Shown: in pieces, positions 1-64,000 of the stretch
Position numbering within the stretch: the first letter of the stretch is position 1
Layout: every line of letters starts with the position of its first letter
Assembly (NCBI RefSeq): GCF_900637025.1
Contig: NZ_LR134336.1
Coordinates: 1,456,001-1,520,000, forward strand
Source of the DNA: Streptococcus oralis ATCC 35037
GTDB lineage: Bacteria; Bacillota; Bacilli; Lactobacillales; Streptococcaceae
Reading direction: 5' to 3'
DNA: 64,000 nucleotides
The notes under the pieces: model-generated
The model's database searches: none
What the model was told of the DNA's origin: nothing
What the model saw: only the letters and a program-made list of their open reading frames with translations
Translations under genes and position numbers: made by a program

Positions 1-38
1 GAAAGTTATTTGAAAATCATGAAACGACTCGCTTATCC

Positions 39-830
39 TTAGTACTGAAAAGATTGAATGGCTTCTTTCAAGGCATCTTGTAAACTATTTTTCTGGTCAA
101 GTTGGATATAGACTTCCAACAGACAGGATCTGAAGTTGGAAAATTTATAAAAATCTTCCCTCTCTTCTATCGGAAAGTCAACAGTTTTTATCCAAGAAGC
201 TACTTGTTCCTGCTCTAATTTTCCTTGCAAAATAGGTTCATAAAGTACTCTCGCTAACCGCCAATCCTCATCATTTGTAAAACGAATGGGAATTCTTTTA
301 AATAGTTGACCCAGTACATCAAATACTTCAGAAACTCTGTTACTAGGAAAATCTGGATGACAAATCACTTCCGTCAAGAGATCCGCTCCATGCGCAAAAG
401 CGTGAACCCAACCATACTGACTTGAAAATCCTGTCGTATCCTTTTCTTTTTTTAGGTAATACAAACCTTGAGATAGCATAGCATTTCTTATATCAGCTTT
501 TAATCCTTTATAGAAAAGAGAGTGCTCATTACCATCTGCAGACAAAAGATTGGCATAAATAAGCGCCCTAAAAGAACGTTTAAGAGCCGAAACTCCTCTA
601 CTATCAATCTCTTTGTATAGACCTTCATCAGAGGAGACCTCTTCTGAGATAAACTGAAACTGTTCAAGGGAAAACAGTTCTTCTTGAATCCCTCTAGCCA
701 AACTCGTAAAAACAAGTTCGTCTCGAATTTCTGGAGAGGGATCTCCTAAATGATCAAGCAACCACTGAATTTCTTCTCGACTATAGCTTGGTTTTTCTTC
801 TGTCACTTTTCTTTGTAATTCTTCATACAT
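39..830 (-). CDS. DUF2785 domain-containing protein
   Basis: This 263-residue soluble protein matches the DUF2785 family in length and style; the assignment is from memory of the family, not a search. No signal peptide or membrane segment is visible. The middle carries a helical stretch with the motif YGWVHAFAHGADLL, which is the most conserved-looking part of this family. The function of DUF2785 proteins is unknown. The gene is read away from the window edge, 61 bases downstream of a membrane-protein gene on the same strand, and may be co-transcribed with it. The ATG at 830 has only a weak upstream ribosome binding site. Confidence 0.7.
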   Translation of the reverse strand: MYEELQRKVTEEKPSYSREEIQWLLDHLGDPSPEIRDELVFTSLARGIQEELFSLEQFQFISEEVSSDEGLYKEIDSRGVSALKRSFRALIYANLLSADGNEHSLFYKGLKADIRNAMLSQGLYYLKKEKDTTGFSSQYGWVHAFAHGADLLTEVICHPDFPSNRVSEVFDVLGQLFKRIPIRFTNDEDWRLARVLYEPILQGKLEQEQVASWIKTVDFPIEEREDFYKFSNFRSCLLEVYIQLDQKNSLQDALKEAIQSFQY

Positions 831-891
831 CTCAAGTACCTCTACATTTCTAGTAACTTATCAAAAAGTCATCCGAAGATGACTTTCTGTC

Positions 892-1674
892 TTATTCTTT
901 TTTAGATGGTCGTTTTCCTGCTGCAATCGCATCTGCTTCTGTCATCTCAACAACGTTAGCTTTATTCGTTTTTGAAGGCATTCTATCCTTACTATACCAA
1001 TAAACTTTTGATTTCCCATGGTCTGCAACATAGACAATTCTATCTTGCTGTTGAGCTTTGGTTTCAGCTTCACGCGCAGCTCTTTTTTCTTCTTCTTTTT
1101 GAGAAATTAACGACTCAACTGCACCTATTCTATCAAGCAACTCTGTCTTTTTATCATTATTTTCAATCTGATTAACTGTTTCTTTAGCAGACTTCACTTG
1201 ACTCGCATCTTGACTGTCTTCCAATTGTTTGACTAAGGTTTCACCTTTTTCTTGCAACTCCTTTGCAGCTTTTTCTTTGGCAATTCTCTCTTCTTCTGCT
1301 TTTTCTTTAGCTTTTTTCTCTTCTTCGATTCGTTTTGCTTCCTCTATACTGGATGAAGTATCCGTGGTTGAAGCTGTCGAAGTAGTAGATGTCGCAGTCT
1401 GCTTATTTTCTGACTGAGAAGATGAAGTTTTCTTTGAGACTGTTGGAGTTTGAAGAGCAACTGCAACAAAACTGACAATGAAAAGCCCAATCATTAGATT
1501 TCTTTTTCGAATATCTGGTGCTTTCTTTACAAAATACCAAATACCAACTCCGCTCAAAACAAGATAGAGAGTAGGCAAAGCAATCAATAAAATGATTCCC
1601 AACAAAACTAGACCAATTTTGATAAAATGCATTCTTTGGGGATCTTGCTCTAGCCATTCTTTGATTCTATTCAT
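892..1674 (-). CDS. Membrane-anchored coiled-coil protein of unknown function
   Basis: The 260-residue product has two hydrophobic segments near the N-terminus (about residues 18-50 and 58-75). A Ser/Thr-rich linker (about 80-110) follows, then a strongly charged Glu/Lys/Ala coiled coil (about 110-205). The last 45 residues contain VYWYSKD and end in GKRPSKKE. This tail resembles the small domain often seen at the end of Gram-positive surface proteins with a G-Y-x-P-C-K-x-C ending, but the cysteines are absent, so metal binding is doubtful. The start follows a clear TAGGAG site. I do not recognise a function; a surface or septum-associated scaffold is only a guess. Confidence 0.6.
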   Translation of the reverse strand: MNRIKEWLEQDPQRMHFIKIGLVLLGIILLIALPTLYLVLSGVGIWYFVKKAPDIRKRNLMIGLFIVSFVAVALQTPTVSKKTSSSQSENKQTATSTTSTASTTDTSSSIEEAKRIEEEKKAKEKAEEERIAKEKAAKELQEKGETLVKQLEDSQDASQVKSAKETVNQIENNDKKTELLDRIGAVESLISQKEEEKRAAREAETKAQQQDRIVYVADHGKSKVYWYSKDRMPSKTNKANVVEMTEADAIAAGKRPSKKE

Positions 1675-1702
1675 ATTATTCTCCTAAAATTTGCCCATTT
1701 CC

Positions 1703-3499
1703 CTACTCTCCCAACTGGGCACTGTAGGCTATAATCTGGTCAACTGTGTCAGACAAGAACTGGATGGTATCACGTAGTGGTTTATCTGTTGAGATATCGG
1801 CTCCGATAATCATGGCTGACTCAAGCGGTGTCTTGCTGCCACCTGATTTAAGGAGATTGAGCCAGTCTCTAGCTCCAGTTTCAGAGTTTTTCAGATGGAG
1901 GTAACCTGCAGTAGAGATAACAAGGCCTGCTGAGTATGTGTAGCTATACAAGCCCATGTAGTAGTGAGCTTGACGCATCCAAGTCAAGGCTGCATCATCG
2001 TCAATTTCAATGGCATCTCCCCAGAAGTCCGTCAAGACTTCCTTCATAATGCTGTTGAGTTTGCTTGCTCCAAAAGTTTCCCCTTCTTCAATCAATGTAT
2101 AAACCTTACGCTGGAAGGCTGCTTCCAAGAGGTGGGTGATGAAATTATGGAAGTAGGTGTCTGTCAAGCGATGAGCAAGAGCGAAGCGTTTTTGACGTGG
2201 ATCATCAGACTGGTGCTCCAAGTAGTCACTGAGAAGCAATTCATTGAAGGTTGATGGCGCTTCGACATAGTAAGTAGACATGTGGGCATTGAAGTAACTT
2301 TGGTGATTATCTGAAAAGATGAATTGACCAGAATGCCCGATTTCATGAATCAAGGTATAAACATCGCTCAAACGACCAGTCCAGCTCATGAGGACATAAG
2401 GGTGCACGCGATATGGATCCGCCGCATAACCACCAGAATCCTTGCCACTATTAGCAGCGAAGTCCACCCAGCGTTCTTCTTGATAGCGCGCAACTTCCTG
2501 ACAATATTCTTGTCCCAAAGGTTCTACTGACTTCATGACCAAATCATAGGCGTCATCAATAGTCACTTCAGGATTCAGGGCGCTGTCCAAGTCCAATTTC
2601 CAGTCTGCAAAGGTCATCTTTTCAAGACCATTGACCTTGGCAACATGCTTGAGGTATCTCTGAGCAACTGGCGCAAAATCATTCATGATGAGGTCAATCT
2701 GGCGGTCAAACATGGCACGGTCCACTTCTTGCTCAGCTAGGAGATAATCAAAGACTGAGTCGTAGCCCTTCATATCTGCCAAGAGTTTTTCAGACTTGAC
2801 TTGGGCTAAATAGGCTGCAGCTGCCGTATTTTGGTGCTTACGAAGTCCTTCTGAGAAGGAACGGAAGGATTTCTCACGAACTTCAGCGTCCTCGTGGTTT
2901 TGGTAGAAATTCTCATAGGTTACAAAGCTGTTTTTGTAGGTCTTGCCATGGGCTTCAAAGTCAGCCATTTCAAAGTCCCCAGCTCGCATTTTGGTGTAAA
3001 TATCCTGAGAACTGTAGAAAACTTCACCTAGATTGGTCAAGGCCTTCTCCACATCAGCCCCTAGGTAGTGGGCTTTTTTGATTTTGGCCTGACGAATGGC
3101 TGCCGTCAAGTGAGGCAATTTACCCAAACGGTCCAAGACCTCCTCGTCTGCTGCCACCAAGGCATCGTCAAAGAAGGTCAAGGCTACGCTGGCATCTGTT
3201 TCAAATTCCATCCCAGCTTGGGCAATATTAGCAAAATCTTCATTGCTATAGTCTGTCGTCTGAGGCATAAAGGCATAATTGCCAATATGGCTCATCTGGA
3301 TATAGATTTGCTCCAATTCCGCAAAGGCCTTCTCGAAATCTTCGAAAGTGTGAAGATTGCCCTTGTAGTCACGGCTAAATTGGTTGATATCTTCGCGCGT
3401 TTTCTCGATTGCTCGCAAGAAATCCTCACGGTCTTGGTAAAGGGCGGTTAAATCCCAAAGTTCCTTCTCTGGAAATTCTGAACGGTGTTTTTGTTCCAT
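1703..3499 (-). CDS. pepF: Oligoendopeptidase F, M3 family
   Basis: This 598-residue zinc peptidase cleaves short peptides in the cytoplasm and takes part in peptide nutrition and turnover. The M3 signature HEIGH lies at residues 385-389, and the third zinc ligand probably falls in the following STFNELLL segment. The length fits PepF/PepB enzymes, which are around 600 residues. There is no signal peptide, consistent with an intracellular enzyme. The ATG follows an AAGAGGAAG site. It lies directly downstream of rsmE and prmA on the same strand with an 11-base gap, so it is probably the tail of that operon. Confidence 0.93.
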   Translation of the reverse strand: MEQKHRSEFPEKELWDLTALYQDREDFLRAIEKTREDINQFSRDYKGNLHTFEDFEKAFAELEQIYIQMSHIGNYAFMPQTTDYSNEDFANIAQAGMEFETDASVALTFFDDALVAADEEVLDRLGKLPHLTAAIRQAKIKKAHYLGADVEKALTNLGEVFYSSQDIYTKMRAGDFEMADFEAHGKTYKNSFVTYENFYQNHEDAEVREKSFRSFSEGLRKHQNTAAAAYLAQVKSEKLLADMKGYDSVFDYLLAEQEVDRAMFDRQIDLIMNDFAPVAQRYLKHVAKVNGLEKMTFADWKLDLDSALNPEVTIDDAYDLVMKSVEPLGQEYCQEVARYQEERWVDFAANSGKDSGGYAADPYRVHPYVLMSWTGRLSDVYTLIHEIGHSGQFIFSDNHQSYFNAHMSTYYVEAPSTFNELLLSDYLEHQSDDPRQKRFALAHRLTDTYFHNFITHLLEAAFQRKVYTLIEEGETFGASKLNSIMKEVLTDFWGDAIEIDDDAALTWMRQAHYYMGLYSYTYSAGLVISTAGYLHLKNSETGARDWLNLLKSGGSKTPLESAMIIGADISTDKPLRDTIQFLSDTVDQIIAYSAQLGE

Positions 3500-3509
3500 T
3501 TTCTTCCTC

Positions 3510-4253
3510 TTATTTTTCTAATTCTACTAAAACACTAAGGGCTGATAAGGCATAAAGCGGGGCTGTTTCCGCTCGAAGAATCCTTGGACCAAGTCCTGCA
3601 AGAACAGCTCCTTTGGCTTCAAAACTTTCAATTTCTGCAGGTGAAAGACCGCCTTCTGGGCCAAAGATAAAGAGCAATTTGGCTCCTTTTTCAAGACCAG
3701 TGACTGTTTGTAAGAGCGCAGCAGCTTCTCCCTCTTTTGCTGATTCTTCATAAGCCACCACAATTGAGTCAAACTGGTCAAACTGAGCTAGAAAATCTGC
3801 TTTTTTCTCAAAAAGCTGAATACTTGGGACAATATTACGCTTGCTTTGCTCTGCTGCTCCAAGGGCAATTTTTTCCAGTTTTTCAACCTTTTTACCCAAT
3901 TTCTTGCCGTCCCACTTGGCGACTGACCAATCGGCAGGAAAGGCCCAGATTTGACTAGCTCCTAGTTCTGTTACTTTCTGAGTAATAAACTCCAGCTTGT
4001 CTCCCTTGGGAAAACCAGATGCGATGGTTACTTGAACGGGCAGTTCCACATTGTCAGCTAATTCTTCAACCAATTCAAACTGACGATTTTCCACATCCAA
4101 CACGCGCGCCAAACGCTTGATACCATCCTCAAAGACCAAGGTCACCTCATCATCTTCTTTCAAGCGCATGACCTGAAACATATGCTTGCTGGTTTCCTTG
4201 TCCTCAATGGTGACAGGAGAGATAGGACTGCCTTTGATAAAATACTGCTGCAT
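3510..4253 (-). CDS. rsmE: 16S rRNA m3U1498 methyltransferase RsmE
   Basis: RsmE methylates N3 of U1498 in 16S rRNA using S-adenosylmethionine. The 247-residue protein shows the SPOUT-family C-terminal knot motifs, including LFIFGPEGGLSPAE and LGPRILRAETAP, which form the cofactor pocket. The open frame extends upstream to a TTG codon at 4265. The ATG at 4253 starts MQQYFIK and sits one base after the prmA stop codon, so I chose it. Tight coupling to prmA is typical: both genes modify the translation machinery and are often co-transcribed in Firmicutes. Confidence 0.93.
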   Translation of the reverse strand: MQQYFIKGSPISPVTIEDKETSKHMFQVMRLKEDDEVTLVFEDGIKRLARVLDVENRQFELVEELADNVELPVQVTIASGFPKGDKLEFITQKVTELGASQIWAFPADWSVAKWDGKKLGKKVEKLEKIALGAAEQSKRNIVPSIQLFEKKADFLAQFDQFDSIVVAYEESAKEGEAAALLQTVTGLEKGAKLLFIFGPEGGLSPAEIESFEAKGAVLAGLGPRILRAETAPLYALSALSVLVELEK

Positions 4254-4254
4254 G

Positions 4255-5205
4255 CTAGCCTCCAATCACACCAGAAATATCCTTGGTCTTCTTAAAGACA
4301 CAGGCATTCCATTCCCCTTGAATCATGTGGGTTTCAAGGAAAAATCCAGCTGACTCAGCTGACTCGCGCACCATGTCCCACTTGTCCTTGATAATGCCAC
4401 TCATGATCAGGTAGCCTTCGTCCTTGACCAAACGATAAGCATCGTCTGTCAGATGAATGAGAATATCCGCCAAGATATTGGCCACAATGACATCTGCTTC
4501 AATCTCCACACCCTTGAGCAAATCTCCAGCAGCAACATGGATGTTTTCCATGCCAGGGTTGAGCTCGATATTTTCTTGAGCCACCCGAACCGCCACATCA
4601 TCCAGGTCATAGGCGAAAATTTTCTTAGCACCAAGCAGCGAGCTTGCAATGGAGAGAACCCCTGAACCAGTTCCTACATCAAGCACCGTTTCGCCACCAC
4701 GAAGAACCTGCTCCAAGGCAAAGAGACTCATCTTGGTCGTCGGGTGGGTTCCTGTCCCGAAGGCCATACCAGGATCTAGCTTGATAATCTTTTCTCCTGC
4801 AGTCGCCTTATAGTCCGTCCAGGACGGCACAATGGTCAAGTCATGAGTGATGCGAGCTGGTTCATAGTATTTCTTCCAGTTGTCGGCCCAGTCTTCCTCA
4901 GCCAAGGCAGTCGTCCCCATCTTGACCTCTCCCAAATCCATAAAATCTGTCAATTCTGCTAAGCGAGACTGTAAGTCTGCCTCAACCACTGCCACATCAA
5001 CCGTATCAGGATAGTAGGCTGTCACCACGATTTCTTCTTGCTGCTCGACCTCTGGGAAAATCTCACCGAAGCGATCCACATTTCCCACATAGTCCATACT
5101 GTCCTCGATCGCAACACCTTGCGCTCCCAGCTCAATCAGAAGGTTAGAGACCAGCTCCTCTCCCTCACGCTTAACTGTAACTTTTAACTCTTGCCATGTT
5201 TCCAT
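4255..5205 (-). CDS. prmA: Ribosomal protein L11 methyltransferase
   Basis: PrmA trimethylates ribosomal protein L11. The 316-residue length is normal. The Rossmann methyltransferase motif I reads [12 protein letters not shown], after the substrate-recognition segment [12 protein letters not shown], and a later [11 protein letters not shown] segment matches the PrmA-specific motif that replaces NPPY. The gene overlaps nothing upstream and abuts rsmE downstream. The three-gene AT-rich cassette at 5236-8550 lies just upstream on the same strand, separated by only 30 bases. prmA may therefore now be transcribed through that cassette. Confidence 0.95.
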
Positions 5206-5235
5206 ATTTATTTACTTTCTATAATTCTAGTTTAC

Positions 5236-5991
5236 TTATAAATGATGTCCAATCTTACCCAAAACAATCTTTTTTTCTGTTTCATCAAAGTTAAAATATA
5301 TGCGAGCGCTACTGTCAGGTCGAAACAATTTAAAATGCATAATATAATAATGTTTTCCAATTTTATATTTTCTTTTTGTTTCTCCACTTCCCATACTTGA
5401 ACAATTTCCTACAGATGAATTTAAATTATCAATTAATCCTTTTCTATTTCCAATAAATGAATCTAATTTATTACCATAACAAAAATCATTCAAATCATCT
5501 AAAACTCGTAAGATTTCTTCTTTATAATCCTTTGGTAAATAATCTTTAACAAATTCAAATACAAAATCTTCTTCTGCTAATATAAAATTATCAAAATAAG
5601 GTATTTTTAGAGTTGATTCAAATTCACTCATCGGCATCGATAATATGAACTCTTTTTCTAGTTTCATTGCTTCCGCATCATTAATGACTGAATTTTTTAT
5701 CTCTCTATCTGTTAAATATTTATAGTAGGGTTCACTTTCAATATCCTGATAAGTATTTTTGGAGGATATGTTAAACTTAGAAAAATCTGGAAGATAATAT
5801 GTTATTAATTCATTGGATATATTCTCAAAACTATTACCCATATCATCTTTCATAAAAAAATATTCCTCAGGTATTTTACAAGAATCATTTTTCAAATTTT
5901 GTAATGTATATTTTGTATAGTCACTATTCATTGTGAGATTTTGAAAATCACAAGGAGTATGTAAATACAATTCACCAATCTTATGTTTCAT
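5236..5991 (-). CDS. Unrecognised protein with RelE-like C-terminal segment, third gene of putative defence cassette
   Basis: I do not recognise the full 251-residue protein. It is acidic, soluble and very AT-rich in codon use, with no signal peptide. The last 40 residues (HYYIMHFKLFRPDSSARIYF, then a short acidic turn, then KIVLGKIGHHL) look like the final beta strands of RelE/ParE-fold proteins: a basic RxxxxxARIYF strand followed by IVLGxIGxHL. That resemblance is by eye and could be chance. It starts one base after the stop of the upstream ATPase gene, so the two are surely co-translated. Possible roles are an effector toxin or a specificity partner of the ATPase; neither is shown. Confidence 0.5.
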   Translation of the reverse strand: MKHKIGELYLHTPCDFQNLTMNSDYTKYTLQNLKNDSCKIPEEYFFMKDDMGNSFENISNELITYYLPDFSKFNISSKNTYQDIESEPYYKYLTDREIKNSVINDAEAMKLEKEFILSMPMSEFESTLKIPYFDNFILAEEDFVFEFVKDYLPKDYKEEILRVLDDLNDFCYGNKLDSFIGNRKGLIDNLNSSVGNCSSMGSGETKRKYKIGKHYYIMHFKLFRPDSSARIYFNFDETEKKIVLGKIGHHL

Positions 5992-5992
5992 G

Positions 5993-7084
5993 CTATTTTC
6001 CTAATCTATGCTTCATCATTTCAAATAAATCAATCTTAGCTTGATCAAAGAAACCTTTTGGCCAATCAATAATTTCTCCTGATTCATTAATTCTAATAGA
6101 AATTATTTCATGTCTTCCATCTTGTTTATTAAAATAATATAATCTAAAATCTGATTCAACACACTTTTGTCTTAAACTATATAATCTCATACCATTAATT
6201 ACATGGTCACTATGTGTTTCAACGATTACCTGAACTCCCCCTTTATGACTTAATTCAGCTAAAAATTGTCCAATTTGAGACTGTCCATACGGATGCAAGT
6301 GTGCCTCTGGATTCTCAACAATGAGTACCCTCTCTTTCTTGTCTTTATTATTTAAGACTGATAGATAAAGTCCTTGAACTATGATCGGTAGAATATATGA
6401 TATCCCAAAACCAACATTAGTTGGTAACACATCTATTCCATTTTCTTTAAACCTCAACGAAGACACTCCTAAGTCATCATTGACAGAAACTTCGAATTGA
6501 ACGTCATCAATAATTTTATTTACCCAATACTCACACTCATTTTTAAATCCACCATTACTCTTCTTTATTGCTGTAGGAAATTTCTGGACTCTATACTTAA
6601 TATTAACTCTATATAAAACAAACAGTGTATTCTGCCCAGAACTCCCTACATCTTCGACATCTGTCTCTTCAATCATTTGCGAAACTCTCGGACCGAATCT
6701 TTCAGCATTGATATAATAAAATGTTTTCTCATTTCTTTCATCTGCTACTGTTGATAAGTAATTTTCAGAAAAACGTTCCTCTTCAATAGAGAATTTAGAA
6801 ATTTTATCATCAATACCAATTTGAAATTCCTGTCCACTACTATCTGTATCTATGCTACTATCGGTAAAATTAATTAACTTTGACGGTAAACCTAAATTTA
6901 ACCCAAATATATCATTCGTGTAGATTCGCTTATTTTTTCCAGACAATTCATATAATAAAAGAGATTGAATAAAAGATGATTTTCCTGCTGAGTTTCTACC
7001 AGTTAATACTGTCAACTTTGATAACTCTATACTTTCATCTTGAAAACACTTATAATTTTTTATCCTTACATTTCTAATAGGCAT
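5993..7084 (-). CDS. SMC/OLD-like AAA ATPase (DUF3696-type)
   Basis: This 363-residue ATPase belongs to the ABC/SMC-like group found in phage-defence modules. Walker A is TGRNSAGKSS (residues 28-37). The distal half has a Walker B-like segment RVLIVENPEAHLHP followed by VQVIVETHSDHVINGMRL, an arrangement shared with OLD, RecF and DUF3696 proteins. No nuclease (Toprim) domain follows, since the protein ends soon after the ATPase fold, so it probably powers or regulates the neighbouring proteins. Its start overlaps the end of the DUF262 gene by 19 bases. The codon usage is much more AT-rich than that of the core genes on both sides. Confidence 0.75.
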   Translation of the reverse strand: MPIRNVRIKNYKCFQDESIELSKLTVLTGRNSAGKSSFIQSLLLYELSGKNKRIYTNDIFGLNLGLPSKLINFTDSSIDTDSSGQEFQIGIDDKISKFSIEEERFSENYLSTVADERNEKTFYYINAERFGPRVSQMIEETDVEDVGSSGQNTLFVLYRVNIKYRVQKFPTAIKKSNGGFKNECEYWVNKIIDDVQFEVSVNDDLGVSSLRFKENGIDVLPTNVGFGISYILPIIVQGLYLSVLNNKDKKERVLIVENPEAHLHPYGQSQIGQFLAELSHKGGVQVIVETHSDHVINGMRLYSLRQKCVESDFRLYYFNKQDGRHEIISIRINESGEIIDWPKGFFDQAKIDLFEMMKHRLGK

Positions 7085-8550
7085 TCGTCAATTACCTCCT
7101 GACACATTTTAAAATAATTTTCTACCTTACTCTTACTATTCGTTGAAGTTGATATAGACATAAAATTAGTAGGATCTTCTAACTTTTGAGAGAGTTTATC
7201 TAGAGCTATTTGACTATAATTTCCAAAATTAATATTTTCATATTCTCTATTGGCTAAAATAACACTAAACGCACTAAACAGTGGTTTGTTTATTAACATA
7301 GAATATTCGTACTCTTCTTTCTCTTTATTATAGATAACCTTCACAAACGCTTTATCCCCGAATAACTTAAAACATCTACTCATTGAAGTTTTAAAAATTT
7401 CTAAATATTGGCTAAGGCTTTCTTGAGAAATTATCTTATTCAACTTTTCGTTTTCATCATTTAATAAATCAACAATATTAGAACTCTGATAATTTACTTT
7501 TTTTGCTTCAAAATCATAGATTCTATGAAAGGCAAAAAATCGCAATACTAATTCATGATGATCTAATCTCAATGTTTTAACACGCCTGTTAGTCGCAGAT
7601 AGAAACTCTTCAGATTCTGTGCATAAGTTTAATAATTTTCTAGTATAATTTGTACTTACGGCATTTCTCATTTCCTGGTTATTAAGAGCTTTCCCTCCAG
7701 TGTTAATTCGTTTAAAAATATCATAAATGATTCTGTGTGGAGAATCGTAACTAAGTATATTCAAAGATAACTGTGTTCTGTTTATTCTACTTTTTATTTT
7801 TGGAGGGAGCTCCGAAAATCTACTTCCATTGTAGGAATCACCCAGATACTCTAATGACGACAACCGAAACTTATCATTTAAAAAATCAAAAATTGTTGTC
7901 AAACGTTGCTGACCATCTATAACCGAGAACTCATAATCATCATTACTATCTGCGCCCGTTTCATACAAGTAAAATGCTGGTATTGGTATACTTAACATCA
8001 ATGATTCAATTAAGTGAGATTTTCTCTTGTTTTCTTTCCAAACATAACCACGTTGGAAATCTGGACTTAAGTTAATTGCATCTTCTGTATGAAGTTCATG
8101 CAAATATTTAACTGAAAGCAACTGTTGTTGAATGTTGATATCTTCTGGATTAAATGGACTACTAATATCCTCTGTAATCTCTTGCTCTGTATTTTCAACT
8201 CCTAAAAAATTATTTTCCGTTTTTTCAATAGTCAGTTCTTGAAGTAACTCCTGGAACTCAATAAAATTCAATGCCTCCTCATTAAGAGACCTATAAAAGA
8301 ACAACTCCCCTTCTTCAATTACCACAACGAACGCTGGAACTTGAGAATACGATTCGATACGCTCTAGTATATCATTATATTTTTTATACTTTTCTTTATA
8401 TTCCAATATTACAAATGGCTTCTCGGAATGGAAAATAGCAAAATCTACAAATAAATGATTATGGTTATCTTTACTAATTTCATGATTTTTCCGAATGTCA
8501 TAGCCTACAAATTTTTCCTTTAATTTATCAAAAATCTGTTGTTCTTTCAT
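7066..8550 (-). CDS. PD-(D/E)XK-like plus DUF262 (GmrS-like) fusion, first gene of putative defence cassette
   Basis: The 494-residue protein appears to be a fusion. Residues 1-90 resemble the N-terminal nuclease fold of type I restriction R proteins, with D36 in FVDFAIF and E50-Y-K52 in VILEYKEK forming a D...ExK signature. Residues 155-230 carry both DUF262 hallmarks, DFQRGYVW (164-171) and IDGQQRLTTI (211-220), known from the ParB/Srx-like nucleotide-using domain of GmrSD type IV restriction enzymes. The C-terminal 250 residues are helical and contain an RRVKTLRLDHHELVLRF segment. A good AAGGAG site precedes the ATG. It heads a tight operon with the ATPase and the RelE-like-tail gene. Confidence 0.7.
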   Translation of the reverse strand: MKEQQIFDKLKEKFVGYDIRKNHEISKDNHNHLFVDFAIFHSEKPFVILEYKEKYKKYNDILERIESYSQVPAFVVVIEEGELFFYRSLNEEALNFIEFQELLQELTIEKTENNFLGVENTEQEITEDISSPFNPEDINIQQQLLSVKYLHELHTEDAINLSPDFQRGYVWKENKRKSHLIESLMLSIPIPAFYLYETGADSNDDYEFSVIDGQQRLTTIFDFLNDKFRLSSLEYLGDSYNGSRFSELPPKIKSRINRTQLSLNILSYDSPHRIIYDIFKRINTGGKALNNQEMRNAVSTNYTRKLLNLCTESEEFLSATNRRVKTLRLDHHELVLRFFAFHRIYDFEAKKVNYQSSNIVDLLNDENEKLNKIISQESLSQYLEIFKTSMSRCFKLFGDKAFVKVIYNKEKEEYEYSMLINKPLFSAFSVILANREYENINFGNYSQIALDKLSQKLEDPTNFMSISTSTNSKSKVENYFKMCQEVIDECLLEM

Positions 8551-8584
8551 AATATATTCTCCTTTTTGGTTTTATTTTTATTAT

Positions 8585-9055
8585 CTAGTATCTCGGATAA
8601 GGATAAAATTCTCCCTCTTCCAAGCCAACTTTTCCTTCTTCAAAGACTTCTTGGTTCCATTCCATGACAAACTCCTCTGCTTCTGGGTCTTCCAAAAAGT
8701 CCATGAGCGCATCCAGCCCAACCTCTGCAGTGTCTTTGAGGAATAGCGCAAAATAAGCTAGAAACTCACGAGAAAAACCTTTTTTAGGTAGGTAAGGGAT
8801 AACTGTCAAATAGTCTTCCTCATTGACTGTTGACTTGGCAGGATTGTAGAAAAGGACTGCTTCTTCAAAGAGGATATCGTCTGATGATACCTCTCCGTCC
8901 TCGTCCACCATCTCCACACCTGCAGCGTTTTGTGCTTCCAAAAGAAAACTCACTTCTACCGCATGGTTGCGCTTGTCCCAACTAATCTCAAAGTCAAAGG
9001 GAAAGTTCTTCTCCAATTCTTCCTCTAAAACATCTAAAAATCCGTATGTTGCCAT
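8585..9055 (-). CDS. DUF3013 family protein
   Basis: This 156-residue, very acidic protein matches the DUF3013 family of streptococci and lactococci. It begins MATYGFLDVLEEELEKNFPF and ends with a Glu/Tyr-rich tail (EEGEFYPYPRY). It has no membrane segment. The function is unknown; conserved synteny near prmA and rarA suggests a housekeeping role. The AT-rich DUF262 cassette begins 34 bases downstream, so the gap between this gene and prmA is where that cassette was inserted. Confidence 0.75.
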   Translation of the reverse strand: MATYGFLDVLEEELEKNFPFDFEISWDKRNHAVEVSFLLEAQNAAGVEMVDEDGEVSSDDILFEEAVLFYNPAKSTVNEEDYLTVIPYLPKKGFSREFLAYFALFLKDTAEVGLDALMDFLEDPEAEEFVMEWNQEVFEEGKVGLEEGEFYPYPRY

Positions 9056-9105
9056 TTTGTCCTCTTTCTATGCGACTCTTAAATCGCCCCGATTACTCGG
9101 AAATA

Positions 9106-9114
9106 TGCTAAAAT
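9106..9114 (+). promoter_or_regulatory. Extended -10 promoter for rarA
   Basis: TGCTAAAAT is an extended -10 element (TGn plus TAAAAT) about 57 bases before the rarA start. It is the only convincing promoter-like signal between the divergent DUF3013 gene and rarA. A matching -35 is not clear. Confidence 0.4.
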
Positions 9115-9170
9115 AGATACTACCATCTTACCACATATACATCAGAAAATCCATGTTAGAAAGGACTGCT

Positions 9171-10442
9171 ATGCCAGACAATCTCGCGCTTCGCATGCGC
9201 CCAAAAACTATCGACCAGGTCATCGGTCAGGAGCATCTGGTCGGACCAGGAAAAATTATCCGTCGCATGGTGGAAGCCAATCGTCTGTCCTCCATGATTC
9301 TCTACGGACCTCCAGGTATTGGTAAGACCAGTATTGCCTCAGCCATCGCTGGAACCACCAAGTATGCCTTTCGGACCTTCAATGCCACTGTTGATAGTAA
9401 AAAACGTCTCCAAGAAATCGCTGAAGAAGCTAAATTCTCAGGAGGATTAGTCCTATTACTGGACGAGATTCATCGTCTCGATAAGACCAAGCAAGACTTT
9501 CTTCTGCCACTCTTGGAAAGTGGTCTGGTTATCATGATTGGGGCCACAACTGAAAATCCCTTCTTTTCTGTCACTCCAGCCATTCGTAGCCGTGTTCAGA
9601 TTTTTGAGTTAGAACCCTTGGCCAATCAAGATGTTAAAGAAGCGATTCAGATCGCTCTCACTAATCCTGAGCGTGGTTTTGACTTCCCAGTTGAGCTAGA
9701 TGGGGATGCGCTGGATTTTATCGCAACCTCTACCAATGGAGACCTCCGTTCTGCCTTTAATTCACTAGATTTGGCTGTTCTCTCTACCCCTGAGAATGAC
9801 AATGGTATCCGCCATATCACGCTTGATATTATGGAAAATAGCCTCCAGCGAAGCTATATTACTATGGACAAGGATGGGGACGGTCACTATGATGTCCTTT
9901 CAGCCCTGCAAAAATCCATTCGCGGCTCGGATGTGGATGCCAGTCTTCACTATGCTGCCCGCTTGATTGAGGCTGGTGATTTGCCTAGTCTCGCTCGTCG
10001 CTTGACCGTTATCGCCTATGAAGATATCGGTTTGGCCAACCCTGAAGCTCAGATTCACACCGTGACTGCTCTGGATGCTGCCCAAAAGATTGGGTTCCCA
10101 GAAGCCCGCATTCTCATTGCCAATGTCGTGATTGATTTGGCCCTTTCTCCAAAATCCAACTCAGCCTATGTAGCTATGAATAAGGCTCTTGCCGACCTCA
10201 AAACATCAGGGCACTTGCCTATTCCGCGACACCTGCGTGATGGGCACTACAGTGGAAGCAAGGAACTGGGGAATGCCCAAGACTATCTCTATCCACACAA
10301 CTATCCTGGAAATTGGGTCAAGCAAGACTATCTACCAGAAAAAATTCGTAATCATCACTATTTCCAAGCAGAAGATACTGGTAAATATGAACGGGCTTTG
10401 GCTCAAAGAAAGGAAGCTATCGACCGTTTGCGAAAAATCTGA
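9171..10442 (+). CDS. rarA: Replication-associated recombination protein A (RarA/MgsA)
   Basis: RarA is a clamp-loader-like AAA+ ATPase that acts at stalled replication forks. Walker A (YGPPGIGKTS) and Walker B (LLLDEIHR) lie in the N-terminal third, followed by sensor 1 (IGATTENP) and the tetramerisation domain. The C-terminal PRHLRDGHYSG and YLYPHNYPG segments are diagnostic of the family. The frame opens at 9153, but GAAAGGA correctly placed before the ATG at 9171 (MPDNLAL) decides the start and gives 423 residues. The gene stands alone and points toward the 6S RNA and tRNA-Lys genes. Confidence 0.93.
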   Translation: MPDNLALRMRPKTIDQVIGQEHLVGPGKIIRRMVEANRLSSMILYGPPGIGKTSIASAIAGTTKYAFRTFNATVDSKKRLQEIAEEAKFSGGLVLLLDEIHRLDKTKQDFLLPLLESGLVIMIGATTENPFFSVTPAIRSRVQIFELEPLANQDVKEAIQIALTNPERGFDFPVELDGDALDFIATSTNGDLRSAFNSLDLAVLSTPENDNGIRHITLDIMENSLQRSYITMDKDGDGHYDVLSALQKSIRGSDVDASLHYAARLIEAGDLPSLARRLTVIAYEDIGLANPEAQIHTVTALDAAQKIGFPEARILIANVVIDLALSPKSNSAYVAMNKALADLKTSGHLPIPRHLRDGHYSGSKELGNAQDYLYPHNYPGNWVKQDYLPEKIRNHHYFQAEDTGKYERALAQRKEAIDRLRKI

Positions 10443-10471
10443 AATCCTTTTCAAAAAATTGCACTTTCCTC

Positions 10472-10500
10472 TTGATTTTTTTTGAAAAAGTGGTATTATA
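10472..10500 (+). promoter_or_regulatory. Promoter of 6S RNA
   Basis: TTGATT (10472-10477) is followed by a 17-base spacer and ATTATA (10495-10500). This fits a housekeeping sigma promoter placed to start transcription about 7 bases later, at the 5' end of the 6S RNA. Confidence 0.65.
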
Positions 10501-10506
10501 TAAACA

Positions 10507-10702
10507 TAGAAACGCTGTGGTGTACGACTTCACACTTAAGTGTTGACCGACTATTTTTTGTATTATTAGGGAAACAAAAGTCTTCTAACAGCATGTAGGC
10601 CGTCTCACACGGAAACAGCTTCAGTTAGAGCGAGTTGCCCACCTGCTTAATTGCGCGGGTTCAATACAAACCGTGAAGTTTCGGCACCAATACAGCTTTT
10701 TT
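10507..10702 (+). ncRNA. ssrS: 6S RNA
   Basis: This is a roughly 195-base RNA with the long closing stem expected of 6S RNA. GCTGT (10514-10518) pairs with ACAGC (10692-10696), GGTG pairs with CACC, and CGACTTCAC pairs with GTGAAGTTTCG. The open middle mimics a melted promoter, which is how 6S RNA binds and inhibits housekeeping RNA polymerase. The 3' stem is followed directly by a run of Ts. A well-spaced promoter precedes it, tRNA-Lys follows within 10 bases, and no reading frame covers it. The identification rests on structure and context. Confidence 0.8.
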
Positions 10703-10706
10703 CTTT

Positions 10707-10779
10707 GCCTCCTTAGCTCAGCTGGCAGAGCAGCGGACTCTTAATCCGTGGGTCACAGGTTCGATCCCTGTAGGGGGCA
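10707..10779 (+). tRNA. tRNA-Lys (CTT)
   Basis: This is a 73-base cloverleaf without encoded CCA. The acceptor stem GCCTCCT pairs with AGGGGGC, the anticodon loop is CTCTTAA giving anticodon CTT, and the T arm is ACAGG/TTCGATC/CCTGT. It is transcribed just after the 6S RNA and before a strong terminator. Partial copies of it lie downstream at 11712 and possibly 13803. Confidence 0.95.
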
Positions 10780-10794
10780 TCTAAATACAACAGG

Positions 10795-10823
10795 AAAAAG
10801 CCTTGTAAATCAAGGCTTTTTTT
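10795..10823 (+). terminator. Terminator of 6S RNA/tRNA-Lys
   Basis: AAAAAGCCTTG, a five-base loop, CAAGGC and a T run make a strong intrinsic terminator. Near-identical hairpins recur at 11749 and 13823 as part of a repeated scar. Confidence 0.85.
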
Positions 10824-11060
10824 GCTTGTCTATAACTGATTTACCCCATCATTTGTCCCACATTTTAAATCTATCTTTTCTTTTTGAATCAAATTACATC
10901 TTTACAAATAGTGTAAAGCCAGTTACTTTTGCTTTGATTCCATACAATATTTTCATGTAGAGAAGACAAATTTTATCTTCTCTTTTTATTTTCAAAATAA
11001 TAAAAACTGATTTTCTTTTCATAAATCAGACTGAAACTTCCAAATTTTCCATTTTGTTTA
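10824..11060 (+). other. Gene-free stretch with possible element relic
   Basis: No gene is supported here. The segment at 10841-10873 (TTTACCCCATCATTTGTCCC and flanks) resembles 13676-13708 (TTTGCCCCACTTTTGCCCCA), and both end TTTAAATC. A 70-codon open frame that runs through tRNA-Lys into this stretch is not credible. Confidence 0.4.
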
Positions 11061-11089
11061 TTGACATTTCCTCTAAAAAGGTGTATAAT
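11061..11089 (+). promoter_or_regulatory. Consensus promoter for the HdeD-like gene
   Basis: A perfect TTGACA (11061-11066), a 17-base spacer and a perfect TATAAT (11084-11089) lie 45 bases before the next start codon. Strong constitutive expression is expected. Confidence 0.85.
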
Positions 11090-11133
11090 ATTTTTATTAT
11101 CAAACTATACTATACTATATAGGGGGTATTGAA

Positions 11134-11649
11134 ATGAAATTTTCTAATCGTTTACTGCTATTCCTTGCAGGAGTTGTTTTTGTCCTTTTAGGACTTTTCC
11201 TATTTACAAACCCAGTAGCTAATCTTGTTGCTTACAGCTGGTGGATTGCATTTGGTTTACTGGTTTCTTCTATAGCAGCTATTTTAGGCTATTTCTCTGT
11301 ACCAAAAGAGCTTCGCTCACCAGCTCATCTTTTCCAAGGGATTGTTAATCTTCTCTTAGCTCTTTACCTCGTTGCCTATGGCTTTGTGACGCTGCCAGTT
11401 GTCATTCCAACTATTTTAGGAATTTGGTTAATTGTAGAAGCCATTATAGCTTTCTTTAAAGGCAATCGTCTGGGATTGATTTTCCCTATTATTGGCAACC
11501 ATATCATGTGGATAGCGTTGCTTGCATTTTTACTAGGTCTAGTGATTTTGTTCAATCCAGTAGCTACAAGTGTCTTTGTCGTTTATGTCGTTGCCTTTGC
11601 ATTTTTAATTGTTGGTTTCACCTATATCCTTGATGCCTTTCGTAAATAA
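11134..11649 (+). CDS. HdeD/DUF308 family membrane protein
   Basis: The 171-residue protein consists almost entirely of six hydrophobic segments arranged as two or three similar pairs, the pattern of the HdeD/DUF308 family. HdeD in enterobacteria is linked to acid resistance; the streptococcal role is unknown. Repeated motifs such as LFLFTNPVA and VILFNPVAT at similar positions suggest an internal duplication. The start has an AGGGGG ribosome binding site and a perfect promoter. The gene sits between tRNA-Lys and a tRNA-Lys fragment, so it may be part of material inserted at the tRNA. Confidence 0.75.
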   Translation: MKFSNRLLLFLAGVVFVLLGLFLFTNPVANLVAYSWWIAFGLLVSSIAAILGYFSVPKELRSPAHLFQGIVNLLLALYLVAYGFVTLPVVIPTILGIWLIVEAIIAFFKGNRLGLIFPIIGNHIMWIALLAFLLGLVILFNPVATSVFVVYVVAFAFLIVGFTYILDAFRK

Positions 11650-11711
11650 TCTAGCTGCCATTTTGGGCATATTAAAATAGCTGGGAAGTTACATTCTCAG
11701 CTTTTTCTGTT

Positions 11712-11734
11712 GCCTCCTTAGCTCAGTTGGGGCA
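11712..11734 (+). pseudogene. tRNA-Lys fragment with internal deletion
   Basis: The first 19 bases reproduce the 5' end of tRNA-Lys (GCCTCCTTAGCTCAG plus TTGG) and then jump straight to the 3' GGCA. About 50 internal bases, including the anticodon arm, are missing. The flanking bases and the following terminator copy those of the intact tRNA-Lys at 10707. It cannot fold as a tRNA. Confidence 0.8.
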
Positions 11735-11748
11735 TCTAAATCAACAGG

Positions 11749-11776
11749 AAAAAGCCTTGATAACCAAGGCTTTTTT
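11749..11776 (+). terminator. Terminator copy after tRNA-Lys fragment
   Basis: AAAAAGCCTTG, a short loop, CAAGGC and six Ts duplicate the terminator of the intact tRNA-Lys. It probably now terminates the HdeD-like gene. Confidence 0.8.
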
Positions 11777-11802
11777 GTAGTCTTAGCACTCACTCTTTAT
11801 TG

Positions 11803-11976
11803 GAGGCTGGGACAAAAGTCCTAGCCTCTCAATTGTCTTTGGATTATCGAACAAGACGCAGTGGTTGAGTGGGCTCTACTACGCTGATTTCATCAGCTTT
11901 TAAAGCCCTACTCAACTGTGCGGAGGTGGGACGACGAAATCGAATTCTAACGAATTACCGGTTTCTGTCCCACTCT
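11803..11976. repeat. Intergenic repeat-like element with inverted ends
   Basis: This non-coding unit of about 174 bases opens with GGAGGCTGGGACAAAAGTCC and closes with GTTTCTGTCCCACTCT. Its right half folds on itself: GTGGGAC pairs with GTCCCAC, and CGAAATCGAATTC pairs loosely with GAATTACCGGTTTC. I recall similar units between genes of oral streptococci but cannot give a name. It carries no reading frame. Confidence 0.5.
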
Positions 11977-12047
11977 CTATCCATGAGGCTGAACTCTATA
12001 TTCTGAAACGGTTTGGCCGGTCCACTTTTTAAAGAACACTTCATACC

Positions 12048-12128
12048 CAATATGAACCTGGTTTTATTGAAGCAAGAGATAAATCTCCACTAGAGCTCTT
12101 AATTGAAAATAAGGAGCTATTAGATTAA
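12048..12128 (+). pseudogene. C-terminal relic of an unknown gene
   Basis: A short frame ends properly with TAA and reads like a protein tail (QYEPGFIEARDKSPLELLIE and six more residues). It has no start codon or ribosome binding site, and an intrinsic terminator follows directly. It looks like the surviving 3' end of a deleted gene; the family is not recognised. Confidence 0.4.
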
Positions 12129-12130
12129 AT

Positions 12131-12157
12131 AAAAAAAGCGAGGATATCCTCGCTTTT
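12131..12157 (+). terminator. Palindromic terminator
   Basis: AAAAAAAGCGAGGATATCCT followed by CGCTTTT is a near-perfect palindrome that would terminate on either strand. It sits between two gene relics. Confidence 0.75.
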
Positions 12158-12183
12158 CTATTGTATAATCTTATTCTTTATTA

Positions 12184-12264
12184 TCAATCATCAAACACTC
12201 CGCCTGTAAGCTGGTACGTGAGGTAAATGTGCTCCAAGGTTTTGACAATTCGCGTCACATGAAG
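12184..12264 (-). pseudogene. Possible C-terminal relic on the minus strand
   Basis: Read on the minus strand, the tail LHVTRIVKTLEHIYLTYQLT then GGVFDD and TGA is protein-like. It lacks any start. It converges on the shared terminator at 12131, as the 3' end of a lost gene would. Confidence 0.3.
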
Positions 12265-12342
12265 TTATTTAAGCATCTTCTTTTCTTTTATTACCATTTT
12301 CTGTTATAATAAATTGTACTTCTAAAATAGAAAGGTCTTAAG

Positions 12343-13488
12343 ATGACAACTCTTATTAAACATAAACGTGTAGAATTTTCAGAACTTTTTTATGACTTAG
12401 TTTTTGTTTTTGCAATTTCAAAAGTAACTACTTTAATTGACCATCTTCATAACGGTATTTTGACTTGGAATTCTTTCCTTGATTTTCTCATTGCTACTTT
12501 GTTTCTCATCGATTCCTGGATGATTCAAACCGATTATACCAATCGCTATGGAAAGAACTCTTTATTTAACATAGTAATCATGTTTATCAAAATGGGAATT
12601 TTACTCTTTATAGCCAATATGATTGGACCTGATTGGCAACAATATTTTCATTATCTCTGTTGGGCTATTGGTACATTAACCCTTACCTTATTTTTTCAAT
12701 ATTTGGTTGAATTTTTTAGAAAATCAACCGATGATGCTAATCGGGAAAGTATCAAAGGTTTTCTATGGATAACAGGTCTAGGAAGTTTAGGATTCTATCT
12801 AGCAGCTCTTCTTCCTATTTACCTTAGAGTCTATATCTTATTTGCTAGTATTCTGCTAACATTTATTATGCCAAGTATCTTGCTTAATAAAGATAAGCAT
12901 TACCAGGTAAATCTCCCCCATTTAATCGAGCGCATCTCCCTTCTTGTCATTATTATGTTTGGAGAGATGATTACGGAGCTAGCTAACTTCTTTACAATCG
13001 AGAATTTCTCGATTTATTCGGTTCTTTATTTCATTATTATGATTTCTCTGTTCTTGTTTTATTTTGGTCAATTCGACCATGCTATTGATGAAAAATCTAA
13101 TCAAAAGGGACTATTTCTAATTTACAGTCACTATCCTATTTTCATTGGACTTATGATGATGACTGTATCGATGAGTTTTCTTCTGAATCCTGAAGCTAAT
13201 CGTCTCTTTGCAACCATCTTCTCTTATATCGGATTTGGCCTCTTTCAAGCTGCTGTCCTAGTAAATGGACCCTATAACAAACACTATCTTCGCTATTCGA
13301 AAAGTTACTACTGTGTCCAAGCGACACTCTATCTGGCTGCCTTGATTCTCTCTTTAATCTTTGCTTCTAATCCTATAATAGTAGTGAGTATAACAACCAT
13401 TTTAGCTCTAGCTATAGCCATTCATTTTATTTATTTTTATATGACACAGAATAAAAAATATTCCAAATCTAACTGGGAGTTATTTTAA
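12343..13488 (+). CDS. Low-temperature-requirement protein A (LtrA) family
   Basis: This is a 381-residue polytopic membrane protein with about ten to twelve hydrophobic segments. The N-terminal signature VEFSELFYDLVFVFAISK is characteristic of LtrA proteins, and an FGEMI motif in the middle (LLVIIMFGEMITELANFF) is also typical. The family was named for a Listeria gene needed for growth in the cold; its biochemical role is unknown. An AGAAAGGTCTT site precedes the ATG. The gene lies within the scar-rich stretch between tRNA-Lys and mgrA and is followed by a hairpin at 13505. Confidence 0.85.
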   Translation: MTTLIKHKRVEFSELFYDLVFVFAISKVTTLIDHLHNGILTWNSFLDFLIATLFLIDSWMIQTDYTNRYGKNSLFNIVIMFIKMGILLFIANMIGPDWQQYFHYLCWAIGTLTLTLFFQYLVEFFRKSTDDANRESIKGFLWITGLGSLGFYLAALLPIYLRVYILFASILLTFIMPSILLNKDKHYQVNLPHLIERISLLVIIMFGEMITELANFFTIENFSIYSVLYFIIMISLFLFYFGQFDHAIDEKSNQKGLFLIYSHYPIFIGLMMMTVSMSFLLNPEANRLFATIFSYIGFGLFQAAVLVNGPYNKHYLRYSKSYYCVQATLYLAALILSLIFASNPIIVVSITTILALAIAIHFIYFYMTQNKKYSKSNWELF

Positions 13489-13504
13489 TGAGTTTATAAC
13501 ATAA

Positions 13505-13529
13505 AAAAGCTTTGGGAACCAAGGCTTTA
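13505..13529 (+). terminator. Hairpin after ltrA-like gene
   Basis: AAAGCTTTGG, a short loop and CCAAGGCTTT form a hairpin related to the tRNA-Lys terminator stem. The trailing T run has been replaced by the IS30-like relic, so termination may be weak. Confidence 0.5.
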
Positions 13530-13640
13530 TATGATATCAATCACCGACCACGAAAATGTTTAGCTTACAGAACTGCTAGTGAAGCTCTAGAGGATGAGTT
13601 CGAGTAAATGTTGCACTTATTCTTGCAATTTATCATTTAC
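13530..13640 (+). mobile_element. 3' end of an IS30-family element
   Basis: The frame ending at TAA 13605-13607 reads DINHRPRKCLAYRTASEALE then DEFE, the C-terminus typical of IS30-family transposases (N-x-R-P-R-K-C-L-x-x-x-T). The next bases (ATGTTGCACTTATTCTTGCA) resemble an IS30-type right end. The rest of the element is gone, so this is a dead fragment. Confidence 0.7.
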
Positions 13641-13675
13641 TTGATGCACGAACTCGATATTTTTTTCGTTAATTT

Positions 13676-13812
13676 GTTTTTGCCCCACTTTTGCCCCATT
13701 TTTAAATCCTGACATTGAAAATACCTAAATGTATTTCCCTAAAATCAGCTATATTTCAACATTTTTGTTTATTTTCAATATGAAAAGTTCTTACAAATTC
13801 ATGCAGGGGGCA
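13676..13812. other. Candidate integration-scar sequence
   Basis: TTTGCCCCACTTTTGCCCCA with TTTAAATC parallels 10841-10873. At 13803-13811, CAGGGGGCAT matches the last bases of tRNA-Lys (TAGGGGGCAT). Together with the copied terminator that follows, this looks like an attachment-site remnant. No gene is present between 13641 and 13944. Confidence 0.4.
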
Positions 13813-13822
13813 TAGAAATAGC

Positions 13823-13851
13823 AAAAAAGCCTTGTAAACCAAGGCTTTTTT
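13823..13851. terminator. Third copy of the tRNA-Lys terminator
   Basis: AAAAAAGCCTTG, TAAAC, CAAGGC and a T run repeat the hairpin at 10795 almost base for base, including the downstream TGCTT. It has no obvious gene to serve and is best read as a duplicated scar. Confidence 0.7.
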
Positions 13852-13907
13852 GCTTAAATTTTTAGGATATTCTGAGTCTAATATAGATGAAATTCTTTTC
13901 TCATAAT

Positions 13908-13933
13908 AAAAAAACGCTACATAGCGTTTTTTT
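13908..13933. terminator. Palindromic terminator of mgrA
   Basis: AAAAAACGCTA, CA and TAGCG followed by seven Ts form a compact bidirectional terminator just below the mgrA stop codon. Confidence 0.8.
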
Positions 13934-13944
13934 ATTATTCTTAG

Positions 13945-15426
13945 TTACTCATCTAGTCGAATAAACATCATTGCGTTAAGTAAGGAGATGAGTGCGACCG
14001 TATTAATATTATTGGAATAGATCAGTCTCTTGTTCTCAATTGGTGGAATAATAAAATTAGAAATAATAATGTCGAAAGGTGACTCTTTTAAAGAATCAAT
14101 TGATAGTTCTAATTCACTCCAAACCTCCAGTTCAAAATTGTTGCTGCAATAATAAGAAAGAGTCTCTGCTACTGATTTTGCATGATACTGATCAAAATTA
14201 CTCATGACTAAAACCTTTAATTTAGGTTGATTTTGTAAAAGATTTAACACTAAGTGTTTGCTATGGGTAATAAAAGTATAGCTCAAGTGATTGACTTTCA
14301 TTGAATTGTAATCCATATCCAAAGCCTCTAGATAATGTTCAATCCCTTCTTTCACCTCTGAAACAAAGCGAGGGAAAATATTTTGAAAGTTCTTGATTGT
14401 ATTGCCTTTTTGATCAAATAGGATAAACTCTGTCGATAATTCCTGCCGATGCAGATGTGCCGTATTATGCAGATGCCAGATCAGATTGTCCTTATTGTCT
14501 ACCTGGAGATTATACTCTCTTGATACCTGATCTACTAGATCTCCCAATAACTGATACGATTTTTTTACATAGCTGTCTGTTTTTGCATGGTTCAGAAATA
14601 CTTCTTCATCTATGAAAAACATTTTTTGAAAATAGGATACAAACAGTTGACCGATCACTTCTTTATTCAGAGAGATATGATATTCAGAGTCAAAGCTCGC
14701 TACAATCTCGTCAATTCCTTCTGCCTGCATGAAAGATTCCAACAATTGGTTGTTAAAAGAATTTTTCTCAACTTCCAAGAAATGACCAAACTTTATTCGG
14801 TATAAATTCGTAACAAGGAGCAACTTTAACATTCGTTGAGTTGCGAAATTGACTGGAAAGGCAGTTTCTTTATAGACCAGTGCCAACAACTTACACAAAG
14901 GTTCTACTGAAAAATCTTCAAATGGCCATTGAAGAAAATAATATTTCTCTGAAAAATACTGGGCAAAAAAGTAACGGATATCGATTTCATTTCCAGTGAT
15001 TCGAACTGGATTGAGGCTAATTTCAAAACGATATTGTTTCTTAATAATTTTATTAATGTGACTGATGATACGGTAAAACGAGGATGAACTGATATAAAAC
15101 TCTTTACAAATACTCTTAGCATCACATCCTTCATTAAAGAAGACAAATTCTAAAATTGAAAAGTGAGTTGAATGTTTAAAAAAATGGTGATAAACCATCT
15201 CAATATCACTATCATCGGTGTTAATGATACGGATGCCATTTGTTGAGGAATGAAACAGCAAGTCAGGAAAAGAAGATCTGACTTGAGACAAGTCATCTTT
15301 TACAGAACGTTCTGTACAGTGCAATAATTCTGCTAGTTCCGAAATATGAAACCAGCGTTTATTTTCAAATAGTAATTCTAACAATTCTAATTGTCTATGA
15401 CTTTTTTTCGATAATAAATCTCTCAT
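13945..15426 (-). CDS. mgrA: Mga-family transcriptional regulator MgrA
   Basis: The 493-residue protein has an N-terminal winged-helix Mga DNA-binding region (about 10-65, with the HTH in WFHISELAELLHCTERSVKD). A second HTH-like segment follows (about 105-140, SICKEFYISSSSFYRIISHI). The C-terminal half resembles the PRD/EIIB-like domains of AtxA/Mga regulators. The size, sequence style and position beside the GlsB gene match pneumococcal MgrA, which is known to repress the rlrA pilus islet. No pilus genes are in this window, so targets are elsewhere or absent. A TATAAT at 15483-15488 (minus strand) may be its -10. Confidence 0.85.
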   Translation of the reverse strand: MRDLLSKKSHRQLELLELLFENKRWFHISELAELLHCTERSVKDDLSQVRSSFPDLLFHSSTNGIRIINTDDSDIEMVYHHFFKHSTHFSILEFVFFNEGCDAKSICKEFYISSSSFYRIISHINKIIKKQYRFEISLNPVRITGNEIDIRYFFAQYFSEKYYFLQWPFEDFSVEPLCKLLALVYKETAFPVNFATQRMLKLLLVTNLYRIKFGHFLEVEKNSFNNQLLESFMQAEGIDEIVASFDSEYHISLNKEVIGQLFVSYFQKMFFIDEEVFLNHAKTDSYVKKSYQLLGDLVDQVSREYNLQVDNKDNLIWHLHNTAHLHRQELSTEFILFDQKGNTIKNFQNIFPRFVSEVKEGIEHYLEALDMDYNSMKVNHLSYTFITHSKHLVLNLLQNQPKLKVLVMSNFDQYHAKSVAETLSYYCSNNFELEVWSELELSIDSLKESPFDIIISNFIIPPIENKRLIYSNNINTVALISLLNAMMFIRLDE

Positions 15427-15482
15427 GTATAACTTTTCTTTCTTTATAATAAACTAAATGATTGTCTTTCAATCTTCATGCA

Positions 15483-15488
15483 ATTATA
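15483..15488 (-). promoter_or_regulatory. -10 element of mgrA
   Basis: TATAAT on the minus strand, preceded by TGG so that it forms an extended -10, lies 57 bases upstream of the mgrA start. No good -35 is visible. The region 15489-15660 between the divergent genes otherwise shows nothing I can name. Confidence 0.4.
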
Positions 15489-15722
15489 CCACACAGAGTG
15501 CATTTATCCTCTTACAACGACTTTTGCTTGTTATAAAAAGACTAGTCTAATCCCTTAGAAACTCAGAAGCATCAAGCTTTTCTTATTTATCTGTATCTAG
15601 AGTACGTGTTTACAGTACGGTTTTCAAGACGAACTATTATGTTTCCAAGTTGAGATAGTATATAATTAGTTCAATCAAAGATGTTGATTCTTTGATTTAG
15701 AATTAGAAAAGGAGGATACACT

Positions 15723-15959
15723 ATGTTGTGGTCCATTATTGTAGGAGGTCTTATTGGTCTCATCGCTGGTGCAATCACTAAAAAAGGTGGTTCAATGGGA
15801 ATAATTGCAAATATCTTTGCAGGTCTTATCGGTTCATCTGTAGGACAATCTCTTCTCGGAAGCTGGGGACCTTCATTGGCTGGAATGGCTATTATTCCAT
15901 CAATCGTAGGTGCAGTGATTGTTGTTGCAGTCGTTTCATTCTTATTTGGTAAAAAATAA
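15723..15959 (+). CDS. GlsB/YeaQ/YmgE family membrane protein
   Basis: This 78-residue, glycine-rich membrane protein has three hydrophobic segments and the family pattern GGLIGLIAGAI...GGSMG...AGLIGSSVG. Older annotations call the family transglycosylase-associated, but no enzyme activity is supported. An AAAGGAGG site precedes the ATG. It is the first gene of a five-gene cluster (GlsB, AmaP, DUF2273, Gls24, CsbD) typical of envelope-stress loci in Lactobacillales. Confidence 0.88.
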   Translation: MLWSIIVGGLIGLIAGAITKKGGSMGIIANIFAGLIGSSVGQSLLGSWGPSLAGMAIIPSIVGAVIVVAVVSFLFGKK

Positions 15960-16058
15960 GCATTACCTAGTAAGAAATTAAAAGTGATAAGCCATAATTT
16001 TGAATACTGTAGACGGGTAAAATTATGGTTTAAAGCTTTTCATTTGAAAGGATTTAAT

Positions 16059-16622
16059 ATGTCAAAATCAAAGAAAATACTGTTACTTATTTTCTGTATC
16101 TTAATCTTGACTATTTTCCTTCCTATTCTCATAGATTATCATCAGGTCAGTGATTTAGATATCCACTTATTCAGTTGGAGAGAACTCAACGCTGAATTCC
16201 TGATTGCTAGATATGTCTTTTGGGGGACACTTGTCCTATCTGTTTTAGTTTTAATTTCAATGTTAGTGATACTCTTTTATCCTAAACAATATTTAGAGAT
16301 TCAATTAGAGACTCAAGAAGATACATTAAAACTAAAAAATTCAGCTATCGAAGGCTTTGTTCGATGTTTGGTCATTGATCATCAGTTGATCAAAGAACCA
16401 ACAGTCCATGTAAATAGCCGCAAAAATAAATGTTTCGTTTATGTTGAGGGCAAAATTCTTCCTTCGGACAACATCTCAAAACGATGTCTTGTCATTCAGA
16501 ATGAAATAACTCATGGATTAAAGCAGTTCTTTGGTATTGAACGTGAGGTAAAACTTGAAGTTAAAGTTAAAGAAGTTGAACCTCAAAAAACGACCAAAAA
16601 GACTGTTAGTCGTGTAAAGTAA
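16059..16622 (+). CDS. amaP: Alkaline-shock membrane anchor protein AmaP
   Basis: AmaP anchors Asp23/Gls24 at the membrane in staphylococci. Here the 187-residue protein has two N-terminal membrane segments separated by about 30 residues and a basic cytoplasmic tail (ending QKTTKKTVSRVK), as in AmaP. The frame opens at 15984, but a GAAAGG site sits properly before the ATG at 16059 (MSKSKKILLL), which I chose. The next gene, a DUF2273 protein, begins 10 bases after the stop, and Gls24 follows. Confidence 0.8.
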   Translation: MSKSKKILLLIFCILILTIFLPILIDYHQVSDLDIHLFSWRELNAEFLIARYVFWGTLVLSVLVLISMLVILFYPKQYLEIQLETQEDTLKLKNSAIEGFVRCLVIDHQLIKEPTVHVNSRKNKCFVYVEGKILPSDNISKRCLVIQNEITHGLKQFFGIEREVKLEVKVKEVEPQKTTKKTVSRVK

Positions 16623-16632
16623 GGAAGTAAAA

Positions 16633-16803
16633 ATGGAATGGTTTAAAAAATACCAGTATCCAATTATTGCAGGTTTAGTAGGTGTCATTCTCGCTTGCTT
16701 TATCTTATCCTTTGGCTTTTTCAAAACACTATTTGTACTAATTTGTGGAGCCTTAGGAGCATTTGCAGGATACTATGTTAAGGAAAAATATTTAAATAAA
16801 TAA
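16633..16803 (+). CDS. DUF2273 small membrane protein
   Basis: This short gene encodes 56 residues: MEWFKKYQYPIIAGLVGVIL, then a second hydrophobic segment (about residues 31-47) and a basic end YVKEKYLNK. Two membrane helices with a W-F-K-K start are typical of DUF2273 proteins, which nearly always lie between AmaP and Asp23/Gls24 genes. An AAGGAAG site precedes the ATG, and the stop is 11 bases before gls24. It probably helps hold Gls24 at the membrane; that is inference from context. Confidence 0.85.
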   Translation: MEWFKKYQYPIIAGLVGVILACFILSFGFFKTLFVLICGALGAFAGYYVKEKYLNK

Positions 16804-16814
16804 AGGAGTCTCGT

Positions 16815-17399
16815 ATGTCAAACGTAGATAAAAATGTAGAAAAAAAAGATGTTGCTGTTGTTTCTCAAGATATTAAAGGGGAACTCACTTATGAAGACAA
16901 AGTAATCCAAAAAATCATTGGTCTTTCACTTGAAAAAGTACCTGGACTTTTGGATGTGGATGGAGGATTCTTCTCTAATCTAACAGAAAAAATTATCAAT
17001 ACAGATAATGTCACTCATGGTGTCAATGTTGAAGTTGGGAAAGAGCAAGTTGCAGTTGACTTGAACATTGTTGTTGAGTACCAAAAGAATGTCCCTGCTT
17101 TGTACAAAGAAATCAAAGATGTTGTTGTATCACAAGTTACAAAAATGACTGATCTAGAAGTAGTTGAAGTCAATGTGAATGTTGTTGATATCAAAACGAA
17201 GGAACAGCATGAAGCAGATTCAGTTAGCCTCCAAGACCGAGTAACTGACGTGGCTTCTTCAACAGGAGAATTTGCTTCAGAACAATTTGAAAAAGTGAAA
17301 TCTGGTATCGGTTCAGGTGTTGCTGCTGTTCAAGAAAAAGTAGGTGAAGGTGTTGAAGCCGTTAAGGGCGAAGCAAAGGAAAATGCTCGCGTACACTAA
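16815..17399 (+). CDS. gls24: Asp23/Gls24 family envelope stress response protein
   Basis: The 194-residue soluble protein carries the Asp23 domain (about residues 20-125, with GELTYEDKVIQKIIGLSLEK and VVEYQKNVPALYKEI). An amphipathic alanine/valine/glutamate-rich C-terminal tail follows (about 140-194). Relatives in enterococci and pneumococci are induced by envelope and general stress. A clear AAAGGAG precedes the ATG. It lies immediately after AmaP and DUF2273, the expected membrane partners, and before a CsbD gene. Confidence 0.92.
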   Translation: MSNVDKNVEKKDVAVVSQDIKGELTYEDKVIQKIIGLSLEKVPGLLDVDGGFFSNLTEKIINTDNVTHGVNVEVGKEQVAVDLNIVVEYQKNVPALYKEIKDVVVSQVTKMTDLEVVEVNVNVVDIKTKEQHEADSVSLQDRVTDVASSTGEFASEQFEKVKSGIGSGVAAVQEKVGEGVEAVKGEAKENARVH

Positions 17400-17440
17400 T
17401 TCATCTAGTCTAAATCAATCAATTTAAAGGAGGCAGAATC

Positions 17441-17644
17441 ATGTCAACAGAAGAAAAACTAAATCAAGCAAAAGGTTCCATTAAAGAAGGTGTCGGCAAA
17501 ATGATCGGCGATGAAAAAATGGAAAAAGAAGGAACAGCTGAAAAAGTTGTTTCCAAAGTAAAAGAAGTTGCTGAAGATGCTAAAGACGCTGTCGAAGGCG
17601 CTATTGAAGGTGTTAAAAACATGCTTCACAAAGATGAAAAATAA
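17441..17644 (+). CDS. CsbD family stress protein
   Basis: This 67-residue hydrophilic protein shows the CsbD pattern: [20 protein letters not shown], followed by a lysine/glutamate/alanine-rich helix. CsbD proteins are general-stress proteins of unknown activity. A strong AAAGGAGG site precedes the ATG. It is the last gene of the stress cluster and is followed by an intrinsic terminator at 17682. Confidence 0.9.
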
Positions 17645-17681
17645 GGCTAAAAGTTAGCTGACCTTTTCATCTATAGTAGTC

Positions 17682-17712
17682 AAAAAGAGGACCGTAAATG
17701 TCCTCTTTTTTT
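17682..17712 (+). terminator. Terminator of the stress cluster
   Basis: AAAAAGAGGAC, a seven-base loop, GTCCTC and a long T run end the GlsB-CsbD cluster. Confidence 0.85.
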
Positions 17713-17768
17713 GTAGATCGGATTCTAAACACGCTTCCCAATTTTCGTTAAAAGAAATTTTTAATAGG

Positions 17769-17793
17769 AAAAGCTCTGGTTTCAGGGCTTTTT
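17769..17793. terminator. Second hairpin between convergent genes
   Basis: AAAAGCTCTG, GTTT and CAGGGCTTTTT form a second terminator-like hairpin. On the minus strand it would lie downstream of the gene at 17862. Confidence 0.55.
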
Positions 17794-17861
17794 ACTTGTT
17801 TAAAATAATAGCTCCCTTTTAAAGAAAGAAAATTGAAAAGCTTGCACACTACTAGACTAGC

Positions 17862-18383
17862 TTATTTATCCACCACCTGAGCCTCAAATTGGGCTGGTTG
17901 GTTGTCTACATTGGTAATGGTGATCGTGTAGGGTTTGTTATTGGTGGCATCAAACACTTTTTCACCTTGGTAACTCACAACAACTCCATCTTTTTCTAAA
18001 TAAATATCTGCTTGGTTGTTTGGAAGTTCTTCATCCTCCTTGTCGAAACCATGGCTTTTTATAATTTTTTGTCCCTCTACTTCATAGTAAATATCACCAT
18101 TACTCTCACTCCAAACACTAGAGCCAGTTAATTTAATTTTACTTGAATCATTTTTCTTCAAGATGAAGATTGAATAGTATTCCAAATCTTGTGTTCTGGG
18201 ATTTACTCTTAAGTTGACGGATTGACCTGGTTGAAGAGTGTATTTGCCATAGTTCAAAACCGAAAGGACAAACCAAACTAGCAGCAAACTATACAAGACT
18301 CCTATAATTATTCGTGAGCGCCTACTTTTAAACAAAGGTAAAAGTAACACGAAAGAGACAATAAAGAGCAATTCTGTAAACAT
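17862..18383 (-). CDS. Membrane protein of unknown function
   Basis: The 173-residue product has two hydrophobic helices at the N-terminus (about residues 3-18 and 24-45) and then an extracellular beta-rich region of about 125 residues. It has no cysteines or sortase motif. I do not recognise the family. It lies 69 bases downstream of the frameshifted gene at 18453-18966, which has the same kind of architecture (one N-terminal helix plus a hydrophilic domain), so the two may belong to one small unit. Confidence 0.55.
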   Translation of the reverse strand: MFTELLFIVSFVLLLPLFKSRRSRIIIGVLYSLLLVWFVLSVLNYGKYTLQPGQSVNLRVNPRTQDLEYYSIFILKKNDSSKIKLTGSSVWSESNGDIYYEVEGQKIIKSHGFDKEDEELPNNQADIYLEKDGVVVSYQGEKVFDATNNKPYTITITNVDNQPAQFEAQVVDK

Positions 18384-18452
18384 TCTTTTCCCCTTTTCTC
18401 ATCATCGTTGACATCCTGAACAGAGTCTCGCATCCATTTCTCACTAGTAACA

Positions 18453-18966
18453 TCAACCATACAAAGTCTGATACATCTTATCTAGAAAATCTTTCAACTC
18501 TTTTCGAACAATCTTTAACAGGCGTTCTTCTTCGGTTTGAGAAATCGTCACACTTTCTTTATTTTGATTACTGATATGAGAATAGTAACTACGTTTTAGG
18601 GTTAATTGATGATCTAAAATATAGTAGGCATTTATTTTTTCCTCATTTACCATTGTTTCAAATAAAACTGAGACTTCATCCCTGCCAGGATTCGACATTT
18701 TCAAATCAATGTCTCCTTTTATCCCTATCTCCATCCAAGCGAATGGCACCGTCGGGAGGAACAATATAGCCTGCTTTTCGCATGTCAGACGCATATTTCC
18801 CTGAATCCATTAAATGTTGTAAGACTGCTATATTGTCCTCTTCTTCAAAGGAAGTCTTTAATTGGAACCGTTCTTGGTGACTCTGATACTGAAAATAAAG
18901 AGTGATACCAACAACTAAGGCAAGTACAGAAGCAAGCAAGATTCGTATTTTTCTAGGTCTCGACAT
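18453..18966 (-). pseudogene. Frameshifted gene for a small membrane-anchored protein
   Basis: Two overlapping minus-strand frames make one protein. The upstream part (18966 to about 18720) encodes a signal-anchor helix (ILLASVLALVVGITLYFQYQ) and ends RLDGDRDKRRH at a premature stop. The downstream part continues naturally as KGDIDLKMSNPGRDEVSVLF to 18453. Removing one A from the AAAA run at 18717-18720 restores a single frame of about 170 residues reading LDGDRDKGDIDLKM. It is either a real loss-of-function mutation or a sequencing error in a short homopolymer. The function is unknown. Confidence 0.7.
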
Positions 18967-19069
18967 GTTTATTTCCTCTATCTAATAAATCATAGAAGTC
19001 TTGTTTCTAACTTTGAAAGATAACTTCTTTATTCTTGAAAATCCTTGGGACTCTAGCACCATGTGACTG

Positions 19070-19525
19070 CTATCTGCCCTTTTTCATGATGTATTTTCGT
19101 ATAGGTGTTTCAACCATTTGAACGATTTCAAATCCTTCTTTTTGGTAAAGCTTGTAAGCTGTTTGATTTGCCTCGTAGACATTTAGAGAAATAGTGTCTA
19201 TGTCTTCATTTTCAAAGGCCAAACTAACAAATTTTCTTAAAGCCTGGCTACCTAAGCCTTGCCCCTGCTTCTGAGGGTTGATAAAAAATCTCCCGATATG
19301 AAGATTCCTGTCTTCTAGCCTGATTTTCTGGATAAGCCCCACAAACTCTTGTCCATCAAAGATTGAAAAGATTCCTTCCAAATCTTGCAAGATTTGAATT
19401 GTCAAGGGAAAAGGAATCATTGTTCCCATCCATTGTTCTTGAAAGGATTTGCCAAGGGAGTTAGACCATTGGCATACGAGCTGAGCATTTTCTGTGCTCA
19501 CATTTTCTTCAAAACGAATTGTCAT
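19070..19525 (-). CDS. GNAT family N-acetyltransferase
   Basis: The 151-residue protein fits the GNAT fold. The acetyl-CoA-binding motif A is IGRFFINPQKQGQGLGSQAL (Q/R-x-x-G-x-G/A form), followed by the C-terminal ISLNVYEANQTAYKLYQKEG segment typical of RimI-like enzymes. The substrate cannot be told. It is transcribed divergently from cilC, and the intergenic space carries the TACGAATA competence box of cilC. Confidence 0.85.
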   Translation of the reverse strand: MTIRFEENVSTENAQLVCQWSNSLGKSFQEQWMGTMIPFPLTIQILQDLEGIFSIFDGQEFVGLIQKIRLEDRNLHIGRFFINPQKQGQGLGSQALRKFVSLAFENEDIDTISLNVYEANQTAYKLYQKEGFEIVQMVETPIRKYIMKKGR

Positions 19526-19579
19526 CTTGACCTCACCATCTTATCTATGTTTCTCCATTATACTACTTCTCCTATTTTT

Positions 19580-19587
19580 TACGAATA
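19580..19587 (+). promoter_or_regulatory. Competence SigX (cin/com) box
   Basis: TACGAATA, preceded by a T-rich stretch, is the -10-like element recognised by the alternative sigma factor SigX in streptococcal late-competence genes. It ends only 7 bases before the cilC start codon, so the transcript would have almost no leader. Confidence 0.8.
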
Positions 19588-19594
19588 GATAAGT

Positions 19595-20257
19595 ATGATT
19601 GATCTTTATTTTTTTCTTGTCGGGAGCATTCTCGCTTCTTTCTTGGGTTTGATCATTGACCGTTTCCCTGAGCAATCCATTATTCGACCGGCTAGCTACT
19701 GCAATTCCTGTCAGACTCGCTTGCGACCCTTAGATTTGATTCCTATCCTTTCGCAGGTCTTCAATCGCTTTCGCTGTCGCTACTGCAAGATTCGATATCC
19801 ATTCTGGTATGCCCTCTTTGAACTCGGCTTAGGAATCCTCTTTCTAGCTTGGTCTTGGGGCTGGATTTCCTTGGGTCAAGTCATCCTCATCACTGCTGGT
19901 TTGACCTTGGGCATCTACGACTTTCGCCATCAGGAATATCCCTTACTAGTCTGGATGACTTTCCACCTAATCCTCATGGCTTTCTGTAGTTGGAATCTGG
20001 TTATGGTCTTCTTCCTTATACTTGGAATCATGGCCCATTTTATCGATATTCGCATGGGCGCAGGGGATTTTCTCTTTCTAGCTTCTTGTGCTCTCATCTT
20101 TAGCGCGACAGAATTACTCATCTTGATTCAGTTCGCTTCTGCGGCAGGCATTCTGGCCTTTCTCCTGCAAAAGAAAAAGGAAAGACTTCCTTTCGTGCCT
20201 TTCCTCTTACTTGCTGCGACTATAATAATTTTCTATCAGTTCTTATTAGTTTGTTGA
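19595..20257 (+). CDS. cilC: Late-competence prepilin peptidase CilC/PilD, altered C-terminus
   Basis: This 220-residue type IV prepilin peptidase processes the competence pilins. It has two CxxC pairs (CNSCQ and CRYCK), multiple membrane helices, and the GxGD aspartyl-protease motif in RMGAGDFLFLAS. The first catalytic Asp probably lies in GIYDFRH. A SigX box sits just upstream and there is no Shine-Dalgarno site. The C-terminus (after LLLA) has been replaced: a second copy of the cilC 3' end survives at 21711-21797, past the inserted WYL gene pair. The enzyme is probably still functional, because the catalytic core is intact. Confidence 0.88.
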   Translation: MIDLYFFLVGSILASFLGLIIDRFPEQSIIRPASYCNSCQTRLRPLDLIPILSQVFNRFRCRYCKIRYPFWYALFELGLGILFLAWSWGWISLGQVILITAGLTLGIYDFRHQEYPLLVWMTFHLILMAFCSWNLVMVFFLILGIMAHFIDIRMGAGDFLFLASCALIFSATELLILIQFASAAGILAFLLQKKKERLPFVPFLLLAATIIIFYQFLLVC

Positions 20258-20701
20258 ATTGGGAACCCAAAGCTCAACTTCTGCATCCATGGGATTACCG
20301 TTTAAAAGTATTTCTAAGATAATTCCATCATTGTAAAGCGAACTATATTCTCCCTCAAAAAAGTTATCCTCCAATTTATCAAACAAGAGTCTTGATTTAT
20401 CACCACTGGCTGAGCTTACTAAATAATCTTTCTCTGGGACAAGAATGCTTTCGTAACCTGCCACAGCATTATTTGCCACAACTCCTGCGTAGTATTGTAT
20501 ACCATCTTTATGAGGAACTATCAAAGCATAGCCTCTTTTATCTATGGAATGGGGCATCAATTTTCCTAGCATTCCTTCTTTAAATAACTGAGTATAGAAT
20601 GCCGTTTTCTCTTTAGAATAGTGATGTTCATGAACTGTAGTTCCTTCTATCAAAATACTCTTGCCAACTAAGGTAAACGATGGTTTAGTTTGATGTTTCA
20701 T
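20246..20701 (-). CDS. GyrI/AraC-type effector-binding domain protein
   Basis: The 151-residue protein resembles the stand-alone effector-binding (GyrI-like) domain, with features such as YALIVPHKDGIQYYAGVVAN and a final acidic-aromatic EVELWVP strand. Such proteins bind small hydrophobic ligands. The frame opens upstream, but GAAAGGAG placed before the ATG at 20701 (MKHQTKPSF) decides the start. It is divergent from a WYL-domain regulator and shares a palindrome with it, a pair often found together. It overlaps the 3' end of cilC by 12 bases. Confidence 0.75.
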   Translation of the reverse strand: MKHQTKPSFTLVGKSILIEGTTVHEHHYSKEKTAFYTQLFKEGMLGKLMPHSIDKRGYALIVPHKDGIQYYAGVVANNAVAGYESILVPEKDYLVSSASGDKSRLLFDKLEDNFFEGEYSSLYNDGIILEILLNGNPMDAEVELWVPNSTN

Positions 20702-20743
20702 TATATGAACTCCTTTCTTTATGGTATAATCATAACAAAAGTA

Positions 20744-20765
20744 ATATGACAACTATCTGTCATAT
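20744..20765. promoter_or_regulatory. Palindromic operator between the WYL regulator and its partner
   Basis: ATATGACA, six bases, TGTCATAT is a perfect 8-bp inverted repeat in the 78-base divergent gap. The minus-strand -35 (TTGTCA) lies inside it. It also lies just downstream of a plus-strand extended -10 (TGGTATAAT, 20722-20730). Autoregulation by the WYL regulator is likely. Confidence 0.65.
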
Positions 20766-20779
20766 TTAAGGAGAAAATT

Positions 20780-21679
20780 ATGAAAATCGACCGTCAAATG
20801 GGGATTATTTCTCATTTAGTAAATAAACGAAAAACAACAGCTAAAGAATTATCAGAACTTTTTAAAGTCAGCACACGAACTATTATGAGAGATATTGATG
20901 ATTTATCTCTTGCAGGCATTCCTCTCTATGTAATGAAAGGAAAAAATGGAGGCATTTTTCTTATGGAAGACTTCCAAACTGACAAACCTCCCCTGACCCA
21001 ATCCGAACGGCTTTCGATCGAATCTGGTTTAAAAAGCCGTTATCAAGTATTGGAAGATGCCTCTACTTTCAATGCTATATTGAAATTAAATGCTACCAAT
21101 ACATACTCTGATTTCGAAATTGATTTATCTCTATCTCAAGGGAACTTGGAAATACGAACTTTGATTTTTAAGTTATTGGAAGCTATCAGAGGTAGAGTAA
21201 AAATAAAATTTTCCTATATTAATTCACAAGGACTGGTGAGTCAAAAAAATTGTGAGCCTTACCGTATTGTCTATAAGGACCGGAGTTGGTATATGGATGC
21301 CTACGATACTGATAAAGCGCGTTTTTCTGTTTTTAAAGTTGCTAGAATTAGTGAACTTACTCTCTCCGATACTTTTTCAAAAAGACATTTTACACCACTT
21401 CCCTATGATGGTGGTGCTTGGATGAATGAAAACAAAGTACCTGTCATCCTGCATGTCCAGAAAATTGTTCTTGATCGATTTGTGGAACTCTTAGGCTATA
21501 ATGCCATAAAACCTATTAATAGCGATATTTACGAGATTACTTATCCGTTAAACGACAATGATTGGGGATACAATACCTTGCTTGCTTTTGGAAAATACAT
21601 CACTGTTATATCTCCTAAGCATTTCCTGAAACATTTCACCAACTATATAGATACCATTCATAAGCAATACCCAAACTAA
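20780..21679 (+). CDS. YafY/DeoR-like WYL-domain transcriptional regulator
   Basis: The 299-residue regulator has an N-terminal HTH_11 domain (ISHLVNKRKTTAKELSELFK, then VSTRTIMRDIDDLSLAGIPL) and a central WYL domain (about residues 135-215, including the CEPYRIVYKDRSWYMDAYD segment). WYL domains sense ligands, often nucleic acids or metabolites. AAGGAG precedes the ATG. It is divergent from the effector-binding protein, and a palindrome lies between them. Gene and partner form an insert within the 3' end of cilC. Confidence 0.85.
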   Translation: MKIDRQMGIISHLVNKRKTTAKELSELFKVSTRTIMRDIDDLSLAGIPLYVMKGKNGGIFLMEDFQTDKPPLTQSERLSIESGLKSRYQVLEDASTFNAILKLNATNTYSDFEIDLSLSQGNLEIRTLIFKLLEAIRGRVKIKFSYINSQGLVSQKNCEPYRIVYKDRSWYMDAYDTDKARFSVFKVARISELTLSDTFSKRHFTPLPYDGGAWMNENKVPVILHVQKIVLDRFVELLGYNAIKPINSDIYEITYPLNDNDWGYNTLLAFGKYITVISPKHFLKHFTNYIDTIHKQYPN

Positions 21680-21710
21680 TATTCAACTGTCATTCATGAA
21701 CTTATACCCT

Positions 21711-21797
21711 AAAAAGAAAAAGGAAAGACTTCCTTTTGTGCCTTTCCTCTTACTTGCTGCTTGCGTGATTATTTTTGGTAAGCTACTGCTTGTTTGA
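21711..21797 (+). pseudogene. Orphan 3' end of cilC
   Basis: The first 50 bases duplicate 20169-20217 with a single C/T difference. They continue in frame to [20 protein letters not shown] then KLLLV and TGA at 21795-21797. This is evidently the original cilC terminus, separated from the gene by the inserted WYL pair. It overlaps the trpA 3' end by 29 bases. Confidence 0.8.
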
Positions 21798-22545
21798 TAA
21801 AGTCCTCAATTGGCTCTCCTTGGTGGAGAGCTTTTACAATTTTCGAACCGACGATAACACCATCTGACACCGCATTGAAGCGTTCTACGTCTTCTTGACT
21901 AGACACACCAAATCCTGTCAAGACTGGGATGTCAGCTACTTGATGCAATTGCGCCAGGTGCTTGTCCAAGTCTGCACGGTAATTTCCTGACTTCCCTGTC
22001 ACCCCATTGATGGCAACAGCATAGACGAAGCCTTCTGCTCCCTTGATCAATTCTTTTTGTCGTTCAAGGCCTGTGGTCAAGCTAACTAGGGGAATCAAGG
22101 CCATGTCTGTATCTGCTAAAAATGGCTCTACAAAGTTGGCATGCTCATGAGGCAGGTCTGGGATAATCAAACCCTTAACGGCTGTATCTGCCAAATCTTT
22201 GACAAAGTTCTCAACACCATACTGAAAGAGGGGGTTGAAGTAGGTCATGATGACCAGTGGCACCTCAGTCTGAATGGTTTTCAAGGTTTCAACCAAAGCC
22301 TGGGTAGAAGTCCCATGAGCTAGACTGCGCAAACCTGCTTCTTCGATAACAGGGCCATCTGCAACAGGGTCTGAAAAGGGAATACCCACTTCAATGGCTG
22401 AAACACCCAAATCTTCTAAAAAGTGGATTGTTTCACCGAGACCATCCAAACCTTTCTCGTGGTCTCCAGCCATGATATAGGGAACGAAAATTCCTTTTCC
22501 AGCTGCTTTGATAGCATTCAATTTTTCTGTTAGTGTCTTAGGCAT
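21769..22545 (-). CDS. trpA: Tryptophan synthase alpha subunit
   Basis: TrpA cleaves indole-3-glycerol phosphate to indole and glyceraldehyde 3-phosphate. The 258-residue TIM barrel contains the catalytic Glu in [18 protein letters not shown] and the Asp just after it, plus the phosphate-binding [10 protein letters not shown] segment. The frame extends upstream, but the ATG at 22545 (MPKTLTEKL) gives the family length and an 8-base overlap with trpB. It is the last gene of trpEGDCFBA. Confidence 0.96.
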
Positions 22546-23761
22546 GGGCTTCTCCCTTCTTTGCTGCATCTGCTTCCAAGCGGTCTTTGACTTGAACCAC
22601 ATCCTTGTCCCCTCGTCCAGATAGGCAGACAATCATAGACTTGTCTGGTCCGAGGTCTTTGGCTAATTTCACTGCAAAGGCAATGGCATGGCTAGATTCC
22701 AAGGCTGGGATAATTCCTTCCACACGAGACAAGAGTTGGAATCCTTCCAAGGCTTCTTCGTCTGTCACAGGAACATAGCTGGCACGTTTAATATCGTGGT
22801 AGTGTGAATGTTCTGGACCGATACCAGGATAGTCCAAACCTGCTGAGATAGAGAAGGCTTCAAGAATTTGACCATGGGCATCTTGGAGCACATCCATGAG
22901 GGAACCGTGAAGAACACCTGGACGGCCCTTGGTCAAGGTAGCTGCGTGGTGCTCTGTATCCACACCAAGTCCTGCTGCTTCAGCCCCATACATGGCTACA
23001 GACTCATCTTCTACAAAGGGATGGAAGAGACCGATAGCATTAGAACCACCACCAACACAGGCTACTAGGGCATCTGGCAGATCTTGACCTGTCATATCGC
23101 GATACTGTTGTTTAGCTTCTCGACCAATGACACTTTGGAAATCACGAACAATTTCTGGGAATGGATGAGGCCCCAAGGCAGAACCAAGAATATAGTGGGT
23201 ATCATCGATATTAGCCACCCATGAACGAAGGGCTGCATTGACCGCATCCTTGAGCACGCGCGAACCATCAGTCACAGCCTCAACCTTGGCTCCCAAAAGC
23301 TCCATACGGAAGACATTAAGGGCTTGGCGTTTAACATCTTCCTCACCCATGTAGATGGTACATTCCATGTTAAAGAGGGCTGCAGCTGTTGCAGTTGCCA
23401 CACCGTGCTGACCAGCACCAGTTTCAGCGATAATTTTCTTTTTACCCATGCGTTTAGCCAGAAGAACCTGTCCCAAGGCATTGTTAATTTTGTGGGCCCC
23501 TGTATGGTTGAGGTCTTCACGCTTGAGGTAAATCTTGGCTCCGCCGATATGCTGGGTCAAGTTTTTTGCGTAGTAAAGGGGAGTTTCACGTCCTACATAC
23601 TGGCGTAAGAGTTGGTTTAATTCCTCTTGGAAACTTGGGTCCGCCTGACTTTCACGGTAGGCCTTCTCCAACTCCAAAACTGCTGTCATCAATGTTTCTG
23701 GGACGAAACGTCCGCCGAATTTTCCGTAAAATCCATCTTTATTTGGTTCTTGATATGCCAT
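22538..23761 (-). CDS. trpB: Tryptophan synthase beta subunit (operon copy)
   Basis: TrpB condenses indole with L-serine using pyridoxal phosphate. The 407-residue protein has the PLP lysine in [15 protein letters not shown], the catalytic Glu in [10 protein letters not shown], the phosphate loop [10 protein letters not shown], and the C-terminal SGRGDKDV. It overlaps trpF by 23 bases and trpA by 8, so it is translationally coupled. A second, distinct TrpB (28628-29806) lies upstream of the operon. Confidence 0.97.
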
Positions 23762-24335
23762 TCTTTGCCCTCTCTATAAATCTTCTAATCTTTTCCTGAT
23801 CTTTTTGTCCATCTGTCTCCACTCCGCTCGATACATCAACTGCATAGGGAGTAAAGTGTTGAATTGCTTTTGCTACATTGTCTTCATTAAGTCCACCTGC
23901 GATGAAAAATGGCTGAGCTAGTTCTGCTGTATCCAGTTGGCCCCAGTCAAAGGTCTGACCACTCCCAGCCACAGGGGCATCAAAGAGTAGATAGTCTGCC
24001 TGAGAATTGGGCACATTCCCATCTCCATCCACCTGCACAGCCTGAATGCTGGCACAAGGCAAATCCTCAAACAAGTCATCCGCTACCTGACCATGAACTT
24101 GAACCAAGTCCAAGCAAACTTTGTCAATCGCTTCTAGCAGTTCTGCCCGACTTGGTGAAACAAATACGCCAACCTTTTTAACGTTCACAGGAATGAGCTT
24201 TGCCAGCTCAGCAGCCTCTTTCAAGGTCACCTGCCTTTTACTAGGTGCAAAGACAAAACCGATATAGTCTGCCCCTGCTGAAACGGCTGTCTCTACCGCT
24301 TCTTTGGTCGATAGTCCACAAATTTTAACCTTTGT
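23739..24335 (-). CDS. trpF: Phosphoribosylanthranilate isomerase
   Basis: TrpF isomerises phosphoribosylanthranilate to CdRP. The 198-residue barrel has the catalytic Cys in KVKICGLST and the catalytic Asp in [11 protein letters not shown]. The open frame begins at 24368, but the TTG at 24335, giving (M)TKVKICGL, yields the normal length and an 11-base overlap with trpC. I chose it; it implies a TTG start codon and reliance on coupling to trpC. Confidence 0.93.
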
Positions 24336-25092
24336 CAATTTGCAACTCCTTGATTCTTTGAGCCACATCCTCTGCCTGCATAAGAGCTGTCCCTACCAAA
24401 ATTCCGTTAAAGTATGGTGCAACGCGTTTTGCATCCTTCCCTGTGAAAATAGCAGATTCAGAAATGTAATAGCGCCCTTCCTCAAAGTGCTGGGCTAAGT
24501 CTACACTGGTCTGCAAGTCGACTTCAAAGGTGGTCAAGTTGCGATTATTGACCCCAATAATCTCTGCACCAAGTCTGTGGGCCACCTCTAGTTCAGCTAA
24601 ATTGTGAGTCTCCACCAAGACTTCCAGACCAAGCTCTGTCGCGTAGTCGTAAAGTCCCTTGAGGCGTTCTTCTGACAAGGCTGCCACGATGAGCAGGATA
24701 ACTGTCGCGCCGGCATTGCGAGCACGGATGATTTGCTTTTCATCGATGATAAAGTCCTTGTTGAGCGTCGGAATCTGTACCTGACTGGAAATCTCTCGTA
24801 GATAATCCAAATGCCCTTTAAAGAAAACCTCATCTGTCAAAACCGAAATCATCACTGCGCCGTTCGCTTCATAAGTCTGGGCCTGTTGCACAATATCCAC
24901 ATTGAGATTGATATCTCCCAGACTAGGGCTAGCTTTCTTGACCTCAGCGATTACCTGTAAACGGTCCTGATGTTGTTTTAAATAGTCAGCCAAGCGATAG
25001 GTCTGGCGCAAGGGCTGGATTTGCTCCAGCTCCATCTGCTCGACTTCACGCGCCTTCTGCTCTAAGATTCGTGCTAAAAATTCCTGACTCAT
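24325..25092 (-). CDS. trpC: Indole-3-glycerol phosphate synthase
   Basis: TrpC closes the indole ring from CdRP. The 255-residue TIM barrel contains the conserved [25 protein letters not shown] and [12 protein letters not shown] segments, with catalytic Lys and Glu residues as in the family. Its start overlaps the trpD stop by 4 bases. Confidence 0.96.
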
Positions 25093-26093
25093 TTTTGGTA
25101 CTCCTGTAACAGTCTGAGTTTTTCAAGGGCCTTGCCACTAGCAATCACTTGACGAGCCAAGGCAACTCCTTCCTTGATACTAGCAACCTTACCATTAGCA
25201 TAGAAACCAAGACCAGCATTTAAAACTGTCGTTTCCAAGAATGGACTTGGTTCGTTTTGAAGAACGCTAAGCAAAATCTCTGCATTTTCCTGAGCATTCC
25301 CTCCACGGATATCTTCAATAGCGTAGCGTTCCATCCCCAAATCCTCTGGAGTAAAACTGGATAAGGTAATTTCGCCATTTTCAAGAAGAGCAATCTTGGT
25401 TGTTCCGTTCAAGCCGGCTTCATCAAGACCTTCTGGTCCAGCAACCACAACGGCACGTTTTCGCCCCATATTTTTCAAAACCTGAGCGGTACTTTCTAGC
25501 AGTTCTGGACGACTAATACCAAGAAGCTGTGTTTCCAAGGCCATTGGGTGAATCAGTGGACCAGTCAAGTTCATGATTGTTGGAATTCCTAGTTCCAAAC
25601 GAGCGGGCATGATGTACTTCATAGCTGGGTGCATATTTTTAGCAAAGAGAAAGACGATTCCAGTTTTATCAAAAACCTTACCTAGTTCAGCTGGTTTGAG
25701 GTCAAGATTGATACCCAATGCTTGAAGGACATCTGCAGAACCCGATTTAGAAGAAATCGAACGGTTACCGTGCTTGGCCATGTGGATGCCGCCACCAGCC
25801 AAGACAAAGGCTGCAGTTGTCGAAATGTTAAAGCTGAAAGACTTGTCCCCACCTGTACCGCAGTTATCCATAGCATCATGTATCTCAGTTGGAATGTGTT
25901 GGGCATGCCCTCTCATGACTTGTGCAATGGCTGTGCGTTCTTCCGGTGTTTCCCCCTTCATCTTAAGGGCCAAGAGAAGAGAAGCAATCTGCGCTTCGGT
26001 TACACGCCCAGTTACGATACGCTCAATGACATCCGTCATTTCCACACCTGATAAATTTTCAAATTTTGCTAGTTTTTCAATAATCTCTTTCAT
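25089..26093 (-). CDS. trpD: Anthranilate phosphoribosyltransferase
   Basis: TrpD transfers phosphoribose from PRPP to anthranilate. The 334-residue protein has the PRPP loop [17 protein letters not shown], the [17 protein letters not shown] segment and the [10 protein letters not shown] motif. It is a stand-alone enzyme and is not fused to TrpG. It starts 10 bases after trpG. Confidence 0.96.
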
Positions 26094-26103
26094 CCTAGTT
26101 TCC

Positions 26104-26670
26104 TCACTTTACAACCTTCTCGATAAAATTCCGAATAGAAGACAAGCCATCTGGCGTTCCGATACTCTCTGGATGGTATTGGAAGCCATAAATCGGCAGG
26201 CTTTTGTGTTGAATTCCCATAATAGCCTGGTCATCAGTCGAACGAGCTGTCACTTCAAACTCTTCTGGCATTTCTTCAATCAAAATACTATGATAACGCA
26301 TGACTGGACGACCATCCTCAATGCCTTGATAGAGAACAGATGGCGCTTCAAAGCTGATATGGCTCTGTTTCCCATGCATGACTTTTGGAGCCAAGCCTAG
26401 CTTCCCACCAAAGACTTCTGCGATGGCTTGGTGACCCAAACAAATCCCTAGAATTGGCTTCTTGCCTGCAAAGTCACGAATCATGTCTTCCATCTTTCCG
26501 GCATCCACCGGCCAACCAGGACCGGGAGAAAAGACCAGACCATCTGCTTTTTCAGCTTCTTCATACAGCTTGGGATCATCATTTCTCAAGACCTGCACTT
26601 CTGCAAAATTCCCAATGTACTGCGCCAAGTTATAGGTAAAAGAATCATAGTTATCAATCAATAAAATCAT
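26104..26670 (-). CDS. trpG: Anthranilate synthase glutamine amidotransferase subunit
   Basis: TrpG supplies ammonia to TrpE. The 188-residue class I amidotransferase has the catalytic Cys in [12 protein letters not shown] and the His-Glu pair in YHPESIGT. Its start overlaps the trpE stop by 4 bases. There is no separate folate-type pabA nearby, so whether it is shared with p-aminobenzoate synthesis cannot be judged. Confidence 0.96.
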
Positions 26671-28028
26671 GGTCTTAGTTCTCCAATTCTAGTCATAGAT
26701 TTAGCCTTGTTAATGGTTTCTTGGTATTCGTTTTGGGCGATAGAATCATAGACAATCCCTGCCCCAGCCTGCACATAGGCTGTTTGATCTTTGAGAATCA
26801 TGGTTCGGATGGCAATGGCGAAATCCATATCACCCGTCGCAGACAAGTAGCCGATTGCTCCTGCGTATACGCCTCGTTTTTCCGTTTCCAGTTCATAGAT
26901 GCGTCTCATGGCCCGAATCTTTGGTGCTCCTGAAACTGTTCCAGCTGGAAGTGTAGCTTTCAAAACATCCATGGCAGTGAGGTCTGGAAGCAAACGTCCC
27001 TTGACCACGCTGGTCAAATGCATGACATAGCGGAAGAGCTCCACTTCCATATACTTGGTGACTTGGACACTTGCCGTTTCAGAGATGCGGCCAATATCGT
27101 TACGCCCCAAGTCTACCAACATCCGATGTTCTGCTGTTTCCTTCTCATCAGAAAGCAGGTCTGTCGCCAAGGCCTTGTCCTCTTCATCCGTAGCCCCTCT
27201 TGGTCGCGTACCGGCAATCGGATTGGTTGTTACAACGCCATTTTTAACAGAAACCAAACTTTCAGGACTAGCACCGATGATTTGATAATCCCCAAAGTCA
27301 TAAAAATAGAGGTAATTGGATGGATTAGTCACGCGAAGATTTCTGTAGAAGTCAAATGGATTTCCAGTAACTTCTGCTGAGAAGCGTTGACTGAGTACAC
27401 ATTGGAACATATCCCCGTTACGAATCAAGTCACGAGCGGTTTCCACCATTTCTTCAAACTTCTGAGGAGCAATATGCGGTTTGAAGTCCAGCGGAGATAA
27501 ATCCAAGTCTTCAAATTCATTTGGAGCAGGGATGCGTAATTCCTCCAGCACTTGATTCAAGGCTTTTTCCAAGTCTTCTTGACTACGCTCGCTGTAAAGA
27601 GCATCCTCGATAACATGGATTTTTTCCTTCTTGTGGTCAAAGACCATATAACTCTCATAGACAAAGAAATGCATGTCTGGCGTCCCAATGGTATCCTCAG
27701 GGATTTGACCGATTTCCTCATAGAGCGAAATCATATCGTAACCAACAAAACCAATGGCTCCTCCACCAAAAGGTAGGTCTGAATGGTGCTGGTTCTTATG
27801 TGTCACTTCATAAAGGAAATCCAAGGGATCCCGATCAATCACTTGACCATTTTGATAAAGGACTCCATTTTCAAACTTAATCTCAAAAACTGGATTATAG
27901 GCTAAAATAGAAAAACGAGCTGTTTCCTTGTCTCTCGGAATACTTTCTAAGATAACCTTGTGTTGCCCCTTTAGGCGCATATAAGCCAAGATTGGTGATA
28001 AGACATCTCCATGAATGATTCGTTCCAT
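26667..28028 (-). CDS. trpE: Anthranilate synthase component I
   Basis: TrpE makes anthranilate from chorismate and ammonia. The 453-residue protein shows the chorismate-binding core: MFQCVLSQRFSAE, IAGTRPRG, AEHRMLVDLGRNDIGR and TLPAGTVSGAPKIRAM. Feedback-type N-terminal residues (VILESIPRDKETARFSI) are present. It is the first gene of trpEGDCFBA. About 350 bases of hairpin-rich DNA separate it from a Trp T-box leader. Confidence 0.96.
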   Translation of the reverse strand: MERIIHGDVLSPILAYMRLKGQHKVILESIPRDKETARFSILAYNPVFEIKFENGVLYQNGQVIDRDPLDFLYEVTHKNQHHSDLPFGGGAIGFVGYDMISLYEEIGQIPEDTIGTPDMHFFVYESYMVFDHKKEKIHVIEDALYSERSQEDLEKALNQVLEELRIPAPNEFEDLDLSPLDFKPHIAPQKFEEMVETARDLIRNGDMFQCVLSQRFSAEVTGNPFDFYRNLRVTNPSNYLYFYDFGDYQIIGASPESLVSVKNGVVTTNPIAGTRPRGATDEEDKALATDLLSDEKETAEHRMLVDLGRNDIGRISETASVQVTKYMEVELFRYVMHLTSVVKGRLLPDLTAMDVLKATLPAGTVSGAPKIRAMRRIYELETEKRGVYAGAIGYLSATGDMDFAIAIRTMILKDQTAYVQAGAGIVYDSIAQNEYQETINKAKSMTRIGELRP

Positions 28029-28074
28029 TGTAATTTCCCTTTCAGTTTCTTATTTTTAATTTTTGGTCTTTTTT

Positions 28075-28340
28075 CTATTTCCCTTAAATAGTGCGGACGG
28101 GAGGTAAAATTATCCAGTGGATGATTTTAGAAATCCATGAAATGAAAGACCTAATTTTCGAGCTCCTCGCTCATTCATTTCTAGGCTCAGGCTAAAATAG
28201 TTCCCCGAACTATTTTACTCTCAAAAATTCCGTTCTAGAGAAGCATCTTTGCTTCTCTAGAATACCACTATAGCGGGAAATAGCGGGTCAATGCTCACTT
28301 CGTTAGCAAATATTTTATAGAAATCTATCTAGTGATGAAG
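28075..28340. repeat. Hairpin-rich spacer between the T-box and trpE
   Basis: This gene-free stretch contains three near-perfect hairpins: TAAAATTATCC/GGATGATTTTA (28106-28131), TAAAATAGTTC/GAACTATTTTA (28193-28217) and CTAGAGAAGC/GCTTCTCTAG (28235-28260). It lies in the untranslated leader of trpE. It may be an inserted small repeat element or a structured mRNA region; I cannot name it. Confidence 0.55.
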
Positions 28341-28380
28341 CATAATTTAAAACTGATGACCATATCTACGATAAATATAT

Positions 28381-28626
28381 AAAAATCCCCACGCAAAATA
28401 ACTTGCGTGAGGACGAAATTCGCGGTGCCACCTCAATTATAGGATTTCTCCTATCTCTCATTCCTGTCTCAGAACTTTCCTATAACAGGCTGTGCGATAA
28501 AGGGCACTCCCTTGAGAATTATGTTTTCTTCTCTCGTTTCAGATGGACCCAACCTTACAGCTTTCTCTGCTTGTTTCCAGCAACCACAAGCTCTCTGTGA
28601 GAGAAAAGACTGTAATTTTTCCATCT
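28381..28626 (-). promoter_or_regulatory. Tryptophan T-box riboswitch upstream of trpE
   Basis: On the minus strand the conserved T-box GGTGGCACCGCG lies at 28421-28432. It is followed by a terminator (CCTCACGCAA/TTGCGTGGGG plus Ts, 28381-28413). Stem I closes with GATGGA/TCCATC and TTACAG/CTGTAA. The 3' side of the internal loop reads GGTTGGG, giving TGG as the specifier codon, so it senses uncharged tRNA-Trp. Its 5' stem begins 2 bases after the stop of the second trpB, leaving no room for a promoter of its own except inside that gene. Confidence 0.9.
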
Positions 28627-28627
28627 T

Positions 28628-29806
28628 TTATTTTTTAGCTTCTAGGTAGTCTGCAATAGCAGCTACGTCCTTGTCTCCACGACCAGAGACATTGATGATG
28701 ATAATGTCATCCTTACTAAGTTTCGGTGCACGTTTAACCGCTTCTGCGATAGCGTGCGAACTTTCGATCGCTGGGATAATCCCTTCAGTCTTGCTTAGAA
28801 GGAGCAAGGCTTGAACAGCTTCTTCATCTGTCGCTGCTACGTATTCTACACGGCCTGAATCTTTAAAGTAGGCATGTTCTGGGCCAACCCCTGGATAGTC
28901 CAAACCAGCTGAGATAGAGTAAACTGGGGCCAGCTCTCCATCTTCCTTAAAGACTGCATAGGTCTTCATACCGTCGACAATTCCGATACTACCTTTTGTC
29001 ATAGTAGCTGCGTGCTTGTCTGTATCCAGTCCGTGACCGGCAGCTTCTACTCCTACCAATTTGACTTCTTCATCAGCCACATACTGTGAAAAAGCACCGA
29101 TAGCATTAGAACCACCACCTACACAGGCAATGACGTAGTCTGGTAAACGGCCTTCTTTTTCTAAGATTTGACGACGAGATTCTTCACTGATGACCTTTTG
29201 GAATTCATGAACAATTGTAGGATAAGGATGAGGTCCTACAGCAGATCCCAAAACGTAGAAGGCTTCAAGGTCATTCATCCATGCTCCAAAGGCTGCATCA
29301 ACCGCATCCTTAAGAGTTCGTGTCCCCGTTTCAACTGCGTGAACAGTCGCTCCCATCATCTCCATACGGAAGACATTGAGTCGTTGACGCTCCACATCTT
29401 CTGCCCCCATGTAGACATCACAGGCCATACCAAACTTAGCTGCAGCTGCTGCTGTCGCAACACCGTGCTGACCAGCTCCTGTTTCTGCGATCACTCGTTT
29501 TTTGCCCATACGTTTGGCAAGAAGAATTTGTCCTAAAACATTGTTGAGCTTGTGAGAACCAAGGTGATTAAGGTCTTCGCGCTTGAGATAAATCTTAGCT
29601 CCACCTAGGTGGTCTGTTAAACTTTCCGCAAAATAGAGCGGTGTTTCGCGACCTGAATAATCCTTCAAGTAATGGCGAAATTCTGCCAAAAATTCTGGAT
29701 CATCCTTGTATTTGTCAAATGTCACTTCCAACTCATCCAACAAAGCCTGAATCGGCTCCGGTACAAAACTACCACCAAATTGTCCAAAATAACCTTTAGT
29801 TGTCAT
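28628..29806 (-). CDS. Second tryptophan synthase beta chain (TrpB paralog)
   Basis: The 392-residue protein is clearly TrpB-type, with the PLP lysine in [11 protein letters not shown], the catalytic Glu in [20 protein letters not shown] and SGRGDKD. It is only moderately similar to the operon TrpB: NHTGAHK becomes NHLGSHK, and the middle and C-terminal thirds differ widely. It therefore looks like an old divergence or transfer rather than a recent duplication. No trpA lies beside it. It has its own promoter and Trp T-box and sits directly upstream of the trpE T-box. It may scavenge indole from the environment; that is inference. Confidence 0.9.
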
Positions 29807-29843
29807 AAAATTTTTCCTCTTTCAGTATTAATTTAAAGATATG

Positions 29844-30096
29844 AAAAAAGCCCACACACAGAAAACAATCTGTGTGAGGGCGTTGGTAACGCGGTGCCAC
29901 CTCAATTATAAAGGGACTATTCCCCTTTACATCTCTGCCTTGTCTAACAACAAGTTGCACTGTAAGGTGTGCGCACCGAATTTTCATTGTTTCAAATTCA
30001 TTTTTAAAATCAGCCCACTTTCACTACTTCCAACCACCTGTTCACAATCACCACAGGCTCCCTGAAGATCAAAAATAGTTACTTTTCTGATTTGTT
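29844..30096 (-). promoter_or_regulatory. Tryptophan T-box riboswitch upstream of the second trpB
   Basis: The T-box GGTGGCACCGCG is at 29890-29901 and the terminator (GCCCTCACACAGA/TCTGTGTGTGGGC plus Ts) at 29844-29881. Stem I closes with AAATCAG/CTGATTT and ACTA/TAGT. The internal loop reads GAAAGTGGG, placing TGG as the specifier. It is only loosely similar to the T-box at 28381 apart from the conserved box. Confidence 0.9.
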
Positions 30097-30102
30097 GAGA
30101 AT

Positions 30103-30131
30103 ATTATATGCTATTGTCCGCTTTTTGTCAA
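30103..30131 (-). promoter_or_regulatory. Consensus promoter of the trp region
   Basis: On the minus strand TTGACA (30126-30131), a 17-base spacer and TATAAT (30103-30108) are perfect. Transcription would start about 30096, at the base of T-box stem I. It probably drives the second trpB and, by readthrough, the trp operon. Confidence 0.88.
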
Positions 30132-30140
30132 GATTTTTTA

Positions 30141-31367
30141 TTATTTTTTTCCAGAACCGAGGATTTCTTCGGAAATTCTCACCAAAGTCTTAACGATATA
30201 GTCTACTTCTTCATCGCTTAATTTAGTGTGAAGAGGAAGCGTAATTTCGTTTTCAAAGAAGGCATAGGCTCTCGGATAATCTGCCATATCAAAGCCAAGA
30301 TTCTTATAGGCTGTCAAGAGCGGAAGCGGTTTATAGTGTACATTACTTGCAATTCCTGCTTTGGCCAATTCTTGGATGATAAGGTTGCGTTCTTCTAAAC
30401 TTGCTCCTTCTACATGGGTGATGTAGAGGTGGCGTGAAGATTCAACAGTATCAGTCTTGTGTGCAAGTGGGTGAATACGAGTACCTGCAAAACCACGATC
30501 ATAACGATCCACGATGTCCTTACGACGTTGTAGCAACCCAGAGTAACGGTCCAATTGTACCAAACCAATCGAAGCCATGATATCCGTCATATTGCACTTG
30601 TAGGCCGGTGTAACGATATCGTATTCCCATGAACCCAATTGCATCTTGGCAAGAGCGTCTTTGGTTTGACCATGAAGGGAAAGGATCTGGAATTCCTTGT
30701 ACATCTCTTCATCGTCAATCGCTGGATTGACCTTCCAAGTCGCACTTCCTCCCTCAGCAGTTGTAAAGTTCTTAACGGCATGGAATGAGAAGGAAGTAAA
30801 GTCAGCGATCGAACCAGCTGGTTGCCCTTTGTAAGTAGATCCCAAAGCATGGGCACTATCAGAGACAATCACGATACGGTTAAAGGCCTTTTGCCACTTG
30901 CTAGCAGCTGTAAAGAGATCACGTTTTTTCTCCACAACTTGGAACAAACGGTCATAGTCGCACACAATCCCTGCAAGCTCTACTGGGATGATAACCTTAG
31001 TTTTCTCAGTGATAGCTTGCTCAAGCAAGTCATAGTCCATCTCAAAAGTATCTGCTTGGATATCCACCATGACAGGTGTTGCTCCTACGTGAGTGATAAC
31101 ACTACATGAAGCTGTATAGGTCATAGCTGGAACGATGACTTCATCACCTGGTCCCACTTCCAAAACACGTAAAATCAACTCAAGGGCGGCAGTCGCAGAG
31201 TTGAGGCAGACAGTCTTAGGTGTCTGTGTGTATTGAGACAAGCGACGCTCCAGTTCTTTTGTCTTCGGACCTGTTGTGATCCAACCAGAACGCAGGGTAT
31301 CTGCTACTTCAGCAATTTCAGCTTCAGTGATATCGGGCGGTGAAAATGGAATATTGTAATTTGGCAT
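30141..31367 (-). CDS. DegT/DnrJ/EryC1 family sugar aminotransferase
   Basis: This PLP enzyme of 408 residues aminates a nucleotide-linked keto-sugar. The PLP lysine lies in SFHAVKNFTTAEGG, and the N-terminal IPFSPPDITEAEIAEVADTL and GPKTKELE segments are typical of the family. The frame opens at 31394, but AAAAGGAG before the ATG at 31367 decides the start. It is paired with an initiating sugar-phosphate transferase. In pneumococci the corresponding pair is assigned to synthesis and first transfer of the amino-sugar AATGal of teichoic acid repeats; that role is inferred here by gene pairing and locus. Confidence 0.85.
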   Translation of the reverse strand: MPNYNIPFSPPDITEAEIAEVADTLRSGWITTGPKTKELERRLSQYTQTPKTVCLNSATAALELILRVLEVGPGDEVIVPAMTYTASCSVITHVGATPVMVDIQADTFEMDYDLLEQAITEKTKVIIPVELAGIVCDYDRLFQVVEKKRDLFTAASKWQKAFNRIVIVSDSAHALGSTYKGQPAGSIADFTSFSFHAVKNFTTAEGGSATWKVNPAIDDEEMYKEFQILSLHGQTKDALAKMQLGSWEYDIVTPAYKCNMTDIMASIGLVQLDRYSGLLQRRKDIVDRYDRGFAGTRIHPLAHKTDTVESSRHLYITHVEGASLEERNLIIQELAKAGIASNVHYKPLPLLTAYKNLGFDMADYPRAYAFFENEITLPLHTKLSDEEVDYIVKTLVRISEEILGSGKK

Positions 31368-31409
31368 TGATTTGCTCCTTTTATCTGTACTCATTTTCTT
31401 ATGACTACT

Positions 31410-32102
31410 TTATTTTAGCACTTCAAACACGGTTTGAAACATGATTTTGATGTCTCCAAGGAAACTAAACTCTCGGAGATAGGCGAGATTATAGCGCATC
31501 TTTTCAGGAAGAACATGCTCTACATAGGCCTGGTCAACCGACAGACCTTTCTCTGTCATCTGACTGATGATCGTGTCCTCATCCTTGTAGTTGATGCTGG
31601 CTGGAGAGGTGATTCCTGCTGGCAAGAGCAAGGTCGCCATCATTTCAGGACTATACTGCTCGGTGTAACGTGGCACCTCAGGTCTTGTTCCAACAAAGGA
31701 CATCTCACCTTTAAGGACATTGACCAACTGAGGCAGTTCGTCCAAGCGCACACGGCGGATGAAATTTCCAACCTTGGTAATGCGACTATCGTTAGCAGAA
31801 GTCACCAGACTTCCTTTTTTATCCGCATCCGTCACCATAGTACGGAACTTCCAAATCTTGAACGGACGGTTGTACTGGGTCACGCGCTCTTGCTTGTAAA
31901 TGACAGGTCCCTTGCTATCCAACTTGATCCAAATGCTCAAGACAAGAAAGATGGGAGAAGTCAAAAGTAGCAAAAACAGGGCCAGAACCCAGTCCAGGCA
32001 ACGCTTGAAAATCAGCGAACCCTTCCTTTTAGAGACAAGCTGGTAGTAAGACTCAACCTCGCTTGATTGCATTTCCACGGGCAAGTCTTCCCATTTCAGC
32101 AT
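31410..32102 (-). CDS. Initiating undecaprenyl-phosphate sugar transferase
   Basis: The 230-residue protein has one strong hydrophobic helix (WVLALFLLLLTSPIFLVLSI) and the bacterial sugar-transferase domain with KIWKFRTM, RRVRLDELPQLVNVLKG and FVGTRPEVP. It moves a sugar phosphate onto undecaprenyl phosphate at the cytoplasmic face. With the adjacent aminotransferase it probably starts the teichoic acid repeat by adding AATGal-1-phosphate, as proposed for the pneumococcal equivalent. It is the first gene of the pair, with an extended -10 (TGGTATAAT) at 32148-32156 on the minus strand. Confidence 0.85.
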   Translation of the reverse strand: MLKWEDLPVEMQSSEVESYYQLVSKRKGSLIFKRCLDWVLALFLLLLTSPIFLVLSIWIKLDSKGPVIYKQERVTQYNRPFKIWKFRTMVTDADKKGSLVTSANDSRITKVGNFIRRVRLDELPQLVNVLKGEMSFVGTRPEVPRYTEQYSPEMMATLLLPAGITSPASINYKDEDTIISQMTEKGLSVDQAYVEHVLPEKMRYNLAYLREFSFLGDIKIMFQTVFEVLK

Positions 32103-32147
32103 GCTGTTTCTCCTTTGTTTTTATTATACTATTTGTCAACATTTTTC

Positions 32148-32156
32148 ATTATACCA
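32148..32156 (-). promoter_or_regulatory. Extended -10 for the sugar-transferase operon
   Basis: TGGTATAAT on the minus strand lies about 46 bases upstream of the transferase start. A second TATAAT lies at 32123-32128. Which one is used cannot be told. Confidence 0.4.
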
Positions 32157-32211
32157 CAAAATGGAAAAGGCGGTGCAAGAAATCTGTCATTTGAAGAATT
32201 TCCTTCTGGTG

Positions 32212-32287
32212 CTCAATGAAAATCAAAGTACTGCTGTGAGGTTGCAGATAAAACTGATATGGTTTGAAGAGATTTTCAAAGAGTATT
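32212..32287. repeat. Truncated BOX-like repeat
   Basis: CTCAATGAAAATCAAAG at one end and GAAGAGATTTTCAAAGAGTA at the other are the two ends of a mitis-group BOX repeat. The middle is shortened to TACTGCTGTGAGGTTGCAGA and a few more bases. It lies at the 3' end of the ABC exporter gene. Confidence 0.7.
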
Positions 32288-34028
32288 AGGACATGGCTCC
32301 AGCCTGCAAGCTATACATCTTGTGATAGGTTCCTTCCAAGGCCAAGAGTTCCTCATGGATTCCACTCTCGATGATGCGCCCCTTGTCCAAGACATAGATG
32401 CAGTTGGCGTCCTGGATGGTCGAAAGGCGGTGGGCGATGGCAATGGTCGTCCGTCCTTTTCTCATTTTAGCCAGAGAATCCTGAACCAAACTTTCTGTCT
32501 CCGAGTCAATATTGGCTGTCGCTTCATCCAAAATCAAGATTTTAGGCTGACTAGCGACTGTTCTGGCAAAGGCAAGAAGCTGGCGCTGACCAGTAGAAAA
32601 GCTCGAACCACGCTCAGACACAGGTGCATCATAACCCTGCGGAAGGTCCTGAATAAAGGAATCTGCATCCACAAAGGCAGTCGCAGCCTGTACCTCTTCA
32701 TCACTAAAATCTTGGTACATGGCGATATTGGACTTGATAGTCCCGTGATAGAGGAAGGGATCCTGCAAGACCAGACCGATGTTCTTTCTCAGCTCTTCCT
32801 GACTGTAGTCCCTAATATCCACCCCATCCAAGAGAACGCGGCCTGACTGAAATTCATAAAAACGCATGAGGACATTGATAATCGAAGATTTCCCCGAACC
32901 TGTATGACCTACAAAGGCAATGGTTTCGCCCTTCTTAACTGAAAAGGAAATATCATCCAGAATCTGGTGTTTACCATCATATGAGAAACACACATGTTCA
33001 AAACGAATATTGCCTTCTTTGACTTTAGCTTGCCCATCTTTTTGAAGAGGTTCATAGGTCGTTTCGTCAATCAAGGCAAAGACACGACCTGCAGATACCA
33101 TGGACGTTTGAAGGGTTGAAAAGTTTTGCGTCACCTCAATCAGGGGATCAAAAAGGCGATTGATGTACTGGATAAAGGCATACATGGTTCCGGCTGTTAT
33201 CCCGATAGAAAGACCACGGTAACCAAAGTAGGCCATCAAAACGGCGTAGCCTAGGAGTTTCAGCAAACTCATGGCAGGTCTCAAAAAGAGGGCATCCAAG
33301 GCCACAGAACGGTTAGCATAGACCAAGTGTTCTTGGTTGATTTCATCAAATTCTGCCTGCAGGCGCTTCTCTTGATTAAAGGCCTGGATAATTCTGATTC
33401 CCTCGATATTCTCTGCCAGCTTACTATTGATATCCGACAAGAGACTTCTGGTTTTCTCGATGATTTTCACTGACTTTTTCCGATAGAGATTGACCAAAAG
33501 GAAAATCAAGGGTAGAAAGAGCAGGACTAAAGCTGTCAAACGAAAATCCAGCACCAACATGGTATACAGGGTTGTCAGAAAGATGAAAACTGCTGAGATA
33601 AAGCTGGATAAAATCCCCGAAAACATGTCACTGATGGTTTCGGTATCATTGGTCAAACGAGAGACGATGGAACCTGCTGGCATCTTGTCAAAATAAGACA
33701 TACCTAGTTTCTCCATATTGGCAAAGGCATCGCGACGAATATCTCTGACAATACTGTAGGACACCCGCGCAAAGAGAAGATTACCGACATACTGGACCAG
33801 AGTTTGTAGGAGATAGAGGCCATAGTAGGCTAATAAAACTGTAATAGCAATTTGGTTAAGATTGCTGAGGTACTGGTCGATAAAGCTGGAAGCTACGAGG
33901 GGAATGATGCTTTTAATAACCGTAGTCGCTAGGAGAAAACTGAGTGCCAAAAAGGTCAGGAATCCATAGGGCTTGAGATAGGACATCAAGCGCTTCAATA
34001 CAGCCCATTGTTCTTGCTTATTCTGCAT
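32286..34028 (-). CDS. ABC exporter half-transporter, second subunit
   Basis: The 580-residue protein has six N-terminal membrane helices fused to a nucleotide-binding domain. Walker A is GHTGSGKSS, the signature is degenerate (SSFSTGQRQLLAFAR instead of LSGGQ), and Walker B is ILILDEATANID with the catalytic Glu present. It overlaps the upstream ABC gene by 11 bases. The two show complementary defects, the pattern of LmrCD/BmrCD-type heterodimeric multidrug exporters. The substrate is unknown. Confidence 0.9.
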   Translation of the reverse strand: MQNKQEQWAVLKRLMSYLKPYGFLTFLALSFLLATTVIKSIIPLVASSFIDQYLSNLNQIAITVLLAYYGLYLLQTLVQYVGNLLFARVSYSIVRDIRRDAFANMEKLGMSYFDKMPAGSIVSRLTNDTETISDMFSGILSSFISAVFIFLTTLYTMLVLDFRLTALVLLFLPLIFLLVNLYRKKSVKIIEKTRSLLSDINSKLAENIEGIRIIQAFNQEKRLQAEFDEINQEHLVYANRSVALDALFLRPAMSLLKLLGYAVLMAYFGYRGLSIGITAGTMYAFIQYINRLFDPLIEVTQNFSTLQTSMVSAGRVFALIDETTYEPLQKDGQAKVKEGNIRFEHVCFSYDGKHQILDDISFSVKKGETIAFVGHTGSGKSSIINVLMRFYEFQSGRVLLDGVDIRDYSQEELRKNIGLVLQDPFLYHGTIKSNIAMYQDFSDEEVQAATAFVDADSFIQDLPQGYDAPVSERGSSFSTGQRQLLAFARTVASQPKILILDEATANIDSETESLVQDSLAKMRKGRTTIAIAHRLSTIQDANCIYVLDKGRIIESGIHEELLALEGTYHKMYSLQAGAMS

Positions 34029-35763
34029 CTTCTCCTCCTTTCATTTCCAACTGCTGAGACTGGTAAGTTTGGGCATACCAGCCATCCAGGGCTAACAGTT
34101 CTTCGTGCGTGCCCCGTTCGATAATTTGACCATTTTGCAGAACCAAGATCAGATCTGCATGGACAACCGCACTGAGACGATGTGCTGTAATAATGGTTGT
34201 CTTGTCCTTCCGCGTCTCCTTGAGATTGTCGATAATCGCATACTCCGTCTTGGCATCCACGGCGGACAAGGAATCATCCAAAATCAAGATATCAGGGTCT
34301 AAAATCATCGCCCGACTCATGGCCAGACGCTGCTTTTGACCACCAGATAGACTGACCCCTTTTTCACCGATAACTGTATCAAATCCTTGAGGCATGTCTA
34401 CAATATCTTGGTAAACTTGAGCTAGTTTAGTCGCTTCCTCGACCGCTGAAAGGGGCAAATTAGGATTGCCGAAGCGGATATTGTCTAAGATCGAGGTCGC
34501 AAAGAGAAACTGATCCTGAGGGACATAGCCCATGAGACCACGAAGGTCTGTCAGACGATAATCCCGAATATCGTGACCGTTTAGATAAATAGCTCCCTTA
34601 TCCACATCGTATTCACGCAAGAGGAGCTTAATCAAGGACGTTTTCCCAGAGCCTGTCTGTCCGACCAAGCCCAGGGTTTGCCCTCTTTCCAAACTAAAGT
34701 GAATATCCGTCAGTGTTTCCTCATTTTCAAAGGCAAAACTATCAATGGCGTACTCCAAACGTCCATTTTCGATACTGTCCCGAGGTAACTCAGGATCTTT
34801 TATAGGTGATTCCTGAGATAAAAGATCCTCAATCCGCTGATAAGAAACCTTTCCTCGCTGAGTAATATTAAAGAGGAAACCAATAGCCATAAGAGGCCAG
34901 ACCAACATATCCAAATAACTGATAAAGGTGACCAGATTCCCAACTGTAATCTGCCCCTCCTGCACCATTAAGGAACCGACCAAGAGGGTTAAAACATAGG
35001 ATGAACCAACAAACAAGAGAACCATGGGGTCAAAGAGACTATCGTATTTCATGGTTTGCAGGTTCTTTTGGAAGGTCAATTCATTGACTTCCTGAAAGGA
35101 CTCCAGCTCATCCGCCTGATAACCGAAAGACTTGGTTACTTTGATACCTGATACAGACTCCTGCACCTTGTTATTGAGTTCAGAAAAGGCTGCTTGGGAT
35201 TCTCCGAAAGCCTTATGAGTCTTTCTCCCTAGACGACTGGTCGCATAAGCCATGAAAGGCAGGGGAAGAATGGCAACTAGCGTCATCTGCCACGAAATGC
35301 TAAAGAGCATGGTCAGCAAGGTCACTAGAGCCGTGATAGAGGCATCGACCGCAGACATGACTCCGCCACCTGCTAAACGGGTTAAAGCATTGATATCATT
35401 GGTGGCGTGTGCCATCAAGTCCCCCGTCCGATAGGTCTGATAAAAGGCTGGCGACATTTTTGTGAAATGCTCAAACAAGCGAGACCGCATGATCTGCCCC
35501 AAACGGTAGGAAGTTCCAAGGATATACATGCGCCAAACATAGCGTAGATAGTACATACCCAAAGCTGCAAAAAGCAGATAAAGGAGGTTCAAAATCAGGT
35601 CCTGCTGGGTTAATTGCCCCGACGTAATGGCATCAATCACTCGTCCCATGACCATAGGGGGAATGAGATTGAGGACGGAAACCAAGACCAAGGCCACAAT
35701 TCCGACTAGATAACGGCGCTTTTCTAACTTGAAAAACCACCAGAGTTTCTGAATAATGGACAT
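34018..35763 (-). CDS. ABC exporter half-transporter, first subunit
   Basis: The 581-residue half-transporter has six membrane helices and a nucleotide-binding domain. Walker A is GQTGSGKTS and the signature VSLSGGQKQRLAMSRA is intact, but Walker B reads ILILDDSLSAVD, so the catalytic Glu is Asp. This makes it the degenerate-site partner of the downstream subunit in a heterodimer. The frame opens at 35802, but a GAAAGGG site before the ATG at 35763 (MSIIQKLWWF) decides the start. A BOX repeat lies just upstream. Confidence 0.9.
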   Translation of the reverse strand: MSIIQKLWWFFKLEKRRYLVGIVALVLVSVLNLIPPMVMGRVIDAITSGQLTQQDLILNLLYLLFAALGMYYLRYVWRMYILGTSYRLGQIMRSRLFEHFTKMSPAFYQTYRTGDLMAHATNDINALTRLAGGGVMSAVDASITALVTLLTMLFSISWQMTLVAILPLPFMAYATSRLGRKTHKAFGESQAAFSELNNKVQESVSGIKVTKSFGYQADELESFQEVNELTFQKNLQTMKYDSLFDPMVLLFVGSSYVLTLLVGSLMVQEGQITVGNLVTFISYLDMLVWPLMAIGFLFNITQRGKVSYQRIEDLLSQESPIKDPELPRDSIENGRLEYAIDSFAFENEETLTDIHFSLERGQTLGLVGQTGSGKTSLIKLLLREYDVDKGAIYLNGHDIRDYRLTDLRGLMGYVPQDQFLFATSILDNIRFGNPNLPLSAVEEATKLAQVYQDIVDMPQGFDTVIGEKGVSLSGGQKQRLAMSRAMILDPDILILDDSLSAVDAKTEYAIIDNLKETRKDKTTIITAHRLSAVVHADLILVLQNGQIIERGTHEELLALDGWYAQTYQSQQLEMKGGEDAE

Positions 35764-35802
35764 AAAATCCCTTTCTGATTGCAAATGGAAACCTGAGGCC
35801 AA

Positions 35803-35951
35803 GACTCAATGAAAATCAAAGAGCAAACTAGGAAACTAGCCGCAGGCTGCTCAAAGCACTGCTTTGAGGTTGTAGATAGAACTGACGAAGTCAGTAACCT
35901 ACATACGGCAAGGCGACGTTGACGCAGTTTGAATTTGATTTTTGAAGAGTA
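35803..35951 (-). repeat. BOX repeat element (boxA/boxC type)
   Basis: This unit of about 149 bases contains TACGGCAAGGCGACGTTGAC, one mismatch from the boxA sequence used in BOX typing. It has the usual ends ACTCAATGAAAATCAAAGAG and GAAGAGTA. Internal hairpins AACTGACGAAGTCAGT and AGCACTGCTTTGAGG are the expected folded parts. It lies between DUF421 and the ABC exporter, read with boxA on the minus strand. Confidence 0.9.
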
Positions 35952-35969
35952 CAAGACCCCAGGTTTTTC

Positions 35970-36605
35970 TTATTCATAAGTTACGACTGAGACGACACCC
36001 TTGTCATACTCAGCGATAAAAATATTGGCAACATTGTCATACCCTTGTTTGCTGAGGTTATCAAGCAGCCATTCTTCGCTCCGACCAATGGTTTCCAAAA
36101 TTTCGACTTGGATCACACCGTCTGTGACAACAGGATACTTGGGATTCTCATCTCCCATTTGGACTACGATGAGTTGACCGTTTTGCTCCTGCATAGCGCG
36201 TTTGACCTGTTTCATTTGGAAAATTCCCTGACTACGGAGCTTAAGAGCTACGTCCGCTGCTGATAAACCAACCGAACGGCAGGCTTCTGGATCAATCTTC
36301 CCATTTTTGATGAGCAGGGTTGGCTTCCCATCAATCAAACGTTTCACAAAGTGAACATTATTATTCAGCCATTTGAGAGTCAAGACCAGAATGGTCCACA
36401 TAATCAGGATAACTGCATACTGAAGGATACTGATAGCGCTATTGTAAATCACCCCGCCGATGATACCCCCAAGTACATAGTTCTGAATTTGATCTATTGC
36501 TGAGTTAGGCGCTAGGTTGCCCTTCCCTGTCACATTGATTACAAAAACCAGAGAAAAGAGACCCAAGGCTAGTTTGATTAAAATTTCGATATAATTGAGT
36601 GTCAT
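35970..36605 (-). CDS. DUF421 (YetF-like) membrane protein
   Basis: The 211-residue protein has three N-terminal membrane helices and a cytoplasmic DUF421 domain (IDGKPTLLIKNGKIDPEACR, then a conserved LRSQGIFQMKQVKRAMQE segment). The same family in Bacillus includes spore-related YetF/YrbG proteins; the function is unknown. It overlaps the DUF3290 gene by 4 bases, a pairing widely conserved in streptococci, so the two proteins probably act together at the membrane. Confidence 0.85.
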   Translation of the reverse strand: MTLNYIEILIKLALGLFSLVFVINVTGKGNLAPNSAIDQIQNYVLGGIIGGVIYNSAISILQYAVILIMWTILVLTLKWLNNNVHFVKRLIDGKPTLLIKNGKIDPEACRSVGLSAADVALKLRSQGIFQMKQVKRAMQEQNGQLIVVQMGDENPKYPVVTDGVIQVEILETIGRSEEWLLDNLSKQGYDNVANIFIAEYDKGVVSVVTYE

Positions 36606-37057
36606 TTGTTCACCTCCACCAGTTCAATTGCATCCGTTTTATACAATTCCACTTTCTCTAGCAGGTACTTGTCTGGCTCACTTCCGTTCAAGGCACGGTA
36701 ATAGCGATCTCCGACCTTGATAAGTGCGCCATCAGTGTCGGCAGAAGTATTGACATAAACCTCTGACTTGTCTACTCCCAATTCTTTGGAAACAAGCTCG
36801 ATGAAATGAAGTGAAGCTTGAAATTTATTATTAGATACTTGATTGTTTTGATAAGTTGTGATGCTGACCAAAAGGAGAGCTAATAAGGTCAAAGCTGAAA
36901 TCATGACCAACTCACGAAATTTGGTCCCCTTTTTATCATGATAAGCCTTGAAAGCTAAAAATCCTGTCACAGCTAATAGGACAATCCCTAAACCAAGCAT
37001 GATACCATTTTGCTGACTGATTTGGCTGAGTACATAGTCATAAGAATAGAATTTCAT
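36602..37057 (-). CDS. DUF3290 membrane protein
   Basis: The 151-residue protein has two N-terminal hydrophobic helices (about residues 17-36 and 48-66) and an extracytoplasmic domain containing VYVNTSADTDGALIKVGDRY. The sequence fits DUF3290. It is the first gene of a two-gene unit with DUF421 through a 4-base stop/start overlap. The function is not known. Confidence 0.8.
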   Translation of the reverse strand: MKFYSYDYVLSQISQQNGIMLGLGIVLLAVTGFLAFKAYHDKKGTKFRELVMISALTLLALLLVSITTYQNNQVSNNKFQASLHFIELVSKELGVDKSEVYVNTSADTDGALIKVGDRYYRALNGSEPDKYLLEKVELYKTDAIELVEVNK

Positions 37058-37148
37058 GTATTTTCACTTCCTTTCATAAAATCATTCTTAATTATAAACG
37101 AAAGAGGGTGATTTTTCAAACCATACGTTGGGGAAATGCGCCTTTTTT

Positions 37149-37157
37149 TGGTATAAT
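37149..37157 (+). promoter_or_regulatory. Extended -10 of exoA
   Basis: TGGTATAAT lies 34 bases upstream of the exoA start. A weak -35 (TTGGGG) is 18 bases farther up. Confidence 0.55.
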
Positions 37158-37190
37158 ATAGTCTGTAATCTGAATGAAAAAGGTAACATT

Positions 37191-38018
37191 ATGAAACTCA
37201 TATCATGGAATATTGACTCCCTCAATGCAGCCCTAACGAGCGACTCAGCTCGTGCAAAATTGTCCCAAGAAGTCCTACAAACCTTGGTAGCCGAAAATGC
37301 TGATATTATCGCTATCCAGGAAACCAAGCTTTCTGCAAAAGGGCCTACAAAAAAACACTTGGAAATTTTAGAAGAACTCTTCCCAGGTTATGAAAACACT
37401 TGGCGTTCCTCTCAAGAACCTGCTCGCAAAGGCTACGCTGGAACTATGTTCCTCTATAAGAAAGAACTCACACCAACGATTAGCTTCCCAGAAATCGGTG
37501 CCCCTTCTACCATGGACTTGGAAGGCCGCATCATCACCTTGGAATTTGAAGAATTTTTCGTCACCCAAGTATACACTCCAAACGCTGGCGACGGTCTCAA
37601 ACGCTTGGAAGAACGCCAAGTCTGGGATGTCAAATATGCTGAGTATTTGGCTCAACTAGACAAAGAAAAACCAGTCCTTGCGACCGGAGACTACAACGTA
37701 GCTCACAAGGAAATCGACCTTGCAAATCCTGCCAGCAATCGTCGTTCACCAGGATTTACAGATGAGGAACGTGCTGGTTTTACCAACCTCTTGGCAACTG
37801 GATTTACCGACACCTTCCGTCATCTTCACGGCGATGTCCCAGAGTGCTACACGTGGTGGGCGCAACGCAGCAAGACTTCTAAAATCAATAATACAGGCTG
37901 GAGAATCGACTACTGGCTCACCAGCAACCGCGTGGCTGACAAGGTAACCAAGTCTGACATGATTGACTCGGGTGCGCGTCAAGACCATACGCCGATTGTA
38001 TTGGAAATTGAACTCTAA
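37191..38018 (+). CDS. exoA: Exodeoxyribonuclease III / AP endonuclease
   Basis: This 275-residue DNA-repair enzyme incises at abasic sites and removes 3' blocks. Family motifs are visible: SWNIDSLNA (Asn), IIAIQETKLS (metal Glu), ATGDYNVAHKEIDLANP (Asp and Asn), and the final SGARQDHTPIVLEI (His). The frame opens at 37128, but the ATG at 37191 follows an AAAAAGG site and gives the normal length. An extended -10 TGGTATAAT (37149-37157) precedes it. Confidence 0.95.
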   Translation: MKLISWNIDSLNAALTSDSARAKLSQEVLQTLVAENADIIAIQETKLSAKGPTKKHLEILEELFPGYENTWRSSQEPARKGYAGTMFLYKKELTPTISFPEIGAPSTMDLEGRIITLEFEEFFVTQVYTPNAGDGLKRLEERQVWDVKYAEYLAQLDKEKPVLATGDYNVAHKEIDLANPASNRRSPGFTDEERAGFTNLLATGFTDTFRHLHGDVPECYTWWAQRSKTSKINNTGWRIDYWLTSNRVADKVTKSDMIDSGARQDHTPIVLEIEL

Positions 38019-38029
38019 GGAGAAAGCTA

Positions 38030-38416
38030 ATGGACTATCAAGCTGTCATTCCTGAATTTGTAGTATCTGACCTCGAAAAGTCACGCCACTTCTACTGCAA
38101 CTTGCTGGGATTTTCTGTCGAATACGAGCGTCCAGAGGAGAAATTTCTCTTCCTCTCGCTTGAAGACTGCCAACTTATGCTAGAAGAAGGCAGAACAGAA
38201 GAATTAGCCCAACTAACCTATCCTTTCGGGCGCGGTGTCAATATTTCCTTTGGCATTGAAGATGTCCCTCAGCTCCACCAAAAACTGCTGGAAGCTGACT
38301 ATCCTATCCATCGTCCGCTGACCAAAAGAGAATTTCGTGTTGGGGATCACTATATCTATCCTCATGAATTTGCCGTTTTGGATCCAGATGGCTATTTTTT
38401 AAGATTTAGCGAATAG
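38030..38416 (+). CDS. VOC-superfamily (glyoxalase/bleomycin-resistance-like) protein
   Basis: The 128-residue protein is a single VOC unit pair, with VIPEFVVSDLEKSRHFYCNL at the N-terminus and a closing FAVLDPDGYFLRFSE strand bearing the typical metal-ligand Glu. Relatives include bleomycin-binding proteins and glyoxalases; the substrate is unknown. AAGGAG precedes the ATG. It starts 11 bases after exoA and is probably co-transcribed with it. Confidence 0.85.
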   Translation: MDYQAVIPEFVVSDLEKSRHFYCNLLGFSVEYERPEEKFLFLSLEDCQLMLEEGRTEELAQLTYPFGRGVNISFGIEDVPQLHQKLLEADYPIHRPLTKREFRVGDHYIYPHEFAVLDPDGYFLRFSE

Positions 38417-38422
38417 AAGAAC

Positions 38423-38457
38423 AAAAGGCTACAATACTATCTAGCATTCAGCCTTTT
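38423..38457. terminator. Terminator-like hairpin after the VOC gene
   Basis: AAAAGGCT and AGCCTTTT pair across a 19-base loop, ending in Ts. It is weaker than others in the window because of the long loop. Confidence 0.5.
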
Positions 38458-38495
38458 ATTCGTTCGTTTTTATGATCTATTTACTAACAAAATAT

Positions 38496-38524
38496 TTGAT
38501 TTATAAAGCTAATTGGTGTAAAAT
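38496..38524 (+). promoter_or_regulatory. Promoter of xpt-pbuX
   Basis: TTGATT (38496-38501), a 17-base spacer and TAAAAT (38519-38524) lie upstream of the purine riboswitch, with room for a transcript start near 38531. Confidence 0.65.
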
Positions 38525-38561
38525 AAAAACATTGGCAGTAGCCTATTTAAAATTGAATATC

Positions 38562-38703
38562 ATTTTACTTGTTTATGTCGTGAATTGGCACGACGTTTCT
38601 ACAAGGTGCCGGAACACCTAACAATGAGTATGTCAGCTGGAGGTATGGTTTTGGCCATGCCTATTTTGGGGACTTACTTAGGGGATTAAGTAGGTCCTTT
38701 TTC
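38562..38703 (+). promoter_or_regulatory. Purine (guanine-type) riboswitch with terminator
   Basis: The aptamer (38562-38634) has the conserved three-way junction: P2 GTCGTG/CACGAC, J2/3 TTTCTAC, P3 GGTGCCGGAACACC and J3/1 containing AACAAT, closed by TACT/AGTA. A terminator, GGACTTACTTA/TAAGTAGGTCC followed by Ts (38670-38702), is the off state. It lies directly upstream of xpt and pbuX, genes classically repressed by guanine-bound riboswitches. Confidence 0.92.
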
Positions 38704-38764
38704 TATTTCTTGCTAGAAACTCTAAACAAGCAAATGAAGCATCTTTTAGACTTTAGGAGGTCTT

Positions 38765-39346
38765 ATGAAATTATTAGAAGAGCGCATTCTTGAGGATGGG
38801 CATATCTTGGGTGACAACATCCTCAAGGTAGATTCCTTTTTAACCCACCAAGTTGACTTTAGCTTGATGCGAGAGATTGGTAAGGTATTTGCGGACAAAT
38901 TCGCTTCTGCTGGCATTACCAAGGTCGTAACCATTGAAGCTTCAGGCATTGCCCCAGCCATTTTTACTGCCGAAGCCTTAGATGTCCCCATGATTTTCGC
39001 CAAGAAAGCTAAAAACATCACCATGAACGAAGGTATCTTAACTGCCCAAGTCTACTCCTTTACCAAGCAGGTGACCAGCACCGTTTCCATCGCTGGAAAA
39101 TTCCTTTCACCAGAGGACAAGGTCTTGATTATTGACGATTTCCTTGCTAATGGCCAAGCTGCCAAAGGCTTGATCCAAATCATCGAACAAGCTGGAGCAA
39201 AAGTCGAAGCTATCGGAATTGTTATCGAAAAATCCTTCCAAGATGGTCGTGATTTGCTTGAAAAAGCAGGCTATCCAGTCCTATCACTGGCCCGTTTGGA
39301 TCGTTTTGAAAATGGTCAGGTCGTATTTAAGGAGGCAGATCTCTAA
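38765..39346 (+). CDS. xpt: Xanthine phosphoribosyltransferase
   Basis: Xpt salvages xanthine to XMP with PRPP. The 193-residue enzyme has the PRPP-binding motif [17 protein letters not shown] and the N-terminal [10 protein letters not shown] typical of the family. AGGAGG precedes the ATG. Its stop codon shares a base with the pbuX start, so xpt and the permease form a coupled salvage unit under the purine riboswitch. Confidence 0.96.
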
Positions 39347-40608
39347 TGCAAAAACAAGAAAAACATTCACAAGCAGCCGTTCTTGGCTTGCAGCACTTAC
39401 TAGCCATGTATTCAGGTTCTATCCTGGTTCCCATCATGATTGCGACAGCTCTTGGCTATTCAGCTGAGCAGTTGACCTACCTAATCTCCACAGATATCTT
39501 CATGTGTGGGGTGGCCACCTTCCTTCAACTCCAACTCAACAAATACTTTGGTATTGGACTACCAGTCGTTCTCGGAGTTGCCTTCCAATCCGTCGCTCCT
39601 TTAATTATGATTGGACAAAGTCACGGTAGCGGAGCTATGTTTGGTGCCCTTATCGTTTCAGGGATTTATGTGGTTCTGATTTCAGGCATTTTCTCAAAAG
39701 TTGCCAATCTCTTCCCATCTATCGTAACAGGCTCTGTCATTACCACGATTGGATTGACCCTGATTCCTGTCGCTATTGGAAATATGGGAAATAACGTCCC
39801 AGAGCCAACTGGTCAAAGTCTTTTGCTTGCAGCCATCACTGTTCTAATTATCCTCTTGATCAACATCTTTACCAAAGGATTTATCAAGTCTATCTCCATT
39901 TTGATTGGTCTGGTTGTTGGAACTGCCATTGCTGCTACCATGGGCTTGGTTGATTTCTCCCCTGTTGCGGCAGCACCGCTTGTCCATGTTCCAACTCCAC
40001 TCTACTTTGGAATGCCAACCTTTGAAATCTCATCTATTGTCATGATGTGTATCATCGCAACGGTGTCTATGGTTGAGTCCACTGGTGTTTACCTAGCCTT
40101 GTCTGATATCACGAAAGATCCAATCGACAGCACGCGCCTTCGCAACGGTTATCGCGCAGAAGGTTTAGCTGTCCTTCTCGGAGGAATCTTTAACACCTTC
40201 CCTTACACAGGATTTTCACAAAACGTTGGTTTGGTTAAATTATCTGGTATCAAGACCCGTCTGCCAATCTACTATGCAGCTGGTTTCCTAGTCCTCCTTG
40301 GACTCCTTCCTAAGTTTGGAGCCCTAGCTCAAATCATTCCGAGTCCTGTCCTTGGTGGTGCCATGCTGGTGATGTTTGGTTTTGTTTCCCTTCAAGGGAT
40401 GCAAATCCTTGCCCGCGTTGACTTTGCTAACAATGAACACAACTTCCTTATCGCAGCAGTTTCAATCGCTGCAGGTGTCGGACTCAACAATAGTAATCTC
40501 TTTGTCAGCATGCCGACAGCCTTCCAAATGTTCTTCTCAAACGGAATTGTCGTAGCCAGCCTACTGGCCATTGTACTCAATGCAGTATTAAATCATAAAA
40601 AGAAATAA
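39346..40608 (+). CDS. pbuX: Xanthine permease
   Basis: The 420-residue membrane protein belongs to the nucleobase:cation symporter-2 family, with about 12-14 hydrophobic segments and the family motifs GLPVVLGVAFQSVAPLIMIG and GGIFNTFPYTGFSQNVGLV. It imports xanthine for Xpt. It is followed by a terminator that is duplicated beyond the restriction cassette. Confidence 0.95.
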   Translation: MQKQEKHSQAAVLGLQHLLAMYSGSILVPIMIATALGYSAEQLTYLISTDIFMCGVATFLQLQLNKYFGIGLPVVLGVAFQSVAPLIMIGQSHGSGAMFGALIVSGIYVVLISGIFSKVANLFPSIVTGSVITTIGLTLIPVAIGNMGNNVPEPTGQSLLLAAITVLIILLINIFTKGFIKSISILIGLVVGTAIAATMGLVDFSPVAAAPLVHVPTPLYFGMPTFEISSIVMMCIIATVSMVESTGVYLALSDITKDPIDSTRLRNGYRAEGLAVLLGGIFNTFPYTGFSQNVGLVKLSGIKTRLPIYYAAGFLVLLGLLPKFGALAQIIPSPVLGGAMLVMFGFVSLQGMQILARVDFANNEHNFLIAAVSIAAGVGLNNSNLFVSMPTAFQMFFSNGIVVASLLAIVLNAVLNHKKK

Positions 40609-40609
40609 G

Positions 40610-40639
40610 AAAAAGAGGTGCGAGCCTCTTTTTTGTTTA
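40610..40639. repeat. Terminator of pbuX, left copy of a direct repeat
   Basis: AAAAAGAGGTGCGAGCCTCT followed by TTTTTGTTTA is an intrinsic terminator. The same 30 bases recur at 43535-43564 with one C/T change, bracketing the restriction-modification genes. Confidence 0.85.
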
Positions 40640-40648
40640 CAAATATAA

Positions 40649-42139
40649 TCAATCCCAATTTCCATCTAATATTTCTTTTATAAACTTTTTAGGCATCCAA
40701 AAGGAGTGTTTTGTAATCCTACGTCCATCTGGAAGTTCATCCGTATCAGATAATGAACCTTTCCCAACAAATTTTCCTTTTTCAATTTCATAATAAGTAT
40801 TTGTAGCGTGTAATTTCGTAAATAGGATTCCGTTTATCTTACTTTGAGGGAAATTGGTTGAAACTTTATTACCATTTTGAGTTAATTTGACTCCATCAGA
40901 AATAATTTGTCTAGTTTCCTGCCACACTCTTTGTATTTCTTCTAATTGTCTATCCTGAAATCCCCAAAACTTGATAGAATCTAATACAAATAGCTTAGGT
41001 TCAATTTCCTTAAAAATAACGAAGAGGAATCGTTTATTGTAAATTTCATTATAAACATGTGATGATTCCCAACTATCATTTGCTGCTAGTTCTTTAAAAC
41101 AATAAGTTTTAAACGGGGAGTCTTCCTTAGGTAAATTATTCTTATCTACTCGAATAACTCTCAAATTCATGTTTGCTTTTTGAAATTCTTTTGTCTTATC
41201 TAAATCCCCTGTTAAGCCTAAAATTTTTCTAATCAGAGTACTATTCTTACCTTTTGCTTTGGGATTCACTTCAAATCTATCATATAACTCTTGTTCAGAG
41301 AAACCTTTGTAGGAGAGAATCTTCTCTGCAATAACCTCAGTAAATGATTTTTTCTCACCCTTAAAATTAGCCAGGACACTTTCTTGATCTGATTGATTAA
41401 AGATTTTATGATTAATCAGATAGGTCATATAACTTGATTTTAATTCCCAAGCTCTTTGTTTTGCTAATTCATAACTAAAAGGTTGTTGTCTTAAATCCTT
41501 TCCTTTACCTGCCCCTTTTGTACAAGTTGATAAATAGTTCCCATCTGATTCTGATAATTCATGTGCCCTTCCATTTTTGATTTTATCTGTAATCTTCTTA
41601 TAGTCTTCAAGGATAACTGCCATATCCTCCTCAAACCATTCATATAAAAATATTTTTTCAATGACATAGTCCTTCATTGTTTGATTAGGAATTAAGCCAT
41701 TGTAAAACAATAATAAAATCTTTGCGCATTTTTTCCATAAGTGGGTGGAGTAAAAATCCTCTAAATTTTCCTCCATATAGTTTAGTATTGTTAATACAAG
41801 TCGTTCTTTGGCACTAAGTGTCCCATTTTTGTTTACCTTAAAAGGAGTAACTTTTAGTTCTACACCAATTTTTTCAAAGTCAGCTTCTGAATCACTATTT
41901 GGCTGATAACCATAGAAATATTTTTCAATATAATTTCCATACTGTCCTTTTGACTTCATACTAATTGCTTTATCTTGGACCTCAGAGACTACTCTATCAT
42001 TATAATCGTCATATGATTTATAAAGCGAACGATTATACTCTTCCATAACATCGGAAAATTTTCTATCTAATAGTTTGTGAGAATATTCAATAACACTATC
42101 GATATCTTCATCGTTATAGTTAAATAAGTTTTGATCCAT
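40649..42139 (-). CDS. Sau3AI/DpnIII-like restriction endonuclease (GATC)
   Basis: The 496-residue protein matches Sau3AI-type enzymes in size and in the MutH-like catalytic core: KSKGQYGNYIEKYFYGYQPN then D87, E94 and K96 in ADFEKIGVELKVTP. The seven-residue D-to-E spacing and ExK match MutH. The second half is a diverged MutH-like repeat, as in Sau3AI. Such enzymes cut GATC regardless of adenine methylation. It is divergent from a cytosine-5 methyltransferase. The pneumococcal dpn locus lies at this same site between pbuX and the gal genes, and DpnIII is a known variant there with cytosine methylation. Confidence 0.88.
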   Translation of the reverse strand: MDQNLFNYNDEDIDSVIEYSHKLLDRKFSDVMEEYNRSLYKSYDDYNDRVVSEVQDKAISMKSKGQYGNYIEKYFYGYQPNSDSEADFEKIGVELKVTPFKVNKNGTLSAKERLVLTILNYMEENLEDFYSTHLWKKCAKILLLFYNGLIPNQTMKDYVIEKIFLYEWFEEDMAVILEDYKKITDKIKNGRAHELSESDGNYLSTCTKGAGKGKDLRQQPFSYELAKQRAWELKSSYMTYLINHKIFNQSDQESVLANFKGEKKSFTEVIAEKILSYKGFSEQELYDRFEVNPKAKGKNSTLIRKILGLTGDLDKTKEFQKANMNLRVIRVDKNNLPKEDSPFKTYCFKELAANDSWESSHVYNEIYNKRFLFVIFKEIEPKLFVLDSIKFWGFQDRQLEEIQRVWQETRQIISDGVKLTQNGNKVSTNFPQSKINGILFTKLHATNTYYEIEKGKFVGKGSLSDTDELPDGRRITKHSFWMPKKFIKEILDGNWD

Positions 42140-42254
42140 TTTCTTCTCCTATCTTTTATATTATATCAAATTAAACTAAAGCAAGCATTAATACTTGATC
42201 AATTATCGAAAATAGTATATAATGGATTAAACTGTAAAATATTAAGGAGAAAAG

Positions 42255-43520
42255 ATGAAAGTTCTCGAACTATTTGCTGGAGTTGGCGGTTTTCGCATAG
42301 GATTAGAAAATGCCGATAAGCAACTCTTTAAAACAAAATGGGCAAACCAATGGGAACCATCTCGTAAATCTCAAGATGCATTTGAGGTCTATGATTATCA
42401 CTTCCCCAATAGCGAAAACATCAATATTAGTATTTCTGATATAACAGACGAACAATTCTCCAAAATGGATGCCGATATGATTGTCGGTGGTTTTCCTTGC
42501 CAAGATTACTCAGTTGCGCGTAGCAAGAAAGATGAAAAAGGAATTGAAGGGAAAAAAGGAGTTTTATTTTGGGAGATTATTAGAGCAACGGAAATAATTA
42601 AGCCAAAATATTTAATCCTAGAAAATGTAGATAGACTTTTAAAAGCACCTTCAAAACAAAGAGGACGTGATTTTGCAATTATGCTCACAGCTTTTAATAA
42701 TCTTGGATATTCTGTAGAGTGGAGAGTTATTAATGCTGCTGATTACGGAAGAAGCCAACGAAGACGCCGTGTATTCTTTTTCGTATATCGAAATGATACT
42801 GTATTTGCAAAAAAGATTGATAATCTTTACGAAAAAAAGGAAGAAATTTTTGAAGATAATAGGTATGATGACTATATTTTCAATCAAGGCCTATTTGCAA
42901 AACAATTTCCTATTAAACCTATAGCAGTTAAAAATCGCCATGTGTTTTATGAGTTACCAAATGATATAGTTGAAGTTTCAGATACTTTTACTGGTACCGT
43001 TTGGAATACAGGAATTATGAGACATGGAAAATACTATTCTATTGATACAGAACCTAATTACAATGGCAACCCTATCACTCTAGGAGAAATTCTTCAAGAT
43101 GAAGAGGAGGTCCCAGAGAAATATTTCATTACAGATCCAGCAAAATTGGAAAAATTCCAATTCTTACGAGGTCCTAAACGAATAGAACGTACTTCTGCCA
43201 CTGGACATACTTATATCTATTCTGAAGGAGGTATGGCTCCTTATGACGATTTAAATTTACCTGGTCGAACAATGTTAACTTCTGAAGGTACCGTCAATCG
43301 TTCTACCCATTTTCTTAAAGTTAATGGCAAATACCGTCTTATAACTCCAGTTGAAGCAGAACGCCTTCAAGATTTTCCAGATAATTGGACAGCTAAAAAG
43401 AAATTGTCAGATGGATCTATTGTCAACGTTTCTGATAAAATGAGAATGTTCTTTATGGGAAATGCTTTAGTTACTGAGATTGTAAAAGAAATTGCTAAGT
43501 TTATTAAAGAAATTGATTGA
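42255..43520 (+). CDS. DNA (cytosine-5) methyltransferase, GATC-type partner
   Basis: The 421-residue enzyme has the ordered m5C motifs: I at residues 3-14 (VLELFAGVGGFR), IV with the catalytic Cys82 (GGFPCQDYS), VI (LENVDRL, ENV 123-125), VIII (SQRRRRVFF, 168-175) and the C-terminal X (FFMGNALV). It protects host DNA from the divergent Sau3AI-like nuclease, presumably as GAT-m5C. AAGGAG precedes the ATG at 42255. Specificity is inferred from the nuclease partner and locus. Confidence 0.9.
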   Translation: MKVLELFAGVGGFRIGLENADKQLFKTKWANQWEPSRKSQDAFEVYDYHFPNSENINISISDITDEQFSKMDADMIVGGFPCQDYSVARSKKDEKGIEGKKGVLFWEIIRATEIIKPKYLILENVDRLLKAPSKQRGRDFAIMLTAFNNLGYSVEWRVINAADYGRSQRRRRVFFFVYRNDTVFAKKIDNLYEKKEEIFEDNRYDDYIFNQGLFAKQFPIKPIAVKNRHVFYELPNDIVEVSDTFTGTVWNTGIMRHGKYYSIDTEPNYNGNPITLGEILQDEEEVPEKYFITDPAKLEKFQFLRGPKRIERTSATGHTYIYSEGGMAPYDDLNLPGRTMLTSEGTVNRSTHFLKVNGKYRLITPVEAERLQDFPDNWTAKKKLSDGSIVNVSDKMRMFFMGNALVTEIVKEIAKFIKEID

Positions 43521-43534
43521 TTTATCTGAAACAA

Positions 43535-43564
43535 AAAAGAGGTGTGAGCCTCTTTTTTGTTTAT
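43535..43564. repeat. Terminator, right copy of the direct repeat
   Basis: AAAAAGAGGTGTGAGCCTCT followed by TTTTTGTTTA matches 40610-40639 except for one base. It terminates the methyltransferase gene and marks the right edge of the cassette. Confidence 0.85.
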
Positions 43565-43990
43565 CTATATCCTTACCTGTCTGTCTTCTGACCGCTGGCC
43601 TGTGACAAACATGGTAAAGGTGGCTTTGCAGACATTTCTGCCTTCTTGATTGGTGATATCCACATCCACGACACAAGTTGTGCGACCTTGATGGACACAT
43701 TCTCCTTTAATGGTCAGTACATCGTCAAGTTTTCCTGCCTTAAGGTAGTTGATAGAGGACTGAAGCGTCACTCCATCAAGCCCCAGCGAGATAACCACTA
43801 GACCACTAATCTGGTCACAAAGGGTGAAGAGATAGCCTCCATGGGCATTGCCATAGTAATTGAGCGACGAGTCCACTACTTTTGTCGTCACCACAACATG
43901 ACCGTCTCTCATTTTTTCTATTTCGTAATTTTCAAAAGCAGATATAGCGTCAAAATGAAAATCTTTCATCGTTTCCTCCTGATAGTTCAA
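43565..43990 (-). CDS. PaaI-family hotdog thioesterase
   Basis: The 141-residue protein has the hotdog signature YYGNAHGGYLFTLCDQISGL, with the HGG motif and Asp typical of PaaI/YdiI acyl-CoA thioesterases. The C-terminal VTIKGECVHQGRTT-like strand (here LTIKGECVHQGRTTCVVDVD) is also family-like. The substrate is unknown. GAGGAAAC precedes the start. The gene borders the restriction cassette and belongs to the core backbone. Confidence 0.85.
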   Translation of the reverse strand: MNYQEETMKDFHFDAISAFENYEIEKMRDGHVVVTTKVVDSSLNYYGNAHGGYLFTLCDQISGLVVISLGLDGVTLQSSINYLKAGKLDDVLTIKGECVHQGRTTCVVDVDITNQEGRNVCKATFTMFVTGQRSEDRQVRI

Positions 43991-44038
43991 ACGACACTAT
44001 GATACTACTTTTTGTAGGACTGTGCAAGGAGAAAGCTC

Positions 44039-45526
44039 CTAGTCTGGTAAAATTCCTACCTGTTCTACAAAGCGCATAAAAGCTGCCTGTCCTTGTTCCG
44101 TCTGCTTGTAAACTCCTGCATCCTCCAAAACACGTGCAAAGATAGCTCCTACAGAGTCCTTGACGATTTCAAGGGCTTTTTCTTTATCTTTTAGGTCTGG
44201 ATGTTGAGCTTTGAGCTGCTCTGCCCATTCCTGATGATAAGTCGCAACTGTGTCCCCTTCTCCCACGAGGTAGCTAGCAACTTGCTCCACTTCTGCTTTC
44301 AGGCGTGGTGGCAAAATAGCCAAGCCCATGACCTCAATCAAGCCGATATTTTCCTTCTTGATATGTTGGACATCCTTGTGGGGATGATAGATGCCATCCG
44401 GATGCTCTGCCGAAGTCTGATTGTCCCGCAAGACCAAGTCCAATTCAAACTGTCCATCACGCTTACGCGCAATCGGTGTGATAGTGTGATGCGGTCTCCC
44501 GTCTGTCTCTGCTAAAATCTGCACTTCAGAATCTGAATACTGGCGCCATTCCTGCAAAATCTTGTCAGCCAAGTTAATCAAATCCTCTTTAGAATCCGAG
44601 GTCAAACGTAGCACTGACATAGGCCACTTGACAATCCCAGCCTTGACCTGCTCAAAACCAGCAAATCGGAAAGTCTTTTGCAGGGGAGCCAATTCCATAG
44701 GAAACACGTGACGGCCTCCTTGATAGTGATCATGAGTCAGAATAGAGCCTCCCACGATTGGTAAGTCCGCATTTGAACCCGCAAAATAGCCCGGAAACTG
44801 CTCTACGATAACCAACAAACGCTCAAAACTCTGACGACTGATAGCCATGGGACGATGCTGACCATCTAAAAAAATACAGTGCTCATTAAAATAAGCATAG
44901 GGCGAATACTGGAAGCCCCACTCCTGACCCGCCATTTCAAAACGGATAATGCGGTGATTGCTGCGAGCTGGGTGGTTGACCCGACCATGATAGCCCTCAT
45001 TCTCTAGACAAAGCTGACACTGGGGATAATTGCTAGCTTGTACCAACTTGGCCGCCGCAATCTCTTTCGGATCCTTTTCAGGTTTAGACAGATTGATGGT
45101 AATCTCAAGTTCTCCGTAATCAGATGGAACGCGATAAGCAATATTTTTAGCAATGGCCTTAAGCTTGATGTAGTCATTTTTCTGGCTGAGTTGGTAAAAA
45201 TCCGTTATCGCCTGCTCAGGTGACTGGGCATAGGTTGCCCAGAAGTCACGATTGACCTGACTTGGATAAGGGGTCACCAAGTCCATCAGTTCAGCACCTA
45301 GGATTTCACGCGCAGTCTGACTATCCTCAATCGTCTCTAATCGAACCGCCTCCTCAACCAACTGGTCCTTGAGGTCAATCAACTCATCTAGATCAGTCTC
45401 AACTTCCAAAACACCTTCTCCCACTCGTGCCAAGACACGATTGGTCAGGTAGATTCGATCCATTTCCTCAAATGAACTTTCAGTAATGACTTCTGTGATA
45501 AATGCATCTAGAACTCCCTGACTCAT
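44039..45526 (-). CDS. galT: UDP-glucose--hexose-1-phosphate uridylyltransferase
   Basis: GalT exchanges UMP between UDP-glucose and galactose-1-phosphate in the Leloir pathway. The 495-residue length and sequence ([39 protein letters not shown]) fit the Gram-positive class II GalT. The HxH-like DHYQGG segment is the probable active site. Its start overlaps the HAD gene by 4 bases, and galK is the first gene of the operon. Confidence 0.95.
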
Positions 45527-46182
45527 TGATTCTCCTTCTTACTTTCTAAATAGTCTCTGACAGCATCTAAATCCTGAAAAACTTGTTCTGTTTTATTTAA
45601 GAAAGACTGTGCTGGGCATTTTAAGTCTGGAATACAAATAACTGGTATCCCAGCTCTATACGCTGCTTCAATCCCTGCTTCACTATCCTCTAATACTAAG
45701 CAATTCTCTGGTAAAACATTCAAATCACTACAGGCCTTTAAAAATATGTCAGGGTAAGGTTTGCTTCGCTTTACATCTTTTGCAAAAACTAGATGGTCAA
45801 ATAGGGACAGTATACCATTACTATCCAAAATCATTCTAGCTCTAGATTCAACACTTGAAGTTGCTAGAGCGATTGGAATACCTTCTCTTTGCAGAAAAGC
45901 AAGCAAATTTTTAGCACCTTTTTTTAAATTTACACCTTTGGCTAATATTCGAGCTTCCAGTTCATAAACTTTTTCCAAGGTTTGGTCAAAGTTCCAAGGT
46001 AAATCATAGGTATCTAAAAATCGTTGAACATTCTCCTCTTCCCTATGTCCACTGTATTCTCTAGAATATATTTCTTCTGTGAAAGGAATTCCAAAATCTT
46101 TAAGCAATTCTTGATAAACTTTTAGAGAAATGATCTCAGTATCAGCTAATAAGCCATCTAAATCAAATATTACAGCGTCCAT
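45523..46182 (-). CDS. HAD-superfamily sugar-phosphate phosphatase/mutase-like protein
   Basis: The 219-residue protein is a subfamily IA HAD hydrolase. Motif I is [13 protein letters not shown] (nucleophile and acid Asp), motif II LATSS, the motif III Lys is in [10 protein letters not shown], and motif IV is [12 protein letters not shown]. It resembles beta-phosphoglucomutase and sugar phosphatases. It lies between galK and galT, 11 bases from galK and overlapping galT by 4, so it is translated with them. Its AT-rich codon use contrasts with galT and galK, which suggests later insertion. It may dephosphorylate galactose metabolites. Confidence 0.85.
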
Positions 46183-46193
46183 TTACTTCTCTC

Positions 46194-47372
46194 CTAGTCT
46201 AAAACGCGAGTGCCACCTGCAACTTCAGCGATATAGAAGCTTGGAGCGTATCCAACTACTTCCTCGTAGTGCTTGCCTACAGCTTCCTTAAAGGCCTCAA
46301 CAGCATCTTTTCGCACCAAGGCAATGGCACAGCCGCCAAAACCTGCCCCTGTCATACGAGCACCGAGAACACCTTCTTGTGCCCAAGCCGTATGAACAAG
46401 GGTATCCAATTCCAAGCCAGTTACTTCATAGTCATGTTCTAGAGAAACGTGAGAAGCATTCATCAAGCGACCAAATGTTTCCAAATCACCTGCTTGAAGG
46501 GCTGCTTGAGCTTTAAGAGTACGTTGGTTTTCAAGCACAGCATGGCGAGCTCGTTTTAAGCGATTTTCGTCTTTAATCAGATAGCTATATTGGTCAAAGG
46601 CCCACTCGTCCAATTCACCCAAGGTTTGAATATCCAAGGCAACTTGCAATTCTTCTACTGCTTTTTCACACTCAGCACGACGTTCATTGTATTTAGAGTC
46701 CGCCAGTTCACGGCGTTTGTTGGTGTTCATGATGACAACGACATTGTCTTTCAAATCAAGCGGCACCAAGTCATACTCAAGACTGTTGGTATCTAGGTAA
46801 ATAGCACGTTGGTCAGCACCCATACCGATAGCAAACTGGTCCATGATACCAGAGTTGACTCCGATAAAGTTATTTTCCGTTTGTTTTCCGATTTTAACCA
46901 AATCCAAACGATCTAGTTTTAAATCAAAGAGATACTCTGCCACAACACCAGTCAAGAGTTCCAAGGATGCTGAAGAGGACAAACCTGAACCATTTGGGAT
47001 ATTCCCATAAACATAAAAATCAAACCCTTTGTCAATCACATGTCCAGCTTCTTGCAAGAAATGAAGAACACCTTTTGGATAGTTGGTCCAGCTGTGCTCT
47101 TTTTCAAATTTGAGGTCAGTAAGAGGCACTTCGATGATACCATTATCCTCAAAGTTGGCTGAGTAGAAACGCAAGACTTGATCGTCACGCTTGCGAGCTG
47201 CACCATAAGTTCCCAAAGAAATAGCAGCTGGAAAAACGTGCCCACCATTGTAATCCGTGTGTTCACCAATCAGATTGATACGACCTGGTGAAAAGAAAGT
47301 TTGCTCTGCTTCTTGACCAAAAACGGCAAGAAAGTCTTTGCGAAGGGCTTCAGTAGTAAGATCTTGTGTCAT
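46194..47372 (-). CDS. galK: Galactokinase
   Basis: GalK phosphorylates galactose at C1. The 392-residue GHMP kinase has the galactokinase signature [20 protein letters not shown], the ATP-binding [13 protein letters not shown] loop and [14 protein letters not shown] near the end. An AAAGGAG site precedes the ATG at 47372. It is the first gene of galK-HAD-galT and is divergent from galR. Confidence 0.97.
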
Positions 47373-47392
47373 ATGAATTCTCCTTTGACTGT

Positions 47393-47410
47393 CGTTAAGT
47401 CATCTTAACG
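47393..47410. promoter_or_regulatory. Palindrome in the galK leader
   Basis: CGTTAAG, TCAT, CTTAACG has perfect 7-base arms. It lies just downstream of the likely galK transcription start, so a repressor bound here could block transcription. It does not resemble the direct repeat at 47461. Confidence 0.55.
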
Positions 47411-47427
47411 TGTAATCGTTTTCTTCT

Positions 47428-47456
47428 ATTGTATCCAAGGGATTTGCCAAGGTCAA
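47428..47456 (-). promoter_or_regulatory. gal operon promoter
   Basis: On the minus strand TTGACC (47451-47456), 17 bases and TACAAT (47428-47433) form a good promoter for galK-HAD-galT. Confidence 0.75.
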
Positions 47457-47460
47457 TCCT

Positions 47461-47493
47461 TTTTACTAAACTTTTACTAAACTATCAGTAAAA
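47461..47493. promoter_or_regulatory. Putative GalR operators
   Basis: TTTTACTAAAC occurs twice in tandem (47461-47471 and 47472-47482). The second copy also forms an inverted pair, TTTTACT...AGTAAAA (47472-47493). The site lies just upstream of the gal -35 and in front of galR, as expected for LacI-family control of both promoters. Confidence 0.65.
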
Positions 47494-47508
47494 AGCAGAA
47501 AAATATGA

Positions 47509-48537
<1,029 letters not shown>

Positions 48538-48560
48538 CTCAACAAATATACCAACGCAAA

Positions 48561-48600
48561 AAATCCTAATAGGGAGTCCCAAATCTCCATTAGGATTTTC
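48561..48600. terminator. Bidirectional terminator between galR and adhC
   Basis: AAAATCCTAAT and ATTAGGATTTT pair around an inner GGGAG/CTCC-like stem. It serves both convergent genes. Confidence 0.8.
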
Positions 48601-48604
48601 ATTG

Positions 48605-49642
48605 TTAATCCATCACAATCATAGACTTAATGGTCTTGCGTTCATCCATATCTTTATAAGCCTGGTCAATATCTTCCAATTTATAACTTGATGTAAAGAC
48701 ACGGCCTGGATTGATGTCTCCATCAAGAATCGCTTTTAACAAAACTTGTTTGTCATAAGTAGTAACTGAGGCTGCTCCACCTGCCACTGAAATATTTTGA
48801 GCAAAGGTAGAACCGAGCGCACGGTTATTGTAATGAGGAACACCAACGAAGCCTAAACGTCCACCATTGTGAAGTACTCCAAGGGCTTGATCTACGGCTG
48901 CTTCAGTCCCAACACATTCAAGGGCTGCATCTGCTCCACCACCAAGGATTTCACGGACTTTGGCAATTCCCTCTTCGCCACGTTCAGCCACAACAGCTGT
49001 CGCACCTGATTCCAAGGCCATCTTTTGGCGATCTTCATGACGACTCATAAGGACAATTTGAGAAGCTCCACGCATCTTAGCTGCAATGACAGCGCATTGC
49101 CCAACAGCCCCGTCACCAATCACCACAACCTTATCCCCTTTTTGCACATTAGCAACACGCGCTGCATGATAGCCAGTCGGCATGACATCAGCAAGTGTCA
49201 AAAGTGACTTGAGCATGCCTTCGCTATAATCTGAAGGTTGACCTGGAATTTTCACAAGTGCCCAATTAGCAAAGTGGAAACGGATATACTCAGCCTGGAC
49301 ACCACCTGACCAATTGGTGCCAATATGGCGGTCACAAGTCCCATCATAGCCAGCGCGACAGGCATCACACTCCCCACAGCCATGGGTGAAAGGTGCAATG
49401 ACAAAATCTCCCGGTTTGACCGTTGTAATAGCCTCTCCGATTTCTTCGACAATTCCAATGGCTTCGTGCCCACTATTTTGATGGCCGGATTCAATATCTG
49501 GATTACGGTAACTCCAGAGGTCCGAACCACAAACGCAAGTACGGACAATGCGGATAATAGCATCATCTGCTTCTATAATTTGCGGACGTTCAATTGTAGC
49601 AAGTCCAACCTGGCCTGCCTTTGTATATACTGCTGATTTCAT
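48605..49642 (-). CDS. adhC: Zinc-dependent alcohol dehydrogenase AdhC
   Basis: The 345-residue medium-chain dehydrogenase has the catalytic zinc site (CVCGSDLW, GHEAIGIVEEIG), the structural zinc cysteines in HGCGECDACRAGYDGTC, and the NAD(P) fold VVIGDGAVGQCAV. In pneumococci AdhC is controlled by NmlR and helps in aldehyde and carbonyl stress. Here the MerR gene nmlR is directly upstream with no gap, so the same arrangement holds. Confidence 0.92.
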   Translation of the reverse strand: MKSAVYTKAGQVGLATIERPQIIEADDAIIRIVRTCVCGSDLWSYRNPDIESGHQNSGHEAIGIVEEIGEAITTVKPGDFVIAPFTHGCGECDACRAGYDGTCDRHIGTNWSGGVQAEYIRFHFANWALVKIPGQPSDYSEGMLKSLLTLADVMPTGYHAARVANVQKGDKVVVIGDGAVGQCAVIAAKMRGASQIVLMSRHEDRQKMALESGATAVVAERGEEGIAKVREILGGGADAALECVGTEAAVDQALGVLHNGGRLGFVGVPHYNNRALGSTFAQNISVAGGAASVTTYDKQVLLKAILDGDINPGRVFTSSYKLEDIDQAYKDMDERKTIKSMIVMD

Positions 49643-49996
49643 TTAAAATTTTCCTTCCTTGTAAAGTTTAATTTTGTGATTTAAGCGATTTAAAGCCGTC
49701 TGTAACTGAGACAAGCGCTCCTCTAATTTTTTCTTTTCCTCTTCTAAAATACCAAGCCTTTCCTCTCTCGTTTCATCCCCCTTTTGGTAGAGCGACATAT
49801 AGTCAACTAAACTGTCTACAGAGACACCCGCCGAACGGAAACACTTAATAAATTCCAGTGCTTCTATATCCTGATCTTGAAAGTCACGAATTCCAGTCGC
49901 GGTTCGAGTAATCGGTGGCACAAGACCAACTCGCTCATAATACCGAATCGTATCCGCTGAAATTCCTAATAAATCGCTGGCAGATTTAATATTCAT
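49643..49996 (-). CDS. nmlR: MerR-family regulator NmlR
   Basis: The 117-residue MerR protein has the N-terminal HTH (IKSASDLLGISADTIRYYER) and a dimer helix. The effector-binding end is short, with a single Cys in FIKCFRSAGVSVDSL, as in the NmlR group that senses aldehydes. It abuts adhC. Its own promoter shows the 19-base spacer and dyad expected for MerR control. Confidence 0.9.
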   Translation of the reverse strand: MNIKSASDLLGISADTIRYYERVGLVPPITRTATGIRDFQDQDIEALEFIKCFRSAGVSVDSLVDYMSLYQKGDETREERLGILEEEKKKLEERLSQLQTALNRLNHKIKLYKEGKF

Positions 49997-50054
49997 ATAC
50001 TAGCCTCCTTTCATTATCTTCACTGAATTTAAGCAACTATAACTCATTCATCTT

Positions 50055-50085
50055 ATTATACAACTTTGAGTTGACTCCAAGTCAA
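50055..50085 (-). promoter_or_regulatory. MerR-type promoter with 19-bp spacer and operator
   Basis: On the minus strand TTGACT (50080-50085) and TATAAT (50055-50060) are separated by 19 bases instead of 17. The spacer carries the dyad CTTGGAGTCAACTCAAAG. This is the classical MerR-activated arrangement and lies upstream of nmlR-adhC. Confidence 0.88.
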
Positions 50086-50258
50086 ACTTTTTGCATCTAA
50101 TCGAAAAATTTTTTAAATTACCAAACAACTAAGTAAAGTTTATACAGAGCCTTATAGGATCAAACTTTTAAAATATTTAAACAGTAAATAAAATACTCTA
50201 TTTCAAATAACATAGGGGCTTAATCATTCTTCACTTTGTACTAATGATGCCCATGCCT

Positions 50259-51128
50259 CTACTCTAACTCTCTCACCTTCCGCCTATGTTGCGCATGATT
50301 GCTTTGACTGCTATCCACTTCAATAGTGATATTCTGCACGCCTCTTTCTTCTAAACATTGACGCACCACTTCTTTGGTCTCCATCATCTGCTCCCAGTCC
50401 TTGATACAAATGTGAACAATAGCATTATTCTCCAGACCATCCATGGACCAAATACTAAGTTGGTTAACACTTTTGACATTGGTCAGAGCCTCTATATCCT
50501 TCTCCAGATCACTTGTCTCGACCCCTTCTGGCACAGCATCTAGGAAAATCTTCAGTGCGCTCCAAAAGCGAGGAATGGCTTTCGACAGAATAAAGATAGA
50601 AATAACCAGCGATAAAAGCGGATCGAGGATATACCAATCTGTAAATCGGAGGATAATCGCCATTAGGATGACAGCCAACCAACCAAGAGTGTCTTCCAAA
50701 AAATGCAAGCTAAGAATTGACTCGTTCTTTGTCTTTCCTTTACGAACTACCAGACTTGCTAGCACATTGATAGCTACTGCAATGATTCCCAGCCAGAGGA
50801 TACCTTTCTCATTAACGGGTTGCGGATGAGCAATCTTCGTGATATTTTCCAAAATCACTAGGACAGACCCTATCATAAGAATCACAGCCGTTAGCATGGC
50901 CCCTAAAAGACTAAAACGTTTGTAACCCAAGGTGTACTGCCTATCTTCCTCACGGTTTGAGATTGTTTCTAAAAGGGCTGAGATACCAATGGCTAGAGCA
51001 TCTCCCAAGTCATGAACAGAATCAGCAAGAACTGCACTCGAACCAAAGATTCCTCCTGCGATAAACTCAACAATCGCATAGCTTAAATTTAAGAAAAAAG
51101 CTAACCAGATAGATGTTTTAGGACTCAT
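50259..51128 (-). CDS. czcD: Zinc/cation efflux protein CzcD
   Basis: This 289-residue cation-diffusion-facilitator exporter has six membrane helices. Metal-site residues are in SSAVLADSVHDLGDAL (first HxxxD) and LHFLEDTLGW (second HxxxD), and a cytoplasmic domain ends in a His-containing tail (SNHAQHRRK). It exports zinc in pneumococci. GGAGGGAGAG precedes the ATG. It is divergent from sczA, its known activator in pneumococcus. Confidence 0.93.
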   Translation of the reverse strand: MSPKTSIWLAFFLNLSYAIVEFIAGGIFGSSAVLADSVHDLGDALAIGISALLETISNREEDRQYTLGYKRFSLLGAMLTAVILMIGSVLVILENITKIAHPQPVNEKGILWLGIIAVAINVLASLVVRKGKTKNESILSLHFLEDTLGWLAVILMAIILRFTDWYILDPLLSLVISIFILSKAIPRFWSALKIFLDAVPEGVETSDLEKDIEALTNVKSVNQLSIWSMDGLENNAIVHICIKDWEQMMETKEVVRQCLEERGVQNITIEVDSSQSNHAQHRRKVRELE

Positions 51129-51142
51129 TTCTCTCCCTCCTT

Positions 51143-51151
51143 TGGTATAAT
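51143..51151 (+). promoter_or_regulatory. Extended -10 of sczA
   Basis: TGGTATAAT on the plus strand lies 110 bases before the chosen sczA start and partly overlaps the leader of czcD. Confidence 0.45.
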
Positions 51152-51224
51152 GGGTATATACATACTTCTTTCATTTGTATTATCTAATAAAATCCAAAGA
51201 AAGGATAGAAGCAAACTGTCAGTC

Positions 51225-51242
51225 CTGTTCAGTTCTGAACAG
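51225..51242. promoter_or_regulatory. Palindromic operator, probable SczA site
   Basis: CTGTTCAG, TT, CTGAACAG is a perfect 8-base inverted repeat just upstream of sczA and about 100 bases from czcD. TGTTCA-type motifs are known SczA targets in pneumococcus. Confidence 0.75.
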
Positions 51243-51260
51243 TTTGTATCAAGTGTCTAT

Positions 51261-51815
51261 ATGCCAAAAAGAGACCGTCGGGTTAGTAAGACTAAAAAAG
51301 CCATCTATCAAGCTTTTTTACAACTTTTGAACGATAAGGGCTATGATGCCACTACTGTTCAGGATATCATTGACCTAGCAGATGTTGGACGTTCTACTTT
51401 TTACTGTCATTACGAAAGTAAGGAACTCCTTTTAGATGAGCTCTGTCGCTACCTCTTTCATCATCTCTTTGAAAGGGAAGGACACTTTACTACCGAGGAC
51501 TACCTCGCGCATATCTTTTTACATTTTCAGAAAAACCAGGACCATGTCACCAGTCTCCTTTTTTCCAAAAACGACTACTTCCTCCGCCAACTACACAAGG
51601 AACTCGAACACCACGTTTATCCCATGGTGGCGGGTGACTTGCAAGAGGCCTACCCAAACATTCCAGCCTCCTACCTCCAGCATTTTGTTGTGACGAACTT
51701 TATCGAGACTCTAACTTGGTGGCTAAAAAAAGGAAAATCTTATACCGAAGACCAAGTGGTGAGATTTTACCTTGATGTAATGGAGATGACCTCTACAACT
51801 CCACTTGATAACTAA
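51261..51815 (+). CDS. sczA: TetR-family zinc-responsive regulator SczA
   Basis: The 184-residue TetR-like protein has the HTH KTKKAIYQAFLQLLNDKGYD then ATTVQDIIDLADVGRSTFY, and a C-terminal sensor rich in His, Cys, Asp and Glu. SczA activates czcD in zinc and represses it otherwise in pneumococcus. The frame opens at 51150, but the ATG at 51261 (MPKRDRRVSK) gives the usual length and lies after the palindrome, so I chose it. Confidence 0.9.
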   Translation: MPKRDRRVSKTKKAIYQAFLQLLNDKGYDATTVQDIIDLADVGRSTFYCHYESKELLLDELCRYLFHHLFEREGHFTTEDYLAHIFLHFQKNQDHVTSLLFSKNDYFLRQLHKELEHHVYPMVAGDLQEAYPNIPASYLQHFVVTNFIETLTWWLKKGKSYTEDQVVRFYLDVMEMTSTTPLDN

Positions 51816-51841
51816 GCCTGTAAATCAGAAAGGAACCAACT

Positions 51842-52174
51842 ATGTTAACTTCGATGATTCTAGGAATACTAACAATTGTACTAGCTCTCGCCTTCTCGCT
51901 TCTTCACCTTGCTGCTGCCTTTTCAGCCATGAAACAAAAGAACTACAATCTAGGAAATAAGTGCATCTTGGTCGGCAGTTGCCTCACTTCTCTGGCTCTA
52001 GCCATCTTTTACTTTGTCCCACTGGCAACCATTCTTCTATGGATTGTAGGTTCGATTATCGTCTGCTATGGTGCCTACTGGAACGGGCGACAGCAAGAAA
52101 ATCAACATATATCGCACCACATTATTCGTATAACGAGTGCTATTGTCATTACGGTATTACTCATTTTGCTCTAA
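51842..52174 (+). CDS. Small membrane protein of unknown function
   Basis: The 110-residue protein has four hydrophobic segments (about residues 5-25, 40-58, 62-78 and 92-110) with few charged residues. AAAGGAACC precedes the ATG. I do not recognise the family. It starts 26 bases after sczA and may be co-transcribed with it. It converges on the truncated pnuC and shares its terminator. Confidence 0.65.
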   Translation: MLTSMILGILTIVLALAFSLLHLAAAFSAMKQKNYNLGNKCILVGSCLTSLALAIFYFVPLATILLWIVGSIIVCYGAYWNGRQQENQHISHHIIRITSAIVITVLLILL

Positions 52175-52720
52175 CACAAAAAAAGGATCATCTGATCCTT
52201 TTTTTACTTTTTTAAGCGCTTTTTGCTGCCTTGCTCCACTGATACCACCAACTAGACTATTGATGAGATAAATTAGGTATTTCCCTTGGATTTGCAGGCT
52301 TTCTCCCCACCAGAGATAGATTGAAAAGACATTAGTAGCAGCCCAGAATATCCACTGTTCACGGTAAACAGCTGTCATGAGGATTTGCCCTACACCATTG
52401 GTCGCATCAGTGATAGAATCACGATAGGGACGATTGGCTCCGATAGACTGATAAATGAACCCAAATACCAACCACCAAAGAACACTAATGGAAAGATATT
52501 TGGTCCAGCCCTTACCGTCCAGTTTACGCGCGACAAACTCCTGCTTTTCTTTCTTGAACTGTGCTTGGTAGATCCACACTAGAAGTCCAATTGGCTGCAT
52601 GACCGTGAAGTAAAGTGTCGTCAGCACCTCACCATAAAAGCCTTTTTGAAGGGCAAGCACCAGATAAATGATGGAATTAATCAAACCAAATAGGTAGTTA
52701 CTAGCACGACCTTCAGCTTC
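52157..52720 (-). pseudogene. pnuC: Nicotinamide riboside transporter PnuC, 5' end lost
   Basis: The open minus-strand frame begins EAEGRASNYLFGLINSIIYL with no start codon and runs through the PnuC core (LYFTVMQPIGLLVWIYQ, and ANVFSIYLWW near the end). Full PnuC proteins are around 250-260 residues; the first 70 or so are missing here. The break falls near 52720, where foreign IS/plasmid DNA begins. A TTG-started short frame exists at 52684 but is unlikely to give a working transporter. The 3' end runs through the shared terminator hairpin. Confidence 0.8.
52178..52205. terminator. Bidirectional terminator
   Basis: AAAAAAAGGATCA, TC and TGATCC followed by seven Ts form a tight palindrome. 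It ends the 51842 gene on the plus strand and lies inside the last codons of pnuC. Confidence 0.8.
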
Positions 52721-52756
52721 TCAAAGAGCAGAAAAAAGGTTAGTAAGGCTTGAGAG

Positions 52757-53452
52757 ATGAATCATTTTAAAGGCAAACAATTCCAACAAGACGTCATCAT
52801 TGTCGCTGTTGGTTATTACCTACGTTACAATCTGAGCTATCGTGAAGTTCAGGAATTGCTTTATGACCGTGGAATAAATGTTTGTCACACTACGATTTAT
52901 CGATGGGTTCAAGAATACAGTAAAATCCTCTATCATCTCTGGAAAAAGAAAAATAAACAGTCCTTCTATTCGTGGAAAATGGATGAAACCTATATCAAAA
53001 TTAAGGGGCGTTGGCATTATCTCTATCGAGCGATTGATGCGGACGGTTTAACATTGGATATCTGGTTACAAAAGAAACGTCGAGCAGACGATAACAGCTA
53101 TAAGTTAGAAGATACCGCCTATCAAGAAGATAAAGCACGCAAAGCAGAAACCGAAGATAAGCTAGCTATTGAAGCAATGAAAAGCAAGTACACCACGCTA
53201 TTGCTAGAAAATATGTTGCTAAGTCCGTTTGAAATGCAAGATACAAAAATCATGGCAGGATTGCAAGTCCATGTTTACCCCCTCTATGACGAACTGAAAG
53301 AATTAAGAGGGCTAAATAGTGTTAAAGACCACTTGTCTTATGTTGCCAGCAGACGTGAAGAATATTCTAAGCATAATATCGCACGCTACCTCAAAAAAGC
53401 CATTGAACAATATCTACCAACGGTTAAAAGGCAGGACTTAAACCATGAGTGA
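52757..53452 (+). pseudogene. IS6-family transposase fused to a plasmid replication protein tail
   Basis: The 231-residue frame is a chimera. Residues 1-108 are an IS6/IS1216-like transposase start (YLRYNLSYREVQELLYDRGI, and the first catalytic Asp in WKMDETYIKIKGRWHYLYRA). The sequence then changes at about 53081 to a charged helical region ending VKDHLSYVASRREEYSKHNI and YLKKAIEQYLPTVKRQ, which looks like the C-terminus of a theta-type plasmid initiator (RepA/RepB). The later transposase Asp and Glu are absent, as are the terminal inverted repeats, so neither half is functional. A DUF536 gene overlaps its end by 8 bases, as on lactobacillar plasmids. Confidence 0.75.
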
Positions 53453-53942
53453 AGACTTAAAAACGATCAAAGAGCTGGCGGATGAGTTGAGTGTTACAAA
53501 ACAAAATATTCAATATCACTACCAAAGGTTACCAAAAGAATTACAGCTTAAAAGTTCCAATGGGTCTAATCTAATAAATTCTAAAGCAGAAAAAATAATT
53601 TTAGGTAAAGTAGAAAGTAGTAGCAAATCAAATACCAAAGACCAACAAATAAGTAGCAAAGACCAACAAATAGAAAAACTAACTAATTTGTTAGACCAGT
53701 AACAACGATTAGCCTTGCAAGATAAAAAGTTGCTAGAAGAATACAAGGCGGAAAATGATAACTTAAAAGCCCTCAAAATGCCCTCACAGGAAACAGAATT
53801 CAAACACTTAGACAATCAATATAAAGATGAAGTGAACGCTCTTAAAGAGAAGTTGGAAAATTTACAGGAACAAATCAAAGATCAAAAAAGGATAGAAGAA
53901 CAAGAAAAACCAATAAAATGGTGGAGACTATGGCGAAAATAG
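53445..53942 (+). pseudogene. DUF536 plasmid replication-associated protein with nonsense mutation
   Basis: One continuous frame of about 165 codons is interrupted by TAA at 53700-53702 (LTNLLDQ*QRLALQDKKL). The N-terminus is a small HTH (LKTIKELADELSVTKQNIQY) and the rest is coiled coil, ending WWRLWRK, as in the DUF536/RepB-associated proteins of Lactobacillales theta plasmids. A CAA to TAA change explains the stop. The ATG overlaps the rep-like tail by 8 bases, the normal plasmid arrangement. Confidence 0.8.
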
Positions 53943-54091
53943 ATGATTCAGTTAAAAAGAAAGTTCCAGAATTGCGATTTAAAGGATTCACGGATGAATG
54001 GGAACAGCGTAAGTTGGGAGACGAAGTTCGAATAGTGATGGGACAGTCTCCTAATTCAGAAAATTATACTGATGATCCTAATGAGCGCTAA
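53930..54091 (+). pseudogene. Type I restriction HsdS, 5' fragment
   Basis: The frame encodes 53 residues starting MAKIDDSVKKKVPELRFKGF then TDEWEQRKLGDEVRIVMGQS, a classic HsdS N-terminus. It stops after SPNSENYTDDPNER. The remaining 350 or so residues are missing. HsdS genes often follow rep genes on lactococcal and lactobacillar plasmids. Confidence 0.8.
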
Positions 54092-54313
54092 AAATGCGAA
54101 GACCTATGAAGACCTATTTTGTATTAGTCAAACAAAAAATCCAAAAGAAATGGTATATGATTATGACCATGAAACAAAGTAAAATCAAACTGAGTGATCT
54201 GAGGAAGCACCCGATGATCATGAAACGTTATTAAACACAAAAGTCACCCATGTGAGTTCTTGCCAGAAGCTGAAGTTAATCCTTCAACCTGGAAAACCCG
54301 CAGAGGTGACTTT
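54092..54313. other. Decayed junction DNA with long hairpin
   Basis: A short relic (KTYEDLFCISQTKNPKEMVY and a few more) is readable at 54098-54181 but is not identified. At 54239-54313 AAAAGTCACC and GGTGACTTTTT pair across about 54 bases, enclosing a smaller GAAG/CTTC hairpin. This is directly below the ECF operon stop and may act as its terminator. Confidence 0.45.
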
Positions 54314-54315
54314 TT

Positions 54316-55116
54316 CTATACATCTCGATTTTTCTGGCAATAATCATTAACCGATAAATATGTCTGTGAATCACCCAGCGACTCCGCTATGTCCATAATC
54401 CGCGGTGGTAGTAATCCCACTCGCTGGACAAGTTCGTGATTGCTGAACAATTCCCGTGGACTGCCGGCGAAGCCAAACTTCCCGTGTTCCATAACATACA
54501 CTGACTCAAACTCGGCGGCGACCCAATCCATGTCATGGGTGATGGTCACAACTTGGTGGCCCGAATCAGCCAACTGATGGAAAATTGCGGTCAACTTGCG
54601 CCGGCTTTCCCAATCAAGCGACATCATCGGCTCATCAAATAAATAAATCGCCGGATCCACTGCCAAAACTGTGGCAACGCTCAACAGCTTGCGTTCCGAC
54701 AATGACAGGTCATATGGACTTTCAGCTGTTTTATCATCCAAGCCAACTCTTTTTAGAGCCGCTAAAGCCCGCCTCGTAATCGTGTCGTGGTCATCCATGA
54801 CCTGCGCGACATTCCACTCCACCTCTCGTAGAACGGTCGGGTTGAAAAGCTGATCGTCAGGATTCTGAAAAGTAATCCCAACCTTCAGTAACTTTTCGAC
54901 TGGTTTAAGATCATTAAAATTTTCTCCATCGATCTTAATCACACCGGTTTGTGGTGTCAGCAAGCCCGTCAACAATTTGAAGAGCGTTGATTTGCCGGCA
55001 CCATTTTGGCCGACAATCGCCACCATCGGATCGGCGAAGTGTCTGTCTTCAACATCCAAGCTAAAGGACCGTTCCGGATAAGTGAACGTCAGGTGGCTCA
55101 GTTCAATTGTGGACAT
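54316..55116 (-). CDS. ECF/CbiO-type ABC transporter ATP-binding protein, canonical-site subunit
   Basis: The 266-residue ATPase has Walker A GQNGAGKST, the EcfA-type Q-loop region FQNPDDQLF, the signature LSLSERKLLSVA, Walker B AIYLFDEPMMSLD with the catalytic Glu, and the switch His in TITHDMDWV. It energises vitamin or metal uptake together with a second ATPase, EcfT and an S component. It is the last gene of a four-gene operon and overlaps its partner by 14 bases. The GC-richer codon use (many GCC, GGC, CTG) differs from the surrounding streptococcal genes. Confidence 0.88.
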   Translation of the reverse strand: MSTIELSHLTFTYPERSFSLDVEDRHFADPMVAIVGQNGAGKSTLFKLLTGLLTPQTGVIKIDGENFNDLKPVEKLLKVGITFQNPDDQLFNPTVLREVEWNVAQVMDDHDTITRRALAALKRVGLDDKTAESPYDLSLSERKLLSVATVLAVDPAIYLFDEPMMSLDWESRRKLTAIFHQLADSGHQVVTITHDMDWVAAEFESVYVMEHGKFGFAGSPRELFSNHELVQRVGLLPPRIMDIAESLGDSQTYLSVNDYCQKNRDV

Positions 55117-55948
55117 AACGAACCTCCTTCAGATCAGCGTAATTCACCGGATACCGGCCATCAGCCAAGTGCCAATCCATTTTTTGAGCAAGTTGCTGGA
55201 TTGTCGGGGCTGGAATCTGCCAGTCAGCTGCCAAATGATTAAACACCTCACCCGGCCTGCCCTGGGCTACCATTTGACCCTCGTGCAGCACCCACACAAC
55301 GTCGGCGACTTCGCACAAATCGTCAATTTCACTGGTGACAATGAAGACAGTTGTCTCTTTGACTTGGGCCAGCCATTGGAAAAATTGCCTGCGGCCAAGG
55401 GGATCCATCTCACTGGTCGGATCATCCATAATCAAAACAGCCGGATTAGCCACAATCGCCGTGGCAATTGCCAACCGCTGGATCTGACCACCGGAAAGGC
55501 TCTCGGGACGCAAATTCAGCTGTTCAATCAGCCCCATTTGCGTGGCAACTTCTTCAACCCGTTTTTGAATCAGTCCTTCAGCCATTCCCTGATTAATCAA
55601 GTCAAAGGCGATTTCATCGGCAACCGTGTCTGCCAACCCGCTTAGTTGGCCAGCTGGATTTTGCAGTACAACTCCATTCATGGCATTATAAACGGGCCAA
55701 TTGTCAGACACTCGCTGGCCAAACATGTGCCAATCGCCCTCAATCTCAGCAGACACAATTTTGGGAATGACCCCTGCCAGCACACGGCACAAAGTCGATT
55801 TGCCGGAGTGGCTATTCCCGATAATCCCAACCACCTGGCCGGTATGAACCTCCGCGTTAATCTGACGCAGTTGTGGTTGCTCAGTACCCGGATAACGGGT
55901 GGTCAAATTTTCAATTACAATCCGTTTATCTTCGTCCATATCTTCCAC
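55103..55948 (-). CDS. ECF-type ABC transporter ATP-binding protein, degenerate-site subunit
   Basis: The 281-residue ATPase has Walker A GNSHSGKST and an intact signature, ESLSGGQIQRLAIA. Walker B, however, ends LIMDDPTSEMD, so the catalytic Glu is Asp, and the usual switch His is replaced in FIVTSEIDDL. One composite ATP site is therefore probably weak, an asymmetry opposite to the other subunit. It overlaps EcfT by 34 bases and the second ATPase by 14. Confidence 0.85.
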   Translation of the reverse strand: MEDMDEDKRIVIENLTTRYPGTEQPQLRQINAEVHTGQVVGIIGNSHSGKSTLCRVLAGVIPKIVSAEIEGDWHMFGQRVSDNWPVYNAMNGVVLQNPAGQLSGLADTVADEIAFDLINQGMAEGLIQKRVEEVATQMGLIEQLNLRPESLSGGQIQRLAIATAIVANPAVLIMDDPTSEMDPLGRRQFFQWLAQVKETTVFIVTSEIDDLCEVADVVWVLHEGQMVAQGRPGEVFNHLAADWQIPAPTIQQLAQKMDWHLADGRYPVNYADLKEVRYVHN

Positions 55949-56709
55949 CCAATCAATAAAATTGCCAATCCAGTCAGACCAATGTGCAGCGTCCGCGACA
56001 GGCGATACACGCGCTGGGAGGTTCTGACAGTCCGGTTGAGATTATCAAAACCTCTCAGTTGGAGAGAAATCGACCGCGTCATCGATTGATCCAAGGTCTT
56101 AATCACCAATGGAATTAGAACCGGCAGGACTGACTTTAATTTCTGAATCAACGTTTTTTGCGGATTGGTTCCGCGAACTTTTTGTGCCTGCTGGATTTTC
56201 CGCATATTGCGCATCATTTCCGGCAAAATATAACATACCGACATCAGAACGTAGACGGTTTTATAAGACAATCCGGACAGTTCCAAATAGGCCGCGTTTT
56301 CTGAAATACTCGTGGTCACCATAAAAAAGCCACTGGTCAAAATAATCACCAATACTCGACAACCCAGAGTGGTGGCGTAAATCAGGCCTTCTTTGTAGAA
56401 CGACACCCCAAGCACAGAAAACAGCACAGTTTGATTCCGACTGTAAAATAACCCTTGGATGATCAACATGGTGCAAATCAGAAACAGGCTGAATCCCAGC
56501 GCCTTAAAGGTGGTAAAACTCAATTTGGAAAATAACAATAGCAGTGTTGCGACAAGAATTAATCCGGCCTGAAGCAATAAATTCATACTGGCAAAGCTCA
56601 ACAACGTCATGTCCAAGATGAACAAGAGCTTAGTAATCGGATCGATCACCTGGTACCACTTGAGCTTGACCCGTGGCGCTCCAGAAATCAATGTTTTATC
56701 AGTCATCAC
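55915..56709 (-). CDS. Energy-coupling factor transmembrane protein (EcfT-like)
   Basis: The 264-residue protein has five or six membrane helices. The two coupling-helix motifs that contact the ATPases are present as QKVRG and LQLRG, variants of the ARG/ARS consensus. It joins the ATPases to the S component. It overlaps the upstream S-component gene by 4 bases. Because a dedicated EcfT and ATPases accompany one S component, this resembles a group I ECF system. Confidence 0.85.
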   Translation of the reverse strand: MMTDKTLISGAPRVKLKWYQVIDPITKLLFILDMTLLSFASMNLLLQAGLILVATLLLLFSKLSFTTFKALGFSLFLICTMLIIQGLFYSRNQTVLFSVLGVSFYKEGLIYATTLGCRVLVIILTSGFFMVTTSISENAAYLELSGLSYKTVYVLMSVCYILPEMMRNMRKIQQAQKVRGTNPQKTLIQKLKSVLPVLIPLVIKTLDQSMTRSISLQLRGFDNLNRTVRTSQRVYRLSRTLHIGLTGLAILLIGWKIWTKINGL

Positions 56710-57308
56710 TTATCATCGCTAAAGAAGTGCACCATCCGCTTCGGCAGCTGACGATAGATGAAGAATGCCAGGTAGGCCACGCAGACTTTATCCAAAATAT
56801 CCAAGACAAACTCATCGATAAATGAGGCCAGCCACACTGGTGCATGATTGGCGACCATTACCGCAAACAATGAGTCACCCCAAGCGATACCGGTCTGACC
56901 ACCCCAAAAGATGACGTTGAGTGGCGTTGAAATGACAGCTGAAACGATGGCAATAATAATAGCAGAAACAAATACTCGTCGCGCTGACGAGAACCACCCA
57001 TTGGCGTGCAAAACTCCGACAGCAATCCCAATTCCGATGCTGGTAATCGCATACACGGTTGAAATTGGCGATAAGGTCAGCCCATAGATCACGTTGTTGA
57101 TGAAACCACTAATGGCACCGGCAACCGGCCCAGCCAACATGCTGGTAAGAAAGGTTCCCAAAGACCCCAGCCAAACGGGCAACTTTAACCCCTCCGCCAA
57201 GGCTTTGGCAACATAGTTAATCCCCACGGCAGCGGGAATCAAAGTCATGGTGGCAGCACTTAACTTAAATTTCCACATACTGGTACGATGAATCGGTTCT
57301 GTTTTCAT
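56706..57308 (-). CDS. ECF transporter substrate-binding S component, substrate unknown
   Basis: The 200-residue protein has six hydrophobic segments and the small-residue-rich pattern of S components (GSLGTFLTSMLAGPVAGAIS, GFINNVIYGLTLSP). The N-terminus is basic with no signal peptide. I cannot assign the vitamin or ion from sequence. It is the first gene of the operon, and its leader holds a structured segment but no riboswitch that I recognise. The gene is GC-richer than the host average, like the rest of this block. Confidence 0.75.
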   Translation of the reverse strand: MKTEPIHRTSMWKFKLSAATMTLIPAAVGINYVAKALAEGLKLPVWLGSLGTFLTSMLAGPVAGAISGFINNVIYGLTLSPISTVYAITSIGIGIAVGVLHANGWFSSARRVFVSAIIIAIVSAVISTPLNVIFWGGQTGIAWGDSLFAVMVANHAPVWLASFIDEFVLDILDKVCVAYLAFFIYRQLPKRMVHFFSDDK

Positions 57309-57330
57309 AATCTTCTCCTTTTGTTTTTAA

Positions 57331-57368
57331 AGAGCCGTGTCTGGATAGACTTTCGGACGCAACGCTCT
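57331..57368 (-). promoter_or_regulatory. Hairpin in the ECF operon leader
   Basis: AGAGC and GCTCT close a 38-base hairpin between the likely promoter and the S-component start. It matches no riboswitch class I know. It could be a weak attenuator. Confidence 0.35.
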
Positions 57369-57399
57369 ATTATATATCTACTGAACTGTCTATACACAA
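57369..57399 (-). promoter_or_regulatory. Likely ECF operon promoter
   Basis: On the minus strand TTGTGT (57394-57399) is followed by TATATA at a 17-base spacing or TATAAT at 19. The region 57400-57570 otherwise holds nothing I can identify. Confidence 0.45.
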
Positions 57400-57570
57400 G
57401 AATTCCATCCTTAGTCGACATGAGCTGGAAATCCTTATTTGTTAAGTAGTTCACAACACATTATACACCTATTCTCTGAATAGTCAAGTGTATTTACAGT
57501 AAAATTTTAGAAAATCATAAAAATTTCCTCTTATTTTCCATTTTGAAAGACATTCAGTAACTCTAATATC

Positions 57571-57600
57571 AAAAAAGCCCAGATGACATTGTCTGAGCAT
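57571..57600 (-). terminator. Terminator of proV-proWX
   Basis: On the minus strand GCTCAGAC, AATGTC and ATCTGGGC followed by six Ts form an intrinsic terminator 46 bases after proWX. Confidence 0.8.
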
Positions 57601-57645
57601 TCTTTTCTATAGTCGTTTAAGCAAGTTGAGTTTGACATTTTCAAA

Positions 57646-59887
<2,242 letters not shown>

Positions 59888-59901
59888 TCTTTGTCCTCCT
59901 T

Positions 59902-60666
59902 TTAAAACTTCCCTCGGTTGGTCAAGTCTTCTACCTTAGGCATAACTTCCTTATTGTCCCAATGCTCCACAATCAAGCCATTCTCCAAACGGAAGATGTC
60001 ATACTGAGCATAAGGCACCCCATCTATCTGAGTCTGTCCATAGCTGACCACATAATTTCCTTGTCCCAAAAGCTGGAAAACAAAGTCAAAAGTGACACTA
60101 TGTTCAGCCACATAGTTTTTATAGGCCTGACTTCCTTGTCCAATCTCATGATTGTGCTGAATCAAATCTTCTGACACATAATCACTCCACTGCTCCAGTT
60201 CCCCATTTTGGAAAATTTCTGTCAAGAAACGACGAACGGTTTTTTTATTTTCTGCTGTCTTATCCAAATCCTTGATTTTAAAATCTCCAAAAATCTGATC
60301 TAACTGTCCATTTTCTGGAGCACGATAGTAGTCAATGACATCCCAATGCTCTACGATACGACCATTCTCATCCGAACGGAAAGTATCCGTCGTCACCCAT
60401 TGAGCTTCCCCACCATTCAGATATTGATGAACATGAACAAAGACCAGATTACCGTCTTCAATGGTGCGAACAATTTTCATCTCACGCTGGGGATGGCGCT
60501 CAAAGAAATTTGCAAAGAAAGCCGCAAACCCTTCTTTCCCATCTGGCACACCTGTCGAATGTTGGATATAGGTATCCCCTACAGACTGTGCCTGAGCCTC
60601 AGTAACACCTCCATCTTGAATGGCGTGAATGTATAGGTTGTGAGCATTTTTCACTTGTTTTGACAC
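59902..60666 (-). CDS. Tandem SnoaL/NTF2-like protein
   Basis: The 254-residue protein is built of two similar halves (about residues 5-125 and 135-250). Both end in a matching strand, GRIVEHWDVID and GLIVEHWDNKE, and both contain a YIQHSTG / LIQHNHEIGQ motif. This is the polyketide-cyclase/SnoaL (NTF2) fold, duplicated. Such proteins bind or isomerise small molecules; the ligand is unknown. It lies between the MarR regulator and proV with gaps of 3 and 14 bases, so it is part of the operon. Confidence 0.85.
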   Translation of the reverse strand: MSKQVKNAHNLYIHAIQDGGVTEAQAQSVGDTYIQHSTGVPDGKEGFAAFFANFFERHPQREMKIVRTIEDGNLVFVHVHQYLNGGEAQWVTTDTFRSDENGRIVEHWDVIDYYRAPENGQLDQIFGDFKIKDLDKTAENKKTVRRFLTEIFQNGELEQWSDYVSEDLIQHNHEIGQGSQAYKNYVAEHSVTFDFVFQLLGQGNYVVSYGQTQIDGVPYAQYDIFRLENGLIVEHWDNKEVMPKVEDLTNRGKF

Positions 60667-60669
60667 GAT

Positions 60670-61113
60670 TTATTCCTCATTTGCTTGCTCTTTCAAATTT
60701 TCTAAAATACGTTCCTGATAACTTTCAAACTTCCGAATTTCTTCCTCAGAGAAACCTTTATAAAAAATAGCATCCAACTTTTGACTGACACGATGGCCAA
60801 CTTCTCTCTGGGACCAACCTTGCTCTGTCAACTTGACATATTTCTTTCTCTTATCTATTCCACATGGGCTAATGATGACCAGGTTTTGCTCCTCAAGATT
60901 CTTTATCATGGTTGTTAGCGTATTGTTAGCAAGACCAGTCGCCAGCGCAATATCTGTCGCAGTTGCACAGCCAGTTTCACTATTCCATAACACCGTGAGA
61001 ATCTTTCCCTGCTCACTCCGATAAAGAGCCTCAGGATCCTGACTCAGTAACTTTTGAAAAATCCGCCCATTTAACAAACGAATATGATGGGCTACCAAAT
61101 GACTATCTTTCAT
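60670..61113 (-). CDS. MarR-family transcriptional regulator
   Basis: The 147-residue MarR protein has the winged HTH (ATDIALATGLANNTLTTMIK, then NLEEQNLVIISPCGIDKRKK) flanked by dimer helices. It heads the operon with the SnoaL-like gene, proV and proWX. Its promoter is flanked by two TATTTC-N6-GAAATA-like dyads, which are good candidates for its own operator sites. A ligand linked to choline or to the SnoaL-like protein is possible but not shown. Confidence 0.9.
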   Translation of the reverse strand: MKDSHLVAHHIRLLNGRIFQKLLSQDPEALYRSEQGKILTVLWNSETGCATATDIALATGLANNTLTTMIKNLEEQNLVIISPCGIDKRKKYVKLTEQGWSQREVGHRVSQKLDAIFYKGFSEEEIRKFESYQERILENLKEQANEE

Positions 61114-61126
61114 GATCTCTCCAATT

Positions 61127-61197
61127 TATTTCTATATCGAATTGTTTTTATTGTAACACCTGCCATTCCATCTGTCAACTATTTCGATTTAGAAATA
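61127..61197 (-). promoter_or_regulatory. Operon promoter flanked by two dyads
   Basis: On the minus strand TTGACA (61173-61178), 17 bases and TACAAT (61150-61155) form a strong promoter. TATTTC-GATTTA-GAAATA (61180-61197) lies just above the -35, and TATTTC-TATATC-GAATTG (61127-61144) lies at about the transcription start. The pair suits MarR autorepression. Confidence 0.75.
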
Positions 61198-61208
61198 ATT
61201 TTCACCAA

Positions 61209-61244
61209 CAAAAAAGACCTCCTACCTAGAGTAGAAGATCTTCA
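61209..61244 (-). terminator. Terminator of the O-antigen-ligase-like gene
   Basis: On the minus strand AGATCTTCTAC, CTA and GTAGGAGGTCT followed by six Ts give a terminator just below the stop codon. Confidence 0.8.
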
Positions 61245-61256
61245 CTATTTATTAAC

Positions 61257-62528
61257 TTAATCTGTCATTTCGGACACCAAGGTTCGATGTTCCAGTGGTA
61301 GACTGCACATAACCAGCAAGAAGATGAATCCTGACTGTACCCAGAAGAGAGCCAAGTCAAAAATTCCATGTACAGCGACTACTGTAAGGAAGGAGAGATA
61401 AAGACCGATAATTGGTCGTTTACCAGACTCCTGACTCATATCCATCATCATATGGACAGGTATAACTGATGAAATGGATAGGAGAATGGTTCCAAGTAGG
61501 CCATAACTCAAAATAGTGTCAATGTAAAGACTATGAGCATGTTCGTGATAAGGAGCATGGATTCTAGGATAAGAATTCATATAGGTCAATGGACCTTCAC
61601 CCCAAATCGGATTTTGCTTAAACAAAGCCATACCAGCATTCCATATCGAAACTCGCTCCTCCATTGAAGAATCTAGCGTTCCCATGCGAACACCCAAGTC
61701 ACTTGAAAAGAGGAAACAAAGGCCAATCCCAAAAACACCAATACTGAGCCAAAAGGCACGCCAGTTTTTAATGGTTGTAAAGAGATAAATGATGGCACCC
61801 GCGATAATAGCTGGGAAGGCTGTTCGATTTTGCGTGAAATTTAAACCAAAAAGATTTACAAAACCTGCTATCACACAAAATATTTTTAACCATCTTAGCT
61901 TTGTCGTCGTAAAGAGGTAAAAAGCAATCATGATACAGAAGCAACAAATAATTCCATAGTAGTTAGGATTAAAGAAGGTGACCTCTGCACGGTTTTGGTG
62001 CCATACTTGCATATTGGGCGAAAGAAAGGCATAGTTAAATTTCTTTACAATTTGGAAATGCTCCAAGGTAGCGAAAGCCGCAGAGAGCACACTACCAAAC
62101 AAGATTGTCTGCAGTATCAGTCGAAAGAAAGCATGTGTCAGACGTTTCTGGTAAAAACTAAAGAAAATGAGGAAGAGAAACATCAGGAAAGATGCTGCTA
62201 GACCAAGCCAGTTCTTGGCGACGATGGAAATGATACTACTGTAGGCAATAAAAAAGAGAAGTACAGGATGTTTGGCTAATCCTTTGATAATTCCCTTCAT
62301 CTCCCCAGTAACAAGTAAACCTATCAAATATAAAGCAAAGAGCGCTAAGAACAAATAAAAAGGTAAAAAGATACTTATGATCATCAAATATAAAAAGAAA
62401 TCTTTTTTCGAAAGCCCTCTTATCTTATCCAGTAATCCAATTGATTTCAAAACGGATCCTTTCTGTTCTGGATTTCTCCAGAAGATAAATGCTAAACTAT
62501 CTTTATATTCTACCATTTTTTCCGTCAT
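61257..62528 (-). CDS. O-antigen ligase/Wzy_C family membrane protein
   Basis: The 423-residue protein has about 10-12 membrane helices and a large extracytoplasmic loop containing GEGPLTYMNSYPRIHAPYHE then HAHSLYIDTILSYGLLG, the Wzy_C signature. The family ligates or polymerises lipid-linked glycans. Streptococcal relatives include teichoic-acid ligases, but I cannot say which substrate this one uses. It stands alone on the minus strand between the MarR operon and birA. Confidence 0.85.
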   Translation of the reverse strand: MTEKMVEYKDSLAFIFWRNPEQKGSVLKSIGLLDKIRGLSKKDFFLYLMIISIFLPFYLFLALFALYLIGLLVTGEMKGIIKGLAKHPVLLFFIAYSSIISIVAKNWLGLAASFLMFLFLIFFSFYQKRLTHAFFRLILQTILFGSVLSAAFATLEHFQIVKKFNYAFLSPNMQVWHQNRAEVTFFNPNYYGIICCFCIMIAFYLFTTTKLRWLKIFCVIAGFVNLFGLNFTQNRTAFPAIIAGAIIYLFTTIKNWRAFWLSIGVFGIGLCFLFSSDLGVRMGTLDSSMEERVSIWNAGMALFKQNPIWGEGPLTYMNSYPRIHAPYHEHAHSLYIDTILSYGLLGTILLSISSVIPVHMMMDMSQESGKRPIIGLYLSFLTVVAVHGIFDLALFWVQSGFIFLLVMCSLPLEHRTLVSEMTD

Positions 62529-62725
62529 TTGGGAACAATGAACACGTTATCAAAAAGAAAAAACTTTTACGGAAGTATCAAAGTATACTCTGTTATATTC
62601 AAAGACATTCCAGTCCAGTAGTTGCTAGAGAAAAAGAAGGAAACTTCTAAAAAAGGAAAAGCTATGGTAGAATATAATAAAGTTGAAAATAACTACTATT
62701 GAACGACAGTTAAAAAGGAAAATCA

Positions 62726-63661
62726 ATGAAATCACACCAACTAGTCTACCAAATACTAACCAGAGAAAACGACTATGTCAGCGGAGAAAAAATTGGCGAA
62801 GAACTGAATCTAAGTCGGACATCCATATGGAAAGCAATCCAACGCCTCCAACAAGAAGGGCTCATGATCGACAGTATTAAAAATAGAGGTTACAAGCTTA
62901 TCCAAGGCGATCTGATATTGCCTGGTTTGATTCAGGAGAAAACCAACTTAACCATTCGCTTCAAACCTGAGACCAAATCAACCCAAACAGATGCAAAAGA
63001 AGGGATTGAAGCTGGAAACAAAGGAAATACACTCTATCTTTCAACCTGTCAAACAGCAGGTCGTGGCCGCTTTCAGCGCCCCTACTATTCCCCATCTCAG
63101 GGTGGGATCTATATGTCTCTGCATATTCAACCCAAACTTCCCTATGAAAAACTTCCATCCTATACCCTCCTTGTTGCCGCAGCAGTCTACAAAGCAATTA
63201 AAAATCTAACTATGATAGAAGTCGATATTAAATGGGTAAATGACATCTACTTAAAAAATAAAAAGATAGCAGGTATCCTCACCGAAGCAATGACATCAGT
63301 TGAGACAGGCTTGGTTACAGATGTCATTATCGGACTTGGTATAAATTTTTCAATAGGAGACTTTCCAAAAGAACTAAAAGAAAAAGCAGGTAGCCTATTT
63401 ATGCCACCTGCACCAATTAGTCGTAATGAGCTCATCAGCGAAATATGGAATTGTTTCTACAATACGGATTCAGATGAGCTACTTTATATCTATAAAGAAA
63501 GATCAATCGTTCTTGGAAAAGAAGTTACTTTCCAGCTAGACGGAAAATTTGAGAAAGGTCTTGCAAAAGAAATCTCAGAATCCGGCCAACTACAAGTCGA
63601 ATTTGAAGATAAACATACTATCTGGCTAAATAGCGGAGAAATATCACTAACGAGTTGGTAA
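62726..63661 (+). CDS. birA: Bifunctional biotin-protein ligase / repressor BirA
   Basis: The 311-residue protein joins an N-terminal winged HTH (YVSGEKIGEELNLSRTSIWK) to a biotin ligase domain. Ligase motifs are GRGRFQRPYYSPSQGGIYMS and KWVNDIYLKNKKIAGILTE, and a short C-terminal SH3-like domain follows. It attaches biotin to acyl carboxylase subunits and can repress biotin uptake genes. A TATAAT lies at about 62672, and an AAAAAGG site precedes the ATG. Confidence 0.95.
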   Translation: MKSHQLVYQILTRENDYVSGEKIGEELNLSRTSIWKAIQRLQQEGLMIDSIKNRGYKLIQGDLILPGLIQEKTNLTIRFKPETKSTQTDAKEGIEAGNKGNTLYLSTCQTAGRGRFQRPYYSPSQGGIYMSLHIQPKLPYEKLPSYTLLVAAAVYKAIKNLTMIEVDIKWVNDIYLKNKKIAGILTEAMTSVETGLVTDVIIGLGINFSIGDFPKELKEKAGSLFMPPAPISRNELISEIWNCFYNTDSDELLYIYKERSIVLGKEVTFQLDGKFEKGLAKEISESGQLQVEFEDKHTIWLNSGEISLTSW

Positions 63662-63666
63662 TAAAC

Positions 63667-63700
63667 AAATCCCCCTTTTAATGATTTAGAAGGGGGATTT
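63667..63700 (+). terminator. Terminator of birA
   Basis: AAATCCCCCTT and AAGGGGGATTT pair across a short AT-rich loop immediately after birA. It also faces the minus-strand tRNA cluster. Confidence 0.8.
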
Positions 63701-63737
63701 ACATACAAAAAAAGAGCCTAACAGCTCTCTTAACGTA

Positions 63738-63825
63738 CGGAGAATGGGGGATTCGAACCCCCGCGCCGGTTACCCGACCTAACGATTTAGCAAACCGTCC
63801 TCTTCAGCCTCTTGAGTAATTCTCC
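63738..63825 (-). tRNA. tRNA-Ser (GCT)
   Basis: This 88-base class II tRNA on the minus strand has acceptor GGAGAAT/ATTCTCC, the anticodon loop TTGCTAA giving GCT, a long variable arm, and T-loop TTCGAAT. The discriminator is G, as usual for serine. Confidence 0.95.
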
Positions 63826-63831
63826 TATTAA

Positions 63832-63905
<74 letters not shown>

Positions 63906-63938
63906 AAGTTCAAAAACTTGGTATGAACTTTCGTTCAA

Positions 63939-64000
63939 AGCGGGTGACGAGAATCGAACTCGCGACAACAGCTTGGAAGGCTGTAGTTTTACCACTAAAC
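63939..64000 (-). tRNA. tRNA-Gly (TCC), cut by the window edge
   Basis: The 3' 62 bases of a minus-strand tRNA are present, with acceptor 3' strand CACCCGC, discriminator T, anticodon loop CTTCCAA giving TCC and T-loop TTCGAAT. The 5' acceptor strand lies beyond the window. Confidence 0.93.

Follow-up and report, generated by a model that had tools for sequence, protein, structure and literature searches.

A three-gene cassette of Streptococcus oralis matching the Menshen anti-phage system in the variable slot between a DUF3013 gene and prmA

The nsnABC cassette and its assignment to Menshen

The window analyzed here, a stretch of 64,000 nucleotides from Streptococcus oralis ATCC 35037, carries three consecutive minus-strand genes, nsnA, nsnB and nsnC, between a DUF3013 gene and prmA (Table 1). 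The nsnA and nsnB reading frames overlap by 19 nt (7066-7084), nsnB and nsnC are separated by 1 nt (5992) and all three frames are intact. The GC content of the whole DUF3013-to-prmA stretch is 0.29 as compared with ~0.43-0.50 in the flanking core genes, so that the tight coupling and AT-richness initially ascribed to the three genes are borne out. Comparison of the window with Streptococcus thalassemiae, a single pair of sequences, yielded Ka/Ks values of 0.11 for nsnA, 0.10 for nsnB and 0.43 for nsnC. All three genes are under purifying selection and, given these values and the same gene order in relatives, represent more than chance open reading frames. Promoter-like (27 vs 19.1 in shuffled sequences, sd 4.3) and terminator-like sites (3 vs 1.7, sd 1.4) were also counted, but not used in any conclusion.

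Table 1 Features of the cassette, its borders and further elements of the window
Feature	Position	Strand	Description
DUF3013 gene	8585..9055	-	upstream slot border; Pfam PF11217, 5.9e-63
nsnA	7066..8550	-	494 aa; PD-(D/E)XK-like domain fused to DUF262 (GmrSD_N, ParB/Srx-type NTPase)
N-terminal nuclease-like domain of NsnA	8206..8550	-	residues 1-115, outside the PADLOC model
D36, E50, K52 of NsnA	8443-8445, 8401-8403, 8395-8397	-	nuclease-like motif
DUF262/GmrSD_N domain of NsnA	7660..8085	-	residues 156-297
IDGQQR of NsnA	7903-7920	-	in DUF262/GmrSD_N domain
nsnB	5993..7084	-	363 aa; OLD/SMC-like ABC ATPase, C-terminal DUF3696
Walker A GRNSAGKS of NsnB	6977..7000	-	residues 29-36
ENPEAHLHP of NsnB	6290..6316	-	residues 257-265, Walker B region
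ETHSDH segment of NsnB	6203..6220	-	residues 289-294
nsnC	5236..5991	-	251 aa; third component
Variable N-terminal segment of NsnC	5707..5991	-	residues 1-95, two allele classes
RelE/ParE-like C-terminal part of NsnC	5239..5595	-	residues 133-251
prmA	4255..5205	-	downstream slot border; Pfam PF06325, 2.3e-107
T-box leaders	28406-28631, 29873-30098	-	elsewhere in the window
Purine riboswitch	38549-38644		elsewhere in the window

Searches against PADLOC-DB 2.0.0 assigned each of the three proteins to a component of one named system. NsnA matches the NsnA model PDLC03877 over residues 109-491 (1.9e-103, 345 bits), NsnB matches PDLC03878 over residues 3-358 (3.2e-95, 318 bits) and NsnC matches PDLC03919 over model positions 2-251 of 251 (1.3e-177, 586 bits), with the genes adjacent and in the order A-B-C. 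We take the Nsn components of PADLOC to be those of Menshen, the two names not occurring together in the literature searched. Menshen was reportedly first described in a 2022 paper, and its domain polymorphism is said to have been surveyed in a NAR 2025 paper. The trio at 5236-8550 is thus almost certainly the Menshen anti-phage system. A preliminary description of this DNA had proposed a defence cassette, in agreement with these matches, and had called the system undescribed, which is wrong because all three proteins match models of one named system, an outcome that the same description had listed as counting against its reading. The system is already named and hence not new; what the window holds is a Streptococcus copy that additionally has a nuclease-like domain and a tail resembling a toxin. 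The trio is unremarkable as a system, since existing defence models would name it.

In the excerpts available from a review, Menshen is presented as a phage-resistance system in which DUF262 is paired with a predicted OLD nuclease and resistance is lost when the DUF262 gene is mutated or deleted, and a Toprim domain is associated, in general wording, with one Menshen component (PMC10952713). No Toprim family was detected in any of the three window proteins (Pfam, E<=1), and Toprim is not part of the PADLOC match.

Conserved core and variable ends of the Nsn proteins

NsnA contains a Pfam DUF262 match (PF03235, 4.7e-28) together with the motifs D36, E50-x-K52, DGQQR (212-216) and FKRINTGG. In its AF2 model (mean pLDDT 78.8), residues 1-115 are predicted to adopt a PD-(D/E)XK nuclease fold with D36, E50 and K52 in place. 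This N-terminal part resembles Hjc and HsdR and the middle part resembles BrxU, SspE and ParB, BrxU being the top Foldseek match. Fusion of a nuclease-like N-terminus with a D...ExK motif to DUF262, as first read from the motifs, is therefore supported at the fold level by the predicted structure for both domains. The complete D36, E50 and K52 set is kept in 7 of the 12 long NsnA relatives compared, and 108 of the 120 relatives listed, proteins of 434 aa or less, lack the long N-terminus.

NsnB combines AAA_15 (5e-34) with a C-terminal DUF3696 (8.1e-13), and its best-scoring PDB sequence is the OLD-family protein 6p74 (8.9e-11, residues 210-316). With Walker A, ENPEAHLHP and ETHSDH all found and no Toprim family among its 10 Pfam matches (E<=1), the earlier reading of NsnB as an OLD/SMC-like ATPase lacking Toprim holds.

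NsnC has no family in Pfam (E<=1), NCBIfam or PHROGs (E<=0.1) and no match in the PDB sequence set at E<=10. Its residues 131-251 are RelE/ParE-toxin-like in 49 of the 50 structural matches listed for a low-confidence model, and H219, K221, R224, R230 and H250 are invariant within this tail. The RelE-like tail that had been proposed for the third protein thus finds weak support, as a fold-level likeness in that model. Word-based searches with NsnC yielded 15 and 16 protein clusters, counts that include the cluster of the window; identity to the most distant of them is 53%. Within the libraries searched, NsnC belongs to no family outside the PADLOC NsnC models, and its RelE-like tail makes its role testable by point mutations.

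Comparison of relatives shows that identity differs along the cassette. The S. thalassemiae copy is 91% identical in NsnA (N-terminal domain 90% vs 91% for the rest), 92% in NsnB and 71% in NsnC, where residues 1-95 reach only 54%. One further NsnA relative shares 96% identity over residues 131-494 and 59% over residues 1-108, and three others (P0018-P0020) share 73-80% over the former stretch vs 36-47% over the latter. For residues 1-95 of NsnC, identity to the window among 13 relatives is 94-95% in four, 76% in one and 51-58% in eight, and one relative (P0007; the NsnA relative above being P0017) is 98% identical over residues 133-251 and 56% over residues 1-95. The outer ends of NsnA and NsnC look like fast-changing, perhaps exchangeable modules, more variable than the core. 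The tail of the third gene also appears exchangeable, as effectors often are, because DUF4160 takes its place in the C-terminal half of the third gene at two other Streptococcus loci.

A variable slot and the distribution of Menshen in Streptococcus

A genus search drew 197 of 284 Streptococcus genomes, and PrmA was found in 196. Slots were sampled from 80 of the 82 other genomes with PrmA at 94% identity or more (G129 and G063 were left out); one locus lacking DUF3013 (L067) was dropped and the window added, giving 80 sites (79 other genomes, with PrmA at 95% or more, plus the window). The intervals examined were 5206-8584 of the window and the same interval in L011-L030 and L061-L120, with cargo classes defined as BLASTP clusters and one representative scanned per class. 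Across the 80 sites, all with both flanks, the DUF3013-prmA gap ranges from 574 to 5717 bp (median 1689) and its content varies, which contradicts the initial view of the DUF3013-prmA-rsmE region as a conserved block. Usual contents are genes for an M50 peptidase, a NUDIX protein and a GNAT acetyltransferase, all of which are absent from the three Menshen sites. Defence-type cargo is present at 22 of the 80 sites: a DUF4357 protein matching PADLOC PDC-S14 (12 sites), intact AbiH (4), Menshen (3) and three kinds of cargo seen once each, namely a type IIG restriction enzyme, IetA/IetS accompanied by a split AbiH, and a reverse transcriptase resembling AbiP2 together with a 4TM protein. In these streptococci the slot acts like a minor hotspot of defence genes, one that could be mined for further systems. 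Among the 12 of 72 literature matches listed, none named DUF3013 or prmA, which leaves room for a report elsewhere; one paper describes another variable defence locus in S. suis, located between rpiA and trmE (PMC5398294).

Two kinds of cargo can be described further. No defence-type cargo is more frequent than the DUF4357 protein of ~299 aa (L112:7574-8473 plus 11 other sites); the L112 representative matches PDC-S14 at 4.2e-109, and at 11 of the 12 sites 10-14 nt lie between the end of the gene and prmA. At L115:4156-8505, an IetA/IetS-like pair (AAA ATPase and subtilase) is followed by two frames clustering with AbiH, the first matching AbiH at 4.8e-8 and the second matching nothing.

Three of the 284 Streptococcus genomes, counting that of the window, have the window's type of NsnC, and in each it lies beside NsnA and NsnB at the DUF3013-prmA slot, so the third gene co-occurs with the first two in every one of these Streptococcus genomes that has it. 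S. thalassemiae carries the same cassette intact, whilst in the draft genome of S. oralis DD21 (NsnA 92% identical over residues 1-347) nsnA and nsnC contain runs of N and broken frames; each of these genomes was represented by two loci (L007/L024 and L008/L088) and counted once. Matches to the NsnA model (E<=1e-10) are present in 40 of the 284 Streptococcus species genomes; as 4 of 14 control genomes match too, this figure does not give the number of Menshen systems and may include other DUF262 proteins. The NsnB family scan is unusable as a presence test because general ATPases match in every genome (284/284 Streptococcus, 14/14 controls), and only top matches were used.

Seven further, divergent Streptococcus loci (L121-L127) show the order A-B-third gene with unlike NsnA N-termini and unlike third genes. 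The NsnA model is matched by all 3 of the NsnA proteins scanned and NsnC models by 2 of the 7 third genes (E<=0.1). Two of these loci (L123:2173-5626; L124:4358-7808) carry a Menshen-like trio of another kind, with a third gene that fits none of the PADLOC NsnC models and, 0-3 nt beyond the trio, a gene for a 509-aa C5-cytosine DNA methylase (PF00145, 4.3e-63 in L123, by likeness in L124); this arrangement suggests that Menshen is here coupled to self-marking. The remaining five, as well as L128 and L130, likewise hold Menshen-like trios or OLD-like genes upstream of a C5 methylase, which was tested against Pfam in L121 only. Where the sequence extends far enough, the gene beside these loci looks like valS, and the loci make up a second variable defence site.

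Searches of mobile DNA gave no NsnC match in phage or plasmid records at 1e-5, and no NsnB in viral contigs was confirmed by a scan that detects close relatives only. NsnA matches in plasmid (182) and phage (92) records are all below 60% identity, none with one place covering 80% of NsnA.

Proposed function and relation to known systems

The explanation we lean towards overall is that of Menshen as an exchangeable cassette in a defence slot, with a sensor pair that frees nuclease and RelE-like effectors. The DUF262 part of NsnA, a ParB/Srx-type NTPase, and the ABC ATPase NsnB would act together, driven by NTP, to sense phage DNA or replication. Once triggered, this pair would free the N-terminal PD-(D/E)XK nuclease of NsnA, the RelE-like NsnC tail or both, the tail cutting mRNA or stopping growth otherwise, and the infected cell would die or halt in an abortive response. 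Counted in favor are the PADLOC matches, the A-B-third order in seven loci, the low Ka/Ks of nsnA and nsnB, the predicted nuclease fold and BrxU/SspE/ParB-like middle of NsnA, the RelE-like NsnC tail with its invariant residues, the role of DUF262 as given in the review excerpts (PMC10952713) and the defence-type cargo in 22 of 80 slots. Assignment of the effector role to the NsnA nuclease and the NsnC tail is tentative. A more elaborate version, in which the sensor pair drives both a NsnA DNA nuclease and a NsnC RelE-type ribosome-dependent RNase while transformation at the DUF3013-prmA slot exchanges the two hypervariable outer ends so that they track changing phages, appears quite unlikely.

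Menshen could alternatively rely on the nuclease as its only effector. The PD-(D/E)XK domain of NsnA would then cut phage DNA in the manner of a type IV restriction enzyme, with NsnB as regulator and NsnC as phage sensor or adaptor. The resemblance of NsnA to BrxU plus a Hjc/HsdR-like nuclease fits this arrangement, as do the two allele classes of NsnC residues 1-95, expected of a recognition part, next to a NsnB that is highly similar to the S. thalassemiae copy. We nevertheless consider it somewhat unlikely: most NsnA relatives listed do without the long N-terminus, a third gene is present in all seven other Streptococcus loci read, and the RelE-like tail is left unexplained. A role in blocking plasmids or transforming DNA instead of phages, as in SMC-like systems such as Wadjet, would suit the SMC/OLD-type ATPase and the natural competence of Streptococcus; it is very doubtful, as NsnB with its 363 aa should have no room for long SMC arms and Menshen is reported, in the excerpts cited, as a phage-resistance system (PMC10952713). 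A distinct, unnamed three-gene system sharing only general DUF262 and ATPase parts with Menshen is highly improbable: further PADLOC models give scores for NsnB (HEC-03B, AriA and PDC-M55A) and for NsnA (PD-T4-2_A), and Toprim was not detected though linked to Menshen in the same excerpts (PMC10952713), but these other scores are far lower (126 vs 345 bits for NsnA, 133 vs 318 bits for NsnB) and the NsnC model is matched over its full length at 586 bits.

Menshen, the assignment retained here, shares parts with several other known systems. GmrSD/BrxU type IV restriction has in common with NsnA the DUF262 domain with IDGQQR and the BrxU structural match, whereas the window has an N-terminal PD-(D/E)XK-like domain instead, plus two further genes; GmrSD was rejected, the HNH domain DUF1524 being absent from all three proteins (Pfam, E<=1). 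OLD, GajA of Gabija and AriA of PARIS share their ATPase part with NsnB. Among the best 25 of 140 PADLOC matches of NsnB, the GajA and Old matches listed have their best stretch at profile positions <=435. Gabija and OLD were set aside, NsnB ending in DUF3696 without a Toprim family (Pfam), and so was PARIS, with AriA at 125 bits vs 318 for the NsnB model and no AriB among the 6 NsnA matches, the 4 NsnC matches or the NsnB matches listed. Component A of PD-T4-2, a DUF262 protein, scores 126 bits with NsnA as compared with 345 for the NsnA model, and its second component is not among the 4 NsnC matches. RelE, ParE and HigB toxins resemble residues 131-251 of NsnC at the fold level in the low-confidence model; however, the neighbors of nsnC are nsnB and prmA rather than an antitoxin-type gene, and the tail is fused behind a 130-residue N-terminal part and invisible to sequence profiles. 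The cassette agrees with Menshen itself in all three proteins and their order, the NsnC match spanning the full length, and the difference lies in the N-terminal nuclease of the window's NsnA, which falls outside the matched residues 109-491.
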